The notes under the pieces: model-generated
Databases searched by the model: none
What the model was told of the DNA's origin: nothing
What the model saw: only the letters and a program-made list of their open reading frames with translations
Source: a bacterium
GTDB lineage: Bacteria; Vulcanimicrobiota; Vulcanimicrobiia; Vulcanimicrobiales; Vulcanimicrobiaceae
NCBI GenBank assembly: GCA_021832345.1
Contig: JAKBKY010000003.1
Coordinates: 124,001 to 188,000, forward strand
Length of the DNA: 64,000 nucleotides
Direction: 5' to 3'
Program-made: the position numbers and the translations under genes
Shown here: piece by piece, positions 1 to 64,000 of the stretch
Numbering within the stretch: position 1 is the stretch's first letter
Layout of the letters: every line of letters begins with the position of its first letter

Positions 1-384
1 ATTGTAGAAGTTGCAACGGGTATCGAGGCAAACATTTCCGCCGATCGTGCCCATGTTGCGCAGTTGCGGCGTTGAAATCAACGACGCGGCGCGGGCAAGC
101 GAATGATAACGTGCGTTGACGACCGGATCCTCGGCGATCGTGCGTAGCGTGGTGAGAGCTCCGATGTCTAGGCCCGTTGCATCATCGTACGCGATGAATC
201 GCATTTCGCTGATCGAACGCAACCCTACGAGCACCTTAGGCGTAAACAGACGCTGCTTCATGTTGGCGTAAAGATCGGTGCCGCCCGAAACCACGAGAGC
301 ATCCGGGCCGTACTGCGCGAGCAGTCCGACGGCCTGTGCTATCGAGCGTGCGGGTTCATACGTGAACGCAGGGAGACGCAACAT
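1..384 (-). CDS. Molybdenum hydroxylase FAD-binding subunit, 4-hydroxybenzoyl-CoA reductase beta-like (partial)
   Basis: The gene runs off the left edge; only its first 128 codons are visible. They form the N-terminal part of a PCMH-type FAD-binding domain. One FAD loop reads VSGGTDLYANMK, and a second glycine loop reads GGNVCLDTRCNFYN. The cysteine-containing NVC-DTRC-FYN wording is typical of the beta subunit of 4-hydroxybenzoyl-CoA reductase, which carries an extra 4Fe-4S cluster (family knowledge). In the complex this subunit passes electrons between the 2Fe-2S subunit and FAD. Its ATG directly follows the TAG of the molybdopterin subunit, so the genes form one transcript in the order small, large, medium. 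A CoxM or xanthine dehydrogenase medium subunit is the alternative. Confidence 0.82.
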   Translation of the reverse strand, partial: MLRLPAFTYEPARSIAQAVGLLAQYGPDALVVSGGTDLYANMKQRLFTPKVLVGLRSISEMRFIAYDDATGLDIGALTTLRTIAEDPVVNARYHSLARAASLISTPQLRNMGTIGGNVCLDTRCNFYN

Positions 385-2808
385 CTATTGGATCGCCTCA
401 GCGCGCGCCGGCGAGCCGTGCCGCAAACGCAACGCCCCGGAATCTGCCCCCTCTAGGGCCTTTAATACCTTCTCCGCAGTGATCGGTGTCGAGTAGACGC
501 GTGCGCCGATCGCATCGGCGAGGGCATTCGCAATCGCCGGAATCACGGGGTTAAGCGGACCCTCACCGGCCTCCTTTGCGCCGAACGGGCCCTCCTTGTC
601 GTCCGTTTCGATGATAATAGCTTCGATTTCCGGCGTATCGAGAATGGTCGGCGTCTTATAGTCGAGCAAGTTCGGCATCTTGTGCAAACCGCCGCGGAAC
701 GACGACTCCTCCATGAGCGCTTCGCCCAGGCCCATATAAGCACTGCCCTCGATCTGTCCTTCGACGCTGTCCGGATTCAGGGCGCGGCCGCAATCGTGAG
801 CGAGAGTGATCTTTTCGACATGCACTTCGCCCGTTTCGAGATCCACCTCCACCTCGGCAATGCACGCACTGAACGAATATGCCGGTGACGGCCCGACTCC
901 CGAGCCCTTGAAATCACCGTGGAGATTTTCCGGCGGCGTATACGAGCCGACACCGACCAGCGTACCGAATCGCGCCTCGGCGGCCTGCGCGACTTCGAGA
1001 AACGTCGTGTAGTGGTCGGGCTTTGCCACATCGAAGACGCGGCGATTAGCGAAACCGCACTGTTCGGGTGCGATACCGAGCATCTGCGCTGCAGCTTCAG
1101 CCATATCTCTGCGCACAGCCTCTGCGGCGTCGTGCGCCGCGTTGCCGGCCATGAACGTCACGCGGCTCGAATACGAGCCAAGGTCGACCGGTGTGAGATC
1201 AGTATCGCCCGCGCAGACGCGCACGTCCATGACATCGACTCCAAGTGTCTCCGCGACAATGACGGCGAGCATATGTTGGGAGCCCTGGCCGCACTCGCTC
1301 ACACCGCAGTACACCGTGACGCCGCCACCACGATCGACCTTTACCATCGCGCCGGAATGCGGCATAGGATTCCAATAGATCGGCAGCCCGGCGCCGCACA
1401 AGTACGTGCTCGCGGCCAGGCCGATGCCGCGACCGCGCGGCAGTTTGCCGTGCTTTTTCCGGTAATCGGTGCGCTGCACGGCCGCATCGATGCACTCCCG
1501 AAGACCGCAACTCGTGATCCGCAAGTAGTTGACCGTTCGCGAATAAGGATCGACGGCGATGCGCGTGCGGTACTCCGCAGCATCCAAGCCGAGCGCATCC
1601 GCAATCTTATCGAGTTGGCATTCGAAGCCAAAACGCGGCTGCGTGGTTCCATGGCCGCGCTTCGGTCCGCACGGCGGTTTGTTCGTATAGACCCGGCAAC
1701 CGTCGAAGGCATAAGCGGGAATCTTGTAGGTTACCGGCGTCAGGGCCCCACTGTAATAGGTTGTTGCAACACCGTACGAGCCGTAGGCTCCGCCGTCGAG
1801 CCACGTCTGCACGTGGGAGGCGGTGATCGTCCCGTCGTTCTTCACGCCTGTCCTGATCTTCATCTTCATCGGATGACGACCACGATGCGCGTAAAACACC
1901 TCCTCTCTCGTCAACGCGAACTTCACGGGGCGACCGGTCTTACGAGCAAAGTGTGCTGCCGCCAATTCGTGTTGAAACGGCTCAGTCTTGCCGCCGAACC
2001 CACCGCCGATCATCGGTGCAATAACCCGCAGGTTACTTGCGGGAATCCCCAACACTGCGGCCGCAATGCGGTGGAGGTAATGCGGCGTCTGGCTCGACGT
2101 CCATATCGTGAACTTGCCGTCACCGCCGTACTCGGCGACGGCGGCATGCTGTTCCATCGCTGCGTGATTATTGCCTTCGTAGAAGAACTCGTCTTCGAAA
2201 ATCCGGTCTGCAGCCGCGAAGCCCGCTTCCATGTCTCCGAACGCCAAGTGCACTTCCTTGTGCACGTTGTTCGGCTTACGCGACTCTACGTGCAACTTGG
2301 GCAAATCCTCGCGGAGCGCATCCTCGATCGTCATAACCGGCGCTAAAGGTTCATAATCGACCTCGATGAGTTTGAGCGCCTGTTCTGCGGTCAGCTCGTC
2401 AACCGCCACGACTGCGGCAATGGGCTCTCCGACGTAACGAACTTTGTCGACAGCGAAAACCATCTCGTCGGGACTTGATGGTAAGATGCCGTAGCGCATG
2501 GGCAACTCTTCGCCTGTCGCGACCGCAACAACGCCCGGCAAACCGAGTACTGCGCGGCAATCAATTCGTGTTATGCGCGCATGCGCATGTGTGCTCCGCA
2601 GCAACCGGCCGAAGAGCATGCGCGGCAGTGCGATGTCATCGGCGTACATCGCCGCACCGGTCACCTTCGCATAAGAGTCGATCCTCGGCAGCGCCTTGCC
2701 GACGACCGAGAAGCCCTCGGGCTCTTTCGCGTTCACGGATGCAGTTGTGCCGGCCGCCTCGATATCTGCGTTCGTAGCGGTAGAGACGTGGCGGGGTGCG
2801 TCAGGCAT
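385..2808 (-). CDS. Molybdenum hydroxylase large (molybdopterin) subunit, 4-hydroxybenzoyl-CoA reductase alpha-like
   Basis: Large subunit of a xanthine-oxidase-family enzyme; it holds the molybdopterin cytosine dinucleotide cofactor. An aldehyde-oxidase a/b hammerhead domain lies near residues 30-150. The molybdopterin domains follow, with GGGFGGK around residue 270 and a C-terminal GAKEAGEG segment carrying the expected catalytic glutamate. The reading frame is open to 2838, but I prefer the ATG at 2808. It overlaps the TGA of the 2Fe-2S gene by 8 nt and has a GAGAG ribosome site. Together with the 2Fe-2S and FAD genes it makes a complete three-subunit hydroxylase or reductase. The substrate is inferred from the beta subunit's cysteine motif, so a 4-hydroxybenzoyl-CoA or related aromatic substrate is likely but not proven. 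Confidence 0.88.
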   Translation of the reverse strand: MPDAPRHVSTATNADIEAAGTTASVNAKEPEGFSVVGKALPRIDSYAKVTGAAMYADDIALPRMLFGRLLRSTHAHARITRIDCRAVLGLPGVVAVATGEELPMRYGILPSSPDEMVFAVDKVRYVGEPIAAVVAVDELTAEQALKLIEVDYEPLAPVMTIEDALREDLPKLHVESRKPNNVHKEVHLAFGDMEAGFAAADRIFEDEFFYEGNNHAAMEQHAAVAEYGGDGKFTIWTSSQTPHYLHRIAAAVLGIPASNLRVIAPMIGGGFGGKTEPFQHELAAAHFARKTGRPVKFALTREEVFYAHRGRHPMKMKIRTGVKNDGTITASHVQTWLDGGAYGSYGVATTYYSGALTPVTYKIPAYAFDGCRVYTNKPPCGPKRGHGTTQPRFGFECQLDKIADALGLDAAEYRTRIAVDPYSRTVNYLRITSCGLRECIDAAVQRTDYRKKHGKLPRGRGIGLAASTYLCGAGLPIYWNPMPHSGAMVKVDRGGGVTVYCGVSECGQGSQHMLAVIVAETLGVDVMDVRVCAGDTDLTPVDLGSYSSRVTFMAGNAAHDAAEAVRRDMAEAAAQMLGIAPEQCGFANRRVFDVAKPDHYTTFLEVAQAAEARFGTLVGVGSYTPPENLHGDFKGSGVGPSPAYSFSACIAEVEVDLETGEVHVEKITLAHDCGRALNPDSVEGQIEGSAYMGLGEALMEESSFRGGLHKMPNLLDYKTPTILDTPEIEAIIIETDDKEGPFGAKEAGEGPLNPVIPAIANALADAIGARVYSTPITAEKVLKALEGADSGALRLRHGSPARAEAIQ

Positions 2809-3361
2809 CGGAACTCTCGTGCATGCGTTCGGCAGCAAGCGCTACGGCCTCGATAATCTTGGTATACCCGGTGCAACGGCACAGATTGCCTGCGAGGGCT
2901 TCCTTTATTTCCGCGTTGCTCGGTTGATCGTTCACTTGCAGCAACGCCGCAGCGCTAAGCAGGAAACCCGGCGTACAGTAGCCGCATTGCGCGGCTCCGC
3001 AAGTGGTGAACGCGTGCTGCAGCGGGTGCAAGTTACCGCCGCGGGCGAGACCCTCGACAGTCTCGATCTCGCTGCCTTCGCACTCCAAGGCAAGTGTCAG
3101 ACAGGACAGCACGGGCTCGCCGGCAACGAGTACCGTGCATGCGCCGCAATGGCCCATCTCACAACCGTGCTTGGTTCCGGTTAACCCGAGATCTTCACGC
3201 AATACTTCCAAGAGAGTCTTGTTGGGATGGAATGCACACTCGATCTCATCGCCGTTCAAACGAAATTTCGCGAGGATCTTCGGCGGAGCGGTCATCATTT
3301 CAAAAAACCCGTAGATTCCGCGCGCACTTGCGCGCAAGTCGTAAGGACTCTTCTCTCGCAT
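2801..3361 (-). CDS. Molybdenum hydroxylase 2Fe-2S subunit
   Basis: Small iron-sulfur subunit of the same enzyme. The N-terminal plant-type ferredoxin domain has GTKHGCEMGHCGACTVL, and a further cysteine follows in VLSCL. The C-terminal helical domain has CGAAQCGYCTPGF and NLCRCTGY, the second 2Fe-2S site. These eight cysteines are the standard set for the family. I keep the ATG at 3361 because GGGAGG stands 7 nt upstream. A second possible start is the Met-Met pair at 3298, which would drop a 21-residue extension with no family counterpart. This is the first gene of the operon. The 160 nt upstream, to the hemerythrin gene's end, show no clear promoter. Confidence 0.9.
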   Translation of the reverse strand: MREKSPYDLRASARGIYGFFEMMTAPPKILAKFRLNGDEIECAFHPNKTLLEVLREDLGLTGTKHGCEMGHCGACTVLVAGEPVLSCLTLALECEGSEIETVEGLARGGNLHPLQHAFTTCGAAQCGYCTPGFLLSAAALLQVNDQPSNAEIKEALAGNLCRCTGYTKIIEAVALAAERMHESSDA

Positions 3362-3521
3362 TCACCGTCCTCCCTTCCCGGATCGCAGATTCCCGCCCCA
3401 AGATCGTTTGCTGTCGCTTCTTGCCGTTGTTACGTCAGGGGATTGCTTGCACCTGTGATGCGAATGCCGGGGCTATGCGCAACCGGCAACGACACAAGAT
3501 CGCGCGCACATCGGGCGCGTC

Positions 3522-4670
3522 TTACGATTGTTTCCGATGCTCCGAGCGCAAAACCGTTGTGCCGTCGCCTTGATCGAAGAAGGTCCAGATTTCCTCCCGA
3601 CTTCCTTTGTGGGCCTTGCTATTGTAGAGGGCTTGGTCGGCCAGACGCAGGAGGACGCCTCCCGTGTCTTCGTTTCCAAAGGGATAGATGACGATGCCCA
3701 TGCTGGTCCCTAGGCGCACCGTGTCATCGCCCCGTAGGGAGATAGGGGTTTCGGCAGCCTCCTGAACCGCCTTGAGAAGCGTGGTGAGATCATCGAGACG
3801 GTCGATATCTTCCACCAGGAGTACGAACTCATCCCCACTCAAACGGGCCAGGAAATCGGTTTTGCGCAGAATCCTCTGTAGCCGTTTGCCCAAGGTTACC
3901 AGTACCATGTCGCCGGCCTCATGGCCGTAGGTATCGTTCACCGACTTGAAGTCGTCCAGATCCAACATGCAAACGGCGAGCGACTTCTGATGCCGCCGGG
4001 CGCGGGCCATGGCCTTGTCCAGCTCCGCATACAGGGCACGACGATTGAACAATCCGGTGAGGGAATCGTGGAGTGCTTGACATTCTAACGCATCGACCGA
4101 ACGACGCAATTGGCGGTTCAAATCGAGCACGTCGAATGAGCGCTGTACCAGGCTGTCGTTCAGCGAACTGACTAAATCCATTGCCATATCCTCTGCCGTT
4201 GGCTCTGCCGGCGTTTCACTGGGGACGGCAACTCCAGACTGCAACGCCATCACCTCCCTCGCCATACGCGTATCCTCGACCATAATGTGATGCAGTATCC
4301 ACTGCGCCAGGAACGCCAACAAATGGTTTGCAACATCAATAGGATTGGCCGCGGCCAGCGCATTCGCGCGGCCCAGAAAAGCAACGAATTTCGCATGTTC
4401 TTTCAGGTGTTTGGCACGGCGAGACGCATCGGTCGGCCACGCCAGCATCAGCTCAGCTTCTGCGCGAAAGTGATAGTTGGTGTACTCCAATAACTCGCGC
4501 AGCAACGATTGAATCCGAAGTGTCTCATCATCGGAACATTGAGCATCGGCTGATGCAATACTATTGAACATGGCGATGAGCCGCTTATGCTGTTCGTCGA
4601 TGGTGTCGATGCCGGTGTAGAGGTCGCTACTCCAGGCCAGCATCGGTTGCGATAAGGCTTCTTGGCTCAT
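3522..4670 (-). CDS. Hemerythrin-domain diguanylate cyclase
   Basis: Two-domain signalling protein of 382 residues. Residues 10-140 are a bacteriohemerythrin with the full di-iron ligand set: His28, His67 and Glu71 in HFRAE, His88 and His92, then His128 and Asp133. Residues 210-370 are a GGDEF domain with FKSVNDTYGHEAGD and an active-site loop reading SGDEF, which is usually active. No membrane segment is seen, so it is cytoplasmic. The likely role is to sense oxygen or redox at the di-iron site and adjust cyclic di-GMP (inference from known hemerythrin-GGDEF proteins). It appears monocistronic. Its upstream region contains a copy of the dispersed repeat described at 4856. Confidence 0.93.
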   Translation of the reverse strand: MSQEALSQPMLAWSSDLYTGIDTIDEQHKRLIAMFNSIASADAQCSDDETLRIQSLLRELLEYTNYHFRAEAELMLAWPTDASRRAKHLKEHAKFVAFLGRANALAAANPIDVANHLLAFLAQWILHHIMVEDTRMAREVMALQSGVAVPSETPAEPTAEDMAMDLVSSLNDSLVQRSFDVLDLNRQLRRSVDALECQALHDSLTGLFNRRALYAELDKAMARARRHQKSLAVCMLDLDDFKSVNDTYGHEAGDMVLVTLGKRLQRILRKTDFLARLSGDEFVLLVEDIDRLDDLTTLLKAVQEAAETPISLRGDDTVRLGTSMGIVIYPFGNEDTGGVLLRLADQALYNSKAHKGSREEIWTFFDQGDGTTVLRSEHRKQS

Positions 4671-4855
4671 GCATGATCTTCCTAAATGGTCAGCCGTGGC
4701 GGCTCTCGCGCGCTACCGGGCCAAATGGAGCGACGAGCTGCGAGGTATTGGGCGGGAAGCGCGCTTCCCATGACTTTGATACCCGCAAGGACGGGCCTGC
4801 GCAAGGAACAGTACAGTATCTTTACCCTGCATGAACCGCAATCACAGCGTTTAGG
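4671..4855. other. Intergenic region between the hemerythrin gene and a repeat element
   Basis: About 185 nt upstream of the hemerythrin-GGDEF gene. I see no credible ORF, tRNA or strong promoter. It leads directly into the inverted repeat of the dispersed element that begins at 4856. Confidence 0.5.
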
Positions 4856-5014
4856 GCGCCTCGATACATCCAGGTGCTCGGATTGGGCGCTCGGGGAATA
4901 CAGATGCGAGGAGGGTGCGAGGGAGCATATACAGCGTGATCTGTGACTGAGCACACGACGAAGCAGGTGCGTTCTCCGAGGGTTCAAGACAAGCGCCTGG
5001 ATGTATCGAGGCGC
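4856..5014. repeat. Dispersed inverted-repeat element, copy 1
   Basis: Bounded by a perfect 19-bp inverted repeat: GCGCCTCGATACATCCAGG at 4856-4874 and its complement at 4996-5014. Inside are second-level complementary arms (CGGGGAA with TTCTCCG) that enclose a core. The core reads GAGGAGG..GCGAGGGAGCA...CAGCGTGATC..GTGACTGAG...CGACGAAGC. The core and ends recur at 62751-62925, and the core recurs in a more diverged form at 36449-36613. The right end lies 3 nt beyond the stop codon of the GT39 gene. No ORF is conserved between copies, so a folded RNA or a non-autonomous mobile element is more likely than a gene. Confidence 0.85.
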
Positions 5015-5017
5015 ACT

Positions 5018-6529
5018 TTAGTTATAGTTCTTCAAGAGCGGCCAAATGCGAGTTAGCGGCTCACGCGGGTCACGGCACAGCGAGATGGGGAAACCATCCT
5101 CATACGGCATTCCCAGGGGGTTGTTGAAACGCTCGATGACGCGGCTGTACTTGTAAAAATGCGCATGCAGCCGGGCTCCGCAGCGGCCGTTGACATCGAT
5201 CAGGGTGCTACCCGTGAAGCCATGAGGCCCCCAGAGCCAATATTGATTATGCGTCGAGAGGATCGGCGGAAGGCCAATCCCGGCATCAAAGAACGCGATC
5301 GCCGAGGCCTCGCCATAGTTACTCGCGATGATCGCCGTATGTGCGCGTTCAGCCGCCGGGAGTGCCTGATACATGCGTGCGACGGTTGCGGCAAGGTGTC
5401 GCCATCCATGCATATCGGCAAAATCTTGGCTCAATCGTGCCCTTCGGTGACTTTCGGAGGCTGCCGAAAGAGGCAGATTATCACGGAGAAATGCCGTGTA
5501 GCCGATCAGTAACGGAGTCGGCAAAATGGGTACAACAAGCGGAACCATCCAGGAAGCGACGACGAGGCTTGCGACCACGAGGGTGATCCGCCCCCAGCGG
5601 GCGCAAAGAGCACGCGCAACGGCCGCGGCACCGATAGCAATGGGAATCGGATACATGTCTGCCGGATAGTAATTCTTGCCGTGCAGCACGATCATTTCGG
5701 CAAGCAAAGCGAGACAGGCGATACCGATCCACCGCAATCGCGCGGTGCGCAGCGCGACGACGATACCGAGGATCCACACCCAAGCGAGCAGCGGATTGGT
5801 AATGAGCAGTTGTTGCACCAGGTAGGCGAGCGGTGAGAGCACCACGTTTTCACCGGCGGCATCGGCGCGCAGGACCGCCAGCATGGGCAAGCCGTGCGCC
5901 AGTTGCCAGATCGCGTTCGGGAGAGCAATCGCTATGGCTAGCAACGCGCCGAATGCAAACCACGGCGTCGCCAGGATACGCCGCTGCGAGGTCAGCACGA
6001 GGCCGATGAGGAGCGCGAATGCAAAGAACAGTACACTGTATTTCGCTTCGAACGAAACACCGAGCGCGGCCCCGACCGCGAGCCAGAGTCGCGGCGAGGC
6101 GCCGTCGACGATGCGCAGCACGTAGAGCGCGGCGAGCGGCCAGAGCCAGAGCCCGATCATATCGGGGCCGACCTGTGCACCGAACGCAATGAGCACCGGG
6201 GTCAGCGCTGCGACGAGCGCTGCAAAAGCCTGCGCGAAGCGACCGCCGCCGAGTTGTGCCGTGAGGCGCATGGTCACGAAAACCGAGGCCGCGGCGCAGA
6301 GTGCAGCACTGGCGCGCAGCGCCACGAGCGACGTGCCGAAGAGCTGCGTGCCCGCCGCAATCAGCGGCACCAAGGGGGGCTGGTCGACGTAGCCCCACGC
6401 CGGGTGTCGACCGCAGATGATGAAGTAGAGCTCGTCGCGGAAGAAACCGTAGTGCGGATTGGCGATCAGGTGCGCAAAGAATACGAGAGCGGTGGCGACC
6501 CAAGCGAGACGGAGACTCGTGTCTCTCAT
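5018..6529 (-). CDS. GT39-family (ArnT/PMT-like) membrane glycosyltransferase
   Basis: A 503-residue polytopic membrane protein of the PMT_2/ArnT class, which transfers sugars from polyprenyl phosphate to lipids or proteins on the outer face of the inner membrane. The first loop after TM1 has YGFFRDELYFI, including the conserved acidic Asp-Glu pair of GT39 enzymes. It is followed by GYVDQPPLVPL, typical of bacterial family members. About ten further hydrophobic helices follow, then a soluble C-terminal domain from about residue 360. The stop codon TAA lies 3 nt from the end of repeat copy 1, so that element may serve as its 3' structure. The acceptor cannot be told from the sequence. Confidence 0.88.
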   Translation of the reverse strand: MRDTSLRLAWVATALVFFAHLIANPHYGFFRDELYFIICGRHPAWGYVDQPPLVPLIAAGTQLFGTSLVALRASAALCAAASVFVTMRLTAQLGGGRFAQAFAALVAALTPVLIAFGAQVGPDMIGLWLWPLAALYVLRIVDGASPRLWLAVGAALGVSFEAKYSVLFFAFALLIGLVLTSQRRILATPWFAFGALLAIAIALPNAIWQLAHGLPMLAVLRADAAGENVVLSPLAYLVQQLLITNPLLAWVWILGIVVALRTARLRWIGIACLALLAEMIVLHGKNYYPADMYPIPIAIGAAAVARALCARWGRITLVVASLVVASWMVPLVVPILPTPLLIGYTAFLRDNLPLSAASESHRRARLSQDFADMHGWRHLAATVARMYQALPAAERAHTAIIASNYGEASAIAFFDAGIGLPPILSTHNQYWLWGPHGFTGSTLIDVNGRCGARLHAHFYKYSRVIERFNNPLGMPYEDGFPISLCRDPREPLTRIWPLLKNYN

Positions 6530-6580
6530 GTCGTCTGTACCGGTTGGGGCCGCTTTATGTTTCCGCTCGCGAACGCGCCC

Positions 6581-8155
6581 TCACTGCGTCGCGATTGCGG
6601 CTCGACCACCGCGCAAGACGTACTTCTGAATCTTGCCCGATGCGGTCTTCGGCAGTTCGGGGACGAATCGAAACGTCTTGGGCACCTTGAAATGGGCCAT
6701 GTTGTCACGCGCGTAAGCGCGAAGCTCGGCTTCATCGGCACTCGCCCCCGGCTTGAGAACGACGAACGCGTGCGGTGCCTCACCCCATTTTTCGTCGGGC
6801 ATTCCGACGACCGCGACCTCAAACACCGCGGGGTGATGGAGCAACACGCCCTCGACCTCGACCGACGAGACGTTCTCGCCGCCACTGATGATCACGTCCT
6901 TGATGCGATCGCGAATCTCCGCATAACCGTCGGGATGCACCACGGCGGCATCACCCGAGTGAAAGTAACCGCCACGAAACGCTTGCTCCGTCGCGTCGGG
7001 ATCGTCGTAGTAGCCGGCCATCACAACATTTCCGCGCGCGACGATCTCGCCGATCGTCGCTCCGTCGTGCGGAACCTCGGTTCCATCATCGCCGACAACG
7101 AGTACCTCGCCCGAGGTGACGAGCTCGACACCTTGCCGAGCCTTGACCTTGGCTCGGTCGGCACGCGCGAGCGTCGCGTGCTCGGCGCGCACCTCGCAGA
7201 TCGTAATAAACGGCGCCGTCTCGGTAAGGCCGTAGAGCTGCGTAATCTCCCAGCCCAAATCATCTTCGATTCGCTCTATCGTCGCCGGGGCCGGTGGCGC
7301 GCCTGCAGTCAATACCCGAACTCCCGCGCGCGCTCCCCGTCGCAACTCGTCCGGTGCGTTCGCGACGCCGATCAGCACCGTCGGTGCCGCGCATAGCAAC
7401 GTGATGCGCTCGCCTCCAACCAATGCGAAGATATTGGCGGCATTTACCGTGCGCAGGCACACATGCGTCGCTCCGGCAGCCGTCACCGTCCACACGAATG
7501 TCCATCCATTCGCGTGAAACATCGGCAGCGTCCAGAGGTAACGATCGTCCGGCCCGACGTGTATGTGAATCATCGTTCCGACGGTGTTCATGTAGGCGTT
7601 GCGATGCGTGATCATCACGCCTTTAGGATTCGCGGTCGTGCCGCTGGTATAGTTGATGGTTAGGAGATCGTTTTCGTCGATGTCCGCCGGTGAAACGGGC
7701 TCGCTTGGAGCAGTTCGCAGGAGCGTTTCGTAATCGAGCCAGCCGTCTCTTGCGCCTTCGAGCGCGACGAACCGCTCCACGTGCGGGAGCCGATGGCGAA
7801 TGCCATCGATTGCGTCCAACTGATCGGAGTGGGCGCATACGACGCGTGCGCCGCTATGATTGAGGATGTAGACGAAATCGTTCGGAGCCAGGCGATAGTT
7901 GACCGGCACGAGGACCGCACCGAGCATTGGAACCGAATAAAATCCTTCGAGCAAAGCGTGGGTGTTTGGCGCGATGTACGCTACGCGATCGCCTTTGGCA
8001 ATGCCGAACCCTCGCAGCACCGACGCCCAGCGATCGCAACGCGCGAAGAACTCTTCATAGGTGAACCGGAGGTCTCCATCAACGACGGCTTCCTTCGAAC
8101 CATACAGACGGCGCGCGCGTCGCATAAACTCAAGTGGCGAAAGGGCTACGATCAT
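6581..8155 (-). CDS. AMP-binding acyl-CoA synthetase (fatty-acid-CoA ligase family)
   Basis: A 524-residue ANL-superfamily enzyme that activates a carboxylic acid with ATP and CoA. The P-loop-like motif YTSGTTANPKGV is near residue 170. The adenylate-binding QLYGLTET is near residue 315. The C-terminal subdomain has SGGENVSS and the catalytic lysine in KTASGKIQK. Its length and motifs match medium/long-chain acyl-CoA ligases such as the FadD3/AlkK type. The acid chain length is not predictable. It is transcribed toward the GT39 gene with a 51-nt gap. A strong AGGAGG followed by an ATG-initiated 8-codon ORF lies about 65 nt upstream, within its leader. Confidence 0.92.
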   Translation of the reverse strand: MIVALSPLEFMRRARRLYGSKEAVVDGDLRFTYEEFFARCDRWASVLRGFGIAKGDRVAYIAPNTHALLEGFYSVPMLGAVLVPVNYRLAPNDFVYILNHSGARVVCAHSDQLDAIDGIRHRLPHVERFVALEGARDGWLDYETLLRTAPSEPVSPADIDENDLLTINYTSGTTANPKGVMITHRNAYMNTVGTMIHIHVGPDDRYLWTLPMFHANGWTFVWTVTAAGATHVCLRTVNAANIFALVGGERITLLCAAPTVLIGVANAPDELRRGARAGVRVLTAGAPPAPATIERIEDDLGWEITQLYGLTETAPFITICEVRAEHATLARADRAKVKARQGVELVTSGEVLVVGDDGTEVPHDGATIGEIVARGNVVMAGYYDDPDATEQAFRGGYFHSGDAAVVHPDGYAEIRDRIKDVIISGGENVSSVEVEGVLLHHPAVFEVAVVGMPDEKWGEAPHAFVVLKPGASADEAELRAYARDNMAHFKVPKTFRFVPELPKTASGKIQKYVLRGGRAAIATQ

Positions 8156-8394
8156 CGTTCCTCTTTCCGTTGGCGCGTTCTCTCCGAACTTTTCACCCCA
8201 AGGTTGTGACTCTCCGCCCTTATGGCCGTTCGGTTGGGTCCGTCATGACCTCCTACGCCGGGTCCAGACCCTCCAGCGGGCCCTGGGTAGTTGTCCCTTT
8301 TGAAACCGCCAACCGTGAGGAACCGATCCAGTTTTAGCGAGCGCGGGGTTCAAAAGCTCGCGAGCATCCACCTACCTGAGCCTACCTCATGCTG
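8156..8394. other. Leader/intergenic region between acyl-CoA ligase and lipoprotein genes
   Basis: About 240 nt upstream of the minus-strand ligase and downstream of the minus-strand lipoprotein gene. The only feature I can point to is a possible minus-strand mini-ORF at 8246-8220 (Met-Thr-Asp-Pro-Thr-Glu-Arg-Pro, then stop), with AGGAGG 2 nt before its ATG. No riboswitch fold was recognised. Confidence 0.3.
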
Positions 8395-9366
8395 CTAGTT
8401 TCCGATGGTGATCTCCGTCCAGGGCGCATCAAGTCCCGAGGTGGTCGAGTTCGTCACCACGCTCGACGCGGAGACGGTGGCCGGATACTCGCCAAGCTCC
8501 ATGCTCGCAGCCGCATTGCCCACCTCTTCGAACAAGTCGTTCGCGCTATCGAGTGCGAGCGCGCCAGGTACTCCCGACATCGCCTCTGGAATAGTAAATG
8601 CCGGAGTGCTGGAGTTTCCGAACGGCGGCTTGTAGACTTCGATGCCCGTATGCCAGTTCACCGCGTAGAGATTGCCAAGTGAGTCGAAGGCGACGCCCGC
8701 GTATGCCGCCGACGCGGGGGCAATCGTTGCCGTCGGCGTCGAGGTGTTGCTCAACGGAAGCGAATAGATATAGATGGCCGCGGGCGAGAACGTCCCGACG
8801 GCCAGCGTCGTGCCGTTGACGGCCACCACGGGGTACGACCCGCTATTCGGAAGGGAAACGTGTATCGCGGGCGTGCTTGATGAACTCAACGGTGCCGTAT
8901 ACTCGACGATCTGCCCGAACTGCGTTCCCCCATAAAGATTGCCGGACGAGTCGTAGGCGAGGGAAAACAGATTGAGGGGGGCGCCGCCATTGGCCGGGTC
9001 GGAAGCAGAAAAGGAGAGCAGTGGCGCCGACGTATCGGTAATCGGTTTCGCGTACACCGAGATGACTTGCGCGCCGCCCCATTTCACGGCAAGCTGCCCG
9101 GCGTTCTGCGCGATCCCCATGGCACCGGCACCGCTCTGCGGCGCGGGAAGAGTGACCGACGGCGATTCGCCGCTGCTCAAGGGGAGACTGAAGACGACGA
9201 GGTTGCCGGTCTTCGACCCCGACATGTTGTTGTAGTTTGCGACGTACACATACTGAGGGATCGGGGTCGCCGTCGGCAGCGGATTGGGTGACGTACCGGT
9301 ACTACTGCATGCCGTTGCGGCGAGGACAGCCACAGCGGCGATCGCTAAGGCGAGAGTGTGCTTCAT
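8395..9366 (-). CDS. Putative lipoprotein with beta-propeller-like repeats
   Basis: A 323-residue exported protein. It starts with a short positive N-terminus, a hydrophobic segment and a lipobox, AATAC, with the lipidation cysteine at residue 20. A Ser/Thr/Pro-rich linker follows. The rest consists of repeated segments of the kind YVANY...GNLVVFSLPLSS, NLYGGTQFGQIVEYTAPLSS and NLYAVNWHTGIEVYKPPF. This pattern fits an NHL/SMP-30-type beta-propeller in which each blade has a GNLY(V/A)xN strand. No catalytic residues are evident, so binding or a structural role at the envelope is likely. It stands alone between intergenic stretches. I do not know a characterised member. Confidence 0.75.
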   Translation of the reverse strand: MKHTLALAIAAVAVLAATACSSTGTSPNPLPTATPIPQYVYVANYNNMSGSKTGNLVVFSLPLSSGESPSVTLPAPQSGAGAMGIAQNAGQLAVKWGGAQVISVYAKPITDTSAPLLSFSASDPANGGAPLNLFSLAYDSSGNLYGGTQFGQIVEYTAPLSSSSTPAIHVSLPNSGSYPVVAVNGTTLAVGTFSPAAIYIYSLPLSNTSTPTATIAPASAAYAGVAFDSLGNLYAVNWHTGIEVYKPPFGNSSTPAFTIPEAMSGVPGALALDSANDLFEEVGNAAASMELGEYPATVSASSVVTNSTTSGLDAPWTEITIGN

Positions 9367-9713
9367 GTTCGGTGGCTCCTAAATCGGATAACTTCGGCGT
9401 CGAGCGGCGGTCGATGTGTCCGCTGACCGGGGCCGATGGCGCCATGCGCCCGCCGTGCGACTAGTCCCCATGGGGCTAATCTTTAGCTGGTCGTAACCGA
9501 GATATCCTCCACATGGCCGACACATGGCCGAGCTTTTCGACCTCGGATCGTGTTGGTTTGGATCCTCCTCATCTCGCTTAGCGAGAATAGCACTTCTGCG
9601 CATGCCCGGTACGCGCCTAGCACGTCTAGTACGCCTTCGCTATGCGACGGGGAGCCATTCCGTGAAGCCATGAACCCCAAAAAACTCCCCTCAAGGCCAA
9701 TTCCTAGAAAACA
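9367..9713. other. Intergenic region upstream of the lipoprotein gene
   Basis: About 350 nt with no ORF I would support. It contains an 11-nt tandem repeat, ACATGGCCGAC then ACATGGCCGAG, at 9511-9532. The stretch nearest the lipoprotein start probably holds that gene's promoter, but no clear -35/-10 pair stands out. Confidence 0.4.
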
Positions 9714-9748
9714 CAAAACCCGCCAAACGCTCGGTTTGACGGGCTTTT
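9714..9748 (-). terminator. Rho-independent terminator after tRNA-Asn
   Basis: Read on the minus strand, the arms CCCGTCAAAC and GTTTGGCGGG form a 10-bp stem around a short loop, followed by TTTT. It lies just downstream of tRNA-Asn and ends that transcript. Confidence 0.85.
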
Positions 9749-9751
9749 AAG

Positions 9752-9827
9752 TGGCTCCGGATGCTGGACTCGAACCAGCGACCCGCTGATTAACAGTCAG
9801 CTGCTCTACCAACTGAGCTAATCCGGA
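9752..9827 (-). tRNA. tRNA-Asn (GTT)
   Basis: A complete 76-nt cloverleaf with encoded CCA. The 7-bp acceptor stem is TCCGGAT/ATCCGGA with discriminator G. The D arm is GCTC..GAGC. The anticodon stem GCTGA/TCAGC holds the loop CTGTTAA, giving anticodon GTT. The T arm is GCTGG-TTCGAGT-CCAGC. A strong terminator follows directly. Confidence 0.98.
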
Positions 9828-9922
9828 ACGAACGAACGCCTTTTAGACGGCACGGCCCGACCTCCTTGTGCCGGAGGCGGGCCGTGCGAGCGGTGGACGG
9901 CAGTCCGCGCTAGAGGAGGCTT

Positions 9923-10522
9923 CTAGTAGGGCCGGCTCGCTTGGCGCCGGATCACCACGGTGCGATTCATGTTCAGCGTGACCATGGAGCCGGCCGGCAA
10001 CTGGACGTTGGATTTCATATTGTAGCCGTAGAGGAAGCCGCCGGCTGCGCCCAGCAGGCCACCGCCGCCGGTGTGGAAGATGGTCTTGCCGATGATGTTG
10101 CCCAGAATCATGCCGCCGACGGTCGTCAACGCGACGCGGCCGCCGTTGCGAAGCTCTTGCTTCTGATTGACCGGGGTCGACGCCATGCTCGCGTTGATGC
10201 CGACGATCGTGCCGTCCGATAAGCGCAGGCTTTCGAACTGGAGCTGCAGCACCGGCTTACGACCCTGCCCGGCAGGAATAACCTTGACTACCTGGCCCGT
10301 GACCGTCGCACCGGCGTAGGCCGGATTGCCGCTCGGATACGGCGGAACGACATTCATCGTAAACTGATCGCCGACGTGCGCCGAGCCGGTGGAGATGGTG
10401 TTGTTCATCTGCGCCGTAATCTGCGCGCCCTTGTAGAGCGTCAGTACCGACTGCGCCGAGGCAGCGGCGGTCGAGAGAAGTGCGATCGCGAGGATCGCTG
10501 CTGGGATTCGGAGCTTTAACAT
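9923..10522 (-). CDS. Exported protein with glycine-zipper segment, unknown function
   Basis: A 199-residue protein with a Sec signal peptide (hydrophobic residues 7-20, cleavage near ASAQS). Residues 25-125 look like a small beta domain with repeated GAxVTGxV elements. A glycine-rich segment at about residues 130-165 (VGGMILGNIIG...GGGGLLGAAGGF) resembles a glycine zipper that could associate with membrane. A basic C-terminus follows. The layout loosely recalls TrbI/VirB10-like or SlyB/Lpp-like envelope proteins, but I cannot assign a family. It is monocistronic, followed by 95 nt of spacer and then tRNA-Asn. Confidence 0.7.
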   Translation of the reverse strand: MLKLRIPAAILAIALLSTAAASAQSVLTLYKGAQITAQMNNTISTGSAHVGDQFTMNVVPPYPSGNPAYAGATVTGQVVKVIPAGQGRKPVLQLQFESLRLSDGTIVGINASMASTPVNQKQELRNGGRVALTTVGGMILGNIIGKTIFHTGGGGLLGAAGGFLYGYNMKSNVQLPAGSMVTLNMNRTVVIRRQASRPY

Positions 10523-10622
10523 ACGTGAGTGCGTCCTTCCGTTGGTTTCTGACCTCAGTGGCCCTGAAGAGAAGATACCCTACGCTTGGCTCAACGACCC
10601 ACGAGTGCGACGAGTTCCAACT

Positions 10623-11855
10623 CTATCCCGCAAAGTTTGGGACGCGCAGCGCCTCTCCCGTGAAACCGGTGGCGGCCCGCAGGGCCTCGACCTTGTTCAA
10701 GCGCTCCCATGGGAGGTCGAGCTCACGGCGACCGAAGTGCCCGTACGAGGCAACCTGTTTGTAGATGGGCCGGCGCAGGTCGAGATGGGCGATGATCGCC
10801 GCGGGACGCAGATCGAAGGTCGCCAGAACCGCCCTGGTGATCTGCTCTTCGGGAATCTTGGCCGTGCCGAAGGTCTCCACCATAACGCTCATCGGGCGCG
10901 CGACGCCGATCGCATAGGCCACCTGCACCTCGCAGCGATCCGCCAAGCCCGCAGCGACGACGTTCTTGGCCACATGACGCGCCGCATAGGCCGCCGAGCG
11001 ATCTACCTTGGTCGGATCCTTGCCCGAGAAGGCTCCGCCGCCGTGACGAGCCATCCCGCCATAGGTATCGGCGATGATCTTTCGCCCGGTCAAGCCCGCA
11101 TCGCCCTTGGGGCCACCGATCACAAACCGGCCGGTGGGATTGACGTAGACGCGCGTGTCGGCATCGCGCAGCGAACGGGGGATCACATGGTTGATCACCT
11201 TCTCGGTGACCTCATGGCGAATTACGTCCAGCGGGATCTCCGGGTCGTGCTGCGTCGAAATCACGATCGCATCGACGCGCTTGGGCTGATCCCCGTCATA
11301 CTCGACGGTGACTTGGCTCTTGCCGTCCGGGCGCAGGTACGGGATATCCCCATTCTTGCGCATCGCCGAAAGATGCTTGGTCAAGTTATGCGCGAGCGTG
11401 ATCGGCAACGGCATCAACTCGTCCGTCTCGCGGCAAGCATAACCGAACATCATGCCTTGATCGCCGGCACCGCCCAGTTCAAATTCATCGTCGGCATGTT
11501 GGCCGGCCTTGACCTCCAGCGATCTATCGACGCCCATCGCGATGTCCGAAGACTGCTCGTCGATCGAGACGCTCACACCGCAGGTCTCCGCGTCGAACCC
11601 GACGCTCGAACGCGTATACCCGATCTCCCGGATCGTCTCGCGGACGATGCGCGGGATATCGATATAGGTCTTGGTCGTCACCTCTCCGGCAACGTGAATC
11701 TGGCCGGTAATGGCGAACGTCTCGACGGCCACGCGGCCATAGGGATCATCCTTGAGAATCGCATCTAAGACCGCGTCCGATATCTGATCGGCCATCTTGT
11801 CAGGGTGACCTTCCGTGACCGATTCGCTGGTGAAGAACCGACGGTATGCCATCAC
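10623..11855 (-). CDS. metK: S-adenosylmethionine synthetase
   Basis: Makes S-adenosylmethionine from methionine and ATP in the cytoplasm. Its length of 410 residues is near the family norm. The ATP motif [17 protein letters not shown] is at residues 10-26, and [18 protein letters not shown] is the flexible-loop region. The signature [12 protein letters not shown] is near residue 150, and [16 protein letters not shown] near residue 280. It lies 73 nt downstream of ahcY on the same strand, so methyl-donor synthesis and removal of S-adenosylhomocysteine are probably co-transcribed. The start Met-Met-Ala-Tyr is supported by the conserved motif position. The C-terminus is slightly longer than the Escherichia coli enzyme. 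Confidence 0.98.
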
Positions 11856-11928
11856 ATATTCCTATCTTCTTACGGAGTGTGAGCCGGCTTGACGCCACCG
11901 GCACAAATTGGTGCAAGCGCTACGTGAA

Positions 11929-13304
<1,376 letters not shown>

Positions 13305-13934
13305 ATGGAGACGCTCGATGACTACCTTGTACGGCTTGCATCGCTCGAGCCCACCCCCGGGGGCGGCAGCGCTGCGACGTTAGTCGCGGCCATGGGCGCG
13401 GCACTGGTCGCGATGGTTGCGCGCATCTGTGCCCAAAGCCCCAGCACGGCGCAACCCGCGCGGCAACTCGCAACGCAACTCATCGAGCAGGCCGAGCGCT
13501 TGCGTCTGGAGTTGCTCGCGGCCCGCGTTCGGGATGAAGTCGCCTTCGGCGCGGTCGTCTCGGCGCAAGCGCTTCCCCGCACCGACGCCGAGCAACAATC
13601 GGCGCGCCGTGCCGCCATCCAATCGGCGCTCATCGAGGCTGCACGTGAACCGCTTGGAGCGGCACGGCTGGCCCTGCATGTTCTGCGACTGGTCGTGCAA
13701 GCGCTGGGCCTGGAAAACCGCAACCTGGAAAGCGACCTCGGCACCGCCGGCGAGTTTGCGCGCGCGGCGCTGGCCGCGTGCGCCTATAACGTGCGAATCA
13801 ATCATCGGTTCCTGCGCAATGCCGCGATCGTGCGCTCGCAGGAAGCCGCGCTGGCAGGCTACGAGGGCGATGCGGACGCCCTGCTCGAGCGCATCCGAAC
13901 CGCGCTTGCCCTACGCAACGCCGACGGCCCGTAG
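13305..13934 (+). CDS. Cyclodeaminase/methenyltetrahydrofolate cyclohydrolase family protein
   Basis: A 209-residue all-helical protein of the FTCD_C family. This is the formiminotetrahydrofolate cyclodeaminase domain, also found alone as FchA, which interconverts folate one-carbon units. The N-terminus SLEPTPGGGSAATLVAAMGAALVAMVARI is the diagnostic glycine-rich first helix. The length equals a stand-alone cyclodeaminase domain, with no transferase domain. The ATG has a strong GGAGAC-type site. It is divergent from ahcY, consistent with a folate/methyl-cycle neighbourhood, though folate chemistry here is inferred from family only. Its 3' end overlaps the convergent PHP gene by 24 nt, which is unusual but keeps both reading frames intact. 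Confidence 0.88.
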   Translation: METLDDYLVRLASLEPTPGGGSAATLVAAMGAALVAMVARICAQSPSTAQPARQLATQLIEQAERLRLELLAARVRDEVAFGAVVSAQALPRTDAEQQSARRAAIQSALIEAAREPLGAARLALHVLRLVVQALGLENRNLESDLGTAGEFARAALAACAYNVRINHRFLRNAAIVRSQEAALAGYEGDADALLERIRTALALRNADGP

Positions 13935-14720
13935 GAACGGCGCGATCTGGGCATCGCCAACCTCCATCCCGACGCCGCTCGTATGGTAGCGGATATCGTG
14001 AAAGTCGGCGCCGCCGGTCAGCAACAATCCATACCGATCGGCAAGCGCACGAAACGCATCGACGTCTTCGCGTACGTGCGAAGGGTAGAACGCCTCTAAT
14101 CCGTCGAGGCCTCCGGCCGCGAGTTCGTCGATGATCGCACGATCCTTCAACCGGCCGGGATGCGCCAGAACGGCAAGCCCGTCGCTCGCGTGGATCGCTT
14201 CGATCGCCTGCGCCGGGGTCACGTGGGTGCTCGGCTCGTAGCCGGGTTTCCCTCGTCGCAAGAAGTTCCGAAACGCGGACTCGATGTCGCTTGCGATCCC
14301 GAGGCGCACGAGCGCCTTGCCGATGTGAGGGCGCCCGAATGCCTGCGCGCCGACCGCTTCTCGCTCGACATCCGCTTCGCTGATCCCGTAGCCGGCCTCC
14401 CGCAACCGGCGCACCATGCGAGCCACCCGGCCTCGCCGAGCCCGACGATTCGCAGCGAGCAGAGCATCGAGCGGCGACGGCCCGAGCGGCAAGCGATACC
14501 CGAGGATATGGACTTCGTTATCGCGCCAGCTTGTGTTGATCTCGACCCCGGTCACCACTCGGGACCCGGCGGGCACCTCAAACGATCCGTAGGCGGCCAG
14601 CGTATCGTGATCGGAGATCGAAAAGACCGCGACCTGCCGTTCCCCCATAAAATCGGCGAGCTCTTGGGCGGTCAGGCTCCCGTCACTGGCCGCTGTATGG
14701 CTGTGGAAGTCGACAATCAC
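13911..14720 (-). CDS. PHP-domain phosphoesterase (TrpH/RNase AM-like)
   Basis: A 269-residue metal-dependent phosphoesterase. PHP motif I is DFHSHTAASDGSLT at residues 3-16. Motif II is ISDHDTLAAYG near residue 35. Further metal ligands appear in VTGVEINT, LAHPGRLKD and TGGADFHD. This arrangement is that of TrpH/RNase AM, a 5'-3' exonuclease that trims RNA ends, and of related 3',5'-nucleotide bisphosphate phosphatases. It is the last gene of the operon with ymdB and spoVS, and its ATG overlaps the spoVS stop by 4 nt. YmdB proteins are linked to RNA-processing regulation, so an RNA-related role fits, but the substrate is not shown by sequence. Confidence 0.88.
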   Translation of the reverse strand: MIVDFHSHTAASDGSLTAQELADFMGERQVAVFSISDHDTLAAYGSFEVPAGSRVVTGVEINTSWRDNEVHILGYRLPLGPSPLDALLAANRRARRGRVARMVRRLREAGYGISEADVEREAVGAQAFGRPHIGKALVRLGIASDIESAFRNFLRRGKPGYEPSTHVTPAQAIEAIHASDGLAVLAHPGRLKDRAIIDELAAGGLDGLEAFYPSHVREDVDAFRALADRYGLLLTGGADFHDIRYHTSGVGMEVGDAQIAPFLRAVGVA

Positions 14721-15043
14721 GCCTTACGGCGTTCCACTGCAAGGGAGATCCCGGTGCGACGTTCTTCGCCGATCTGGATCGTCATGAATGCCGGGACACA
14801 GACCATGTCGATCCCTTCATCCTTCAAGTAGCTGCGCGCGATGGCGATCGACTTCACCGCTTGATTGACCGCAGCGGCCCCGACGGCTTGGATCTCCGCA
14901 GTGTCACGCTCCCGCATAACCGCCGCTAGGGCACCGGCGACGGCGTTGGGGTTGCTTTTCGCCGAGACTTTGAGCGTCAAGAGGATCGGCTTCTCAATGG
15001 TGGTGGTGTCGGCGGTGGCGGTGGTGATGGTATCGATAGTCAT
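14717..15043 (-). CDS. spoVS: Stage V sporulation protein S (SpoVS) family, Alba-like
   Basis: A 108-residue protein. Residues 20-105 are the SpoVS domain: LTLKVSAKSNPNAVAGALA, then EIQAVGAAAVNQAVKSIAIARSYL. The fold is similar to Alba nucleic-acid-binding proteins (family knowledge). SpoVS occurs in many non-sporulating bacteria, so its name should not be read as evidence of spores. The first 18 residues are a Thr-rich extension. Its ATG overlaps the ymdB stop, and its own stop overlaps the next gene's start, both as 4-nt overlaps, so it is translationally coupled within the operon. Linkage of SpoVS with YmdB is common in other phyla. Confidence 0.95.
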   Translation of the reverse strand: MTIDTITTATADTTTIEKPILLTLKVSAKSNPNAVAGALAAVMRERDTAEIQAVGAAAVNQAVKSIAIARSYLKDEGIDMVCVPAFMTIQIGEERRTGISLAVERRKA

Positions 15044-15801
15044 GCAATGCCTCGAAGAAAGATGCGCTTCATCTCGGTCGCTTTACCCGTTGCGACGTTG
15101 ATTCTCACGACCACAGCACAGAACTGTTTGGTTCCGCCCTTCTGAACCGAGAAGCGTTCCGAGACCCCACTCGTGAACCGCTCCAGCACGGCGTCCGCCT
15201 CCATTCCGATCACCCCGTCGCTGGCGCCGGTCATTCCGACATCGGTCACATAGCCCGATCCTCCGGGGAGAATCTGTTCGTCGGCGGTCTGCACGTGCGT
15301 ATGGGTACCATACAGAACCGAGATGCGCCCGTCGAGGAATCGCCCCAAGGCGACCTTCTCGGAGGTGGCTTCGGCATGTATATCAACCGCGATGATCGGC
15401 GTCCGGTCCCGCAGGTGCGATACCGCCTCCTGCGCGCATCGAAACGGGTCGTCGACCGGCGGCATGAACGTGCGCCCCATGAGATTCAAGACGCCGATCG
15501 TCACGCCGTTGACGTCGAGGAATCCGTAGCCGCGACCGGGCGCGGTCGGCGGATAGTTGGCGGGGCGCAGTACGCGATCGGAGCTTTCGAGATACGCGCG
15601 GATATCGCGCTTATCGAAGATGTGATTGCCGCTCGTGATGAAGTCCACGCCGGTTGCGAACATCTCTTGCGCGGTCGGCACGGTCAGGCCGAAGCCCCCG
15701 GCAGCATTTTCGCCGTTCGCAATGCAGGCATCGATGCCGTGCTGCTCGCGGGCGAGCGGCAGGCAGCGAGCCAACGCTTCGCGACCGGGCGAACCAACCA
15801 C
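15040..15801 (-). CDS. ymdB: YmdB-family metallophosphoesterase (cyclic-nucleotide phosphodiesterase-like)
   Basis: Calcineurin-like phosphoesterase of the YmdB group. Metal-binding motifs are GENAAGGFGL, TSGNHIFDKRDI, DIHAEATSEK and YGTHTHVQTADE, followed by DVGMTG. The Bacillus protein binds two metals and cleaves 2',3'-cyclic nucleotides, affecting development (family knowledge). The first ordinary start is the GTG at 15801, used here. However, that start omits the family's N-terminal strand and the metal-ligand aspartate. These are present just upstream in the same frame (Leu-Leu-Leu-Ile-Gly-Asp, 15819-15802), so translation probably starts earlier, perhaps at one of three CTG codons at 15811-15819. 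No ATG, GTG or TTG is available there. Confidence 0.9.
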   Translation of the reverse strand: MVGSPGREALARCLPLAREQHGIDACIANGENAAGGFGLTVPTAQEMFATGVDFITSGNHIFDKRDIRAYLESSDRVLRPANYPPTAPGRGYGFLDVNGVTIGVLNLMGRTFMPPVDDPFRCAQEAVSHLRDRTPIIAVDIHAEATSEKVALGRFLDGRISVLYGTHTHVQTADEQILPGGSGYVTDVGMTGASDGVIGMEADAVLERFTSGVSERFSVQKGGTKQFCAVVVRINVATGKATEMKRIFLRGIA

Positions 15802-15830
15802 GTCTCCGATCAGCAGCAGGTTCGTCGTGC

Positions 15831-16400
15831 TTAGCGGCGAGTCGACGCCTTTGCTTTCTTGCGTGATTTGAGGAAGTAGACTAAGACATGCGACTCTTCC
15901 CGAAAGCCGACCAGGCTCTTGGATTGCGTCGGGTCGCGCAGGGCCTCAACCGCGTAACTCGCCGCCTCGTCGGCGGCAGCGATGTCTTCCTCAAAGCGGT
16001 CCGGTTCCACCGGCGTGCGCACAAGCGCCTCCCCGAAGCGTTCTGCGAAGAACGCCGCCATGAGGTCGAGCTCTTCTTTGCAGAAGGTCTGCCGGTCGCG
16101 CGTCACGTGGACGAAGGTCATCCCTCGGTCGCTCTCGCAGTCGACCCGTAAGGTGCCGTACTCGCCGCGCGAGAGCGCATGGAAGCCGGAGGCATGATCG
16201 TCGATCGCCTCAGCCAGGAGCGCCTGCGCCGCCCGGTCCAGCCGTTGCTTGACGGCGAAGGTCAAGCGGAGGGTCCCCTCGCCGAGTAACGAGCGAATCG
16301 AGGTCAACTCCGGGAAGCGCGCCAGGAGCGCGCAGACCAGGCTAACGGTGTCGGCATTTTCGATAGGCAAACGGCTATTCATCATGCATCGCAAAGGCAA
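15831..16400 (-). CDS. Conserved-looking protein upstream of ymdB, unknown function
   Basis: A 189-residue soluble protein I do not recognise. The N-terminal half is mixed alpha/beta (LVCALLARFPELTSIRS, then TLRLTFAVKQ). The middle contains two His-rich stretches, DDHASGFHALSRGEYG and MTFVHVTRDRQTFCKEEL. A helical acidic region and a Lys-rich tail follow. No signal peptide or membrane helix is seen. The start may be the ATG at 16382 rather than 16400. Its TAA stop lies within the upstream extension of ymdB, so the two are coupled. In Firmicutes RNase Y often precedes ymdB; this protein holds that place here but shows no KH or HD motif. Confidence 0.75.
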   Translation of the reverse strand: MPLRCMMNSRLPIENADTVSLVCALLARFPELTSIRSLLGEGTLRLTFAVKQRLDRAAQALLAEAIDDHASGFHALSRGEYGTLRVDCESDRGMTFVHVTRDRQTFCKEELDLMAAFFAERFGEALVRTPVEPDRFEEDIAAADEAASYAVEALRDPTQSKSLVGFREESHVLVYFLKSRKKAKASTRR

Positions 16401-16466
16401 GCGGCGGGCCCCCTCTCTTGGACGCGGCCGGCGCCTTTCCCCCGGTCCGCACCGAGCCGGAGGCGA

Positions 16467-16670
16467 TTGGCGAGGAAAAAGAAATTAAAGGCTGGTCCTT
16501 CCTTGCCGCACGTGCGCCCGCTCGATGTCCAAAGTGGGAATAAGGTCCTCGTGAAATTTACGAACACCAGCAGCATGGATCATCCCATGCATCTGCACGA
16601 TCATGCCTTTAAAGTGAAAGATACGGCCGACTCGCCCCCCGGACGGACGACGGAGGCCGATGATGTCTAG
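16467..16670 (+). pseudogene. Multicopper-oxidase C-terminal domain fragment
   Basis: A 67-codon frame whose residues 17-50 read like the last cupredoxin domain of a multicopper oxidase. It has DVQSGNKVLVKFTN and then DHPMHLHDHAFKV, the HPMHLHGHxF copper motif. All preceding domains and the final HCHxxxH segment are missing. The frame ends TEADDV and a stop that overlaps the start of the next cupredoxin gene by 11 nt. It has a GGAGG ribosome site 3 nt before a TTG start, so it could still be translated as a mini-copper protein. A decayed oxidase gene is the simpler reading. Confidence 0.55.
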
Positions 16671-17202
16671 ACGAGGTTTCTTTCCGGCGATTGCGCTGAT
16701 CGTCGGGGTGGCGCTCCTGGGCACCGCGTTCTTTCTCGTGCGCGCCCATGCTACCGCAGTCACGCACGATGCACCGGTCTACGTCCACATGAACGGCGCC
16801 AATGAGTTTCTCGAGTCGGTCGTCGCAGTACGCCCGGGCCAACCCGTCATCTTCGTGAACGAAGACACCGGCATGCACACCATCGTCGGCTTCAATCCGG
16901 TCACCGGCCACACGCCCGCCTACGGCATCAACGGCGTCGTCCAAGGCACCCCGGGTCCCGGGCACCCCGTCTCAACCTATCGCGTGAGCTTCGCCAAACC
17001 CGGTTTCTACGCATACTACTGCTCCGTCCATGCCAAGCTTCTGCCGACCTTCGGGAAGGGAGTGACTGCCGTCAAACGTGCACACGCCGACGGTTACGCG
17101 GCGATGTCCGGCGTCATCGTCGTCACCACGGACCCGGCTCTGCCGGCCGGCAATCCCGCGACCAGCCGCCGCCGGATACTCCCAGGGTATTTCGGCGGCT
17201 AA
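16660..17202 (+). CDS. Membrane-anchored cupredoxin (blue copper) domain protein
   Basis: A 180-residue protein with an N-terminal uncleaved signal-anchor (residues 7-27), then a single cupredoxin domain facing the periplasm. Candidate type 1 copper ligands are the His in GMHTIVG, the Cys and His in YYCSVHAK, and a Met in GYAAMSGVIVV. This order (His...Cys-x2-His...Met) fits a plastocyanin/nitrosocyanin-like site, although the spacing from Cys/His to Met is long. It probably carries electrons or binds copper near the outer face of the inner membrane. It overlaps the multicopper-oxidase fragment, suggesting an older copper-handling locus. The Ser/Arg-rich C-terminus is of unknown role. Confidence 0.8.
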   Translation: MMSRRGFFPAIALIVGVALLGTAFFLVRAHATAVTHDAPVYVHMNGANEFLESVVAVRPGQPVIFVNEDTGMHTIVGFNPVTGHTPAYGINGVVQGTPGPGHPVSTYRVSFAKPGFYAYYCSVHAKLLPTFGKGVTAVKRAHADGYAAMSGVIVVTTDPALPAGNPATSRRRILPGYFGG

Positions 17203-17256
17203 CGCCGCGCAGGGGCGGGGTTTGCAGAGCGACGCGGATAATCTCCTGGCCGACCT

Positions 17257-18291
17257 ATGCACGATCTCTCCCGTGGCCGCCTGATCGTCACCGGCGGCGC
17301 AGGCCTCATCGGCAGCGCCGTGATCTGGGCGCTGAACCGGCGCGGCATCGACGATATCCTGGTCGTCGACCGCCTCGACATCGGCGAAAAGTGGCGCAAC
17401 CTCGTGCCGCTACGCTATGCCGACTATCTCGATGCCGATGACTTCGAGCACCGCTTGCTTGAGCAACCCAGGTCGTTTGACGGCGTCTGCGCGGTGGTCC
17501 ATCTCGGCGCGTGTTCTGCGACCACCGAACGCGATGCCGGGTTTCTGATGCGCAACAACTACGCCTACACCAAACATGTCGCGCACTGGTGCGTCGCTGC
17601 CGATGTGCGCCTCCTCTACGCTTCCTCCGCCGCAACCTATGGCGCGATGGAGACGGATCTCTCCGACTCTTGCGCCCTGGATACGCTGCGGCCGCTCAAC
17701 GCCTACGCGTACTCGAAGCACCGCTTCGACCTCTATGCGGCGGACAACGGGATCCTCGATCGTCTATGCGGCGTGAAATACTTCAATATCTTCGGCCCGA
17801 ACGAATCGCATAAAGGCGATATGCGTAGCGTCGTTCAGAAGGCATACGAACAGATCCAAGCGACCGGACGAGTCGCGCTCTTCAAGAGTTATCGCCCAGA
17901 GTTTTCCGACGGCGAGCAACGACGGGACTTCCTCTACGTTAAGGACGCGGCGGAGATGACGCTCCACCTGCTTGAGTCCGATACGTGCGGCCTGGTCAAC
18001 GTCGGTGCGGGACGCGCGCAGACCTGGCTCGATTTGGTTCGCCCGATCTTCCGCAGCCTCAACCTGCCCGAGCGCATCGACTTCATCGAGATGCCCGATG
18101 CCCTGCGCGGCAAGTATCAATACGTGACGTGTGCCACGATCGACAAGCTGCTGGCAAGCGGTTACCGTCAACCCATTGCGAGCCTCGACGACACCGTCCA
18201 CGATTACGTTACGCAGTATCTCGTACCTGACAAGCGTCTCGACCCGGCCGACGCACCCATCGCACTCTGCCTCGAACGAAGGAGCCCATGA
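17257..18291 (+). CDS. hldD: ADP-L-glycero-D-manno-heptose 6-epimerase
   Basis: An extended short-chain dehydrogenase that converts ADP-D-glycero- to ADP-L-glycero-D-manno-heptose for the lipopolysaccharide inner core. The NAD(P)-binding loop is VTGGAGLIGSA at residues 11-21, a Leu variant of the usual GGAGFIGS. HldD landmarks follow: VVHLGACSATTE near 78, YASSAATYG near 122, the catalytic YAYSKHRFD near 150, VKYFNIFGPNE near 170 and QRRDFLYVKD near 225. It is the clearest sign that this bacterium makes heptose-containing LPS. Its last codons overlap the next gene's ATG by 4 nt. A heptose-7-phosphate kinase gene (hddA) lies 24 kb away. Confidence 0.95.
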   Translation: MHDLSRGRLIVTGGAGLIGSAVIWALNRRGIDDILVVDRLDIGEKWRNLVPLRYADYLDADDFEHRLLEQPRSFDGVCAVVHLGACSATTERDAGFLMRNNYAYTKHVAHWCVAADVRLLYASSAATYGAMETDLSDSCALDTLRPLNAYAYSKHRFDLYAADNGILDRLCGVKYFNIFGPNESHKGDMRSVVQKAYEQIQATGRVALFKSYRPEFSDGEQRRDFLYVKDAAEMTLHLLESDTCGLVNVGAGRAQTWLDLVRPIFRSLNLPERIDFIEMPDALRGKYQYVTCATIDKLLASGYRQPIASLDDTVHDYVTQYLVPDKRLDPADAPIALCLERRSP

Positions 18292-19004
18292 GTCAACCAT
18301 CTCGGTCCGAACGACGCCGCCGACATCGCGGCGGCGCTAGTCCCAATGAGCCACGTCGCCGCGATCCCATGCTGCCGATCTACATCGGATTTGGGGTCGT
18401 CATGGTGCTGATCTTCGCCGGATTTGGGGTGAACCGCTGGGTGCAGACCCGTCGCCTCGTCGCCGCCTACGCCACGCCGACTCCCGGCCCCAATGCCTCG
18501 CAGAAGCCGATTCAATTGACCATCGGCGAAATGCTCGGCAAGAAGGTGTTCCCGCGCGGCGAGCGCCCCACGGGCGGGCTCGGCCAACCGGTTGACGGAA
18601 TCAAATGCGGCTCCGGAATGTATGTCTACCTGCACATCCACACCCACCTCGCGCTCTACGACAACGGGGTCCAGATTCGCATTCCGCGCTACCTTGGGAT
18701 GGCCCCGACGCCAACCGGCGGCTGCCTCTACTGGATCCATACACACGATGCAAGCGGCGTCATCCACGTCGAAGCGCCCAAACTCGGCAAGTATGTCCTG
18801 GGGGACTTCTTCGCCATCTGGGGTGAACCGCTCAGTCGTACGAATATCGGCGGCTTTAAGGGCCCAGTGACCGCCTACGTCAACGGCGCCCTCTATACCG
18901 GCAAGCTGAGCAAGATTCCGTTGCTCGCGCACCAGCAGATCGTCCTCGAGGTCGGTAAGCCGATCATCCCACCACCCAACTACGCCTTCCCACCCGGCGA
19001 GTAG
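18288..19004 (+). CDS. Single-pass membrane protein with His-rich periplasmic domain, unknown function
   Basis: A 238-residue protein with a very basic cytoplasmic N-terminus (RSERRRRHRGG), one transmembrane helix at about residues 31-50, and a periplasmic domain. That domain contains two matching His-bearing strands, MYVYLHIHTHLALYDNG near residue 107 and GCLYWIHTHDASGVIHVE near 147. The paired HxHTH/HTHD clusters look like a metal site, or a duplicated beta motif. I do not know a characterised family. It overlaps hldD by 4 nt, so it may act at the envelope with LPS biogenesis, but the link rests on position only. A stem-loop at 19014-19040 follows its stop. Confidence 0.75.
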   Translation: MSQPSRSERRRRHRGGASPNEPRRRDPMLPIYIGFGVVMVLIFAGFGVNRWVQTRRLVAAYATPTPGPNASQKPIQLTIGEMLGKKVFPRGERPTGGLGQPVDGIKCGSGMYVYLHIHTHLALYDNGVQIRIPRYLGMAPTPTGGCLYWIHTHDASGVIHVEAPKLGKYVLGDFFAIWGEPLSRTNIGGFKGPVTAYVNGALYTGKLSKIPLLAHQQIVLEVGKPIIPPPNYAFPPGE

Positions 19005-19070
19005 CGCCAACGCGCTGGAACCAACGCAGCAGGTTCCAGCCGGGTTGCCCTGAAGTTCGCCGAACCACGG

Positions 19071-20387
19071 ATGAAAGTTAGGCTTCCCGAAGAACCGGAT
19101 ACGCTTCCCACTGTGGGGGTGCAGCCACCTGTACGCCCCCGGGGCGCCGCGCCTTGGGTCTGGCTGCTGCGCTTCCTAGCGGTCGTGGGTCCGGGGCTGA
19201 TCGTCACCTTCGCCGACACCGAGGCGGGGAGCATCACCACCGCTGCGGTCTCGGGCGCGCAGTACGGCATGAAGCTCATCCTGCTCCAACTGCTGCTCAT
19301 CGTTCCGCTCTACGTCATCCAAGAGATGACCGTACGCCTCGGCATCTACACCGGCAAGGGCCACGCGCAGTTGATCCGCGAGCGCTACGGCATCGGATGG
19401 GCATGGGTGTCGCTGGGGACGATGCTCCTCACTAATCTCGCAGCGCTCGTGACCGAGTTTGCAGGGATTGCGGGCGCCGCTCTCATCTTCGGAATCAATC
19501 CGCAGCCACTGGTCATCGCTGCCGCGATCGCACTCCTCTTGATTGTGGCGAGCGGCAAGTACAAGCGAGCGGAGTACGCGGCGCTTGCGCTGTGCAGCGT
19601 CGAACTCCTCTTCATCCCGGCGGCCATCGCGGCGCACCCGAACCTCGGAGCAATCCTCCATCAGGGCATCCTCGGATCGCAGCCCCTCGGCAACCAAAGT
19701 TATCTTCTGCTCGTTGCATCAAACATCGGCGCGGTGATCATGCCCTGGATGATCTTTTATCAGCAGAGTGCGACCGTCGAGAAGAAACTGCGTGAGCGCG
19801 ATCTGCCCTTTGCGCGTCTGGATACCGCGATCGGATCCGTGGCGACGCAGATCATCATGATCGCAATCATCGTCATGACGGCCGCAACGCTCTACGTCCA
19901 TCGCATCGCAGTTATCGACGCGGCTCACGCAGCGCTGGCGCTCATTCCGCTCGCCGGCAGATTCGCCGGGGTCGCTTTCGGCGTTGCGCTCATCGGCGCA
20001 TCGATGCTCGGAGCACTCGTGGTTTCACTTGCAACCTCCTGGGCATTCGGCGAAGCCTTCGGCTGGCCGTGTTCGCTCGAGATGCCGGTGCTCGGCGCCA
20101 AGCGCTTCTATGGGCTCTATGCGCTTGGCATCGTCGGCACGGCCGCGCTCGTCTTGATTCCGGGACTCCCTTTGATCCAGTTGACGGTCTACGTGGAAGC
20201 CTTCAACGGATTCGTCTTGCCGATCGTGCTGGGCTTCTTGCTGGTGCTGATCAACGATCCCAAGGTCCTACCCCGAGCGCGCAATACCTGGCTCGGCAAT
20301 ACGATCACGATCGCGATCTCTCTCACCGTCGTCGTGCTCGGCTTCTGGATGCTGGTTGCGACCATCCGCGCTCCGGCCGGCGGCTGA
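19071..20387 (+). CDS. Nramp-family transporter with atypical metal-site motifs
   Basis: A 438-residue membrane protein with eleven predicted helices matching Nramp divalent-metal transporters. The TM1 metal motif, normally DPGN, reads FADTEAGSITT here. The TM6 motif, normally MPHN, reads GAVIMPWMIFYQQS. The methionine is kept but the histidine is lost. Such changes occur in diverged Nramp-related branches that move other ions or have altered coupling (family knowledge), so Mn/Fe should not be assumed. The ATG at 19071 has no strong ribosome site. A 9-bp stem-loop without poly-U lies in the 66-nt gap after the preceding gene. Confidence 0.88.
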   Translation: MKVRLPEEPDTLPTVGVQPPVRPRGAAPWVWLLRFLAVVGPGLIVTFADTEAGSITTAAVSGAQYGMKLILLQLLLIVPLYVIQEMTVRLGIYTGKGHAQLIRERYGIGWAWVSLGTMLLTNLAALVTEFAGIAGAALIFGINPQPLVIAAAIALLLIVASGKYKRAEYAALALCSVELLFIPAAIAAHPNLGAILHQGILGSQPLGNQSYLLLVASNIGAVIMPWMIFYQQSATVEKKLRERDLPFARLDTAIGSVATQIIMIAIIVMTAATLYVHRIAVIDAAHAALALIPLAGRFAGVAFGVALIGASMLGALVVSLATSWAFGEAFGWPCSLEMPVLGAKRFYGLYALGIVGTAALVLIPGLPLIQLTVYVEAFNGFVLPIVLGFLLVLINDPKVLPRARNTWLGNTITIAISLTVVVLGFWMLVATIRAPAGG

Positions 20388-20453
20388 GGTGGCGAAGGTT
20401 CCGGGAGAACGCTTAACCGGAGGCCTCCAGACGCCGCGAGGCTAACGAGATGG

Positions 20454-21029
20454 GTGGGCATGGGAACACCGCGCAAGCCGATCGAGGCACCGACCCCGGA
20501 GCAGCAGGCCTTCCTGGAGAAGGCCATGGCCGACTATGGGGCGTCGGTCTATAACTTCGCCTACCGCCTGACGAGCAATGAGGCAGACGCTCGAGACATG
20601 ACCCAAGAGGCCTTCCTGCGGGTCTATCGCGCTTGGCGTAGCTTCCAGCCTGGGACCTCTTTCCTGGCCTGGATCTACCGTATCGTCACAAATATCTACC
20701 GGGACGAACTTCGGCGACGCAAAGGACGTTATCAGGAAGAGATCCCCGAGGATAACGCCCCGCAAGAGTACGGAGGCGACCGGCCGCTCGCCACATCACC
20801 CATCGAGGAGTATGTGGAGCGGAGCCTGAGCGAACCGGTTTCACGAGCGCTCGCCGGCCTTGCCCCCGAACAACGGCAGGTTGTCATCCTCGCGGACATT
20901 GACGAGTACAGCTACCAGGAGGTCGCCGACATCGTGGGCTGCTCAATCGGAACCGTCAGGTCGCGCTTACATCGTGCCCGGCATCAACTGCGTCGCCTCG
21001 TCCAGCTTTACAGACAGAGCGCATCATGA
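20454..21029 (+). CDS. ECF (sigma-E type) RNA polymerase sigma factor
   Basis: A 191-residue group IV sigma factor with only regions 2 and 4. Region 2 is VYNFAYRLTSNEADARDMTQEAFLRVYRAW, then TSFLAWIYRIVTNIYRDELRRRK. Region 4 is LAPEQRQVVILADIDEYSYQEVADIVGCSIGTVRSRLHRAR, a clear helix-turn-helix. The start is either the GTG at 20454 or the ATG at 20460. Its stop overlaps the anti-sigma gene's ATG by 4 nt, the usual arrangement for ECF/anti-sigma pairs. With the RseB-like third gene, this is an envelope-stress module similar in plan to RpoE-RseA-RseB. Confidence 0.96.
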   Translation: MGMGTPRKPIEAPTPEQQAFLEKAMADYGASVYNFAYRLTSNEADARDMTQEAFLRVYRAWRSFQPGTSFLAWIYRIVTNIYRDELRRRKGRYQEEIPEDNAPQEYGGDRPLATSPIEEYVERSLSEPVSRALAGLAPEQRQVVILADIDEYSYQEVADIVGCSIGTVRSRLHRARHQLRRLVQLYRQSAS

Positions 21030-21556
21030 ACGAAGAACACCTTTCACCGGAACAACTGCTCGACTATCTTCGCGGCGAACTCGCGCCGGAGGAAGACGCC
21101 CGCGCCTACGCTCACGTGGCCGAGTGCGCTACCTGCCGTTGCGAACAGGACGAGCAAGTTCGCTTGAGCGAGTTGCTCCACGAGTATGCCCGGCAGACCG
21201 AACGGCCCATGCCGCAGGGTGTGGTCGCATCCGTCCGCAGCGTCATCGAAGCGGCGGCGACACGCCCCCCGTTTCTCCTCCGTCTGCGTAGCGTGTTGCG
21301 CCCGGCCTTCGCCGTTCCTCTGGCGGTCGCCGTGCTGCTCCTCGCCCTGCTCGTGCAACCCTGGCGACCGGCGCTCGCCCCCGCACCGACGCTGAACGCT
21401 ACGGCGCTCCTCTCAGATCATGCCGCCATGGCACACGTGCTGCCGTTCTCACAAGGCAACGCGCTGCCCAGCGTCTTGGAGCATCGCCGGCTCAGCCGCG
21501 TGCAAACCTATACGTTGGGACCCTCGGCAAATCGGATAGCCGATGCATCGCGCTAG
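21026..21556 (+). CDS. Zinc-finger anti-sigma factor (membrane anchored)
   Basis: A 176-residue anti-sigma factor. Residues 1-50 form a ZAS-type domain with the His-x3-Cys-x2-Cys zinc motif in AHVAECATC, and the preceding helix LLDYLRGELAPEEDARAY is typical. A single transmembrane helix lies at about residues 97-112 (FAVPLAVAVLLLALLV). The periplasmic tail of about 60 residues would be the part touched by the RseB-like partner. The N-terminus would hold the ECF sigma factor encoded just upstream. The coding region overlaps both neighbours, by 4 nt and 14 nt, so the three are translated together. Confidence 0.9.
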   Translation: MNEEHLSPEQLLDYLRGELAPEEDARAYAHVAECATCRCEQDEQVRLSELLHEYARQTERPMPQGVVASVRSVIEAAATRPPFLLRLRSVLRPAFAVPLAVAVLLLALLVQPWRPALAPAPTLNATALLSDHAAMAHVLPFSQGNALPSVLEHRRLSRVQTYTLGPSANRIADASR

Positions 21557-22574
21557 GGCGTACGCTCTCATAGGCGCCACGTGCCTCATCGGAGCGCTTG
21601 CGGGAGGATCGGCAAGTGCGATGGCTCCGAAGAACCTCGACTTTTCGGCCTTACGGCAGGCGCTGAGCGCACCCGCGCATCTCTCGTACTCAGGCGAGGT
21701 CCAGACGATGGAGGTCGGCCAAGCCAGCTCCCGAGTGGCGGTCTATCGCGTCGAGCACCGCGCACCGGACCTCACGCGACGCTGGTACCTCGCACCGCGT
21801 TCCCTCTACGGCGACACCGTGATCGTACGCGGCAAGCTGCGTTACGCGGTCGATGTCCACCGCAATCGGATCGTCTTCACCAAGCGCAGCAACGATTCCG
21901 ATGTCACGCCCGATGCCGACGATCTCGCATTGATGGCCAAGAACTATCGCCTGGTCAGCGCACCGCAACAACGACTCGTAGGGCGTTTGGCAAACGTCCT
22001 GTTGCTCGTCAATCGCTTTACGGATCAGACCGCCATGCGTGTTTTCGTCGACACACAAACCCATCTCGTGCTTGAGAGCGAACGCTACGGCCCCGACGGA
22101 TCCCTGATCTCGTCCACGCGCTTCGAAATGCTGCGCTACGAACATAGCGTCCCAAAAGCGCTCTTTACCGTTCCTCGCGGCATGCCGCAGGTAGATGGCC
22201 CCAACTACGGACCGCCATCGCCGAACGTTGCGCGTGTGGCCGGCCATGCGGGATTCACCGCCCGCAGCCCGCGCTATCTGCCCGACGGTTTTGAGCCAAT
22301 CACTGCCGGAATCGCGAGCATCGACGGGATTCGCACACTCGACGTGCTCTACTCCGACGGCATCCGCACCGTCTCGCTCTATGAAAATGCGCGCAACGCT
22401 GCGGTCGACCTACGGCGCCTCAATCCGCGATCGATCCGCGTTGGGTCACATCTCGGTCTCTACGCCGAACGTGGTTCGACGACCCTGCTCTCATGGCGGA
22501 AGGGGCCCTTACACCTAGCCCTGGTGGGCGCGCTTCCTATCGACGAGCTCGCGAGAATCGCCGCCTCTATCTAG
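21543..22574 (+). CDS. RseB/MucB-like periplasmic sigma-E regulator
   Basis: A 343-residue exported protein with a signal peptide (hydrophobic residues 8-22, cleavage near GSASA). Residues 30-210 resemble the LolA/LppX-like N-terminal domain of RseB, which binds lipids or mislocalised LPS. A characteristic stretch is LSAPAHLSYSGEVQTMEVG. Residues 230-330 resemble the C-terminal domain (SPRYLPDGFEPI, then TLDVLYSDGIRTVSLYE). In gamma-proteobacteria RseB shields the anti-sigma factor from proteolysis, and the same role is inferred here. It overlaps the anti-sigma gene by 14 nt and ends 4 nt into the convergent deacetylase gene. Confidence 0.85.
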   Translation: MHRARAYALIGATCLIGALAGGSASAMAPKNLDFSALRQALSAPAHLSYSGEVQTMEVGQASSRVAVYRVEHRAPDLTRRWYLAPRSLYGDTVIVRGKLRYAVDVHRNRIVFTKRSNDSDVTPDADDLALMAKNYRLVSAPQQRLVGRLANVLLLVNRFTDQTAMRVFVDTQTHLVLESERYGPDGSLISSTRFEMLRYEHSVPKALFTVPRGMPQVDGPNYGPPSPNVARVAGHAGFTARSPRYLPDGFEPITAGIASIDGIRTLDVLYSDGIRTVSLYENARNAAVDLRRLNPRSIRVGSHLGLYAERGSTTLLSWRKGPLHLALVGALPIDELARIAASI

Positions 22575-23614
22575 CTCGAACCGGCCGCCCCAAGCATGGC
22601 ATCCAGTCGCTCCAATACGCGGCGCATCGAGGCCGGCACCGCCGCCCACTCTGCACCGCTCACCGGACTCATCCGTCCGTCGATCGCCGCCATAACCCCG
22701 GCGACCGAATCGATCAGGGCGGGGATGCTATACCCGCCCTCCAAGATGTACGCGGTGCGCCCATCGCAGTAGCGTTGCGCAACCTCGGCGATGCCTGCGG
22801 CAAGCATGCCGGCTGCGCCGACGTCGATGCCGAGATCCCCGACGGGATCTCCGGCCACATAATCGAAACCGGCGCTCACCAGGATCAGGTTCGGACGCAC
22901 GTACGACGCGACGCGAGGCAGCAGTCGCGCCCAAATTGCAACGAAGGCTTCCGTCGAAAGCCCACCCGACGAAAGCGGTACGTTTACCAGCACATCGCCT
23001 TCGGGCAGAAGCGCGCTCTGCGTCGCGCTCCCGGTGCCGGGATAGGCCGGCCACGCATGGGTCGAAACGTAGGAGACCCCGTTCCCGACCCCGGCTTGGA
23101 TCCCATTGCCATGATGATAGTCGAAGTCGGCGATCAACACGCGCCCGCCGTAGGTCGCCAAATACGCCCGCGCCGCAACGAGCGCGTTATTGATCAAACA
23201 GAATCCCATGCCTCGGGCTTGCTCGGCGTGATGGCCCGGCGGACGCACGAGGGCAAAGGTGGCCTTGGCCCACTCCACGGCCTGCTCCATGGCCAAGATC
23301 GCGCCACCTGCAGCGCGTCGCGCGACCTCGTAGGAGGCACTCCCAATAACGACGTCTCCGGTCGAGAGCATCGCAAAGCGCGGATCGCCGGCCTGATGGC
23401 ACAGCCGTTCCGTCTCTGCTTCGATGAGCGCAAGGTAGGCAGCGGTATGCACACGCATGAGCTCTGCGTCGCCGGCGCGCCGAGCGGAGAGAACATCATC
23501 GAGCAACCGGCGAGAGCGCAGCCCGGCAGTCACCGCCACCACTCGATCGGCAGACTCCACATGCCCGCTACCGCGCAGATGGCCACCGAAAGCATCGTCA
23601 GTGACGACGAGCAT
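22571..23614 (-). CDS. Histone-deacetylase-family zinc deacetylase (AcuC/class II-like)
   Basis: A 347-residue enzyme of the arginase/deacetylase fold that removes acyl groups from lysines or small amines. Active-site motifs are RPPGHHAE near residue 122, GFCLINNALVA near 136, and DFDYHHGNG near 160 with zinc-binding Asp and His. The C-terminal EGGYS follows near 300. The length is normal. It sits alone on the minus strand, 5 nt after the TPR gene's stop on the same strand boundary, and is convergent with the RseB-like gene. Bacterial relatives act on acetylpolyamines or on acetyl-CoA synthetase. An acs gene is present elsewhere in the window, but no link is shown. Confidence 0.93.
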   Translation of the reverse strand: MLVVTDDAFGGHLRGSGHVESADRVVAVTAGLRSRRLLDDVLSARRAGDAELMRVHTAAYLALIEAETERLCHQAGDPRFAMLSTGDVVIGSASYEVARRAAGGAILAMEQAVEWAKATFALVRPPGHHAEQARGMGFCLINNALVAARAYLATYGGRVLIADFDYHHGNGIQAGVGNGVSYVSTHAWPAYPGTGSATQSALLPEGDVLVNVPLSSGGLSTEAFVAIWARLLPRVASYVRPNLILVSAGFDYVAGDPVGDLGIDVGAAGMLAAGIAEVAQRYCDGRTAYILEGGYSIPALIDSVAGVMAAIDGRMSPVSGAEWAAVPASMRRVLERLDAMLGAAGSS

Positions 23615-23619
23615 CTACC

Positions 23620-25149
23620 TCACGGCTTTTTCTTGGCCGCCATCGCCCTGCGCAGGTTGGCGATATAGTTTTCTACTTCTTTGTACGCCGGCGTCCCCTT
23701 GCGCATGCGACGCAAGACGCGCTGGTAGGTGCCCAGAGCCTTCGCCGGCTGATTGGTCTTTGCGTAGCTCTTCGCCGCAATGAACAGTAGCTGAGGATTG
23801 CTCTCCAGGAATCTTCGCGCTCCGCGGTCGAGCGCATCGAAGACCTTGGCTGCTTCGCTATACTTACGCAACTCAAAATCCGCACCGCCGATGCAGCCCA
23901 GCGTATCGGGAGACTCTTGCAGGGAAAACGACTTCCCGCAGGCTGTCCTAGCGCTCTTATAGTTGTGTGCCTGCGTGTAGGCCTGGCCGAGCAACGCATA
24001 GCCCTGCGGATCGGGAGAGACGGCAACGTAGCGATTGAGATACCCAACTGCTTGAGGCACATGCCCGCTTTGAAGTTCATACTGCCCCAAGCGTAACAGC
24101 GCCGGAGCACTGTTCTTATTCACGTTGAGAGCGGCTCTCCACTCTTGCTGTGCCTTCATGAGATTGTTCTGCGATGCATAGTAGTCACCGAAGGCGACAA
24201 AGCCGGTGGCCACCTTTGGGTACTGCGAGACAATCTGCGAAAAGATGCCTCTCGCAGTTTGCGTCTTCTTCTCGGCCGCAAAATAGCGCGCTTTTCGTAC
24301 CAGAATCGCCACTCGCTGGCCATCGGATGTTGCTGCCGCAACCGCATCGTCATAGGCAATCGATACTTTCGCATCGTCATGTTCTTTCGCATAGAGGTCA
24401 GCGCGAAACACCAGAGCCTGTATGTCGGTCGGGGCGATCTGCAACACTTGATCGACCGACGCGAGCGCCTTATCGATGTTGTTCTGGGCAGCATAGGTAT
24501 CGGCGATTTGAAGGTAACTTTGCGTACCTTTCGGATCGACCTTGGCCGCAAGCCGATACTGCGCGCGTGCTTTAGCATACTGCTGCTCGGCAGCATACAC
24601 GCTACCGAGTCCCAGGTATGCTCGCGGGTCCTTCTTGTGGAACACCACCGCGCGCTTTGCCACGCGCACGGCGTCTGCGGGGCGATTCAAGCGCATATAC
24701 ATCTCGGCGAGCTGCCCCAATATCCCCACATTGGTCGGGTCGAGGTCGGAGGCATTCTGCATGTCCTCGGCTGCCGCCGGGAAGTTCCCGATGGCGGCTT
24801 GGCCGATGCCGTCAAAGTAGTAGACCTGTGCCGTCTTATCACCGAGCTTGAGCAGACGCTGAGTAATCGGCAGCGCGTAGTCGGGCCGGTTGATCTGCAA
24901 GAACTCGGCCGCCAAGGACGCCATGGCCGCTTGGTCGTCAGGGTTCTTCTTGAGCTTGGCCTGAAGACGCGGAATGGCGATCTGCGGTGGTTCGGGAGTC
25001 GCCGTGGGTTCTGCCGAGGGCGAGGGAGAAGGCGTCGCCACCTTCTTGGCGCCGAGCCCGAAGAGGCCCGCCTGAGCGGTGGGCGTAGAAGCCAGCAGCG
25101 CCGCGAAGAACGCGAGCGCAAAGACGCCGGCGAGAAGGGGACGTTTCAA
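23620..25149 (-). CDS. Exported tetratricopeptide-repeat protein
   Basis: A 509-residue protein with a Sec signal (residues 5-27, AxA-type cleavage near TAQAG). A Ser/Pro/Thr linker follows, then about ten TPR units from residue 50 to the C-terminus. Examples are IGNFPAAAEDMQNASDLDPTN, PADAVRVAKRAVVFHKKDPRAYLGLGSVY and YAKARAQYRLAAKVDPKG. It ends in a Lys-rich AAKKKP tail. It is likely a periplasmic scaffold for protein assembly, but TPRs give no specific function. The ATG overlaps the etfA stop by 4 nt, so it is the third gene of the etfB-etfA operon. No functional tie to electron transfer is evident. Confidence 0.88.
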   Translation of the reverse strand: MKRPLLAGVFALAFFAALLASTPTAQAGLFGLGAKKVATPSPSPSAEPTATPEPPQIAIPRLQAKLKKNPDDQAAMASLAAEFLQINRPDYALPITQRLLKLGDKTAQVYYFDGIGQAAIGNFPAAAEDMQNASDLDPTNVGILGQLAEMYMRLNRPADAVRVAKRAVVFHKKDPRAYLGLGSVYAAEQQYAKARAQYRLAAKVDPKGTQSYLQIADTYAAQNNIDKALASVDQVLQIAPTDIQALVFRADLYAKEHDDAKVSIAYDDAVAAATSDGQRVAILVRKARYFAAEKKTQTARGIFSQIVSQYPKVATGFVAFGDYYASQNNLMKAQQEWRAALNVNKNSAPALLRLGQYELQSGHVPQAVGYLNRYVAVSPDPQGYALLGQAYTQAHNYKSARTACGKSFSLQESPDTLGCIGGADFELRKYSEAAKVFDALDRGARRFLESNPQLLFIAAKSYAKTNQPAKALGTYQRVLRRMRKGTPAYKEVENYIANLRRAMAAKKKP

Positions 25150-26120
25150 GAGGCAGTTCCTATCAGTTTGGTGAGCTCGGGCACGATTTGGAAGAGATCG
25201 CCGACCACCAGGAGATCGGAGAAGTCGGCGATCGGCGCGCCGGCGTCCTTGTTGATGGCCACAATGGTCCCGGAGGTTCGCATGCCGACCTTATGTTGGA
25301 TGGCGCCCGAGATCCCCACCGCGAGGTAGAGATTCGGGCTCACGGTCTTGCCCGTCTGCCCGATCTGCAGACTGTACGGGACCCAGCCTGCGTCGGCAGC
25401 CGCGCGCGAGGCCCCCACGGCGCCGCCCAAGGCGTCGGCCAAGGGCTTGAGCAGGGTCTCGAAAGGCTGGGCGCCGCCGAGTCCGCGACCGCCGCTCACC
25501 ACAACCGACGCTTCTTCAAGGCCCAACTCTCCTGACGATTCCTCGACGACGCTCTCAACGAGCATAGCGTACTGCTTGCCGGCAGGCTTGCCGAGCTGCA
25601 CAATCTGAGCACCGGCACCGGCGGCCTCGACCGCGAAGGCGTTGGGACGAACGGTGATAACCGCATACTCCGTATTCTTAAACGTACAGGTCGCGATGGT
25701 CGTTCCACCCAGTTTCGGCGAGACGCAGAGCAGATTCTCGCCCTCGACCTTCAGGTCGATCACGTCGCTTGCGAGCCCTGCCTCCAACCGTGCGAGGATG
25801 CGGCCGGCGATATCCCGGCCGTACATCGTGTTGGGAATCAAGATGGCGCTTGGTCCGAGCTCGCGCGCCAGCGCTTCAAGGTAATCGATCGTGGGATCGA
25901 TCAGAAAGCGGTCGACATCTGCATCCTCCGCGACATCGATGACATCGAGCGGATAGGCTTTCAAGCGTTCGGCTAGCGCCGGCGCACCGGAACCGAGCAC
26001 GATGGCGTGAGCCTTGCCGCCGAGCACGTCGGCCAACCGGCGCGCCTCACAGGCCAGCTCGTAGGTCACCTTGCGCGTATGATCGCCGGTGTGTTCGACA
26101 AAAACGATGACGTTACGCAT
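25146..26120 (-). CDS. etfA: Electron transfer flavoprotein alpha subunit
   Basis: FAD-binding subunit of electron transfer flavoprotein, which takes electrons from acyl-CoA and other dehydrogenases. It has 324 residues. The N-terminal domain I starts VIVFVEH. Domain II contains the FAD motifs VVSGGRGLGGAQPFE, VGASRAAADAGW, QIGQTGKTVSPNLYLAVGISGAIQH and VAINKDAGAPIADFSD. These are the complete C-terminal signature. It overlaps etfB by 1 nt (TGATG) and the TPR gene by 4 nt. The acyl-CoA ligase in this window suggests a fatty-acid oxidation context, but no acyl-CoA dehydrogenase is present here. Confidence 0.97.
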   Translation of the reverse strand: MRNVIVFVEHTGDHTRKVTYELACEARRLADVLGGKAHAIVLGSGAPALAERLKAYPLDVIDVAEDADVDRFLIDPTIDYLEALARELGPSAILIPNTMYGRDIAGRILARLEAGLASDVIDLKVEGENLLCVSPKLGGTTIATCTFKNTEYAVITVRPNAFAVEAAGAGAQIVQLGKPAGKQYAMLVESVVEESSGELGLEEASVVVSGGRGLGGAQPFETLLKPLADALGGAVGASRAAADAGWVPYSLQIGQTGKTVSPNLYLAVGISGAIQHKVGMRTSGTIVAINKDAGAPIADFSDLLVVGDLFQIVPELTKLIGTAS

Positions 26121-26908
26121 CAGATGAGTTTCTTCTCTTTCAGAAAATCAAAGATGATCTTTGCACCGGTGGGACCATCGGCGGCTTCGACAACCCGGGC
26201 GCTGCCGCGAGCGGGCGGAGGCGCAATCGCGAGCAGCTCGGTTTTCGCCCCATCACTGCCGACCGCACGATCAAGGCCCAGATCTGCCGGCGCCATCGTC
26301 GCGATACTCTTTTTCTTGGCTCCCATGATGCCCTTGAGCGACGGATAGCGAGGCTCGCCGACCGCCATCGTCACGCTCACCAACGCCGGCAACGCGCCGC
26401 TGACGACCTGATAGCCGGAGTCGGTCTCGCGCTGAGCGTGCAGCTTGCCGTCGACGATCTCCAGGTGACGCGCATTGGTCAAGCCCGGGACGCCAAGGTA
26501 CTCGGCGAGCGCTCCAGGAACGCCTCCGGTGCTGCCGTCATCGGCGAGGCCGCCGCAGATGACCAGATCGAACCCGATTTTCTTGAGTCCTTGCGCCATA
26601 GCATACGCAGTCGCCCACGTATCGCTGCCCGCTAGACTCGCGTCGCTCAAGATCACCGCATCGTCAACGCCCATGGCCAACGCCTTACGCAATGTCTCTT
26701 TTGTGCTCTCCGGCACCATGCTGAACGCCGTTACCGTCGTGTCGCCGCCAAGGCGCTCCCTGAGCTGCAAGGCGGCCTCCAGCGCATATTCGTCATAGGG
26801 ATTGAGCACGGTTTCGACGCCGCTTCGAACCAATCGCATGCCGACGGGGTCGATGCGCTTTTCGGCATTGGGATCGGGAACGAGTTTGACTGTCACCACG
26901 ATCTTCAC
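26120..26908 (-). CDS. etfB: Electron transfer flavoprotein beta subunit
   Basis: AMP-binding partner of EtfA. I choose the GTG at 26908, which gives a normal 262-residue protein beginning Val-Lys-Ile-Val-Val-Thr-Val-Lys-Leu-Val-Pro-Asp. GGAGG stands 10 nt upstream. The frame is open to 27178, but those 90 extra residues have no family counterpart and overlap the divergent gene. Landmarks are TVLNPYDEYALEAALQLRE near residue 40, DLVICGGLADDGSTGGVPGALAEYLG near 120 and the AKKKSI segment near 210. It is the first gene of etfB-etfA-TPR. The 88-nt divergent region to 26997 should hold its promoter. Confidence 0.95.
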   Translation of the reverse strand: MKIVVTVKLVPDPNAEKRIDPVGMRLVRSGVETVLNPYDEYALEAALQLRERLGGDTTVTAFSMVPESTKETLRKALAMGVDDAVILSDASLAGSDTWATAYAMAQGLKKIGFDLVICGGLADDGSTGGVPGALAEYLGVPGLTNARHLEIVDGKLHAQRETDSGYQVVSGALPALVSVTMAVGEPRYPSLKGIMGAKKKSIATMAPADLGLDRAVGSDGAKTELLAIAPPPARGSARVVEAADGPTGAKIIFDFLKEKKLI

Positions 26909-26996
26909 GTGGGTATGACCTCCAGGAACGTACAAAACCCGGCGGGCGCCGGGAGAACATGCATCTCTTGGAGTAGGTAGTGCGGTTGACCTGCCG

Positions 26997-27872
26997 GTGA
27001 AAGATCTTCGCTCAAGATTCAAGACGCCAATCGCGCTGGTCCTCATCGCGACAATGTGGGTAGCAGGAGACTCCTCTGCGCGAGCTGCCGTGCGCCCGCC
27101 CACCCACGCGCCGCCGACGCCGGCCCCCTGTGGGACCAAGCATACAAACCTGTTGGCAGCGCTCGATCGCCCAACCATCGGCTATGCCACGTGCGCCGTC
27201 CGGCCGGGTGATATCGTCGGAGAGTTCGGCTACGATAACACCATCTCAACCGGCAGCCGATACGCCTTCGCAACCTACCCGCAAGGGTTCATTCGCTACG
27301 GTGTCGCGCGCCGATTTGAAGTCGATTTCATCGGTCCAGCCTATGGAGTCCGACATCTCGCCAACGGTTCCATCCAACGCGGATTCTTCGATTCCGGCCT
27401 CGGATTCAAACTGCAATCACGCCCCGTCGGCCGGGCGCTCTTTGCAATCGACGGACTGCTGACGTTCCCGACCGGCGCGTCGGCGTTTACCATCGGTGCC
27501 CCGACCGAGACGGTGAACCTCGATGCATCCTACGCCTTGAGCAACACGACCGGCATCGCAGAGACGCTGGGCTTCACCTCGGCCAGCGGCACGCGCTTAA
27601 GCAGCACACACGTAGACGCTAGCGTAGCGCGTTATACGGCGTTTCTCCCCTCGGCGGTGATCACGCAACTCCTGGGTGCGCGCACGCAACTCTACCTTGA
27701 AGCCTATGGGGCCACTCGTGTGCGCCCGAACGGGGGCTCGCGCTTCGCCATGGACGGCGGCGTACAGTACATGCTGACCCCACAGCTTGAGGTCGATGCC
27801 GAGCTAGGACGGACGGTGACGGAGCTTGGCCCGTCACACTACCTGGGATTCGGCTTCGGCATACGCGTGTAG
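26997..27872 (+). CDS. Exported outer-membrane beta-barrel-like protein
   Basis: A 291-residue protein with a signal peptide (residues 9-31, cleavage near ARAAV) and a Pro-rich linker. It then alternates short amphipathic strands and Gly turns: DIVGEFGYDNTISTG, GFIRYGVARRFEVDFIGP, FFDSGLGFKLQS, TQLYLEAYGATRV. The end is HYLGFGFGIRV. The pattern is that of a transporter-like or phenol-degradation-type outer-membrane barrel, though its last residue is Val rather than Phe. The start is a GTG. It is divergent from etfB. Its last 34 nt overlap the convergent ene-reductase gene. Confidence 0.7.
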   Translation: MKDLRSRFKTPIALVLIATMWVAGDSSARAAVRPPTHAPPTPAPCGTKHTNLLAALDRPTIGYATCAVRPGDIVGEFGYDNTISTGSRYAFATYPQGFIRYGVARRFEVDFIGPAYGVRHLANGSIQRGFFDSGLGFKLQSRPVGRALFAIDGLLTFPTGASAFTIGAPTETVNLDASYALSNTTGIAETLGFTSASGTRLSSTHVDASVARYTAFLPSAVITQLLGARTQLYLEAYGATRVRPNGGSRFAMDGGVQYMLTPQLEVDAELGRTVTELGPSHYLGFGFGIRV

Positions 27873-29017
27873 GCTCGCCGATACTGGGGCGGGCAGAACG
27901 CCTGCGCGCCGAGCGCATCGGCGGCATTCCACCCCCAGCGTGGATCGCGCAAGAACCCTCTGGCCAGCGCAACGAAATCCGCATCGCCGTCGGCCACGAT
28001 GCGTTCCGCGTGGAGGGGATCGACGATCAACCCCACCGCGATGGTCGCAATGCCCGTCGCCTCGCGCACCGCGCGGGAGAACCCGACTTGGTAGCCGGGC
28101 TCCGGCGTCAGCGTTTGGAGCGGCGAGAGCCCCCCGGAGGAGACGTCGACGAAGTCGCACCCACGCACGGCTAACTGCGAGGCAAGGACCACGGTCTCTT
28201 CGAGCGTCCAACCGCCTTCGACGTAATCCGTGGCGGAGACGCGGACCCCAAGCGGCTTCGTGCCGGGCCACGCACGACGCACCGCGTCGAAGAGTTCGAG
28301 TGGAAAGCGCATGCGGTTTTCCAGCGATCCGCCATACTCGTCGGTTCGCACGTTGGAGAGCGGAGAGAGAAACTGATGCGCCAGATACCCGTGAGCGAAG
28401 TGTAACTCCACCACATCGATTCCAAGGCGAGCGGCTCGACCGGCAGCGGCCACGAAATCGTCCCGTACCTTCTGCATCCCACGCGCATCCAGGGCAACGG
28501 GCGTGTGCCAGGTGTCGTCATACGGCAACGCCGACGGCGCAACGGTCTGCCACGTGCGGGCGTCGCCCACCGGGCCACCGCCCTCCCAGGGCGGCAGCGT
28601 CGCGCCCTTTCGCCCCGCGTGTGCCAGTTGGATGCCGATCTTTACCGGCGTATAGTCGCGCAGAAAACGAACGACGCGCGCGATCGCAATCTCGTTTTCG
28701 TCGTTGTAGAGCCCTAAGCAGTTCGGCGTAATGCGCCCTTCGGCCGATACGTGCGTCGCCTCGAAGAAGACCAATCCCGGGCCCCCAAGGGCCAGGTGCC
28801 CGAGGTTGACCACATGCCAGTCTCCGGCGCTGCCGGCGTGGGCAGAGTATTGGCACATGGGCGAAACCACGATGCGGTTGTCAAAGGCCACCGACCGCAA
28901 CGAGATCGGCGAAAAGAGTGTAGGGCTCACAACGGCTAGGAGACCACCAAGGACGTCCCGGGGTTGCGCTCCCCAGCGGAATGAACCACGCCTAGCAAAG
29001 TCAAACAGAGGCCCCAA
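27839..29017 (-). CDS. Old-yellow-enzyme family NADPH:flavin ene-reductase (YqjM/NamA-like)
   Basis: FMN-dependent reductase of activated C=C bonds. Residues from about 31 on match the YqjM class: SPISLRSVAFDNRIVVSPMCQYSA with the class-specific cysteine, LAHAGRKG with the substrate-binding His, and VELHFAHGYLAHQFLSP. RTDEYGGSLENRMRFPLE, phosphate-binding loops (SSGGLSP) and a C-terminal ARGFLRDPRWG follow. The first 28 residues (MGPLFDFARR...) look non-homologous, so the GTG at 28930 is a likely true start, giving about 363 residues. No strong ribosome site helps the choice. It is monocistronic and convergent with the barrel gene, overlapping it by 34 nt. Confidence 0.92.
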   Translation of the reverse strand: MGPLFDFARRGSFRWGAQPRDVLGGLLAVVSPTLFSPISLRSVAFDNRIVVSPMCQYSAHAGSAGDWHVVNLGHLALGGPGLVFFEATHVSAEGRITPNCLGLYNDENEIAIARVVRFLRDYTPVKIGIQLAHAGRKGATLPPWEGGGPVGDARTWQTVAPSALPYDDTWHTPVALDARGMQKVRDDFVAAAGRAARLGIDVVELHFAHGYLAHQFLSPLSNVRTDEYGGSLENRMRFPLELFDAVRRAWPGTKPLGVRVSATDYVEGGWTLEETVVLASQLAVRGCDFVDVSSGGLSPLQTLTPEPGYQVGFSRAVREATGIATIAVGLIVDPLHAERIVADGDADFVALARGFLRDPRWGWNAADALGAQAFCPPQYRRAYTRMPKPNPR

Positions 29018-29041
29018 ACCCGCAACCCACGAGGTACCTGC

Positions 29042-30973
29042 ATGAACCTACGTCGGCTCGGCTCGCTCCTGGTGACGTGCGCAAGCGCGCTCGTCCTGTT
29101 GGGCGCACCCGCCCTCGCCGCCGAGAACGCCTCGGCGACCTCGCTTTCGACGACAAACAACCCCATGACGGTCTTCCTCGATGCCCGCCTTGCGCCTCGC
29201 GGCATCATGGTCACCCATATGCGCATTCCCGTGCGGCCCGGGCCCTTTACCCTGGTCTATCCCAAATGGATTCCAGGCGAGCATGGGCCAACCGGACCGT
29301 TGAACGACCTCGCGCTCCTGCGCATCAGCGCGAAGGGCAAAGTCCTTCCCTGGCGGCGCGACAAGATCAACATGTATGCCTTCCACGTCAACGTTCCGCA
29401 AGGTGTCTCTCGCCTCCATGTGCGCTTCCACGTTCTCCTGAACGCCCCAGGCGACACGATGGCCGATGCCAACCTAGCCATCGTGAACTGGAACCGCGAC
29501 CTCCTCTATCAGAACGACACGAACTCGCACCAGGTCTTCGTCAACGCCGGCATCCTGCTGCCGCCCGGTTGGCAGTACGGCACGGCCCTGCCGATTGCAA
29601 AGAGCACCGGCAACCGCATCGACTTCTCGCAGACCACCTTGGCAACGCTGGTGGATTCGCCGCTGGACATGGGCCGCTATGCCCGGCATATCGTTCTCTG
29701 GAAACAAGGCGGCGCGTCACAAACGCTGGATGCATTTGCCGACGCTCCGCAGTATCTCGCCTTCCCGAAGAAGCTGATCGCCGAATACAAACACGTGGCG
29801 CCTGAGGCGATCGCCATGTACGGTGGACGCCACTGGATCCATTACCACTCGTTGCTCACGCTGAGTAATGCCATTGGTTTCCAAGGCATCGAACACCACT
29901 CATCCAGCGACGATCGAGCACCGGCGACCTTCATGACGAATCCACAATGGCAGTATGTTGCCGGCGATCTGCTCACGCACGAGTTCTCGCATTCCTGGAA
30001 CGGCAAGTATCGCCGCCCGGCAGATCTCACGACACCCAACTTCCAGGTTCCGATGCAGACCGATCTCCTCTGGGTGTACGAGGGCATGAATCAATACCTG
30101 GGCGACCTGATCTCGTTCCGCGCAGGCATACGCAAGCCATCTGCGTATCCGCAGTATCTGGCAACCTTGTATGCTGCGATGGATAATGAGCCCGGACGCT
30201 ATCGCACGCCGCTCATCGATCTCACCACTGCCGCCCCATACCTCTATCAAGTCCGCGGCGATTACCCGTCGCTGCGACGGACGGCAGGCGACTTCTACAC
30301 CGAGGGTGAGCTGATGTGGCTCGACGTCGATACGATCATCCGCGCCAAGACCGACGGGAAGAAGTCGCTCGACACCTTCCTTCACCTGTATGCCGGAGGA
30401 ACGTCCGCGCCAAACACCATCACCTATACGCGCGGCGACATCGAACACTTACTCAATGAAGTCGTCCCCTACCATTGGCATGCGTTCTTTCAAAAATACG
30501 TCTACTCGATCACCCAACACCCGCCCAATCCCATCACGCGTGCCGGCTGGAAGATCGTGTACACGAACAAGCCGAATCCGTTCATGTCGGCTGCGTCGGC
30601 ACTCAGCCATTCGATCCCGGCGTGGTATTCGCTCGGCGTACGGCTCTCCGGCGGCGGGACGATCTACGACGTTCGCCGCGGGTCGGCTGCCTGGAAAGCC
30701 GGCCTCGCGCCGCATATGACGATCGAAGCGATCAACGGGCAAACATTTAGCCCGGCAGTCTTCTCGTACATGATGAAGCAAGCCCAGAAAAAGCGTACGC
30801 CGATGACGTTGCTCATCCACCAGAACGGCTGGTTCAACACCTACGTCGTGAACTATACCGGCGGCATGCTCTACCCGCACTTGGTTCGCATCAAAGGCAA
30901 ACCCAACATGCTGGCCGCGATCATGAAGCCGCTCACGTGGACGCCAAAGAAGAGCAAATCGGCGAAGAAGTAG
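29042..30973 (+). CDS. M61-family metallopeptidase with PDZ domain
   Basis: A 643-residue exported peptidase related to glycyl aminopeptidase. A signal peptide spans residues 1-27 (ALAAE). An N-terminal beta domain follows, with the zinc motif in LLTHEFSHSWNGKYRRP near residue 315 and the third ligand region LLWVYEGMNQYLGD near 340. A PDZ-like domain near residues 525-610 (WYSLGVRLSGGGTIYDVRRGSAAWKAGL) probably binds substrate termini. It ends in a Lys-rich tail. The HExxH is HEFSH, which keeps both His and the Glu. It is likely periplasmic or secreted and has its own transcript with a short divergent promoter region of 24 nt. Confidence 0.93.
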   Translation: MNLRRLGSLLVTCASALVLLGAPALAAENASATSLSTTNNPMTVFLDARLAPRGIMVTHMRIPVRPGPFTLVYPKWIPGEHGPTGPLNDLALLRISAKGKVLPWRRDKINMYAFHVNVPQGVSRLHVRFHVLLNAPGDTMADANLAIVNWNRDLLYQNDTNSHQVFVNAGILLPPGWQYGTALPIAKSTGNRIDFSQTTLATLVDSPLDMGRYARHIVLWKQGGASQTLDAFADAPQYLAFPKKLIAEYKHVAPEAIAMYGGRHWIHYHSLLTLSNAIGFQGIEHHSSSDDRAPATFMTNPQWQYVAGDLLTHEFSHSWNGKYRRPADLTTPNFQVPMQTDLLWVYEGMNQYLGDLISFRAGIRKPSAYPQYLATLYAAMDNEPGRYRTPLIDLTTAAPYLYQVRGDYPSLRRTAGDFYTEGELMWLDVDTIIRAKTDGKKSLDTFLHLYAGGTSAPNTITYTRGDIEHLLNEVVPYHWHAFFQKYVYSITQHPPNPITRAGWKIVYTNKPNPFMSAASALSHSIPAWYSLGVRLSGGGTIYDVRRGSAAWKAGLAPHMTIEAINGQTFSPAVFSYMMKQAQKKRTPMTLLIHQNGWFNTYVVNYTGGMLYPHLVRIKGKPNMLAAIMKPLTWTPKKSKSAKK

Positions 30974-31061
30974 CGCGATCTGCGCGGCGGGGTAGCGAGA
31001 TGGGCCGCACACTGGTTGCGCGTCCCATCTCGTGCGTTCGCCGGTCCAGATGCGCCAGGTT

Positions 31062-31247
31062 CTAACCGTGCCAGCTCCTGAAGTTCCAAATGCCGAACAC
31101 CTGGAGCAACCACAAGATCACGGCGATAACCACGATGAAATTCAAGATCGATTTAATCGAAGATGCCATCGGCAAGAAGTTATTAATCATCCACAGCAAG
31201 ACGCCAACGATGATCAGAACGATGACGACGTGGATTAAAAGGGTCAT
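31062..31247 (-). CDS. Small two-helix membrane protein (Thivi_2564 family)
   Basis: 61 residues with two transmembrane segments, LIHVVIVLIIVGVLLWMI and ILNFIVVIAVILWLLQVFG, joined by a short polar loop. It ends FRSWHG. The composition and length match the Thivi_2564 family of small inner-membrane proteins of unknown role. A strong GAGGAGG ribosome site stands 9 nt before the ATG. It is monocistronic. Confidence 0.85.
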   Translation of the reverse strand: MTLLIHVVIVLIIVGVLLWMINNFLPMASSIKSILNFIVVIAVILWLLQVFGIWNFRSWHG

Positions 31248-31367
31248 ACGGATCGCCTCCTCGCAAAGCTGCGCGCTTCGCGCACTCTAGGAACTCTTTG
31301 CTTACCCGTTAAAGCCTCTTCACAATACAACCGGGACGGATGAAGGGGCCGGGAGCCGATTCCCAAA

Positions 31368-31387
31368 GGTTGCCGTCGACGGCAACC
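31368..31387. repeat. Perfect 20-bp palindrome
   Basis: GGTTGCCGTCGACGGCAACC is its own reverse complement. A related hairpin with the same GGTTGCC/GGCAACC arms occurs at 32235-32258. It lies in the 193-nt gap between two minus-strand membrane-protein genes. It may be an operator or a terminator-like stem; no T run follows on either strand. Confidence 0.7.
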
Positions 31388-31440
31388 GTCCGTGGATCCG
31401 CCTCATTCGGCGCTCCCCGGGCTGCGCTGCGTTCGCGAAC

Positions 31441-32010
31441 TCAATAGACTCCGGGGATTAAGCGCCGGGTACGCCGACAGTACGCTCGGTAACGGTCGCC
31501 CAGGGCATCCGCGAGCGCCGTCTCTTCTTCGTGGATGCGTATGAGGTAGAACAAGGGCAAGATGCCCATGATAGCGATGAGGCTGAGCCAGTTGCCCAGC
31601 GCAAGGCTGAAGCCCAGAAGGTCGATCAGCACGCCCAGATAGCTCGGATGGCGAACATGCCGGTACAGGCCCGTATCCATCAGTTGATGGCCCGCCAAGA
31701 TCGCCACGTTGGGCGTATGGAAGCGCCCCAACTGCCGGATGGCCGTCACCCGCACGGCGATGCCCACAGCCATGATGACCAACCCCACGACTTGCAGGGG
31801 CACGCCGGACGATATTCTTCCAAGCGTACTAAACATCAGGTTGGTGCCCACCAGGATCCCCGCCACTATCATGCCGCCGATCATGAGCGCCTGGGAATAG
31901 CGGTCGCGGTTCTCTACCTTGCTGGTCCTTCGACGGTAGGTAACAGCCCAATTATCGAAGGACAGCCAGACGAAGAGTGTCACTATCGCAACGTCGCGAA
32001 TGATCGACAT
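31441..32010 (-). CDS. Isoprenylcysteine carboxyl methyltransferase (ICMT/PEMT-like) family membrane protein
   Basis: A 189-residue protein with about five transmembrane helices. The C-terminal half carries the ICMT/PEMT signature: GLYRHVRHPSYLGVLIDLLGFSLALGNW, followed by RIHEEETALADALGDRYRAYCRRTRRLIPGVY. This region binds S-adenosylmethionine at the membrane face. Bacterial members methylate diverse lipophilic substrates or have no known target. The start ATG at 32010 gives a hydrophobic helix at residues 4-20. It is followed by a 193-nt gap with a perfect palindrome. The gene lies just outside the tRNA-Leu-associated mini-island. Confidence 0.88.
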   Translation of the reverse strand: MSIIRDVAIVTLFVWLSFDNWAVTYRRRTSKVENRDRYSQALMIGGMIVAGILVGTNLMFSTLGRISSGVPLQVVGLVIMAVGIAVRVTAIRQLGRFHTPNVAILAGHQLMDTGLYRHVRHPSYLGVLIDLLGFSLALGNWLSLIAIMGILPLFYLIRIHEEETALADALGDRYRAYCRRTRRLIPGVY

Positions 32011-32112
32011 CAGCGGTTTCTCCCGATATTCTTCACGCGATGAGCTTTTCGACTGCGCACTGTCGGCTTCCGGCCTTGCGCAAGCGATCCTTCCATGCGG
32101 CGCTCACACGGT

Positions 32113-32135
32113 CTTTCGTTCTGGGATGACCGGGA
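32113..32135. repeat. Partial copy of the tRNA-Leu 3' end (attachment-site-like)
   Basis: These 23 nt are identical to 32926-32948, which spans the 3' end of tRNA-Leu and 9 nt of its downstream flank. Similarity weakens over the next 10 nt. Two such direct repeats 813 bp apart, one inside a tRNA, are the usual footprint of site-specific integration. Confidence 0.75.
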
Positions 32136-32178
32136 GTCGAATCCGTTCCAAGAGGGTCGCCACTAGCCGCCGATGGTC

Positions 32179-32204
32179 AAAAAAGCCCGTCAAATAAGGG
32201 TTTT
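32179..32204 (-). terminator. Hairpin terminator after the toxin gene
   Basis: On the minus strand AAAACCC and GGGCTTTTTT flank a 9-nt loop, giving a short stem followed by a T run. It lies about 100 nt past the toxin stop and could also act on the other strand. Confidence 0.5.
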
Positions 32205-32234
32205 CCCGCTTTACTCGGTCGCCGATAGTCACCG

Positions 32235-32258
32235 ACGGTTGCCTTCGATGGCAACCGT
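32235..32258. repeat. Inverted repeat with GGTTGCC arms
   Basis: ACGGTTGCC and GGCAACCGT flank TTCGAT. The arms match the core of the palindrome at 31368-31387, and a further GGCAACC follows at 32261. It may be a shared regulatory or recombination site. Confidence 0.6.
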
Positions 32259-32301
32259 TTGGCAACCGCTGCTCGTGCGCCGGGAGCGTCGCCGGGCGCC
32301 A

Positions 32302-32505
32302 TTACGAGCGATAGGCTTCTTTGCGGTTGAGGATGCGCCGAACGACGATGCGGCCATCCTCGCGCCGATAGAGTACCCGCCAATTCCGAACGCGTAGCCG
32401 CCAGGTGGGAAGCCGATAGCCATGCAGCTTCTTCACATCGCCGACGCCGGTTTCGGCGATGGTTTGAAGGGCGCGCATGACGTCGCAAGCAGTAGCGGCA
32501 GGCAT
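32302..32505 (-). CDS. RelE/ParE-family toxin
   Basis: A small basic protein with the C-terminal RelE signature: KKLHGYRLPTWRLRVRNWRVLYRRE, then RIVVRRILNRKEAYRS. Such toxins cleave mRNA on ribosomes or poison gyrase. The ATG at 32505 used here removes the first beta strand. In-frame codons upstream (SLEPAARRDLARMP) restore it, and a CTG at 32553 would begin there, overlapping the antitoxin TGA as CTGA. No ATG, GTG or TTG lies between, so a CTG start is plausible. It forms a pair with the upstream antitoxin gene inside the tRNA-Leu mini-island. Confidence 0.8.
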   Translation of the reverse strand: MPAATACDVMRALQTIAETGVGDVKKLHGYRLPTWRLRVRNWRVLYRREDGRIVVRRILNRKEAYRS

Positions 32506-32549
32506 ACGTGCGAGGTCACGCCGCGCGGCGGGTTCGAGGGAAACGTCGC

Positions 32550-32789
32550 TCAGCGGCTCAATCCGAGTTCGCGGCGCATCTCATCGAGTGAGGTGCGCGA
32601 GCCATCGTCAAGTTCATCGGCCTCGCGGAGCGCCTCGATCTCGTCCGGCTCGGGCTCGACCTCGGGAGCGAGCAACTCCTGGATGGTCAGCCGGTCGTTG
32701 TTCTCGTAAGCAACGATGAGCTGCGCGACGGCATCGACCTCCCGTTCGGGAAGCCGGTCGATAAGCTCGCGGAGCGCGGCACGCGTCAT
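32550..32789 (-). CDS. Putative antitoxin of the RelE/ParE pair
   Basis: 79 residues from the ATG at 32789. The N-terminal helix RAALRELIDRLPEREVDAVAQLIVAYE is followed by a strongly acidic stretch, EVEPEPDEIEALREADELDD. The C-terminal LDEMRRELGL resembles the toxin-wrapping tail of many antitoxins. The frame is open to 32894, but that extension has no supporting features. No clear ribbon-helix-helix or HTH is visible, so its DNA-binding mode is unknown. It immediately precedes the toxin and overlaps its likely CTG start. Confidence 0.75.
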   Translation of the reverse strand: MTRAALRELIDRLPEREVDAVAQLIVAYENNDRLTIQELLAPEVEPEPDEIEALREADELDDGSRTSLDEMRRELGLSR

Positions 32790-32925
32790 GCGCCGATGAT
32801 ACACCATAGCGGGCGTTGGCGCCTCTGCTTGGCCCTCTGAGCCCGAATGAACTCGGCCCCGGCCACCTGTGATCGTCACGCGGGCGCTCTTCACATAAGG
32901 GCTTTTAAGGGCTTTCGTTTAAGAG

Positions 32926-32948
32926 CTTTCGTTCTGGGATGACCGGGA
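32926..32948. repeat. tRNA-Leu 3'-end direct repeat (attachment-site-like)
   Basis: This is the copy within and just beyond tRNA-Leu; its partner is at 32113-32135. The two bound an 813-bp stretch holding the toxin-antitoxin pair and no integrase. Confidence 0.75.
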
Positions 32949-33018
32949 CTCGAACCCGGACGCTCTTTCAAGCTGCAGATTTTAAGTCTGCTGTGTCTAC
33001 CGATTCCACCATCATCCC
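32935..33018 (-). tRNA. tRNA-Leu (TAA)
   Basis: An 84-nt class II tRNA. The acceptor is GGGATGA/TCATCCC with discriminator A, and no CCA is encoded. The anticodon stem GCAGA/TCTGC holds CTTAAAA, giving anticodon TAA. There is a long variable arm, and the T arm is CCGGG-TTCGAGT-CCCGG. Its 5' end overlaps the last 7 nt of the ppx gene, so it is probably processed from the acc-ppx transcript. Its 3' end is duplicated at 32113. Confidence 0.97.
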
Positions 33019-33941
33019 AAGGGGGTCTGGGGCCTTTCGACATGTGACGCCAGATATCCGAGGAGCAGGTCGGCCGTGCTGACGGTTGCGCTCTCGACCC
33101 CCGCGATGTCATAGAGACCCTCAAGCAGGAGCTGGCCCGCAGCTAGGATATCCGCGCGCTGCGGGTTCATGCCGGGCAGCTCTCGGCGCCGCTCGAGGGG
33201 TAGCTCAAGCAACTCCCGGCAACTGCGCTGCAGATCGCTGCGACGCAACGCCGCGCATACAAACGGCCTGCTCGCCCCACGCAGCAGGGCGATGGTACTC
33301 GTGGCGCTGCCGCCGACAAGCAGGAGCCGAGAGGCCTTCGGGGCCTGCCGCAGTGACGCGAGCGCCGTGCGGATACGCTCCTGCGCGCTGGCGAGCTGCT
33401 CTGGGGTGACAACACCGCTCAGACCGGCAACGGCCTCGGTCAAGCGCACAGCGCCGATCTCGCACGAGGCCAGCCACTGGGGGTTTCCCGGCCGTCCCAC
33501 CGCATATTCGGTGCTTCCGCCGCCCACATCCGCAACGGCGATTTCGCCTTCGTCCGGCGATACGCAGAGTGCGCTGGCGCCCAAGAACGAGTAGCGCGCC
33601 TCCGCCGCACCATCGAGAATTTCCATCGCAGCGCCGACGAGCGCGCTGCAACGAGCAGCAAACGCTTGCGCACCGGCGGCACGCCGTAGAGCGCTCGTAG
33701 CGATCAGGTAGCTCGCGGTCACGTGCAACGACGCCACCATCGCAGCATGCTCGACGAGCGCCGCATAGGTGGCCTCTTCGGCTTGCGGTTCCAACGAGCC
33801 GCGATCGCGCAACGCACGCCCGATGCGCGTGCCGATCGAGCCCGCGCGGCATACGCGCCATGCCCCGGACTCGTCGTGGTCGGCAACCAAGACGCGCGTC
33901 GAGTTGGTGCCGATCGAATAGATCGCGTAGCGTCCAATCAT
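33012..33941 (-). CDS. ppx: Exopolyphosphatase/pppGpp phosphohydrolase family protein
   Basis: A 309-residue Ppx/GppA-family protein with the actin-like ATPase fold. It degrades polyphosphate or converts pppGpp to ppGpp. The phosphate-1 motif is YSIGTNSTRVLVAD at residues 8-21. The phosphate-2 motif is VADVGGGSTEYAV near residue 140, and the adenosine motif is LLLVGGSATST near 205. The length equals the short two-domain Ppx form without the HD domain. The ATG overlaps the S1-domain gene's stop by 4 nt. The stop codon lies inside the tRNA-Leu gene. The neighbour order divIC-S1-ppx is common in Firmicutes and others. Confidence 0.94.
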   Translation of the reverse strand: MIGRYAIYSIGTNSTRVLVADHDESGAWRVCRAGSIGTRIGRALRDRGSLEPQAEEATYAALVEHAAMVASLHVTASYLIATSALRRAAGAQAFAARCSALVGAAMEILDGAAEARYSFLGASALCVSPDEGEIAVADVGGGSTEYAVGRPGNPQWLASCEIGAVRLTEAVAGLSGVVTPEQLASAQERIRTALASLRQAPKASRLLLVGGSATSTIALLRGASRPFVCAALRRSDLQRSCRELLELPLERRRELPGMNPQRADILAAGQLLLEGLYDIAGVESATVSTADLLLGYLASHVERPQTPLG

Positions 33942-34255
33942 CGAGAAGACGTGGGTTTGGGGCGTAGCCGGCGCACTCGGTGCTGTTTTTCGGTCGGCGG
34001 ATGATCCTTCAGAAAGGCGGTGATGCGCCCTTCCAACTCGGGCTCGTAGAGTTGCGGCAGCAAGGCAACGCTTACGCGCCCCTGCTCTCGGCGCTCGAAC
34101 TCAAGGAGGGCCCGCGAGGCGACCGCGCGTTCGTAGACGTTGCGATGCGCCTCCATTTCGGCAACGGAGGTACGAGCGATCGTCCCATCTTCGAGCCGGA
34201 CGGTGGCGCCGAATGCGTTGAGATTGATAACGACGCCCCGAGCGATGCCGATCAC
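33938..34255 (-). CDS. S1-like RNA-binding domain protein
   Basis: A 105-residue protein from a GTG start at 34255. Residues 2-40 are an S1-type OB fold: IGIARGVVINLNAFGATVRLEDGTIARTS. The rest is a helical, basic tail with ERREQGRVSVALL and a Lys/Arg-rich end. The longer open frame to 34753 has no credible protein content and crosses divIC, so I reject it. GTGA overlaps the divIC stop, and ATGA joins it to ppx. Small S1 proteins beside divIC and ppx resemble the Bacillus YabR/YugI arrangement and probably bind RNA or ribosomes. Confidence 0.82.
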   Translation of the reverse strand: MIGIARGVVINLNAFGATVRLEDGTIARTSVAEMEAHRNVYERAVASRALLEFERREQGRVSVALLPQLYEPELEGRITAFLKDHPPTEKQHRVRRLRPKPTSSR

Positions 34256-34578
34256 GGCGGAGCAGAGGGCGTCGGTTCGGGCTTCACAAAGATCAGGCGC
34301 TCGTGCGGACCCACCATGCGCAGGCGCGCGTGGATCTCGGGAATCGCGCCTTGCGGGCTCGACAGCCGGGCAATCTCGCGGAGTTGCGCCGCTCGGCGTT
34401 CCTGTAACGCACGTACGCTTGCCTTCGCCACCGCAAGCCGATGCAGAAGGATAACGTTCTCGTCGACGACGCGAACGAACTGAACTCCGATCAGTGCCAT
34501 CAACAGCAAAGCAAGGAGGAACGTCCCCGTGCGACCGACGAGGCGGAGCAGCGGCATGACGCGAGAACGCCGCTTCAC
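34252..34578 (-). CDS. Septum formation initiator (DivIC/FtsB-like)
   Basis: 108 residues from a GTG at 34578. A basic N-terminus (KRRSR) precedes a single transmembrane helix, TGTFLLALLLMALIGVQFV. A coiled-coil follows (ENVILLHRLAVAKASVRALQ), then a short GPHERLIFVKPEP tail. The architecture is that of FtsB/DivIC, which bridge periplasmic division proteins. GTGA overlaps the accA stop, and the gene's TGA overlaps the S1 gene's GTG. This chain of overlaps is my reason for choosing these starts over the ATG at 34617. Confidence 0.85.
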   Translation of the reverse strand: MKRRSRVMPLLRLVGRTGTFLLALLLMALIGVQFVRVVDENVILLHRLAVAKASVRALQERRAAQLREIARLSSPQGAIPEIHARLRMVGPHERLIFVKPEPTPSAPP

Positions 34579-35555
34579 GGCACCGCTCCGCCGACCTCCC
34601 GCAGTCCATCTTGCCAAGCCCCGAGTCGCCGGTAGCGCCGATAGCGTACCTCGAGGATCTCATCGGCGGATTGCCCGTCGAAACCGGCCAAGGCAGTCGC
34701 CACGACCTCAAGGACGCGGCCGACCATCCCGACCGGATCGCGGTGCGCCCCACCGAGCGGCTCCGGCACGATCTCGTCCACGATGCCGAAGCGCTGCAGA
34801 TCTTGCGCGGTCAGCTTCAAGTGTGCGGCGGCTTCATCGGCCTTGCCGGCATCGCCCCAGAGAATCGCCGCACATCCTTCAGGGGAGGCTACGGAGTAGA
34901 CGCTGTGTTCGAGCATGACCACGCGATCGGCGATCGCCAGCGCCAACGCCCCGCCCGAGCCGCCTTCACCGATGATCGTCGCGATGATCGGGACGCGCGC
35001 CAGTGTAAACTCATAGAGGCAACGCGCGATCGCCTCCGATTGGGCGCGCTCCTCAGAGCCGATCCCGGGATCGGCCCCCTTCGTGTCGACAAACGTAATG
35101 ATCGGCAAACCCAGGCGCACAGCGAGCTTTGCGAGCCGCGCCACCTTGCGATAGCCTTCCGGCGTAACCATGCCGAAGTTCCGGCGCAGGTTCTCCTTGG
35201 TGTCGCGCCCACGTTGCTGTCCGATCGCCACCACGGCCCGGCCCGCTAAGAGTGCAAAGCCGCCGACGATCGCCGGATCGTCGCGAATCTGGCGATCCCC
35301 ATGCAACTCGTCGAAACGATCGAGTTGGGAGAGATAATCCAGCGTCGTCGGCCGATTGGGGTGCCGCGCCATATGCACCTTCTCCCAGGCCGACAGCTCG
35401 CCGAAGACCTCGCGCTGAATCAGCGCGTACTTGGCCTCGAGCGCAGCGATCTCTGCGGAGATGTCCACCGGCTGCTTGGCGTTGGCCGATCGCAACTCGG
35501 CGATGCGCCGCTCGAGCTCCAGCAATCCCTTCTCACGATCGACGATCGGGTTCAC
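34575..35555 (-). CDS. accA: Acetyl-CoA carboxylase carboxyltransferase subunit alpha
   Basis: A 326-residue crotonase-fold subunit that, with AccD, moves the carboxyl group from biotin to acetyl-CoA to give malonyl-CoA. It begins with the usual coiled N-terminus (LLELERRIAELRS). MARHPNRPTTLDYL, VAIGQQRGRDTKEN, FVDTKGADPGIGSEERAQSEAIA and IGEGGSGGALALAIADRVVMLEHSVYSVASPEGCAAILW follow. These are the standard AccA signatures with the oxyanion-hole glycines. The ATG overlaps the accD stop by 4 nt. Biotin carboxylase and carrier genes are not in this window. Confidence 0.97.
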   Translation of the reverse strand: MNPIVDREKGLLELERRIAELRSANAKQPVDISAEIAALEAKYALIQREVFGELSAWEKVHMARHPNRPTTLDYLSQLDRFDELHGDRQIRDDPAIVGGFALLAGRAVVAIGQQRGRDTKENLRRNFGMVTPEGYRKVARLAKLAVRLGLPIITFVDTKGADPGIGSEERAQSEAIARCLYEFTLARVPIIATIIGEGGSGGALALAIADRVVMLEHSVYSVASPEGCAAILWGDAGKADEAAAHLKLTAQDLQRFGIVDEIVPEPLGGAHRDPVGMVGRVLEVVATALAGFDGQSADEILEVRYRRYRRLGAWQDGLREVGGAVP

Positions 35556-36448
35556 TGCGTATCCACTCCCGTGGGAACGGTGCGCACCGCACCGTTGCTG
35601 CCCGTCACGCGACGGCCGGCCGCCGCATACTCGAAGAGGCGGATCAGCGTCGCGCGCAACTCACGTCGATCGACCACCATATCGATGTGGCCCTTTTCGA
35701 GCAAAAACTCAGCGGTTTGAAACTGATCGGGCAGTTTCTGCCGAATCGTTTGCTCGATCACTCGGCGTCCGGCAAAACCGATCATCGCCTTGGGCTCGGC
35801 CACGATGACATCGGCCTGAAACGCAAAGGATGCCGAGACTCCGCCGGTCGTCGGATCGGTGAGCACCACCAGCATGAAGTTGCCCGCCTCGATGAAACGC
35901 GTCACTGCGGCGGTCGTCTTCGCCATCTGCATCAGCGCAAGCATGCCCTCTTCCATGCGTGCGCCGCCCGATGCCGTGAACAACACGCACGGCAATGAAG
36001 CGCTGCGCGCCGCTTCCAAGAGGCGCGTGATGCGTTCGCCGACCACCGAACCCATCGTCCCGCCCCTGAAGTAAAAATCCATCACGCCGAGCGCCACGTC
36101 GAACCCGCCGATCTTGGCAAGGCCCGTCACGACGCCTTCGGTTAAACCGCTCTTCTGCCGATCGGCCTCGAGCTTAGCTGGGTACGGCCTCTTGTCGGCC
36201 CAACCCAGAGGATCGAGCGGCAGTACGTCGGCACCGATCTCCGTAAAGTCGCCATCCACGATCGACGCGATACGATCGAAGGCATGCATGCGAAAATGAT
36301 GCGCGCACTTCGGGCAGACATCGAGGTTAGCGGCCAGGTCGCGACGGTAGAGCACCTCGGAGCAGGATGGGCATTTGGTCCACAGGGCTGCGTCACTAAC
36401 ACCGGCATCGCTGCTGCGTCGAATCCGCAGCCATTCCGGCATCGGCAT
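35552..36448 (-). CDS. accD: Acetyl-CoA carboxylase carboxyltransferase subunit beta
   Basis: A 298-residue partner of AccA. The N-terminal C4 zinc ribbon is intact: CPSCSEVLYRRDLAANLDVCPKC. The carboxyltransferase core has GGTMGSVVGE, FTASGGARMEEGMLALMQMAKT, DPTTGGVSASFA and GFAGRRVIEQT. The first ATG is the first base pair after dispersed-repeat copy 3, whose end (CTAGTG) abuts the start codon, so the ribosome-binding region is made of repeat sequence. A second in-frame ATG two codons later is possible. It is first in an operon accD-accA-divIC-S1-ppx-tRNA-Leu. Confidence 0.97.
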   Translation of the reverse strand: MPMPEWLRIRRSSDAGVSDAALWTKCPSCSEVLYRRDLAANLDVCPKCAHHFRMHAFDRIASIVDGDFTEIGADVLPLDPLGWADKRPYPAKLEADRQKSGLTEGVVTGLAKIGGFDVALGVMDFYFRGGTMGSVVGERITRLLEAARSASLPCVLFTASGGARMEEGMLALMQMAKTTAAVTRFIEAGNFMLVVLTDPTTGGVSASFAFQADVIVAEPKAMIGFAGRRVIEQTIRQKLPDQFQTAEFLLEKGHIDMVVDRRELRATLIRLFEYAAAGRRVTGSNGAVRTVPTGVDTQ

Positions 36449-36613
36449 CTAGTGTCCCGCCCCATAAACGGCGTGGCACAAAACGACAGCGTTTTTTTGT
36501 TGCCGTGAGGAGCGAAGAGGGAGCAACGCCGTAGCGTTTTGACCGATGAGCGACGAAGCGGCGGCGAAAAACCGCCGAGCGACTGTCACGGTATTTATGA
36601 GTCGGGGCACTAG
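36449..36613. repeat. Dispersed inverted-repeat element, copy 3 (diverged)
   Basis: The ends CTAGTG.CCCG.C.CATAAA match as a 20-bp inverted repeat with 17 identities (36449-36468 against 36594-36613). Inside, GTTTTTTTGTTGCCG can pair with CGGCGGCGAAAAACC around a core, GAGGAGCG..GAGGGAGCA....GTAGCGT...TGACCGATGAG.GACGAAGC. The core matches copies 1 and 2, while the flanking stems differ in sequence but still pair. The element fills the whole gap between the accD start codon and the GT2 gene's stop codon, overlapping the stop. Confidence 0.75.
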
Positions 36614-37329
36614 CTCTTTACCGTCTGCGGAAAGAGTCGCGCGACGTAAAGCTTGCGCAACTGCTTGAGATAGTTGTAGATCTCCCGTTGATTGAGCTTC
36701 GACTCGCCGACCACGCGGTCGGTGAAGACGTAGGGCACCTCAAGCGCTTTCCCGTAATGCGCTTTCGCGATCACTTCCAGACCGATCTTAAACCCGATCG
36801 GGTCGAGTTGCACGCCGTCGAGTGCCTCTCGTCGCACCAAGAAGTACCCGCTCGTCACATCGGCGATGCCCGTCAGCGGGCGCGCCAACAGACAGGCGAC
36901 CTTCGAGATAACGATCCTCCGCTTGGGCCAGTTGTTGATGCCGCCGCCCGGGATATATCGGCTACCGACCGCCAGGCCATACTGCCCCGACTCCAACGCA
37001 GCGACCATCTGCGGCAGAATGCGCAGGTCGTGACTGAAATCAGCATCCATCGCGCCCAGTGCCTGCGAATCGGGTCGAGCATAGGCCCAACCGTCGATCA
37101 CGCCGCTCGAGAGCCCAAGTTTGCCCGGGCGATGAAGGCAACGCACCGGCAGCTCCGCCATCAGACGATCGACGATCGCTCCGGTTCCGTCCGGGGAGTT
37201 ATCGTCGACCACGATGGCTTCGCCGTCGAGTCCATTGGAGGCAAAAATCTCGGCGAGCCCGCGCAACAAGCGCTCGATGCCGCCGGCCTCGTTGTACGTG
37301 GGAATGACGATCGAGAACTTTAGAGCCAT
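36610..37329 (-). CDS. Polyprenol-phosphate mannosyltransferase-like GT2 glycosyltransferase
   Basis: A 239-residue family 2 glycosyltransferase close to dolichol-phosphate mannose synthase. It attaches a sugar to polyprenyl phosphate at the cytoplasmic face. Motifs are VIPTYNEAGGIERLL at residues 7-21, AIVVDDNSPDGTGAIV near 38, the DxD-like AMDADFSHD near 94, and a C-terminal GESKLNQREIYNYLKQL. No membrane helices are seen, like the soluble bacterial class. Its product could feed the GT39 enzyme at 5018, which uses polyprenyl-linked sugar (inference). It is preceded by rsmE with a 63-nt gap. Its stop codon is formed at the edge of repeat copy 3. Confidence 0.9.
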   Translation of the reverse strand: MALKFSIVIPTYNEAGGIERLLRGLAEIFASNGLDGEAIVVDDNSPDGTGAIVDRLMAELPVRCLHRPGKLGLSSGVIDGWAYARPDSQALGAMDADFSHDLRILPQMVAALESGQYGLAVGSRYIPGGGINNWPKRRIVISKVACLLARPLTGIADVTSGYFLVRREALDGVQLDPIGFKIGLEVIAKAHYGKALEVPYVFTDRVVGESKLNQREIYNYLKQLRKLYVARLFPQTVKS

Positions 37330-37392
37330 GCTTAACCGATACTCATACGACGCCCTGTGGATAAACTCCGGTCGCCGCCACGAATTGTGCGG

Positions 37393-38133
37393 TCAGCCGA
37401 CCAGATACGCCAATACCGACATCAGGGCGACCGGCGCGGTCTCCGTGCGCAGGATGCGCCGCCCCAGCGAAACGGCGTGAGCGCCGGCCACTCCGGCCCG
37501 CTCGACTTCGTCGTAGGAGAATCCCCCTTCGGGTCCGATAGCCACCAGAATGCTGCGCGCGGCGCCCACCAGACCGGGGAGTACGTCGCGCAAGGGAACG
37601 GGCGCGGCCAACTCCCAGGCGAGCAGCGCGACGTCGACGCGGGAGAGCTCGACGAGCATCGCTTCGAAGGTCATGACCTCGTCCACCAGCGGCAGGTCGA
37701 GCCGTCCGCACTGCGCAGCCGCAGCGACGGCCAGCCGGCGCCAACGAGCCGGTTTCTCAGTGCCGCCCGCACGTGCGACCGAACGCTCGGAGAGAAACGG
37801 GATGATTCGAGTGACGCCGAGTTCCGTGAGCTTCTCTACGACGAAGTCCATCTTGCGCGCCTTCGGAACGGCTTGCGCAACGATGATCTGCGGCGGGTGG
37901 TCACCGGCCGGCTCGCCTGCGATGCGCGCGACCACCTCAACGCTCACTCGCGGCCCGGCGCTGCGCAACTTCGCCACAAAGGCGACGCCGTGCGAATCGA
38001 CGATCTCGACCGGGTCACCAAGCGCGGCGCGTAGCACCACGACGAGCTTGCGCGCGTCGCCGCCCTCAAGGATGAGATGATCTCCGGGAGCGTGTGCGCC
38101 CTCGACGAAGAAGCGAGGCATACGCGGCGGCAT
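37393..38133 (-). CDS. rsmE: 16S rRNA (uracil-1498-N3)-methyltransferase
   Basis: A 246-residue SPOUT-class RNA methyltransferase that modifies U1498 of 16S rRNA. The N-terminal PUA-like domain starts MPRFFVEG and has GDARKLVVVLRA. The knotted SAM-binding domain has IIVAQAVPKARKMDFVVEKLTELGV and ends with ILVAIGPEGGFSYDEVERA and SLGRRILRTETAPVALMSVLAYL, the complete RsmE signature. The start may be the second Met (residue 5). It lies 5 nt downstream of dnaJ, matching the widespread dnaJ-(prmA)-rsmE order, here without prmA. Confidence 0.96.
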   Translation of the reverse strand: MPPRMPRFFVEGAHAPGDHLILEGGDARKLVVVLRAALGDPVEIVDSHGVAFVAKLRSAGPRVSVEVVARIAGEPAGDHPPQIIVAQAVPKARKMDFVVEKLTELGVTRIIPFLSERSVARAGGTEKPARWRRLAVAAAAQCGRLDLPLVDEVMTFEAMLVELSRVDVALLAWELAAPVPLRDVLPGLVGAARSILVAIGPEGGFSYDEVERAGVAGAHAVSLGRRILRTETAPVALMSVLAYLVG

Positions 38134-38138
38134 AGAAC

Positions 38139-39269
38139 CTAGTCGGGCTTAAATGCGTCGCGCACGCGCGAGAGGAACGAACGCTCGTCGACACTGCCGC
38201 CACCGGCGTGCGCATACTCTTCGAGGAGCTCGCGCTGATGCTTGGTCAACTTCGTGGGCACCACGATATGCACCACAGCGTGGTGATCGCCGCGTTGAGA
38301 ACCCCGAACGCTGGGCATACCGTGCCCTCTCAGGCGCATGGTCGTCCCGTGCTGCGTCCCCGGATGGAGCGTCACCGACAGATCTCCCTCGAGCGAGGGG
38401 ATCGTGAGCGTTCCGCCCAGAGCTGCCTGTGGGAAGCTGATAGGGACGTCAACGTACGTATCCAGACCCTCCCGGCGAAAGAGCGGGTGGGCGGTGACAT
38501 TGAGATAGACATAGAGATCGCCCGGCGTACCGCCATGGATGCCGGCTTCGCCGCTGCCGCCGATGCGAATACGCGACCCATCGTCAACGCCTGCGGGAAT
38601 CTTTACCGAGAGCCGTCGATCGACTTCGCGGCGCCCACGACCGCCGCAGGCTTGGCACGGATGTGGGATGACCTGCCCCTCTCCGCTACACGCCGCGCAG
38701 GTTGCTTGCGTAACGAACTGACCAAGGGGGGTCTGCCGAACCATGCGCGCGACACCGCTGCCGCCGCAGCGCTCGCAGGGAACGATTAAGGTATTGGGTT
38801 CGGCACCGGAGCCTTGACACGTGTCGCAGCGCGTGAGATGAGCAAATGTGATCTCCTTGGTCGCGCCGGAGAAGGCCTCTTCGAGCGATATCTCAATATC
38901 GTAGCGCAGGTCCGAACCGCGCACCGGGCCGTTGCGGCGCGCTTGTGCCTGTCCACCTGCGCGCATCTCGCCGAAGAACATATCGAAGATATCGCCGAAG
39001 CCACCCTGCGAGAAACCGCCGAAGCCACCGTTCGGTTCGAAGCCGCCGTTGCCGACGGTGCCGAAACGATCGTACTGCGCACGCTTATTGGGATCGGAGA
39101 GCACTTCGTATGCCTCGTTGATCTCCTTGAACCGATGCTCGGCGTTCGCCTTATCATGCGCCACGTCGGGGTGGTGGGTCCGGGCGAGAGTCCGGTAGGC
39201 CTTCTTGATCTCATCGGCCGACGCATCGCGCGCGACGCCCAGCGTTTCATAATAATCGTTCGTCGCCAT
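38139..39269 (-). CDS. dnaJ: Chaperone protein DnaJ
   Basis: A 376-residue type I Hsp40. The J domain is at residues 4-68 with HHPD. A Gly/Phe region follows near 75-115. Four CxxCxGxG zinc repeats lie at about residues 150-215: [24 protein letters not shown] and CQACGGRG. C-terminal beta domains follow ([22 protein letters not shown]). All elements are intact. The gene is 3 nt downstream of hrcA, under the CIRCE element. The expected grpE and dnaK genes are not between them, so the DnaK machine must be encoded elsewhere. Confidence 0.98.
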
Positions 39270-39272
39270 GGG

Positions 39273-40325
39273 TTACTTGATTTCGACGTCGGAGAGTCGT
39301 TCAGAGAGTGTCTCTGCCGTGCCGGATGCAAGGGCCATCAGGCGCGCATACGGCATGCGCCGTGGCCCAAGGATCGAGAGCATCCCGACGGCGTGCGGTC
39401 CGAAACGATAGGGAACCGTCACGACGGAGAGATCCACCAGTTCGTCATGCTGTAGTTCGTGTCCGATCTTTACGCTAGGTTGTTCTGCCGCCATCGCGTC
39501 GGCAACGAGGTCATAGAGCGTCTTCTGCTCTTCGACGATGCGCAGGATCGAGCGAAGCTTGCGCAGATCGCGAAACTCGGGTTGATCCAGTAGGTTCTGC
39601 GCACCTGCAGCGGCCACCATCGGAGCCTCATCGGAGCGAGCACTACGCAGGGCCGTCACGACGGCGTTACGCAGATCGTCACTGAGTTGCAACTCGGCGA
39701 CCGCCGCCGCTATATCGTCTTCACCGATGTCGGCCAGCCGGTGATTGGCCAGCCGCACATTCAGCGCATTAGAGAGACGCGTCATATCGTCCGGCTTCAC
39801 GTCGGTCGTGAGTTCAAAGAGACTTTGAGCGGCCACCCCGAGCGATGTCACGACGATACCGACGCCCGTGCGCGACGTCAGCCAAATGAGTTGGATATGG
39901 CGAAACTCGTGGCTATCGGGCTGAGGGCGCGTGACGAACGCAAGATTATTGGAGAGCCTACCGAGCAACCGGCTCGTCGAATCGATCAACTCGTCGAGCT
40001 CTCGGCTGGCGTCGTGGAGCTCGTCGCGGATCCGTCGCCGCTCGTCGAACAAGAGCTTTTCGGGCGCCATAAGATCGTCAACGAACGTGCGGTATCCGGC
40101 ATCGGAGGGAACCCGGCCGGCAGAGGTATGGGGCTGGACGAGGTAGCCTGCGGCCTCCAACTCGGCCATCTCGTTGCGAACCGTGGCCGAACTGATCCCC
40201 AGGCCGTACTTCTGGGTCAAGGTCTGCGAACCGACCGGCTCGCCGGTCGCGATATACTCGTAAACAACCGTGGCCAGGATATACGCCTTGCGCTGGTCGA
40301 GATCGCCGGTACCGGTCCCCTTCAT
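39273..40325 (-). CDS. hrcA: Heat-inducible transcription repressor HrcA
   Basis: A 350-residue repressor that binds CIRCE operators and is kept active by GroEL. The N-terminal winged helix has QRKAYILATVVYEYIATGEPVGSQTL and then GISSATVRNEMAELEAAGYLVQPHTSAGRVPSDAGYRTFVD. The latter is the classic HrcA signature. The inserted dimerisation domain and GAF-like domain follow, ending with RFGPHAVGMLSILGPRRMPYARLM. It is preceded by its own CIRCE element at 40338-40362, 12 nt before the start codon, so it is autoregulated together with dnaJ and probably rsmE. Confidence 0.98.
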   Translation of the reverse strand: MKGTGTGDLDQRKAYILATVVYEYIATGEPVGSQTLTQKYGLGISSATVRNEMAELEAAGYLVQPHTSAGRVPSDAGYRTFVDDLMAPEKLLFDERRRIRDELHDASRELDELIDSTSRLLGRLSNNLAFVTRPQPDSHEFRHIQLIWLTSRTGVGIVVTSLGVAAQSLFELTTDVKPDDMTRLSNALNVRLANHRLADIGEDDIAAAVAELQLSDDLRNAVVTALRSARSDEAPMVAAAGAQNLLDQPEFRDLRKLRSILRIVEEQKTLYDLVADAMAAEQPSVKIGHELQHDELVDLSVVTVPYRFGPHAVGMLSILGPRRMPYARLMALASGTAETLSERLSDVEIK

Positions 40326-40337
40326 GGATCCTTATGG

Positions 40338-40362
40338 TAGCACTCCTTGCGCTGGAGTGCTA
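40338..40362 (-). promoter_or_regulatory. CIRCE operator
   Basis: TAGCACTC and GAGTGCTA flank a 9-nt spacer (CTTGCGCTG), matching the core of the consensus TTAGCACTC-N9-GAGTGCTAA. It stands directly before hrcA, the expected place for autoregulation. Confidence 0.95.
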
Positions 40363-40416
40363 GGAGCTCTCCGAGCGCGGCAGGCATGATGCGCCGCTCG
40401 CGGTACATTCACGGGC

Positions 40417-42379
<1,963 letters not shown>

Positions 42380-42387
<8 letters not shown>

Positions 42388-43441
42388 GACCCTGCCCGAA
42401 GGGTTTCCGCGCTCGACCACCACGATCGTGCGCAGTCGAGCCCCCCTGCGCATCTCGTTCTGCGGAGGCGGAACGGACGTCTCACCCTACCCCGAACGCT
42501 TCGGCGGAGTCGTGCTCTCATGTACCATCGATAAGTACGCCTTCGTCAGCCTGCGAGCCCAAGACGCGCTGCACACCACCGTTACTTCCCAAGACCTCGG
42601 CGTCCAAGCGCAGTTCGATCCCCACGACCGATCCGCGCTCTCAGGGAAGATCGACCTCGCCGAGGCGATCGTGCGCCGTTTTGGAGCAAGTGGACTCGAA
42701 TGCTACTTGCAGAGCGACGCACCACCGGGCAGCGGCCTGGGTTCGTCATCCGCGATGATCGTCGCGCTGATCGCCGCCTTGGCTCAACACCACGGGCTGC
42801 ACCTCACGCCCTACGAAGTGGCCGAACTTGCGGTCCAGATCGAACGCGAGGATCTCGGAATCGCGGGCGGCCTGCAAGATCAGTTCGCAGCCGCCCACGG
42901 CGGCTTCAATCTCATCGAATTTAACGCTGATGGAACCATCCTCACGCCGCTGCGCATTCGTGACGATGTGCTGGCCGAGTTGCATCTGCATCTGCTCCTC
43001 TGCTCCACCGGTGGAACGCGTTTCTCAGCCAACATTCTGGCCGAACAGATCGATGGGGTCGAGCGTGACGACGCGCGCGTACTCGGAGCGCTCCACCAGA
43101 TGAAGAGGCTGACCTACGATTTAAAAACCGCGCTGCTGCGCGGGCGCATCGCAGAGTTCGGCAGCATTCTCGATGCGGCATGGAATCTGAAGCGCACGCT
43201 GGCTTCGGGTATCAGCAACCGGCAGATCGAAGAGGTCTACGGCGCGGCAAAGCGCGCCGGAGCCATCGGCGGGAAGCTGCTGGGGGCCGGAGGGGGCGGC
43301 TACATGCTCTTCTGCGTACCGTTCTCCAAGCGCAGCACCGTCCGCGCAGCCTTAGAGACCTTGGGAGCGCCGGCCGTCGACTTTCAGTTTGATTTCTCCG
43401 GAGCGATTACGTGGGCAACCCTGCCCGACACCTGGACCTGA
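42380..43441 (+). CDS. hddA: D-glycero-alpha-D-manno-heptose-7-phosphate kinase-like GHMP kinase
   Basis: 353 residues from the ATG at 42380, which overlaps the acs stop. The frame is open further upstream, but that part lies inside acs. The GHMP motif 1 is RAPLRISFCGGGTDVSPYPE near residue 17. The ATP loop is SDAPPGSGLGSSSAM near 112, followed by EREDLGIAGGLQDQFAAAHGG and the C-terminal KLLGAGGGGYMLF. This is the HddA pattern: it phosphorylates heptose 7-phosphate at C1 for nucleotide-activated heptose. Classical HddA serves GDP-heptose, while HldD (17257) belongs to the ADP route, so the exact pathway is unclear. It is convergent with dinG. Confidence 0.9.
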
Positions 43442-43451
43442 ACCGCCCGCA

Positions 43452-45347
43452 CTACAGAAACCCTTCGAGTTCGTCGAGGTGCTCGATTCGCGTTGCCGGC
43501 GGCAGCGCTGCGAGGATCCTAGCACCGTACCCTGTCGAGGCTGCACGGCCGTCCAGAAGAGCGACCACGCCACGATCGGTATGGCTGCGAATCAAACGCC
43601 CAAATCCTTGTTTGAGCCGCACCGTCGCCGCCGGGATCATGTAGGAATCGAAACTATCGAAGCCTTGTGCTTGAAGCACCGCCATCTTCCCGGCCACGAG
43701 AGGGTCGCTCGGCGATGGGAACGGGAGCCGATCGATGACGACACACGAGAGCGCCTCTCCGACAACGTCGATGCCTTCCCAGAAGGTCGCGGTCGCAAAG
43801 AGCACCGAGTTCGGCGTCCTGCGGAACCACTCTAGGAGGGCTGCGCGCGGAAGCTCTCCCTGCATTCGAATCGGATAAGGGAGACGCTGCGCGACTAACG
43901 CATGCACCTCGCGCAACCGAGCGTAGGACGTGAACAGGACGAAGGCGCGTCCCTTCGTGCGCTCCAAACACTCTTCAACCAACGGCGCAGCCCTGCGCGC
44001 AAAGTCGGGCGCCTTCGGATTGACCTGCGCCGATGCAATGAAGAGGCGTGCTTGAGCCGCATAATCAAACGGCGAAGCCGCGATGAGCTCCTGCGCGTCG
44101 TCCACGCCCAACGTACGCCGTACGAACGAAAACGATCGCCCTTGTGCCAGGGTGGCGCTGGTTAAGACGACGCTCTGCGTTCGCGTAAAGAGGTGTTCCC
44201 TCAGAAACTGCGCGACATCCACGGGAGCGCTATTCACTTCATAACGGCCATCGGACTCTCCGCGTTCAACCCATGCGACCGCATCGTCTCCGCCGCGTTG
44301 CGATTGCTCGATGGCCGTGATATGCGCCAAGATGCTTCGCAGTGCCAGGTCGCGTCGGCGTTGCGCTTCCGCGTCGTTCTCAGGATGTTTCTTGAGCCCC
44401 GATGCCCAGTTGGCGTGAACCCAGTTCTCAAGAGCCAGGCATTCACTGCGGAGATCATCCAAAGCAGGCGGAGCATCGTCGTTGGCACGCAAAGGATAGC
44501 GCTCTCCGGAGACGTGCGAGAGCGCTGCATCCAACGCGCGAACGGCGTCATCAAAACGCGCATCGAAGGTAGCGGGGAGGTGATAGGTGCGGTGGAGCTT
44601 TCGCAGCATGCGGGCGACGGTGCCGCGAGAGATCGATAGCGTCAGCGCAGCGGTCGCCCAGCGTTCGCATTGATGCGCCTCGTCGAGAACCGCGACGTCA
44701 TAGGGAGGCAGCAGCCCCCCGTCCATGGCCAGATCCAAAAAGAAGAGCGCGTGATTGACGATGACAATATCCGCATACCTCGCTTCATCGCGCTTGCGAA
44801 AAAAGTGGCAGTCACGAAAGTGCTCGCAAAGCTCACCGACGCAATCGTCGGCGTCGGCATCAACCTGCTCCCAGTCGCCGGCGGAGGGCGCGGGCATGAG
44901 GTCGGCGCGATCGCCGGTGGTGGTGTGCTGGGCCCATGCCCACAGTTGCTCCATCCCGCGCGAGGGCGCGAGTAATCGGTCGCGGCGCATCCCCAGATAC
45001 TTCTGCTTGCAGAGGTAGTGATTGCGTCCCTTCAGCAGCGTCGTCCGTGCCGGGATGCCGAGGGCGCGCACCGCAAAGGGAATATCCTTCCCGACCAGTT
45101 GCTCTTGCAGCGCGATCGTTCCGGTCGAGACAACAACCTTCTTCCCGCTCCGTAAGGCAGGCACAAGGTACGCAAGCGATTTGCCGATGCCCGTTCCGGC
45201 TTCGACGATCGTATGCACGCCTTCCAGCATGCCGCGCTCGACGACATGCGCCATCTGCACTTGACCGGGGCGCTTTTGAAACCCGGGAAGAGCAGCCGCA
45301 ATCGGACCCTCGGCGCCAAAGACGTCGTCGATCGATGCGCACATCAA
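43452..45347 (-). CDS. dinG: DinG-family ATP-dependent DNA helicase
   Basis: A 631-residue XPD-like superfamily 2 helicase. The Q motif region begins KRPGQVQMAHVVERG. Walker A is VEAGTGIGKSLAYLVPAL near residue 50. The iron-sulfur cysteines are in CKQKYLG, DDCVGELCEHFRDCHFF near 115-180. The DEAH box is VAVLDEAHQCE near 215. C-terminal motifs are ATFWEGIDVVGEALSCVVIDRLPFPSPSDP and QGFGRLIRSHTDRGVVALLDGRA. The four cysteines suggest an intact 4Fe-4S cluster. It unwinds branched DNA or R-loops in relatives. It is the last gene of add-dtxR-rhomboid-dinG. Confidence 0.94.
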   Translation of the reverse strand: MMCASIDDVFGAEGPIAAALPGFQKRPGQVQMAHVVERGMLEGVHTIVEAGTGIGKSLAYLVPALRSGKKVVVSTGTIALQEQLVGKDIPFAVRALGIPARTTLLKGRNHYLCKQKYLGMRRDRLLAPSRGMEQLWAWAQHTTTGDRADLMPAPSAGDWEQVDADADDCVGELCEHFRDCHFFRKRDEARYADIVIVNHALFFLDLAMDGGLLPPYDVAVLDEAHQCERWATAALTLSISRGTVARMLRKLHRTYHLPATFDARFDDAVRALDAALSHVSGERYPLRANDDAPPALDDLRSECLALENWVHANWASGLKKHPENDAEAQRRRDLALRSILAHITAIEQSQRGGDDAVAWVERGESDGRYEVNSAPVDVAQFLREHLFTRTQSVVLTSATLAQGRSFSFVRRTLGVDDAQELIAASPFDYAAQARLFIASAQVNPKAPDFARRAAPLVEECLERTKGRAFVLFTSYARLREVHALVAQRLPYPIRMQGELPRAALLEWFRRTPNSVLFATATFWEGIDVVGEALSCVVIDRLPFPSPSDPLVAGKMAVLQAQGFDSFDSYMIPAATVRLKQGFGRLIRSHTDRGVVALLDGRAASTGYGARILAALPPATRIEHLDELEGFL

Positions 45348-45354
45348 GAATCGC

Positions 45355-46002
45355 TCAAGAGCCCGTGAAGGGATTCCGGTGGTGATCGGGATCCTCGTAC
45401 TGCGCGTCGAGGGTTCCGCCGGTGTGCACGTCGGTGACGCCGGTGCGCACGGGTACCGGCGGCGTGAAGATGGCCAGCGTCAAGAGAAATCCCGCCAGCA
45501 GGCCCGCGACATGCGCCGCCTTCGATATCTCAGGGATGAGGAAGGTGGCCGCGAGATTGATGAGCAGGATGCCGAGATTCGCTCGAATCAACGCCATGCC
45601 GGGCGGGCCGTACTTTACGCCGATGGCAAAGAGTGCGCCGAAGAGCCCGAAGATCGCGCCGCTCGCGCCGATCGTCACAACGTCGGGGCTGCTAAAGTAC
45701 ACGACGCCAAACCCTGAGACGACCAGCGACACCGCGTAGACGAGCAGCGTTCGCGGCGAACCCAAGATGCGTTCGATGAAACTACCCAACCACCAGAGCG
45801 ACAACATATTCAAGCCGATATGCAGCCAACCGGCGTGCAAGAACGCTCCCGTGACGATCCGCCAGTACTGATGGTCCTGCAATACGGCGGCTGGAAGCAG
45901 GCCCCCATGGGCTACCAGCGCCTCGGGGCTGACGAGCGCGCCGGTCTGTAACTCCCAGAGAAAGACCAGGGCGTTGATGAGGATGAGGATCCGGGTGATC
46001 AT
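45355..46002 (-). CDS. Rhomboid-family intramembrane serine protease
   Basis: A 215-residue membrane protein with six helices. The L1/TM2 region has WRIVTGAFLHAGWLHIGLNMLSLWWLG. The catalytic serine lies in GASGAIFGLFGAL near residue 125, and the catalytic histidine in AAHVAGLLAGF near 168. The catalytic Ser-His dyad is complete, so it should be active. A polar C-terminal tail of about 35 residues follows in the cytoplasm. The substrate is unknown. The ATG overlaps the dtxR stop by 4 nt, and it is 7 nt before dinG. Confidence 0.94.
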   Translation of the reverse strand: MITRILILINALVFLWELQTGALVSPEALVAHGGLLPAAVLQDHQYWRIVTGAFLHAGWLHIGLNMLSLWWLGSFIERILGSPRTLLVYAVSLVVSGFGVVYFSSPDVVTIGASGAIFGLFGALFAIGVKYGPPGMALIRANLGILLINLAATFLIPEISKAAHVAGLLAGFLLTLAIFTPPVPVRTGVTDVHTGGTLDAQYEDPDHHRNPFTGS

Positions 46003-46688
46003 CGTGTCTGCGCAGAGTGCGGGAGCGGCTCGGCGATAATCATGCGCGCCAACTCCAGCGAAATCGGGTGTACCCTCCCGGCGATTTCGACGCTGATCGG
46101 CCCCCCGAGCGGCGCCTTCTCACGAATGCAGACGACTACTCCGGGCCGCAAACCCAGATCCCCGAGGTAGCGCAACACCTCCGGAACCTCATGCGTCACC
46201 CCTCGTATCGTCACTTGTGAACCCTGCTCGAGTTGGGCGAGAGGGGAACCGGGACGCGGCGGATCGCTCAGGTCGCGCGGCGGAATCGGTAAGCCGTGTG
46301 GGCAGCTCTGCGGATGGCCGAGAAAGGCGTCTAAGCGTTCCTCCATGCGAGCGCTGATCGCATGCTCGAGCATACACGCCTCGGACTGCACCTGGTCCCA
46401 CGGCATTCCGAGGGTGTCGACGAGGAATCGTTCGGCCAGCCGATGGCGACGAATGACGCGTACGGCAATCTCAAGGCCTTTCTGCGTCAACCTCGCCTCG
46501 CCGCGCGCAACGTGCTCGACGAACCCATCGGTCGCTAACTTCTTGAGCATGCCGGAGACCGAGGCGGGCGCTACCCCGAGCTCCGAGGCCACCGCAGATG
46601 TTGAGACTCCCATCCCCTCACGCTCAAGGCGATAGACGGCTTCAAGGTACTCCTCAACCGATTCGGTGAAGTGGCTGTGTCCAGACAT
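45999..46688 (-). CDS. DtxR/MntR-family metal-dependent transcription regulator
   Basis: A 229-residue regulator. The N-terminal winged helix is ESVEEYLEAVYRLEREGMGVSTSAVASELGVAPASVSGMLKKLATDGFVEH. A metal-binding and dimerisation domain follows (LAERFLVDTLGMPWDQVQSEACMLEHAIS), where Cys/Glu/His positions match the primary site of IdeR/DtxR. A C-terminal SH3-like FeoA domain is also present (QGSQVTIRGVTHEVPEVLRYLGDLGLRPG). The three-domain form suggests an iron sensor rather than the two-domain MntR, though Mn cannot be excluded. No operator was recognised nearby. Confidence 0.93.
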   Translation of the reverse strand: MSGHSHFTESVEEYLEAVYRLEREGMGVSTSAVASELGVAPASVSGMLKKLATDGFVEHVARGEARLTQKGLEIAVRVIRRHRLAERFLVDTLGMPWDQVQSEACMLEHAISARMEERLDAFLGHPQSCPHGLPIPPRDLSDPPRPGSPLAQLEQGSQVTIRGVTHEVPEVLRYLGDLGLRPGVVVCIREKAPLGGPISVEIAGRVHPISLELARMIIAEPLPHSAQTR

Positions 46689-46697
46689 AGGCGGTCC

Positions 46698-47762
46698 CTA
46701 GATTCGACGCCCCGCGCCCGGTTCCGGGGCGGCGGAGCGCAGGCGGGCGCGAAGTCGCGCTTTGCGCGCTGCCGACGCGAAACTGGCGTCGATGGCCTGC
46801 TCGATGAACCGCAGAAGGGTAGGTCGCCCCACGAGCCGAGCGACGCCCTCATACTCCGCTGCGATTGACGTACGAAAGAGTGCCGGATCGTCGGCATCGA
46901 TGCAGAGACGGACGCCTGCAGCGTCGAGCTCCAGGAGCGGATGAGGTTGCTCCGGCGACACGACCCCGGTGAGGTGGTTCGAGGTCGGACAGATCTCAAG
47001 CGTCATGCCCTCCGCAACGAGCCGCGCGACGAGGGCCGGATCCTCGAGGGCGCGGATGCCGTGACCGATCCGCTCCACCTTGAGCACATCAAGCGCGCCG
47101 CGCACGCTCTGGGCCCCGGCAGCTTCGCCCGCGTGCGCTACCAGGTGCAAGCCCTCCGCGCGCGCATAGGCGAACGCCTCGGCGAAGAACTCCGGTGGGA
47201 AGGCCGCCTCATCGCCGCCGAGCCCTACGCCGATGACCCCGTACGCGGTGAGCTCTACAGCCAGACGCGCCGTCTCCATGGCACGCCGGGGCCCAAAGTT
47301 TCGCGTGAGGTCCACGATGAGGGCGAACTCGACATCGTGGGCGCGCGCGAGGTCGAGTTCCCGGCGAATCGCCGCCACGGCCCGGCGTACGTCAAGGGTG
47401 GGATGAAAGAACTGCCAAACGGATGGCGAGATAAAGAGTTCGCCGTACGCAACGTTCTGCGCGAGAGCGTCATGCACAAACTCGCGGGCCAGTCGCGCGT
47501 AGTCCTCGGGGTCGGCCAGGCTGCGACTCACCGCTGCAAAGGTCAGCAGAAACTCGCGGAAATCGGTAAAGCGGTAGACCGACGCCGGGTCCTCACCGGC
47601 GAGCTGTGACGCCGCGCGTAGAGATGAGCCCTCAGGTCGATAGTTCGTCGCCACTCCGTGGCGTTGCGCCAGCTCAACGAAGCTCTCGGCCCGCAAGCAC
47701 CCTTCCAAATGGCAGTGCAAGGCAATCTTCGGCAGGTCGTGGAGGAAGCGATCACCGGGCAT
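46698..47762 (-). CDS. Adenosine deaminase-family protein
   Basis: 354 residues from an ATG at 47762; the frame is open 23 codons further, but that part is hydrophobic junk next to tRNA-fMet. Motifs of the family are LPKIALHCHLEGCLR with the zinc-binding HxH, HLVAHAGEAAGAQSV with the third His and catalytic Glu, RIGHGIRAL, LEICPTSNHLTG and CIDADDPALFRTS with the metal Asp. The usual GS in HLHGSL is replaced by EG (HCHLEGCL), which also occurs in adenosine-deaminase-like and 6-aminodeoxyfutalosine deaminases. So adenosine is likely but not certain. It starts the operon with dtxR, rhomboid and dinG. Confidence 0.88.
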   Translation of the reverse strand: MPGDRFLHDLPKIALHCHLEGCLRAESFVELAQRHGVATNYRPEGSSLRAASQLAGEDPASVYRFTDFREFLLTFAAVSRSLADPEDYARLAREFVHDALAQNVAYGELFISPSVWQFFHPTLDVRRAVAAIRRELDLARAHDVEFALIVDLTRNFGPRRAMETARLAVELTAYGVIGVGLGGDEAAFPPEFFAEAFAYARAEGLHLVAHAGEAAGAQSVRGALDVLKVERIGHGIRALEDPALVARLVAEGMTLEICPTSNHLTGVVSPEQPHPLLELDAAGVRLCIDADDPALFRTSIAAEYEGVARLVGRPTLLRFIEQAIDASFASAARKARLRARLRSAAPEPGAGRRI

Positions 47763-47846
47763 CACCCGCCGCAACCCGGCAAAGGCCCCGAAGGTTGTGA
47801 CCAGCAGGAAACCTCGGCAGGGGCGTCGCATACAAACCCGCCGCGA

Positions 47847-47923
<77 letters not shown>

Positions 47924-47925
47924 TG

Positions 47926-47965
47926 TCAGGTCCGAGTGTTGAAAGATACTCGGACCTGTCTTTTG
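47926..47965 (+). terminator. Rho-independent terminator of tRNA-fMet
   Basis: CAGGTCCGAGT and ACTCGGACCTG form a perfect 11-bp stem with a 10-nt loop, followed by TCTTTTG. It starts 2 nt after the tRNA. Confidence 0.92.
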
Positions 47966-48021
47966 TTTCCGGTTCATACCAAGACTGCCGGCCCCATGGG
48001 AATCGACGAGGCATACTCGTG

Positions 48022-48870
48022 TTAGGGGTTGCAGTACGGGCACCAACGCTGCTCGACATACGCAGTGCCGGTTTCGGAGACGGACTCAAATCCGCAACGG
48101 CGGCAGGCACTGCGGTACGCTTTCGCAAGAGTCGTTGGCGTCCGGCACCATTCGCAGAGTGCGCCGGCAATCGCTTCCACGACGCGGAAACCCGGTTCGC
48201 CGCACGCCGGGCAGAAGACACGAGCGCTCCTGATGGCATCGGCACAAGCACGTGCGATCATCCGCATTCTTCGTGGGTTATGGTAGGCGCGCATGTCGCT
48301 CTCTATCTCGACTGCGGCACCCTCTTCCAGGAACTCCTGCGCCAGCCGCTTGAGAACTTGCGCTTCATGTATGCCTTTCTCGAACACAGGCCCATTGACC
48401 CGCAGCACTGCACCGTGCGAGGGAAGACCGATCACGGCGATGGCACGTTGCAAAGCGAGGTCATCCCGAATTTGAAATCGTGCAGCATTGGTGTCGTAGG
48501 ATCGACACTTCCCCACAACCGGCGACTCACTGCCGACCTCATGGATGGCAACCAGTTCCACATCGACCGCTCCCAGCATATCGTGGAAGAAGCTACCCTC
48601 ACTGGCGACGACGATGTCTCCCCGATCGGCAAACGGAAACGCGTCCGCAATCTTGCGTTGGAGGGCGTCTTTGGCGCTGCCGGTACGCGGCACTTCGCCG
48701 GTAAAGGTTCCATGGACGTCGGTGTCCAGCAACAACAACTCCACGTGCATTGCAAATGTATGTTGCAAGAGGGGTATGATGACGCGCTCTTTGCCATGCT
48801 TCGTGACGATCAGTGCGCGGCGCCGGAACCAGGGATGCTTACTGCCCTTGGCCGAGCGAATAGCCGGCAT
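48022..48870 (-). CDS. DUF6671-family protein with C-terminal zinc ribbons
   Basis: About 283 residues from the ATG at 48870. The conserved start RRALIVTKHGKERVIIPLL, with LDTDVHGTFTGEVPRTGSAKDAL and VASEGSFFHDMLG following, matches a family of unknown function known as DUF6671. The C-terminus has two Cys pairs near residue 210 (FCPACGEPGF) and more at ALCEWCRTPT, ACRRCGF and RWCPYCNP, likely two zinc ribbons. No catalytic role is known to me. It overlaps the icd 3' end by 32 nt and seems co-transcribed with it. The region is visibly richer in A+T than its neighbours, hinting at transfer. Confidence 0.78.
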   Translation of the reverse strand: MPAIRSAKGSKHPWFRRRALIVTKHGKERVIIPLLQHTFAMHVELLLLDTDVHGTFTGEVPRTGSAKDALQRKIADAFPFADRGDIVVASEGSFFHDMLGAVDVELVAIHEVGSESPVVGKCRSYDTNAARFQIRDDLALQRAIAVIGLPSHGAVLRVNGPVFEKGIHEAQVLKRLAQEFLEEGAAVEIESDMRAYHNPRRMRMIARACADAIRSARVFCPACGEPGFRVVEAIAGALCEWCRTPTTLAKAYRSACRRCGFESVSETGTAYVEQRWCPYCNP

Positions 48871-50308
48871 TACCGTCGAATGCATAGAGGCCTTCCGTCT
48901 TGATGACATCGTAGCCGGCTTCGGCCAGGGCGGCGATTGTGGCAACGACATCTTGAGACGTTGGCGCGTCCCCGGCAAAGCGGCAGCGCCAATGATCGAC
49001 GCAGCGGGTTTGAGGGTTGCCGTTTGGCCATACCTTCGTACCGCGATTGCTGATCATCGAAAGCGTCAGTGACGGCACCGCGAGCGACTGAAGCGACTCG
49101 GCAAGCACATCTGCCTCGCCGCGCCAATCGACAAAGATGTCCACGCCATGCCGTGTCTTTTTTGCCGGCCGGTGATCGTTGTATGTAGCTTCCGCCGGAT
49201 GGAGATGCATTGGCGCGGCTATACGCCGGAGCTCAAGCTTGCGAGGCTGCATGCCAAGCCGCGCGATGACCTCCCTGGTAAAAGCAGCAGTGCTGTAACA
49301 CCCTGTACTATGCCGGCCGAACATATCACGCGTATGAATGCCGTCTTCGATTGCGCACAACCATGCATCATGCACACTTTGGGCAACATTCACCTGACCG
49401 ATGTGAGCCAACATCATAACGGCAGCATTCAGCAGGCCGGAAGGGTTTGCCGTGCCCGTTCCGGCGATGTCCGGCGCGCAACCATGAATGGCTTCGAACA
49501 TCGCGAAACCATCGCCGATGTTTGCCGAACCAGCCATCCCGACCGATCCGCATAGTTCTGCCGCGACATCGGAGAGGATATCGCCATAAAGATTCGGCAG
49601 GACGAGCACGTCGAATTGCTCGGGCTGAGTGGCGAGGCGAGCAGCACCGATATCGACGATAAGGTGGTTTGTTTCGATATCTGGATACTCAGTGGCAATT
49701 TCCGTGAAAACACGATGGAACAGGCCATCAGTAATTTTCATAATGTTGTCTTTCGTGAAACACGTTACGCGAGAACGCCCGTTTGCACGAGCATACTCGA
49801 ATGCATAACGAATGATGCGTTCGGAGCCCGAGCGCGTTATCAGTTTCAGGCATTGCGTAACGTCGTCCGTTTGCCGATGCTCGATCCCGCCGTAAACGTC
49901 TTCTTCGTTCTCGCGAATAATGACGACGTCCATATCGGGATGCAATGTTCGCACGTACGGTGCAAGCGCTTTGCATGGGCGCACGTTCGCATACAGGCCA
50001 AAGCTCTTGCGAATCGTGACGTTGAGACTCTTGTATCCTCCGCCCTGCGGAGTGCTGATGGGAGCTTTAAGTAGAGTTCCGGTTCGGGCCAGCGTGTCCA
50101 AATCGCGCTGTGCGATGCCGCTTGATATCCCTCGCTGGTAGACTTGCTCGCCCATCTCAACTTGGAGAATATCGAACTGTGCGCCGGCGGCTTCCAGGAT
50201 CTTGAGGGTCGATTCCATGATCTGGGGACCGATGCCGTCGCCCTGGGCGATTGCGACGGACACGCGTGTGCCGGCACGCTCCTGAACGGCTACTGAGCGT
50301 TCTTCCAC
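48839..50308 (-). CDS. icd: Isocitrate dehydrogenase, Thermus-type with C-terminal extension
   Basis: A 489-residue member of the isocitrate/isopropylmalate dehydrogenase family that oxidises isocitrate to 2-oxoglutarate. The N-terminus has VAIAQGDGIGPQIM. The substrate site is KSLNVTIRKSFGLYANVRPCKAL. Metal aspartates lie in NLYGDILSDVAAELCG, and FEAIHGCAPDIAGTGTANPSGLL is the signature. After about residue 350 there is an extra domain of about 140 residues (HGVDIFVDWRGEADVLAESLQSLAVPSLTLSMISNRGTKVWP). This is the same layout as the 496-residue Thermus enzyme. The start is a GTG with AAGGAG 9 nt upstream and a near-consensus promoter at 50353-50381. Cofactor choice (NADP or NAD) was not resolved. 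Confidence 0.93.
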   Translation of the reverse strand: MEERSVAVQERAGTRVSVAIAQGDGIGPQIMESTLKILEAAGAQFDILQVEMGEQVYQRGISSGIAQRDLDTLARTGTLLKAPISTPQGGGYKSLNVTIRKSFGLYANVRPCKALAPYVRTLHPDMDVVIIRENEEDVYGGIEHRQTDDVTQCLKLITRSGSERIIRYAFEYARANGRSRVTCFTKDNIMKITDGLFHRVFTEIATEYPDIETNHLIVDIGAARLATQPEQFDVLVLPNLYGDILSDVAAELCGSVGMAGSANIGDGFAMFEAIHGCAPDIAGTGTANPSGLLNAAVMMLAHIGQVNVAQSVHDAWLCAIEDGIHTRDMFGRHSTGCYSTAAFTREVIARLGMQPRKLELRRIAAPMHLHPAEATYNDHRPAKKTRHGVDIFVDWRGEADVLAESLQSLAVPSLTLSMISNRGTKVWPNGNPQTRCVDHWRCRFAGDAPTSQDVVATIAALAEAGYDVIKTEGLYAFDGNAGYSLGQGQ

Positions 50309-50352
50309 TGGGCAACTCCTTACTTCTAACGCAGGAACTACATTACATGTTT

Positions 50353-50381
50353 TTTATACCCTGTTATGGATGCGGTGTCAA
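50353..50381 (-). promoter_or_regulatory. Sigma-70-type promoter of icd
   Basis: On the minus strand a -35 TTGACA and a -10 TATAAA are separated by exactly 17 nt. The -10 lies about 45 nt upstream of the icd GTG. The match to the housekeeping consensus is unusually good for this window. Confidence 0.85.
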
Positions 50382-50408
50382 CCGCCAATCGAAGGGGCCG
50401 GAGGGAGC

Positions 50409-50422
50409 CCCCCCCCCCCCCC
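50409..50422. repeat. Homopolymer tract of 14 C
   Basis: Fourteen consecutive C residues in the divergent region between icd and the winged-helix gene, 28 bp upstream of the icd -35 box. Such tracts are prone to slippage. It may also be an assembly-sensitive spot. Confidence 0.8.
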
Positions 50423-50646
50423 TAAAGGCGCCCTGCGCCGGCAAGAACGTGCCACCGTCAATGGATTCATGGACCTAGTCGCGCTTCGCGATTGAAGAGC
50501 GCGTGAGCCATGACGTTGCGCCGCAAACCTTCAGCCGCGAAGCCTCGACCGGAGCCGTGAAGGCCAAGCCCCGGAGGCTACGTATTCCCAGGGGTCTCGT
50601 GGCCCCAAGCGAAGCTCCATCATAGGGAAATGCGAAAGACACTCTC
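50423..50646. other. Intergenic region upstream of the winged-helix gene
   Basis: About 220 nt. Open frames here are short and without recognisable protein features. No tRNA, repeat copy or clear promoter was seen. It completes the 338-nt divergent region that also holds the icd promoter and the C tract. Confidence 0.4.
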
Positions 50647-50937
50647 GTGAAGGCGCGTTCCGGATGGACGTTCCTCAGCAATCACGCGCATGTGTTAGTT
50701 GCACTTGCCGGTGACCCGTCGCTGCGCGTGCGCGATTTGGCGTTCTTGGTCGGCATTACCGAACGAGCCGTGGCACAGATACTAAACGATCTTGAGGCTG
50801 AAGGCTACCTCGAAAAAGAACGTGTCGGAAGGCGGAACGTCTACGTTGTGCACGCTGATGTTCCACTACGGCATGCGTTAGAGATGCATCGTACCGTCAG
50901 CGACATTGTGCGGCTTGCACGACGCCGTTCAAAATGA
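50647..50937 (+). CDS. Small winged-helix (ArsR/MarR-like) transcription regulator
   Basis: 96 residues. The whole protein is a helix-turn-helix domain: HVLVALAGDPSLRVRDLAFLVGITERAVAQILNDLEAEGYLEKERVGRRNVYVV, with a typical beta wing after the recognition helix. No extra sensor domain or metal motif is visible, so the signal is unknown. The start is a GTG. It is divergent from icd across a 338-nt gap that contains the icd promoter and a 14-C run, so control of icd is possible but only positional. Its 3' end is convergent with kbl, 33 nt away. Confidence 0.85.
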   Translation: MKARSGWTFLSNHAHVLVALAGDPSLRVRDLAFLVGITERAVAQILNDLEAEGYLEKERVGRRNVYVVHADVPLRHALEMHRTVSDIVRLARRRSK

Positions 50938-50970
50938 CGGAACGCGAGCAAGGCCGCGCGCCCGCTGTTC

Positions 50971-52164
50971 TCACGGCAGTAATCCAACGTCCTTTCCAAC
51001 GGCGGCAAACGCCGCCAGCGCGCGATCCATCTCGTCGCTCGTCAACTTGGCGCTAATCTGTACGCGGATGCGAGCCGTGCCTTCGGGGACGACGGGGAAA
51101 CCGAAGCCCGTCACAAAAACGCCACCCTGCAACAGCTTCTCGCTCATGGCAATCGCAAACGACGTTTCACCGACGATCAGTGGAATGATGGCGCTCTCTC
51201 CGGCGAGCGGCCGGTAACCTAGGCGACTCAAGCCCGCCCGAAAGTAGGCGATATTAGCGCGCAGACGCTCGACCAGCTCCGGGTGGTCGTCGAGGCGCTC
51301 GAGGGCTGCAAGCGCGCTGCAAGCGACGGTCGCAGGCAAGGCGTTTGAGAAGAGCTGCGGTCGCGATCTCTGAATCAACGTATCGATGAGCGCCGCGCTG
51401 CCCGCCACGAAGCCGCCCGCAGCCCCGCCGAGCGCCTTGCCGAGCGTTCCCGTCACGATATCGATCTCGCCCGTCAATCCGAAGTGCTCGATCGTTCCCC
51501 GCCCAGTCTTGCCCATCACGCCGGTTCCGTGCGAGTCGTCGACGACGGTCACCGCGTTGTAGCGCTTGGCCAGAGCCACGATCTCGGGCAACTTCGCGAG
51601 GTCACCTTCCATCGAGAAGACGCCGTCGGTCACGACCAGGATCGGAGCGCAGCCTTCGGCCGCGCGCAGTTGCTCTTCCAGATCCTGCATGTCGGAATGC
51701 TTGTAGCGCAGGCGGCGCGCTTTGCCGGCGAGTCGAACCCCGTCGATAATTGAAGCGTGATTGAGCTCGTCTGAGATGATCGCCGAGCCTTCCACGCAGA
51801 TCGTCGGGAAGAGCCCGGTATTCGCGTTCCAGCACGACACATAGGTCAGCGCCGCCGGCATACCGAGAAAGCCCGCGATGCGCGTCTCCAGCGTGCGATG
51901 AATATCGAAGGTCCCGCAGATAAAGCGCACCGACGCCGTGCCTGCGCCGTACCGGTCTAAGCCGCGCTTGCCGGCCGCGATGACCGATGGCTCGTCGGCA
52001 AGTCCTAAGTAGTTATTACTGGAGAGCACGATGACGTCTCCGGCCTCTTCCATATGGACGTGAGCCGCCATCGGCGTCGTGAGGTGCCGTAAATGTTTGT
52101 ACGTCCCCGACGCTTTGAGTGCTTGGAGATCGGCATCGAGTTTGGCATTGAAGCCGGCGTTCAC
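50971..52164 (-). CDS. kbl: Glycine C-acetyltransferase (2-amino-3-ketobutyrate CoA ligase)
   Basis: A 397-residue PLP enzyme of the alpha-oxoamine synthase family. It splits 2-amino-3-ketobutyrate with CoA into glycine and acetyl-CoA. Landmarks are SNNYLGLADEP near residue 52, GTASVRFICGTFDIHRTLE near 97, and VVDDSHGTGVMGKTGRG near 205 with the PLP Asp/His. The Schiff-base lysine is in TGTLGKALGGAAGGFVAG near 237. The start overlaps the tdh stop by 4 nt, forming the standard tdh-kbl threonine degradation operon. The family also includes KAPA synthases, but the tdh partner supports Kbl. Confidence 0.96.
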   Translation of the reverse strand: MNAGFNAKLDADLQALKASGTYKHLRHLTTPMAAHVHMEEAGDVIVLSSNNYLGLADEPSVIAAGKRGLDRYGAGTASVRFICGTFDIHRTLETRIAGFLGMPAALTYVSCWNANTGLFPTICVEGSAIISDELNHASIIDGVRLAGKARRLRYKHSDMQDLEEQLRAAEGCAPILVVTDGVFSMEGDLAKLPEIVALAKRYNAVTVVDDSHGTGVMGKTGRGTIEHFGLTGEIDIVTGTLGKALGGAAGGFVAGSAALIDTLIQRSRPQLFSNALPATVACSALAALERLDDHPELVERLRANIAYFRAGLSRLGYRPLAGESAIIPLIVGETSFAIAMSEKLLQGGVFVTGFGFPVVPEGTARIRVQISAKLTSDEMDRALAAFAAVGKDVGLLP

Positions 52165-53219
52165 GGTAATGATCCTCCGGTGAGATCGAGGACGATCTTG
52201 GCGGCCTCGCCGCTGTGCATCAGCGCGAAGGCGCGATCGAACTCTGCAAACGGCACGACATGCGTGATGATCGGCCGTAGGTCGACGCGACCGCTCTTCA
52301 CTAAGGCCTGGGTTTGATACCAGGTCTCGAACATCTTGCGCCCGTTGATGCCAAGCACCGTCAGGCCTTTGAAGATGATGCGCTCGGCGAGGTTGATGCG
52401 AACGTCGTCGCTGGGGATTCCGAGCAGAGCCGCCCGTCCGCCGTTACGCACCATCTGCAGGCCGGCATCGATCGCCGAGCCGCTGCCGGACATCTCCAAC
52501 AAAACATCGACGCCGTCGCCGCCGGTGCGACGCCGAATCTCGTCGACGAGATTCGGCTCGGTCGCCAAGAAGGTTTCGTCGGCACCCAACCGCGTGGCCA
52601 GCTCCAGCTTTCTCGGGTTCACATCGATAGCATAGACGGCAGCGGCACCCGCCGCGCGAGCGACCGGGATGGCCATAAGGCCGATGGAGCCGACTCCGGT
52701 GATCGCCACGCTCTTACTGCTCACCCCAGCCGCCATCACGGTGTGGACGGCGTTGCCAAGCGGGTCGAAGACTGCGGCGAACTCATCGGGGATCGCGGGG
52801 TCCAGCTTCCAAACGTTGTATTCCGGCATCGCGATGTACTCGGCAAATGCCCCATCGCGATCGACGCCGATAATCTGCACGTGCTCGCAGACATGAGCCT
52901 CGCCCGTCCGGCAGAGAAAGCAGGTGCCGTCGGCGATATGGCCTTCAGCGCTCACGCGCTCGCCGACCGCAACGCTGCGAACCGCCGCGCCCAGCTCGAC
53001 GACGCGCCCCATGAACTCATGGCCGACGATCAGCGGAGGATGGACGCGGGCTTGCGCCCAGCGATCCCAGCCGTAGATGTGCTGATCCGTGCCGCAGACT
53101 CCCGCCTTCTCGACGCGGATCAAGACATCGGTGGGGCCGATGCGCGGAACGGGCCGCTCCTCCAAAACGAAACCCGGCTCAGGCCGGGCTTTCACAAGTG
53201 CCTGCATCATCGTAGCCAT
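52161..53219 (-). CDS. tdh: L-threonine 3-dehydrogenase
   Basis: A zinc-containing medium-chain dehydrogenase of about 352 residues that oxidises threonine to 2-amino-3-ketobutyrate with NAD. The catalytic-zinc Cys is in GVCGTDQHIYGWDRWAQ, typical of Tdh, with GHEFMGRVVE following. The structural zinc site is CFLCRTGEAHVC, and the NAD loop is AITGVGSIGLMAIPVARAAGA. I prefer the ATG at 53219, since the 12 residues before it are Arg-rich and not conserved. Its product goes straight to Kbl, encoded downstream with a 4-nt overlap. Together they make glycine and acetyl-CoA from threonine. Confidence 0.95.
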   Translation of the reverse strand: MATMMQALVKARPEPGFVLEERPVPRIGPTDVLIRVEKAGVCGTDQHIYGWDRWAQARVHPPLIVGHEFMGRVVELGAAVRSVAVGERVSAEGHIADGTCFLCRTGEAHVCEHVQIIGVDRDGAFAEYIAMPEYNVWKLDPAIPDEFAAVFDPLGNAVHTVMAAGVSSKSVAITGVGSIGLMAIPVARAAGAAAVYAIDVNPRKLELATRLGADETFLATEPNLVDEIRRRTGGDGVDVLLEMSGSGSAIDAGLQMVRNGGRAALLGIPSDDVRINLAERIIFKGLTVLGINGRKMFETWYQTQALVKSGRVDLRPIITHVVPFAEFDRAFALMHSGEAAKIVLDLTGGSLP

Positions 53220-53294
53220 GACGAGGCTTCTTATTCGCGCCGAGCGGCGGCGCACCTAGAAGGGGCCGCCGCTCTCGAGGATAGCGCGATGGGC

Positions 53295-54740
53295 TTAGAA
53301 GTCGTATTCGAGTTGGGTGCGGTTGTAGACGAAGTAGGGCAGGGTCGAGGCAAACGGCAGATTCGTCGCCGTGCGGGCACCCCAACGATCGCGCAACGAC
53401 CATCCGCGATACGGCCCCTTGCGGACGTTGTTGAAGAAGTAGGTGAGGTCCACATCGGTCTCCGCAGCGCGGCTCAGGGCGATCACGTTGCTGTAATCGT
53501 AGCGAGCCGCACTGAGGATGGCCCGGAAGCGCTTGTTGTTGGTTGTAAGCACGGCTGCCAGTTTGTACGACATACCGGCACTGCCGCGATCGGCCATGCC
53601 TTGCGTCATGCTTGTAGTGAAGAGCGGATCGGTCGCATACCCGAAGGTATACGGCGAGGCCAAGCCGCCATAGGCATACGTGAAGGTGCCGTTGGCGTTC
53701 GGCGCACAGGCCGGGGAGCCGCCGCTGGGCAGGAAGTAGTTGATCGGGCAACCGCCGGCAAGCGTCCCCGTGCGCCACGGAATGTTGTCGTAGCCAAACG
53801 ACAGCACGATGTTGCGGTTCAGCTTCTCACCGATCTGTGCGCCGAAGACGCTGCTATTGATCTGACCGACGAGCGCGCTGCCTGCGTTGCGTTCGCTGCC
53901 GTACTGCACGGCCAGATACGGCTTGTTGCGCGATTTCTTCATCGTGAAACGGCCGTCGAACCAGAACAGGTTTGCAATGTTCGTGAATTGATAGACGCTG
54001 GCCATCGCCGAGAAGCCCGATCTCTTCGGGGCATACTTGACGTCACCGTAGGTCCAGCCCGACGTCGGGTTCATGGTAGGGCTCGTCAGGAGCGTACTCT
54101 TATCGAAGAGCGACGAAACGCGACTCTCCCAACGAATCATGCGGGAGACGCTCACCGACCAGTCCCGATTGAGCTGATAGCCCAGAACCGCGCCTTGGAA
54201 GAACACCGGCTTCATGCGCGAATCCGAGGCGTTAGCCCACGCCGTGTTGTAGAGCTGATTGCCGGCCTTTGCGAAAAGGCCGTGCTGCTGATACTTCACA
54301 TAGGCTTCACCAAGGGTGCTCAAGCCGAACCCCGGCAGCGTAGTATCCACGCGCGAGAACTGCGCCGGTTGGCACGATCCGGCCGGCGTGTAGTTAGCCG
54401 CATTGGAGCACACTCCGTTGGCGCCCAAGGGATTGGCGTAGACGTAGGTTGCGCCGAGCGAGAAGGGTGAGTTTGCAAAGCGATACTCGCCGTGCAGGCT
54501 CAGGGCCGCGTTAAACGCCGCTTGGTTCGGCACCGGAATGCCGGCGCTGGCGTTCTGGCGGGTGAAATAGTACGATCGGAAGTAGCCGCTGTAGGTAAAC
54601 GGTTTCGGGGTCGCTTTGGTCTTCGGCGCGGGTGTATCCTTCGTTCCCGCCAGCGCCGTCGACATGCTCGCCAGAACCGCTACCGCCAGCGCCATGCCGA
54701 CGCGCGTAACGATCTTCTTGAACAACGCTGTTCTCCTCAT
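53295..54740 (-). CDS. Outer-membrane porin-like beta-barrel protein
   Basis: About 481 residues from the ATG at 54740; a GTG at 54752 is the alternative. A signal peptide (hydrophobic residues 12-28, cleavage near ALAGT) and a Lys/Pro/Thr linker come first. Then many amphipathic strands follow: FTYSGYFRSYYFTR, FSLGATYVYANPLGANG, KAGNQLYNTAWAN, KPYLAVQYGSER, NIVLSFGYDNIPW. The protein ends RTQLEYDF, with the C-terminal Phe that the BAM machinery recognises. It resembles OprD/alginate-export-type barrels. Four 11-bp-spaced Pho-box-like half-sites upstream suggest induction by phosphate starvation (inference). Confidence 0.85.
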   Translation of the reverse strand: MRRTALFKKIVTRVGMALAVAVLASMSTALAGTKDTPAPKTKATPKPFTYSGYFRSYYFTRQNASAGIPVPNQAAFNAALSLHGEYRFANSPFSLGATYVYANPLGANGVCSNAANYTPAGSCQPAQFSRVDTTLPGFGLSTLGEAYVKYQQHGLFAKAGNQLYNTAWANASDSRMKPVFFQGAVLGYQLNRDWSVSVSRMIRWESRVSSLFDKSTLLTSPTMNPTSGWTYGDVKYAPKRSGFSAMASVYQFTNIANLFWFDGRFTMKKSRNKPYLAVQYGSERNAGSALVGQINSSVFGAQIGEKLNRNIVLSFGYDNIPWRTGTLAGGCPINYFLPSGGSPACAPNANGTFTYAYGGLASPYTFGYATDPLFTTSMTQGMADRGSAGMSYKLAAVLTTNNKRFRAILSAARYDYSNVIALSRAAETDVDLTYFFNNVRKGPYRGWSLRDRWGARTATNLPFASTLPYFVYNRTQLEYDF

Positions 54741-54786
54741 GGTGTAGAGCACGGCTGGTGATCCAGCCGCCTGCAGTCTACCCGAA

Positions 54787-54828
54787 CGACCTTAAACCCA
54801 CGTTATAGCGACCTTAAACCCACGTTAT
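54787..54828 (-). promoter_or_regulatory. 22-bp tandem repeat before the porin gene (Pho-box-like)
   Basis: A 20-bp sequence occurs twice at a 22-bp period (54787-54806 and 54809-54828). CTTAAACC and GTTAT half-sites alternate every 11 bp, the geometry of PhoB boxes. Six bp downstream is a possible -10 (TAGACT, 54775-54780) with no -35, as in activator-dependent promoters. phoB-phoR-pstB lies 3 kb away. Confidence 0.6.
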
Positions 54829-55012
54829 CAAGGAAGAGCCGCGACGAAACACAACCCCTCTCGCCTGAGGAGCCTGTAGGGCAAACCCGTAGTTCGGTTC
54901 ACGATCGGCGCGCAGGCGTTTCGATACCCTTTCCCGCCCAGTGCAGCCTCTCTGAGCCTCTCGATAGAGCCCCGAAACGCGTCGTTTGGAGGTTGTGCTA
55001 CAGATTCAAATG
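54829..55012. other. Spacer between the porin promoter and the radical-SAM gene
   Basis: About 180 nt between the porin's repeat-bearing promoter and the 3' end of the radical-SAM gene. Nothing further was recognised. Confidence 0.4.
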
Positions 55013-56551
55013 CTACCGGAGATATGCGGAATGTAAGATTAGACCATCACTTCGTCTAGGTTGGCTGATTTTACTTTGGTGATCGCCGTAAGCTTCGGCG
55101 ATCGCCGTGCGGAAGCGCTTCCCAAATGCACTGCAAAAGTTGGAGAACATCGTACCGCTGCTTAACTCAGCAAGCACCGCGCAACCGCCACCGCAATGTA
55201 GCGCGTATCGGCATTGGCGACATGTCGCATTCGAAACCACAGATCTTGATCGCCAAGACTCACCAAAGCCATTGATTGTTGCTGTTCCGTCCTCGTTGAC
55301 AGTTCCGATTCTGAGATTTCGGTCGCCAGTCCGATCCCAACATGCATAGATGTCGCCGAAGGCATCGAAAAGGTACATGCTGACGTGCGCGCCGCAAAAT
55401 GCCGTCCTCGCTTCTATCGGACCCTGACTCTTGAACACTGCTCGCACGCGATCCCGTAGACTGCCATCTACGCGAGCGAATACGCGCGTTTTTGGTTCAC
55501 GTTCATGCAGCTTCCTTAGCATCTCGCTTAGTTCCCAGTAATTGAAAAAATCAGGGCGGGTACCCGCGTTCTTCAGTCCGGAGTAATCTTGGATCGGCGC
55601 AAGGTAGACGTGGAAGTTTGGATCGTCCGCCCAGCCTTTACTGATGAACATGTCTGCCAATTCAATTAGGGAGTCGAAACTGTTGCGATCGACGTTAACC
55701 CGGATCTGAAGATTAGCCCCTTTATGCAAAGCGAGATAAACGTTCTGCGAAATGTCCGAGAACGATCCTGTTCGGTCTGGATACACCCTGCGCTGGTCGT
55801 GGGTCGCCTCGGGGCCATCTATGGTAATCTGTAGTTTGGAAAGATTCTCAGGCCCCAGGAGGTCTTCATAGGCCTCCAATTCTGTGCCATTTGTAATTGC
55901 GCTGAAGCTTGCCGAGCATTGCCTCTGCTGCGAGCGCATGATGTATTCTACGATGGGACGGGACGATGCGAGCAGTGGCTCTCCACCGAAGAACGTAAAC
56001 TGGCGCTGCAGCGGACCAGTAGCATTGTACGTATGGTATTCCGGCTCAATAAAAGGGAAGGCCGCCATAATGCGATCTGCCATGTCCCGACTCATCGTAC
56101 GGAGCAGTCCATGAAAGCGCGGATCCGTACGCATGTGGTCTTGAAAGCAGTAGTGGCAGCGCAAGTTACAGTCGTACGTCGGCATTATGACGAAATGCGG
56201 CGCAGCGCGACGTCGCGTTTCATGCAGCCGACTGACGATGGACGTAAAGAACGTTACTTCGTCGTCGCGTGGCTTCTCCGTGAGATACCCCCGCTTGACC
56301 AGCGTTGCAAGCGTTGAGTTCGAAGGCACCCAGTTCGAATCAGCTCTAATTTCTTCAGGTCCCCAGTCACCATATAGGGGTTTCGAGACCGGAACCGTCT
56401 CTCGGCTTCGCAGATACGCAGCGACCCGGCGGCTAACGACATCGTACGTACCGGTGTATCCGTGAAGCAACAACCACCGATTCGGATTATCGGGAAGATC
56501 CACGTAGATGACGTAGCTACTTGTCCGGAGGCCCTCGTCAACCTCTATCAC
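55013..56551 (-). CDS. Radical-SAM/SPASM peptide maturase
   Basis: A 512-residue enzyme. Residues 1-95 look like a PqqD-type peptide-recognition region (WLLLHGYTGTYDVVSRRVAAYL, then LATLVKRGYLTEK). The radical-SAM cluster motif is CNLRCHYC with Cys128, Cys132 and Cys135. FTFFGGEPLL follows as the SAM-binding GGEP, then TNGTEL and LQITIDGP. The C-terminal SPASM domain has CGAH, ACWD, CRQCRYALHCGGGC and a final FC, enough cysteines for two auxiliary 4Fe-4S clusters. It starts at a GTG, 55 nt after the Cys-rich peptide gene, which is its likely substrate. Known relatives form thioether or C-C crosslinks in peptides. Confidence 0.93.
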   Translation of the reverse strand: MIEVDEGLRTSSYVIYVDLPDNPNRWLLLHGYTGTYDVVSRRVAAYLRSRETVPVSKPLYGDWGPEEIRADSNWVPSNSTLATLVKRGYLTEKPRDDEVTFFTSIVSRLHETRRRAAPHFVIMPTYDCNLRCHYCFQDHMRTDPRFHGLLRTMSRDMADRIMAAFPFIEPEYHTYNATGPLQRQFTFFGGEPLLASSRPIVEYIMRSQQRQCSASFSAITNGTELEAYEDLLGPENLSKLQITIDGPEATHDQRRVYPDRTGSFSDISQNVYLALHKGANLQIRVNVDRNSFDSLIELADMFISKGWADDPNFHVYLAPIQDYSGLKNAGTRPDFFNYWELSEMLRKLHEREPKTRVFARVDGSLRDRVRAVFKSQGPIEARTAFCGAHVSMYLFDAFGDIYACWDRTGDRNLRIGTVNEDGTATINGFGESWRSRSVVSNATCRQCRYALHCGGGCAVLAELSSGTMFSNFCSAFGKRFRTAIAEAYGDHQSKISQPRRSDGLILHSAYLR

Positions 56552-56606
56552 GCCGCATCGTCTTCCCTGGCTAAGCTCCCCACCGCTTTAGCCCTGCAAT
56601 AATGGC

Positions 56607-56819
56607 TTACGATTCATCATTCGAATAGCAACTGTTAGTCTCGCAATTCTGGGTTGCGCAAGACTCTTCAGCGCACCAGTTCGATCCACATGAATGACTT
56701 CCGCAAGTAAGGATACCGCACCAATTATCTGGAGTGCCTCCTTGAGCATCAGCGGACATAGTAGCAAGATCTGCGACATCAAATTGCTCGATATTGAGGC
56801 TTTGAATCTCAGCGTCCAT
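56607..56819 (-). CDS. Putative RiPP precursor with seven CX4 repeats
   Basis: 70 residues from the ATG at 56819 (GGGG 7 nt upstream); a GTG at 56825 would add two. The acidic leader, with LNIEQFDVADLATMSADAQGG, ends in a Gly-Gly that could be a protease site. The core has cysteines at 34, 39, 44, 49, 54, 59 and 64, exactly every five residues. The four residues between them vary (GILT, GSHS, GSNW, AEES, ATQN, ETNS). It ends SNDES. The strict period and adjacency to a radical-SAM/SPASM gene imply a modified peptide, perhaps with thioether rings. I know no named family with this repeat. Confidence 0.85.
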   Translation of the reverse strand: MDAEIQSLNIEQFDVADLATMSADAQGGTPDNWCGILTCGSHSCGSNWCAEESCATQNCETNSCYSNDES

Positions 56820-57666
56820 GTGCACCCCGCACCATTCCCCGTACCATTTCCTGCTCTCGCGCCCATATCACGCTTTCCGGCGTGAGCGGTTTTCGCGCGT
56901 GTTGCTTGAGTTGCCTTACATAGCCAGTCGTAATTCCCATCGCCGCGAAGCTCACCAGATCTTTCGCGGTCATCGATGGGAGTAGCGTCTTTAACTGTGC
57001 CGCATCTCGTCCAGGATTGCCGAAGAGACGGAAGAAGATCATCGTCGAAAGCGTGGCATCGGGAAACGCTAACATTAGAACGCGCACGTCATCGATGCTG
57101 ACATTCGCGAAGGCCAAGGACAGCCGTTGTGCATCCCGGGGTCTAAATCCGAGCGCCGTAAGGCTCTCGAAGTAGCGTTCATCCGGTTTAAAGGAGGCTG
57201 CCCCCGATTCAGTCGGTGTCCCGGGGCGAATGGCAGATCGGAATCCTTGAAGCCGAAACGAGCCGGCATCGCTTGAGAGAATCCCTACGGGCTGACCATT
57301 CGATCCAACCGTGTAGCGGACATCGTGTACCGGAATTGTAATCGCAAATAATGGAAGGGGCTTTGAATTTCGAGTCTTCGATGTAAAGCTACATGAGGCA
57401 GCAGCTCCTCTTCCCGTGGCTACGGCAAACTGGCCGTGCGCCACTGCGAGGCGCTGCTGATTCCCCAGCCACATGTCTAAGATCGAGACACCGGGGCAGC
57501 TTAGCGCCCTCGAAGCAGTCGGGTTCAACGACCATTTCCCACCAGAGTTCTCTAGAGTTTGGGCGCCGGACCGGAGTAACGGGAGCGAACCCCCAACACC
57601 GTACGTCGCAAATAGTGAAGCAACCGAAGCAATAAAGATTCGGCGATCAACGGTGAAATCACTCAT
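56809..57666 (-). CDS. Tat-like exported protein of the radical-SAM peptide cluster, unknown function
   Basis: 285 residues. The N-terminus VDRRIFIASVASLFATYGVGG carries a twin-arginine-like signal. A middle beta-rich domain follows (PLFAITIPVHDVRYTVGSNGQPVGIL). The C-terminal third is helical repeats: YFESLTALGFRPRDAQRLSL, IDDVRVLMLAFPDATLSTMIFFRLFG and MTAKDLVSFAAMGITTGYVRQLKQHA. These resemble the repeated helices found near the ends of some BlaR1-type proteins. It is first in the operon behind a 17-bp-spaced promoter, and its end overlaps the precursor start by 11 nt. It may process, bind or display the peptide; no catalytic motif is visible. Confidence 0.75.
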   Translation of the reverse strand: MSDFTVDRRIFIASVASLFATYGVGGSLPLLRSGAQTLENSGGKWSLNPTASRALSCPGVSILDMWLGNQQRLAVAHGQFAVATGRGAAASCSFTSKTRNSKPLPLFAITIPVHDVRYTVGSNGQPVGILSSDAGSFRLQGFRSAIRPGTPTESGAASFKPDERYFESLTALGFRPRDAQRLSLAFANVSIDDVRVLMLAFPDATLSTMIFFRLFGNPGRDAAQLKTLLPSMTAKDLVSFAAMGITTGYVRQLKQHARKPLTPESVIWAREQEMVRGMVRGAHGR

Positions 57667-57732
57667 CGCCTTACATCAGCCTCAAGCACACTGCATCACA
57701 CCTTTCTGCGCAAATGCGGGCCTTAGGCACAC

Positions 57733-57761
57733 ATACTAGCAACCAGCGTTTGAGAAGTCAA
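57733..57761 (-). promoter_or_regulatory. Promoter of the radical-SAM peptide operon
   Basis: On the minus strand TTGACT and TAGTAT are separated by 17 nt. The -10 is about 67 nt upstream of the first gene's start codon. Confidence 0.75.
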
Positions 57762-57785
57762 GGACACTGCAGCGCCGGGCTCTTG

Positions 57786-58619
57786 CTAGCCGTACCGTCC
57801 CGTAATGTAATCCTCGGTACGCTGATCCTTGGGCTTGGTGAAGATCGACGACGTGGTGCCGTTTTCAACGATTTCGCCCAAGAGAAAGAAGGCCGTGTGA
57901 TCGGAGATCCGGGCCGCCTGCTGCATCGAGTGGGTGACGATCACAACCGTGTAGTCCGTCTTGAGAACGCCGATGAGATCCTCGATCTTACTGGTCGCAA
58001 TCGGATCGAGTGCCGAGGCCGGCTCATCCATGAGAATCACTTCCGGATCGACCGCGAGACAACGAGCGATGCAGAGTCGCTGTTGTTGACCGCCCGATAG
58101 ATCGAGCGCCGAGCGATCGAGCCGGTCCTTGACCTCATCCCAAAGAGCCGCCCGGCGCAGACTGCGCTCGCAGATATCCATGAGTTGCTTTCGATTTCGA
58201 ATGCCGTGGATGCGCGGCCCGTACACCACGTTTTCGAAGACCGACTTGGGGAACGGATTCGGGCGCTGAAAGACCATGCCGATGCGATGGCGGATAAAGA
58301 CCGGATCGGTCCCCGTAGCGTAGATATCCTCACCGTCCAGGCGCACATGCCCCTGAACGCGCGCGCCCGGGGTGAGATCATGCATACGATTGAGAGCCCG
58401 TAGGAACGTCGACTTCCCACAGCCTGACGGCCCAATGAAGGCCATCACGCAGTTCTCACCGACCGACAACGACGCGTCCTTGATCGCCTGAAAGGCCCCA
58501 TAGTAGACATCGAGATGCTCGACCGCGAGCTTCTCGACGCTTGGGAGGTCCGTAGATTCTGAGGGCATGGTGATCATGTCTTGGATGCTGCTCATGCTAC
58601 AACTCGCGCCGTAACTCAC
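57786..58619 (-). CDS. pstB: Phosphate ABC transporter ATP-binding protein
   Basis: A 277-residue ATPase that powers the Pst phosphate importer. Walker A is [18 protein letters not shown] near residue 52, and [26 protein letters not shown] is typical of PstB. The ABC signature is [16 protein letters not shown], Walker [14 protein letters not shown], and the switch His is in [10 protein letters not shown]. An extended N-terminus of about 25 residues precedes the domain, and the start may be a later Met. It lies downstream of phoB-phoR with an 89-nt gap containing TTAATC repeats. pstS, pstC and pstA are not in the window. Confidence 0.97.
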
Positions 58620-58630
58620 TCTTATGAATG

Positions 58631-58650
58631 GATTAAGAAAGATTAACTAT
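58631..58650 (-). promoter_or_regulatory. TTAATC direct repeat before pstB (possible PhoB site)
   Basis: On the minus strand TTAATCTTTC is followed directly by TTAATCCATT, a 10-bp direct repeat in the phoR-pstB gap. The position and A+T-rich half-sites fit a PhoB-type operator, but the period is 10 rather than 11. Confidence 0.4.
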
Positions 58651-58708
58651 GGAGCGCCCGCCGCCGGACGGGCCTGCCGTCATCTCCTTCCCCGACGATG
58701 GACTCGTT

Positions 58709-59872
58709 TCATCCTTCGCGAGCAGCGTGCATGATCGGTAGACGCACGGTGAACGTGGCGCCGCTCCCCAGCATCGATTCGGCTGCGATGCGCCCTCCAT
58801 GGGCGTCGACGATCTGCTTGACGATCGACAGGCCCAACCCCGCACCGGAAAGCTCTCGCGCGCGAGAGCGATCGACGACATAGAACCGTTCGAAGATATG
58901 CGGCAGGTCCTGATACGGAATGCCGGCGCCCGTGTCGCGTACGCGCAAGAGCGCTTCGTTCGCATGAGCGTCGAGTTCCACGCGCACCTGCCCACCCGGC
59001 GGCGTGTGGCGCAGGGCGTTGTCGACAAGATTCACGACAACTTGGGCGAGACGTCCCGGATCCGCCTCGAGGCGGACCGGACGCAACACCTGCAGAGAGA
59101 GCTCCACCTCTTTGGCCGCCGCCTGCGGTTCGAATGAGGCTACGATCGGCGAGACCACCGACTCCAAATCGATATCGCCGAGCGCAAGCGAGAGTTGCCC
59201 AGACTGTACGCGCGCTTGATCCAAGAGCTGGCTGACGAGCGCTGCCAAACGATCGACCTGCGCCAGCGCCTGCGGGATAAAGATGTCGGCCGCTTCATCG
59301 TCTGGAGATTCAATCACCGTCTCGAGCATGAGCTTGATCGAGGCCAGCGGCGTACGCAGTTCGTGAGAGACGTTGGACATGAAGTCCTGACGCGAGCGTT
59401 CCAATGCCACGAACTCCGTTTGATCGTCTGCGAGAACGAGGGCTCCCGCAGAACCGTGTGTACGACCGGGCAACGGATACGTCGACACGGCATAGGTTCG
59501 GTTCGCTCCGCTTGCCGCCACGACCAGCGGCGCTACCGACGCCTCTCCTCGTAACGCATCTTCGACGCGTTGTTCGAGTTGCAGGCTGGCAACGGCCGCA
59601 ATGACGTGGCGCCCCACGGCGCGATCGAGATCGAAGCCGAAAATCGTGGCGGCAGCTTGATTGGCAAACGTAATGCGAGAATGCGCGTCCACCATCACAA
59701 CGCCGAGGGGCAAGGCGGCAACCAGCCGGCTAAAGGCATCATCCCCGTCCATCTGCGAGGTCAGTGCGGCGGGAGGCTCCGTTTCTTCTGCGCCCGGCAT
59801 GCGGCGCCGAAGACCGGCGCCCAGCAACCAGCCCGCCAGCAGCGCGATGATCGCCGTCAGGGCGAGCGTCAT
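58709..59872 (-). CDS. phoR: Phosphate-regulon-type sensor histidine kinase (PhoR-like)
   Basis: A 387-residue membrane kinase. One transmembrane helix is near residues 2-20. A PAS domain follows at about 45-150 (VVMVDAHSRITFANQAAATIFGFD). The HisKA H-box is FMSNVSHELRTPLASIKLML near 190. HATPase motifs follow: VVNLVDNALRHTPPGG, VRDTGAGIPYQDLPHIFERFY and GAGLGLSIVKQIVDAHGG. This layout is that of PhoR, which senses Pst-mediated phosphate supply. It lies 2 nt after the phoB gene and upstream of pstB, which supports the phosphate role over other PAS kinases. Confidence 0.93.
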   Translation of the reverse strand: MTLALTAIIALLAGWLLGAGLRRRMPGAEETEPPAALTSQMDGDDAFSRLVAALPLGVVMVDAHSRITFANQAAATIFGFDLDRAVGRHVIAAVASLQLEQRVEDALRGEASVAPLVVAASGANRTYAVSTYPLPGRTHGSAGALVLADDQTEFVALERSRQDFMSNVSHELRTPLASIKLMLETVIESPDDEAADIFIPQALAQVDRLAALVSQLLDQARVQSGQLSLALGDIDLESVVSPIVASFEPQAAAKEVELSLQVLRPVRLEADPGRLAQVVVNLVDNALRHTPPGGQVRVELDAHANEALLRVRDTGAGIPYQDLPHIFERFYVVDRSRARELSGAGLGLSIVKQIVDAHGGRIAAESMLGSGATFTVRLPIMHAAREG

Positions 59873-59874
59873 TA

Positions 59875-60576
59875 TTAGGCCTTAAACATGTAACCGCGGC
59901 TGCGCACGGTGAGGATGTACTTCGGGTTGCGCGAGTCTTCTTCGATCTTTTCGCGCAGCCATCGAACGTGGACGCTGATGGTCTGCTGTTCGCCCTCGAA
60001 ATCGTACCCCCACACCTTATCGAGGATGGCTTGACGCGTCACCACGCGCCCCTGGTTCTCCATGAGGACGCGCAAGAGCGCGAACTCCTTGGGCGCCAGC
60101 GCAACCTGATGACCGCGCACCGTCAACTGCGCTCGCGAGGGGTCGAGAATGATGGCTCCAAAGGCGATCGCTTCGTCATGGCCTTGTTCGATTGGAATGG
60201 GCCGACGCAAACGCGCCTTTACCCGAGCCAGGAACTCATGCAGCGCGAACGGTTTGGTCACGTAATCATCCGCCCCAAGCTCCAACGCCAGAACCTTATC
60301 GATCTCCTGGTCTTTGGCGGTCAGCATGATGATCGGAACGGAAGAAAACTTTCGTATCTCCTTGCATGCCTCGATGCCGTCCATGACCGGAAGCATAATG
60401 TCCAGGACGACGAGGTCGGGTTGTTCGCGTTGCGCCATCGCAATGGCACTGCGCCCGTCGCTCGCCGTTACGACGCCGTAACCGCTGCGCTCGAGGTTGA
60501 AGCGCAAGGTCTGTAGGATAGCCGCCTCGTCGTCGACGACGAGAATCTTCTTCGCCTTCTCAGTCGTGACGTTCAT
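59875..60576 (-). CDS. phoB: OmpR/PhoB-family response regulator
   Basis: 233 residues from the ATG at 60576 (Met-Asn-Val-Thr-Thr). The frame is open to 60651, but that segment overlaps the upstream gene. The receiver has ILVVDDEAAI with the acidic pair, the phospho-acceptor Asp in LVVLDIMLPVMDG, Thr in IIMLTAKD and Lys in DDYVTKPF. The winged-helix output domain follows (LAPKEFALLRVLMENQGRVVTRQAILDKVWGYDFEGEQQTISVHVRWLREKIEED). It pairs with the adjacent PhoR-like kinase. The two direct-repeat sites before the porin and pstB genes are candidate targets. Confidence 0.94.
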   Translation of the reverse strand: MNVTTEKAKKILVVDDEAAILQTLRFNLERSGYGVVTASDGRSAIAMAQREQPDLVVLDIMLPVMDGIEACKEIRKFSSVPIIMLTAKDQEIDKVLALELGADDYVTKPFALHEFLARVKARLRRPIPIEQGHDEAIAFGAIILDPSRAQLTVRGHQVALAPKEFALLRVLMENQGRVVTRQAILDKVWGYDFEGEQQTISVHVRWLREKIEEDSRNPKYILTVRSRGYMFKA

Positions 60577-61459
60577 ACGTTCTGGCGATCGCGCTGTAGT
60601 CCAACGCACCGTCTCCTTCTCTGGATCGGGCAGTGTATAACTGATAGGCAAGACCCGATGCGGGGAGCGCCAAGGTCATGGCCCGCGCGGTCTCGAGCGC
60701 CGCGTTGAGATCCTTGCGCAGCAAATCGAGCGCAAAGCCGCCCTGAAACGTTCCGGCTAGCCACGTCTTCGGCAACCATTGCTCCAAAACGTAGTTCGAA
60801 CCCGTTGCCGTGGCGATCACCGAGCAAACGGCGGAAAGATCGGCTCCCGCCTCTCGGGCGAACGTCAGGGCTTCAACGTTGGCGATCATCACGCTCGCGA
60901 TGATCAACTGATTGACCAGTTTCACCGTTGTCCCCATACCGATCGGACCGACGAGCGTCGGGGTTCCCATCGCCTCGAGCACCGGGCGCGCAGCGTCAAA
61001 GGTCCCGGGGTCACCGCCAACCATAATCGTCAGGGTGCCGGAGGCCGCGCGCACCGGTCCGCCGCTCACCGGCGCATCCAAGAATGCCACCTTGGATGCG
61101 CCCAGCCGCGCCGCAAACGCCCGAGAGGCGATCGGCGAGATGGTGGACATGTCGATCACGATCGCGCCGGGTGCCGATGAGGCCCGATCGGCAAAGCCGG
61201 CCGCCACCCCGCGCGGCCCGAAGAGCACCTCCTCGACCTGCGGGGCGTCCGGTACGCAGGTGATCACCAGGTCGCAGGCAGCGGCCACCGACGCCGGATC
61301 GGTCAGTTCGAGGACCCCGTCGTCCGCCAAGCGCTCCATCGCCGCGCGGTTGCGATGGACCGATGCGCTCACGCGCCATCCAGCGCGGCGCAAGGAGCGA
61401 GCCATCGGCTCCCCCATGGCGCCCAACCCGATGAATCCAACGCTCGCGCCCATCTGCAT
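60560..61459 (-). CDS. 3-hydroxyisobutyrate dehydrogenase-family oxidoreductase
   Basis: A 299-residue beta-hydroxyacid dehydrogenase. The NAD(P) loop is VGFIGLGAMGEPMARSLRRAGW at residues 5-26. The substrate motif is DAPVSGGPVRAASGTLTIMVGG near 122, and the catalytic Lys is in GTTVKLVNQLIIASVM near 172. FQGGFALDLLRKDLNAALE follows. The pattern fits 3-hydroxyisobutyrate dehydrogenase or tartronate semialdehyde reductase, and sequence alone does not decide. The third residue is a second Met that could be the start. Its end overlaps the phoB start by 17 nt, so they may share a transcript. Confidence 0.92.
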   Translation of the reverse strand: MQMGASVGFIGLGAMGEPMARSLRRAGWRVSASVHRNRAAMERLADDGVLELTDPASVAAACDLVITCVPDAPQVEEVLFGPRGVAAGFADRASSAPGAIVIDMSTISPIASRAFAARLGASKVAFLDAPVSGGPVRAASGTLTIMVGGDPGTFDAARPVLEAMGTPTLVGPIGMGTTVKLVNQLIIASVMIANVEALTFAREAGADLSAVCSVIATATGSNYVLEQWLPKTWLAGTFQGGFALDLLRKDLNAALETARAMTLALPASGLAYQLYTARSREGDGALDYSAIARTYERHD

Positions 61460-61563
61460 GGGCCGCGTTTACGGGACTGCGCCACCTCGCGCCTCTTGAC
61501 GAGGTCCAACGGTTGGGACGCCGAAACCCGCCACCCTCGTCACCCATCTGCGAGGAGAACCCC

Positions 61564-62472
61564 ATGCTGACCAGCCTGCGCCGACCGACGTTCGGCGAGC
61601 TCAATCTCTCGACCGGCAAGCGCGTGCGCCTGCACCGCCTGATGTACGAGCATGGCCCGGCCAACGGAACGCTGATGCTCTTACCGATCGATCAGGGTCT
61701 GGAGCACGGGCCGATCGACTTCTTTCAGAATCCGGATGCGCTTGACACCGACTGGATCTTTCGTCTGGCGGTCGAGGGCAACTTCTCCGGTGTGGCGATG
61801 CACGTCGGTCTTGCCGAGAAGTACATGTCAGTCTACGCCGGCCGGGTGCCTCTCGTCTTAAAGGTCAACGGAAAGACGAATGTTCCGCCGGACGACGACG
61901 CTCTTTCGTCGTTGACCTCCTCCGTTGAAGACGCCGTACGCTTAGGAGCCGACGCCGTCGGCTACACGCTCTTTGTCGGCAGCCCCTCGCAAGATGTCGA
62001 TATCGCGCAGTGCAACGAGGTGCGTCGCGAATGCGAACGCTACGGCATGCCGCTGATCGTCTGGTCGTATCCGCGCGGATCGGCGATCAAAGCCAAGGGC
62101 GGGATCGACTCGCTCTATGCCGTCGACTATGCGGCCCGCGTCGCCTGCGAGATCGGTGCGGATATCGTCAAGCTCAACGAACCCAAGTGGGAGGCGGATG
62201 CGGCGGCAAAGTTGCCCAAGCCCTACGGCACCCTGGCTTTTACCGACGAAGAGGGCCTACGCAAGATCGTCACATCGGCTGGGCGTACCTTGGTCCTTAT
62301 CTCAGGCGGCAGCAAGCTCGGCGACGAGGAGACCTTCCACAAGGCGCAGGTCGCGATGGAGGCCGGATGCGTCGGCCTCATCTTTGGCCGCAATATGTGG
62401 CAGCGCTCGTGGGACCAGGCACTAGCGATGTCCGGTCGCATACACGGCCTGATGAAGCAGTACGGCCAGTAG
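61564..62472 (+). CDS. Class I fructose-bisphosphate aldolase (archaeal/DhnA type)
   Basis: 302 residues from the ATG at 61564, with GAGGAG 8 nt upstream. A TIM-barrel lyase of the DeoC/FbaB group that splits fructose 1,6-bisphosphate through a Schiff base. Motifs are LLPIDQGLEHGPIDFF near residue 38, the LPLVLKVNGKTN region near 100, LIVWSYPRGSAIKAKGG near 165, and IVKLNEPKWEAD near 200 with the likely catalytic lysine. LISGGSKLGDEE and GLIFGRNMWQR at the end form the phosphate site. This type is common in archaea and some bacteria. It is divergent from the dehydrogenase gene and is followed 4 nt later by the Nfu gene. Confidence 0.93.
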   Translation: MLTSLRRPTFGELNLSTGKRVRLHRLMYEHGPANGTLMLLPIDQGLEHGPIDFFQNPDALDTDWIFRLAVEGNFSGVAMHVGLAEKYMSVYAGRVPLVLKVNGKTNVPPDDDALSSLTSSVEDAVRLGADAVGYTLFVGSPSQDVDIAQCNEVRRECERYGMPLIVWSYPRGSAIKAKGGIDSLYAVDYAARVACEIGADIVKLNEPKWEADAAAKLPKPYGTLAFTDEEGLRKIVTSAGRTLVLISGGSKLGDEETFHKAQVAMEAGCVGLIFGRNMWQRSWDQALAMSGRIHGLMKQYGQ

Positions 62473-62476
62473 CGAG

Positions 62477-62710
62477 GTGCCGGCCCCGACCATCGAGGAG
62501 CGTGTCAATGCAGCCCTCGACAAAGTGCGACCCGCCATCGCCGCCGACGGCGGCGAGGTGTGGCTCATCAAGATCGAAGGCGACGTTGCCTTTGTCCAGA
62601 TGCTGGGTGCGTGCGGCGGTTGCCCCGCATCCACGCTGACCTTAAAGGGCGCCATCGAGACCGTCGTAACGGCCGAGGTGCCGGAGGTGCGCGAAGTGGT
62701 TCAGATGTGA
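62477..62710 (+). CDS. NifU-like (Nfu) iron-sulfur scaffold protein
   Basis: 77 residues forming just the NifU C-terminal domain, which carries 4Fe-4S clusters to target proteins. It has VRPAIAADGGEVWLIKIEGDVAFVQMLGACGGCPASTLTLKGAIE, with the Cys-x2-Cys ligand pair. The start is a GTG 4 nt after the aldolase stop. A ferredoxin gene and several Fe-S enzymes lie nearby, which fits but does not prove a client link. Just after the stop are a 21-bp tandem duplication and repeat copy 2. Confidence 0.95.
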   Translation: MPAPTIEERVNAALDKVRPAIAADGGEVWLIKIEGDVAFVQMLGACGGCPASTLTLKGAIETVVTAEVPEVREVVQM

Positions 62711-62711
62711 C

Positions 62712-62753
62712 GGCTTAGGCGTTCGCCTTCTTGGCTTAGGCGTTCGCCTTCTT
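62712..62753. repeat. 21-bp tandem duplication with mini-hairpins
   Basis: GGCTTAGGCGTTCGCCTTCTT occurs twice in immediate succession. Each unit holds AGGCG-TT-CGCCT followed by TTCTT, like a tiny terminator for the Nfu transcript. Confidence 0.8.
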
Positions 62754-62925
62754 AAAGGGCACCTCGATAAATCCGGGTGCTTGGTTTTGGCCGTCGGGGA
62801 ATGCAGATGCGAGGAGGGTGCGAGGGAGCATATACAGCGTGATCTGTGACTGAGGACCCGACGAAGCAGATGCGTTTCCCTGGGGTCAAAGACGAGTGCC
62901 GGGATTTATCGAGGCGCCCTTAAAG
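62751..62925. repeat. Dispersed inverted-repeat element, copy 2
   Basis: The ends CTT.AAGGGC.CCTCGATAAATCC pair as an inverted repeat of about 30 bp with few mismatches. The central region (about 62798-62873) is nearly identical to copy 1, including GAGGAGGGTGCGAGGGAGCA and CGACGAAGCAG. The right end runs into the 3' end of the ferredoxin gene and supplies its last codons and stop. Confidence 0.85.
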
Positions 62926-63155
62926 TACTCGGCGTTGAGCTCGGTGTAGGAGGCCCATTGAGCCGGCACGTCCGAGTCGGCAAAGATCGCTTCGACCGGG
63001 CAGGCCGAGACGCACGCACCGCAATCGATGCAGACCTCGGGATCGATAAAAAGTTGTTCGTCCTCATCGGAGCCCTTGATACAGTCGACTGGGCAGACAT
63101 CGACGCAGGACTTGTCTTTCGTGCCGATGCACGGTTCGGTGATCACGTAAGCCAT
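62886..63155 (-). CDS. Ferredoxin with two Fe-S cluster sites, C-terminus altered by a repeat
   Basis: 89 residues of a bacterial 7Fe/8Fe ferredoxin. The first site has CIGTKDKSCVDVCPVDC, and the second has CIDCGACVSACPVEA. SYTELNAEYF follows, which is the common C-terminus of the family. The last residues (KGASINPGTRL) are read from the inverted-repeat end of element copy 2, so insertion has replaced the native stop and added about ten residues. The first site's first Cys spacing (C-x7-C) suggests a 3Fe-4S/4Fe-4S protein. It is a likely electron carrier for the Fe-S oxidoreductases encoded elsewhere. Confidence 0.94.
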   Translation of the reverse strand: MAYVITEPCIGTKDKSCVDVCPVDCIKGSDEDEQLFIDPEVCIDCGACVSACPVEAIFADSDVPAQWASYTELNAEYFKGASINPGTRL

Positions 63156-63286
63156 TGCCTAGCATCTATTGGCAGCGGAAAGGCGTAAGGCCTGCCGGCC
63201 GATATGCACCTCGCCGGGAAGGGGGTCGCAGCCTCTCGGGAGGTATGCCCTGCGACGTTGGCCATACGTTATTCGTTGGAGGAACT

Positions 63287-64000
63287 ATGCAGCATCTTAC
63301 ACGCACCACCCTCATCGCCCTCATCGCCGTCGTGCTTGCCCTCCCGGTACTGGGAGCGACCAACGGGCACCAGCCGCCCCCGCCCATTACGACGATTACG
63401 GTCATGGGCCACGCCACGCTGACGGGCAAGCCCGACCTGGCCGCGGTCTCGGCCGACATCACGACCAACGCAGCCGACGCAGCGACGGCCCAATCGCGCA
63501 ATACGACGATCTATGACGCGGCCGTCGCCGCCGTGACGAAGCTGGCCGTCGCCAAACGCGATATCCGGTACGGCTACTACAACATGAACTACGTTCCCCG
63601 GCCGATCGGCAACGCGACGCCGCAGCCGTGGCAGCGCTACGGCTACACGATCACGCACTCGTTCACCGTCCGGGTCCATGCCGTCGGCAACGTCGGCAGG
63701 ATCATCGACGCGCTGGTGGGCGCCGGCGTCACCAACGTTCAGAATGTCTCCTTCACGCTCGCGCATCCGGGGAACCTGGAGCGCCAGGCGCAAGCCGAGG
63801 CTGTTCGCAATGCCCGCCTCGGTGCCGATTCGCTCGCTAAGGCAGCGGGGTTGCGCATCGTCGGCATCCGTCGTATCGCCATCGGCTACCAACAAGTCTT
63901 TCCGCGGCCGATGATGTACGCCCCGAAGATGCTCGCCGCCGCGACCCCGCCGCCCACGCCGATTACTCCCTCAAACATCACCGTCGAGGGCACGGTCACC
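63287..64000 (+). CDS. SIMPL-domain (DUF541) exported protein, partial
   Basis: The gene runs off the right edge; 238 codons are visible. A signal peptide (LIALIAVVLALPVLGAT) and a Pro-rich linker precede the SIMPL/DUF541 domain. That domain has ITTITVMGHATLTGKPDLAAVSADITT, SRNTTIYDAAVAAV, YGYTITHSFTVRVHAV and VGRIIDALVGAGVTNVQNVSFTL. BP26/OMP28-like relatives form periplasmic rings or channels of unclear function. The ATG has GGAGGA 3 nt upstream. It is divergent from the ferredoxin gene across 131 nt in which I see no clear promoter. Confidence 0.88.
   Translation, partial: MQHLTRTTLIALIAVVLALPVLGATNGHQPPPPITTITVMGHATLTGKPDLAAVSADITTNAADAATAQSRNTTIYDAAVAAVTKLAVAKRDIRYGYYNMNYVPRPIGNATPQPWQRYGYTITHSFTVRVHAVGNVGRIIDALVGAGVTNVQNVSFTLAHPGNLERQAQAEAVRNARLGADSLAKAAGLRIVGIRRIAIGYQQVFPRPMMYAPKMLAAATPPPTPITPSNITVEGTVT

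Follow-up and report, generated by a model that had tools for sequence, protein, structure and literature searches.

The window analysed here is a 64,000-nucleotide stretch of a contig (JAKBKY010000003.1) from a bacterium of the family Vulcanimicrobiaceae. According to the sequence and its list of open reading frames (ORFs), a minus-strand cassette of three genes lies within 55013-57666 of the window, namely a gene for a putatively exported protein of 285 amino acids (56809..57666), a precursor peptide gene (56607..56819), and a gene with a GTG start for a radical-SAM/SPASM peptide maturase of 512 amino acids (55013..56551). The ORF of the exported protein overlaps that of the precursor at its 3' end, and 55 bases separate the precursor from the maturase, in agreement with the preliminary description, which had reported three overlapping or closely spaced genes. 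The good promoter that these genes were said to share was not confirmed: a single 9/12 match was found versus 2.4 in shuffled sequences, i.e. not above chance. The GC3 values of the three cassette genes are 0.41-0.58, with 0.57 for the gene of the exported protein, whereas those of the four neighbouring genes measured are 0.71-0.79, a contrast suggesting that the cassette has been acquired, and recently. A pstB-like gene flanks the cassette on one side and an outer-membrane porin-like gene on the other.

The precursor gene encodes 70 residues if translated from the ATG at 56819 and 72 residues if translated from the GTG at 56825. The peptide, MDAEIQSLNIEQFDVADLATMSADAQGG-TPDNW-CGILT-CGSHS-CGSNW-CAEES-CATQN-CETNS-CYSNDES, contains a leader (MDAEIQSLNIEQFDVADLATMSADAQGG; 56736..56819), supported by leader comparison and a hidden Markov model (HMM), with an E-I-x-S-L-N motif common to the relatives described below, and a core repeat (56628..56720) with seven cysteines, one every five residues. 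Given seven cysteines in the 41-residue tail, the probability of this exact spacing is about 5e-7, and the seven-fold period reported earlier for the 70-residue peptide therefore stands. The same is true of the repeated identical units; all seven (7/7) can be written C-x-x-Z-x, with Z being L, H, N, E, Q, N, and N. The 15-base units of the core share only 35% identity at their non-Cys bases; thus, the core is not a tandem repeat of DNA, and its pattern is kept at the protein level. A DNA pattern of seven TGY codons 12 bases apart has one match in the source genome, which is this peptide. In other genomes of the phylum, the inspected matches to the pattern were low-complexity or short-repeat DNA. 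They were rejected as CX4 homologues because they proved to be short repeats at the DNA level, to lie in a different reading frame, or to run antisense to a HAAPA repeat, and a plasmid search with the precursor as query returned weak unrelated matches only.

The maturase matches the Pfam Radical_SAM model above its cut-off. Its radical-SAM cluster motif, CNLRCHYC (CX3CX2C; residues 128-135, 56147..56170), and its SPASM region (55133..55396; cysteines 386, 404, 444, 447, 453, 457, and 473) contain cysteines that are invariant in 30 sequences, and the SPASM Pfam model is matched by 16 of the 30 clade members. The assignment of the locus to a radical-SAM/SPASM RiPP system is supported. The AF2 model of the full maturase (pLDDT 80) has as its nearest solved folds CteB (PDB 5wgg), which forms thioethers, and then TigE. 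When modelled alone, the N-terminal domain (residues 6-93; 56273..56536) gave a bbb-a-a-a fold (pLDDT 88.7), and its best Foldseek matches were the leader-bound RRE of TbiB1 and TigE (E 0.016-0.08, probability 0.97-0.99), with CteB lower down. These models point to an RRE-like (PqqD fold) domain. The PqqD-like N-terminus proposed earlier is thus retained at the level of predicted fold, where the Foldseek E values are all above 0.01, but not at the level of sequence, as no match to Pfam or PDB sequence profiles was obtained for this region. A second, distant radical-SAM gene (31% identity) is present in the source genome (C1:245483-246520).

In total, 29 relatives of the maturase were identified, which align with it along almost its full length at 43-49% identity. 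They are found in Cyanobacteriota, Acidobacteriota, Myxococcota, one actinobacterial MAG, and the phylum of the window itself (in two genomes belonging to its own bacterial family); the clade therefore spans at least four bacterial phyla, or five should the binning of the actinobacterial MAG be correct. The clade is rare: in counts that take in the seed genomes, it is represented in 3 of 149 genomes of its own phylum and in 3 of 297, 2 of 386, and 4 of 195 genomes of the other groups sampled. The window maturase groups weakly with the two enzymes from its own bacterial family (support 95/51) in a tree built without true CefB sequences. The clade has no NCBIfam model of its own, and neither the window enzyme nor a representative relative reaches the cut-off of any named maturase. 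Judged on sequence, the locus is a real RiPP cassette, and its maturase is an outlier within a clade that lacks a family name. The clusters of the relatives contain varied sets of further genes, including those for M50-like metalloproteases, C39-ABC exporters (in cyanobacteria), a glycosyltransferase, MacB/FtsX permeases, a squalene-cyclase-like protein, and a tryptophan halogenase, all of which are absent from the window cassette. The M50-like metalloprotease is encoded downstream of the maturase in 14 loci overall (e.g. L045 8640-12031) and is sometimes accompanied by a squalene-cyclase-like toroid protein; a representative of it weakly matches the daptide intramembrane protease model.

Most of these relatives are adjoined by a short ORF that combines a leader of the form E-I-x-S-L-N...(L-D-V-E-E-L-E-R-R-L-E-L-A) with a short Cys core. 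When an HMM of this leader was trained without the window, the window precursor ranked first among all window ORFs (E 2.7e-4). The preliminary description had staked its interpretation on homologous precursors beside related maturases, and these are present in many genomes. For a few relatives (the cyanobacterial clusters L014 and L015), the search revealed no E-I-x-S-L-N precursor, and in loci L009 and L042/L048 the leader of the peptide near the maturase is divergent. In L014 (5358-9821) and L015 (5276-9857), a peptide that by eye looks like Nif11 is encoded upstream, and the clusters also carry a member of the tryptophan halogenase family (Pfam, tested in L014). A strict CX4 run of at least four cysteines was found near the maturase in none of the first 21 relatives (0/21) or in the precursors read from later ones, which rules out CX4 as a conserved feature of the system. 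Because the leader and the C-x-x-Z arrangement described below are the conserved features, the strict period appears to be a local elaboration. Many of the tabulated cores hold just one or two cysteines, several of them a single one, so that rings closed inside each unit account for a common chemistry more readily than pairing between cysteines does. One relative of the same bacterial family (G126; L025 79-4452 and L035) has two tiny single-Cys precursors, ending in YYCYGDG and YYCYGDN, and its maturase sits between two similar proteins judged by eye to be JmjC/cupin-type oxygenases.

The cores of the relatives share a positional preference. At the third residue after Cys (+3), N, D, H, F, Y, Q, or K occurs in 57 of 73 cases versus an expected 0.30 (z 9.9), and an unbranched beta-CH2 side chain occurs at 66 of 72 cysteines versus an expected 0.41, V/I/T being found at one and G/A/S/P at five of the 72; these residue classes were picked after the relatives had been inspected, and the 72 cysteines come from about 27 loci and are not independent. 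Among the offsets from -3 to +5, the N/D/H/F/Y/Q/K set is enriched at +3 alone, where the signal is also much stronger than anywhere else, and V/I/T are enriched at +2 (32/72). The window peptide, which was held out when the +3 profile was built, carries L, H, N, E, Q, N, and N at +3, i.e. beta-CH2 residues in 7/7 units, and fits the profile of the relatives with p 6e-4; the same profile gives strongly negative scores to its +1, +2, and +4 residues. On our reading, hydrogen is probably abstracted at Z, and the CX4 period arises because each C-x-x-Z is followed by one spacer residue. The Cys-to-(+3) arrangement matches no catalogued family found, and the C-x-x-Z rule appears to be new.

The 285-residue protein was assigned to the cassette by its position only. 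It has a bare RR motif (DRRIFIASVASLF), a putative Tat signal by eye, and it matches no NCBIfam, Pfam, or PHROG family. Nine further genomes from the phylum encode homologues with signal-like N-termini and helical 'LRDHGV' repeats. No radical-SAM gene or Cys peptide was seen in the short loci around them; the protein is therefore not conserved together with the maturase and precursor, its earlier inclusion in the system was not upheld, and it was rejected as a conserved partner. Loci L053-L059 contain related exported proteins of the phylum with repeated 'LRDHGVT..FV' helical units. Cleavage of the leader after Gly-Gly by a C39 peptidase is unsupported in this genome, and C39-type export was rejected, because no C39 domain was found in the source genome, which is 98% complete.

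A system with the same spacing is already catalogued in NCBIfam as the 'Cys-every-fifth RiPP peptide CefA' (NF038108) and its 'maturase CefB' (NF038107). The window cassette resembles this pair in having Cys at every fifth residue, similar core residues, and a radical-SAM/SPASM partner, but both of its products fall below the respective cut-offs: the precursor scores 24.2 bits against CefA (E 2.3e-5, cut-off 30; 23.5 bits in the genome search), in a match that omits the leader, and the maturase scores 111.6 bits against CefB (cut-off 600), i.e. less than one-fifth of the required score, with relatives scoring similarly (126). The CefA score fell from 24.3 to 13.1 bits or to nothing when the core was rearranged with its Cys residues kept, and an Ala-filled CX4 peptide scored 10.5 bits; the likeness to CefA thus exceeds spacing, and pure periodicity was ruled out as its explanation. 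The annotated CefA encoded on Methylomagnum ishizawai plasmid NZ_AP019784 (L064 1870-3909) is a protein of 679 amino acids that includes a lectin-like part and ends in repeats of the CGADA type. It shares the CX4 repeat with the window peptide, and 17 of its 29 units carry D or N at +3, but it adjoins a TIGR04463 maturase that lies far outside the clade in the tree, indicating that CX4 repeats are known but occur with a different enzyme. The Methylomagnum locus also has a radical-SAM C-methyltransferase and a 2OG-Fe(II) oxygenase. A mobilizable Muribaculaceae plasmid carries a radical-SAM maturase (L061 3992-5527) whose best NCBIfam match is CefB (145 bits, far below the cut-off), followed by an unannotated 47-residue peptide ending in CFTCTLCFTCGEFL.

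The best NCBIfam match of the window maturase is PapB (NF047865; 126.7 bits, cut-off 340), and it also falls below the cut-offs for TIGR04463 (115.2 bits, cut-off 525), the geopeptide maturases (106.4 bits, cut-off 400), and the SCIFF maturase (TIGR03974; 75.9 bits, cut-off 425). Its distances from PapB, TIGR04463, and the geopeptide maturases are thus much the same as its distance from CefB. The label 'undescribed' given to the system in the preliminary description therefore needs division: the Cys-every-fifth peptide had been catalogued, but the enzyme is far from the CefB, PapB, SCIFF, and TIGR04463 maturases. PapB, which acts on PapA (freyrasin, CX3D ranthipeptides), joins Cys to Asp or Glu in CX3D and accepts CX0D to CX6D in vitro (PMC9413430). 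The window clade would resemble it in forming several in-line thioethers from Cys to a downstream residue and would differ in using +3 rather than +4 and many acceptors; the +4 residues of the window peptide (T, S, W, S, N, S, and D) do not follow the CX3[DE] pattern. NxxcB joins Cys23 of NxxcA to the C-beta of Asn20 (PMC8326336), and thus shares the three-residue offset; however, its acceptor precedes Cys, whereas that of the window clade would follow it, reversing the ring. The residues at -3 in the window peptide (D, I, S, S, E, T, and T) include no Asn as in NxxC. While the acceptor is Asn for NxxcB and Asp or Glu for PapB, Z in the clade is broader (N, F, Y, D, K, L, R, and H). The SCIFF maturase CteB (PDB 5wgg) provides the nearest solved fold, has RRE and SPASM domains, and performs thioether chemistry, but it acts on a different precursor, and the SCIFF profile cut-off is missed. 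No paper on CefA, NF038107/8, or an IESLN leader with radical SAM was found in the open-access literature, and the consulted section of an article listing new radical-SAM pathways (PMC9062424) names none with this motif.

With slightly better than even confidence, we propose that a leader-guided maturase installs thioethers from Cys to the +3 residue, probably at C-beta, and that in the window peptide seven such substrate units are arranged in tandem. The observations behind this proposal are the gene order, the common leader, the clade, the C-x-x-Z rule, the intact cluster cysteines, and the predicted RRE-like fold. The N-terminal RRE-like domain of the maturase would bind the acidic E-I-x-S-L-N leader, and the radical-SAM cluster would generate a 5'-deoxyadenosyl radical that abstracts a hydrogen atom at the beta-CH2 of residue +3. 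The SPASM auxiliary clusters may hold the Cys thiolate and aid formation of the C-S bond, giving in each unit a small C-x-x-Z thioether ring, probably at C-beta. Repetition along the core could yield a line of as many as seven rings, each separated from the next by a single residue, from which the period of five would follow; any cleavage or export would come later. The very varied nature of Z stands against this proposal, and the +3 preference could come from recognition by the enzyme and not from the bond. A wider rule for the clade, i.e. that Cys is joined to the beta-carbon at +3 regardless of side chain provided that it has an unbranched beta-CH2, with the window peptide as the most regular natural substrate and a ladder of seven rings, is more tentative, and we place it somewhat short of an even chance. 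Such a rule would run in the opposite orientation to NxxC and cover a wider range of acceptors than PapB.

Other explanations were weighed against beta-carbon thioethers. The thioethers from Cys to +3 may instead be made at C-alpha, as in sactipeptides, whose acceptors are varied, as they are here; the enzymes belong to the same superfamily, and fold matches do not tell alpha from beta. We nevertheless regard this as unlikely, since V, I, T, A, and G are almost missing from +3, which is expected for attack on a beta-CH2 and is not required for C-alpha chemistry. It is quite unlikely that the cassette is a plain member of the listed CefA/CefB system with nothing new about it: the profile match of the core, its likeness beyond spacing, and the frequent D or N at +3 in the Methylomagnum protein speak for membership, but the low CefB score of the enzyme, the TIGR04463 neighbour of the annotated CefA, and the skipping by the CefA match of a leader that belongs to the E-I-x-S-L-N group all oppose it.

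The enzyme might also modify the +3 residue or the backbone without the Cys sulfur (by a C-C link, epimerization, or oxidation), the cysteines serving for metal binding or disulfides. Radical-SAM/SPASM chemistry is diverse, the aromatic residues and Asn found at +3 are reminiscent of cyclophane substrates, and some clusters of the relatives hold other modifiers, e.g. the tryptophan halogenase; however, Cys is constant in the cores while Z varies to include K and L, and several relatives have a single core Cys, which makes this explanation distinctly improbable. That the CX4 peptide is an incidental ORF and the enzyme acts elsewhere is hardly credible: although the exact CX4 form was found in no other genome of the phylum, the peptide adjoins the maturase, shares its leader with the adjacent peptides of the relatives, and fits C-x-x-Z.

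If the proposal of leader-guided thioethers from Cys to +3 is true, an enzyme able to couple Cys with Phe, Tyr, Lys, Leu, or Asn over a constant spacing of three residues would be useful for peptide stapling. The period-five peptide would have a seven-fold test built into one experiment. For the clade as a whole, substrate, leader, and ring position would be predictable from sequence, and about 30 unannotated clusters from well-known groups, including those of Nostoc, Microcystis, Prochloron, and Polyangium, would become readable in the same way.
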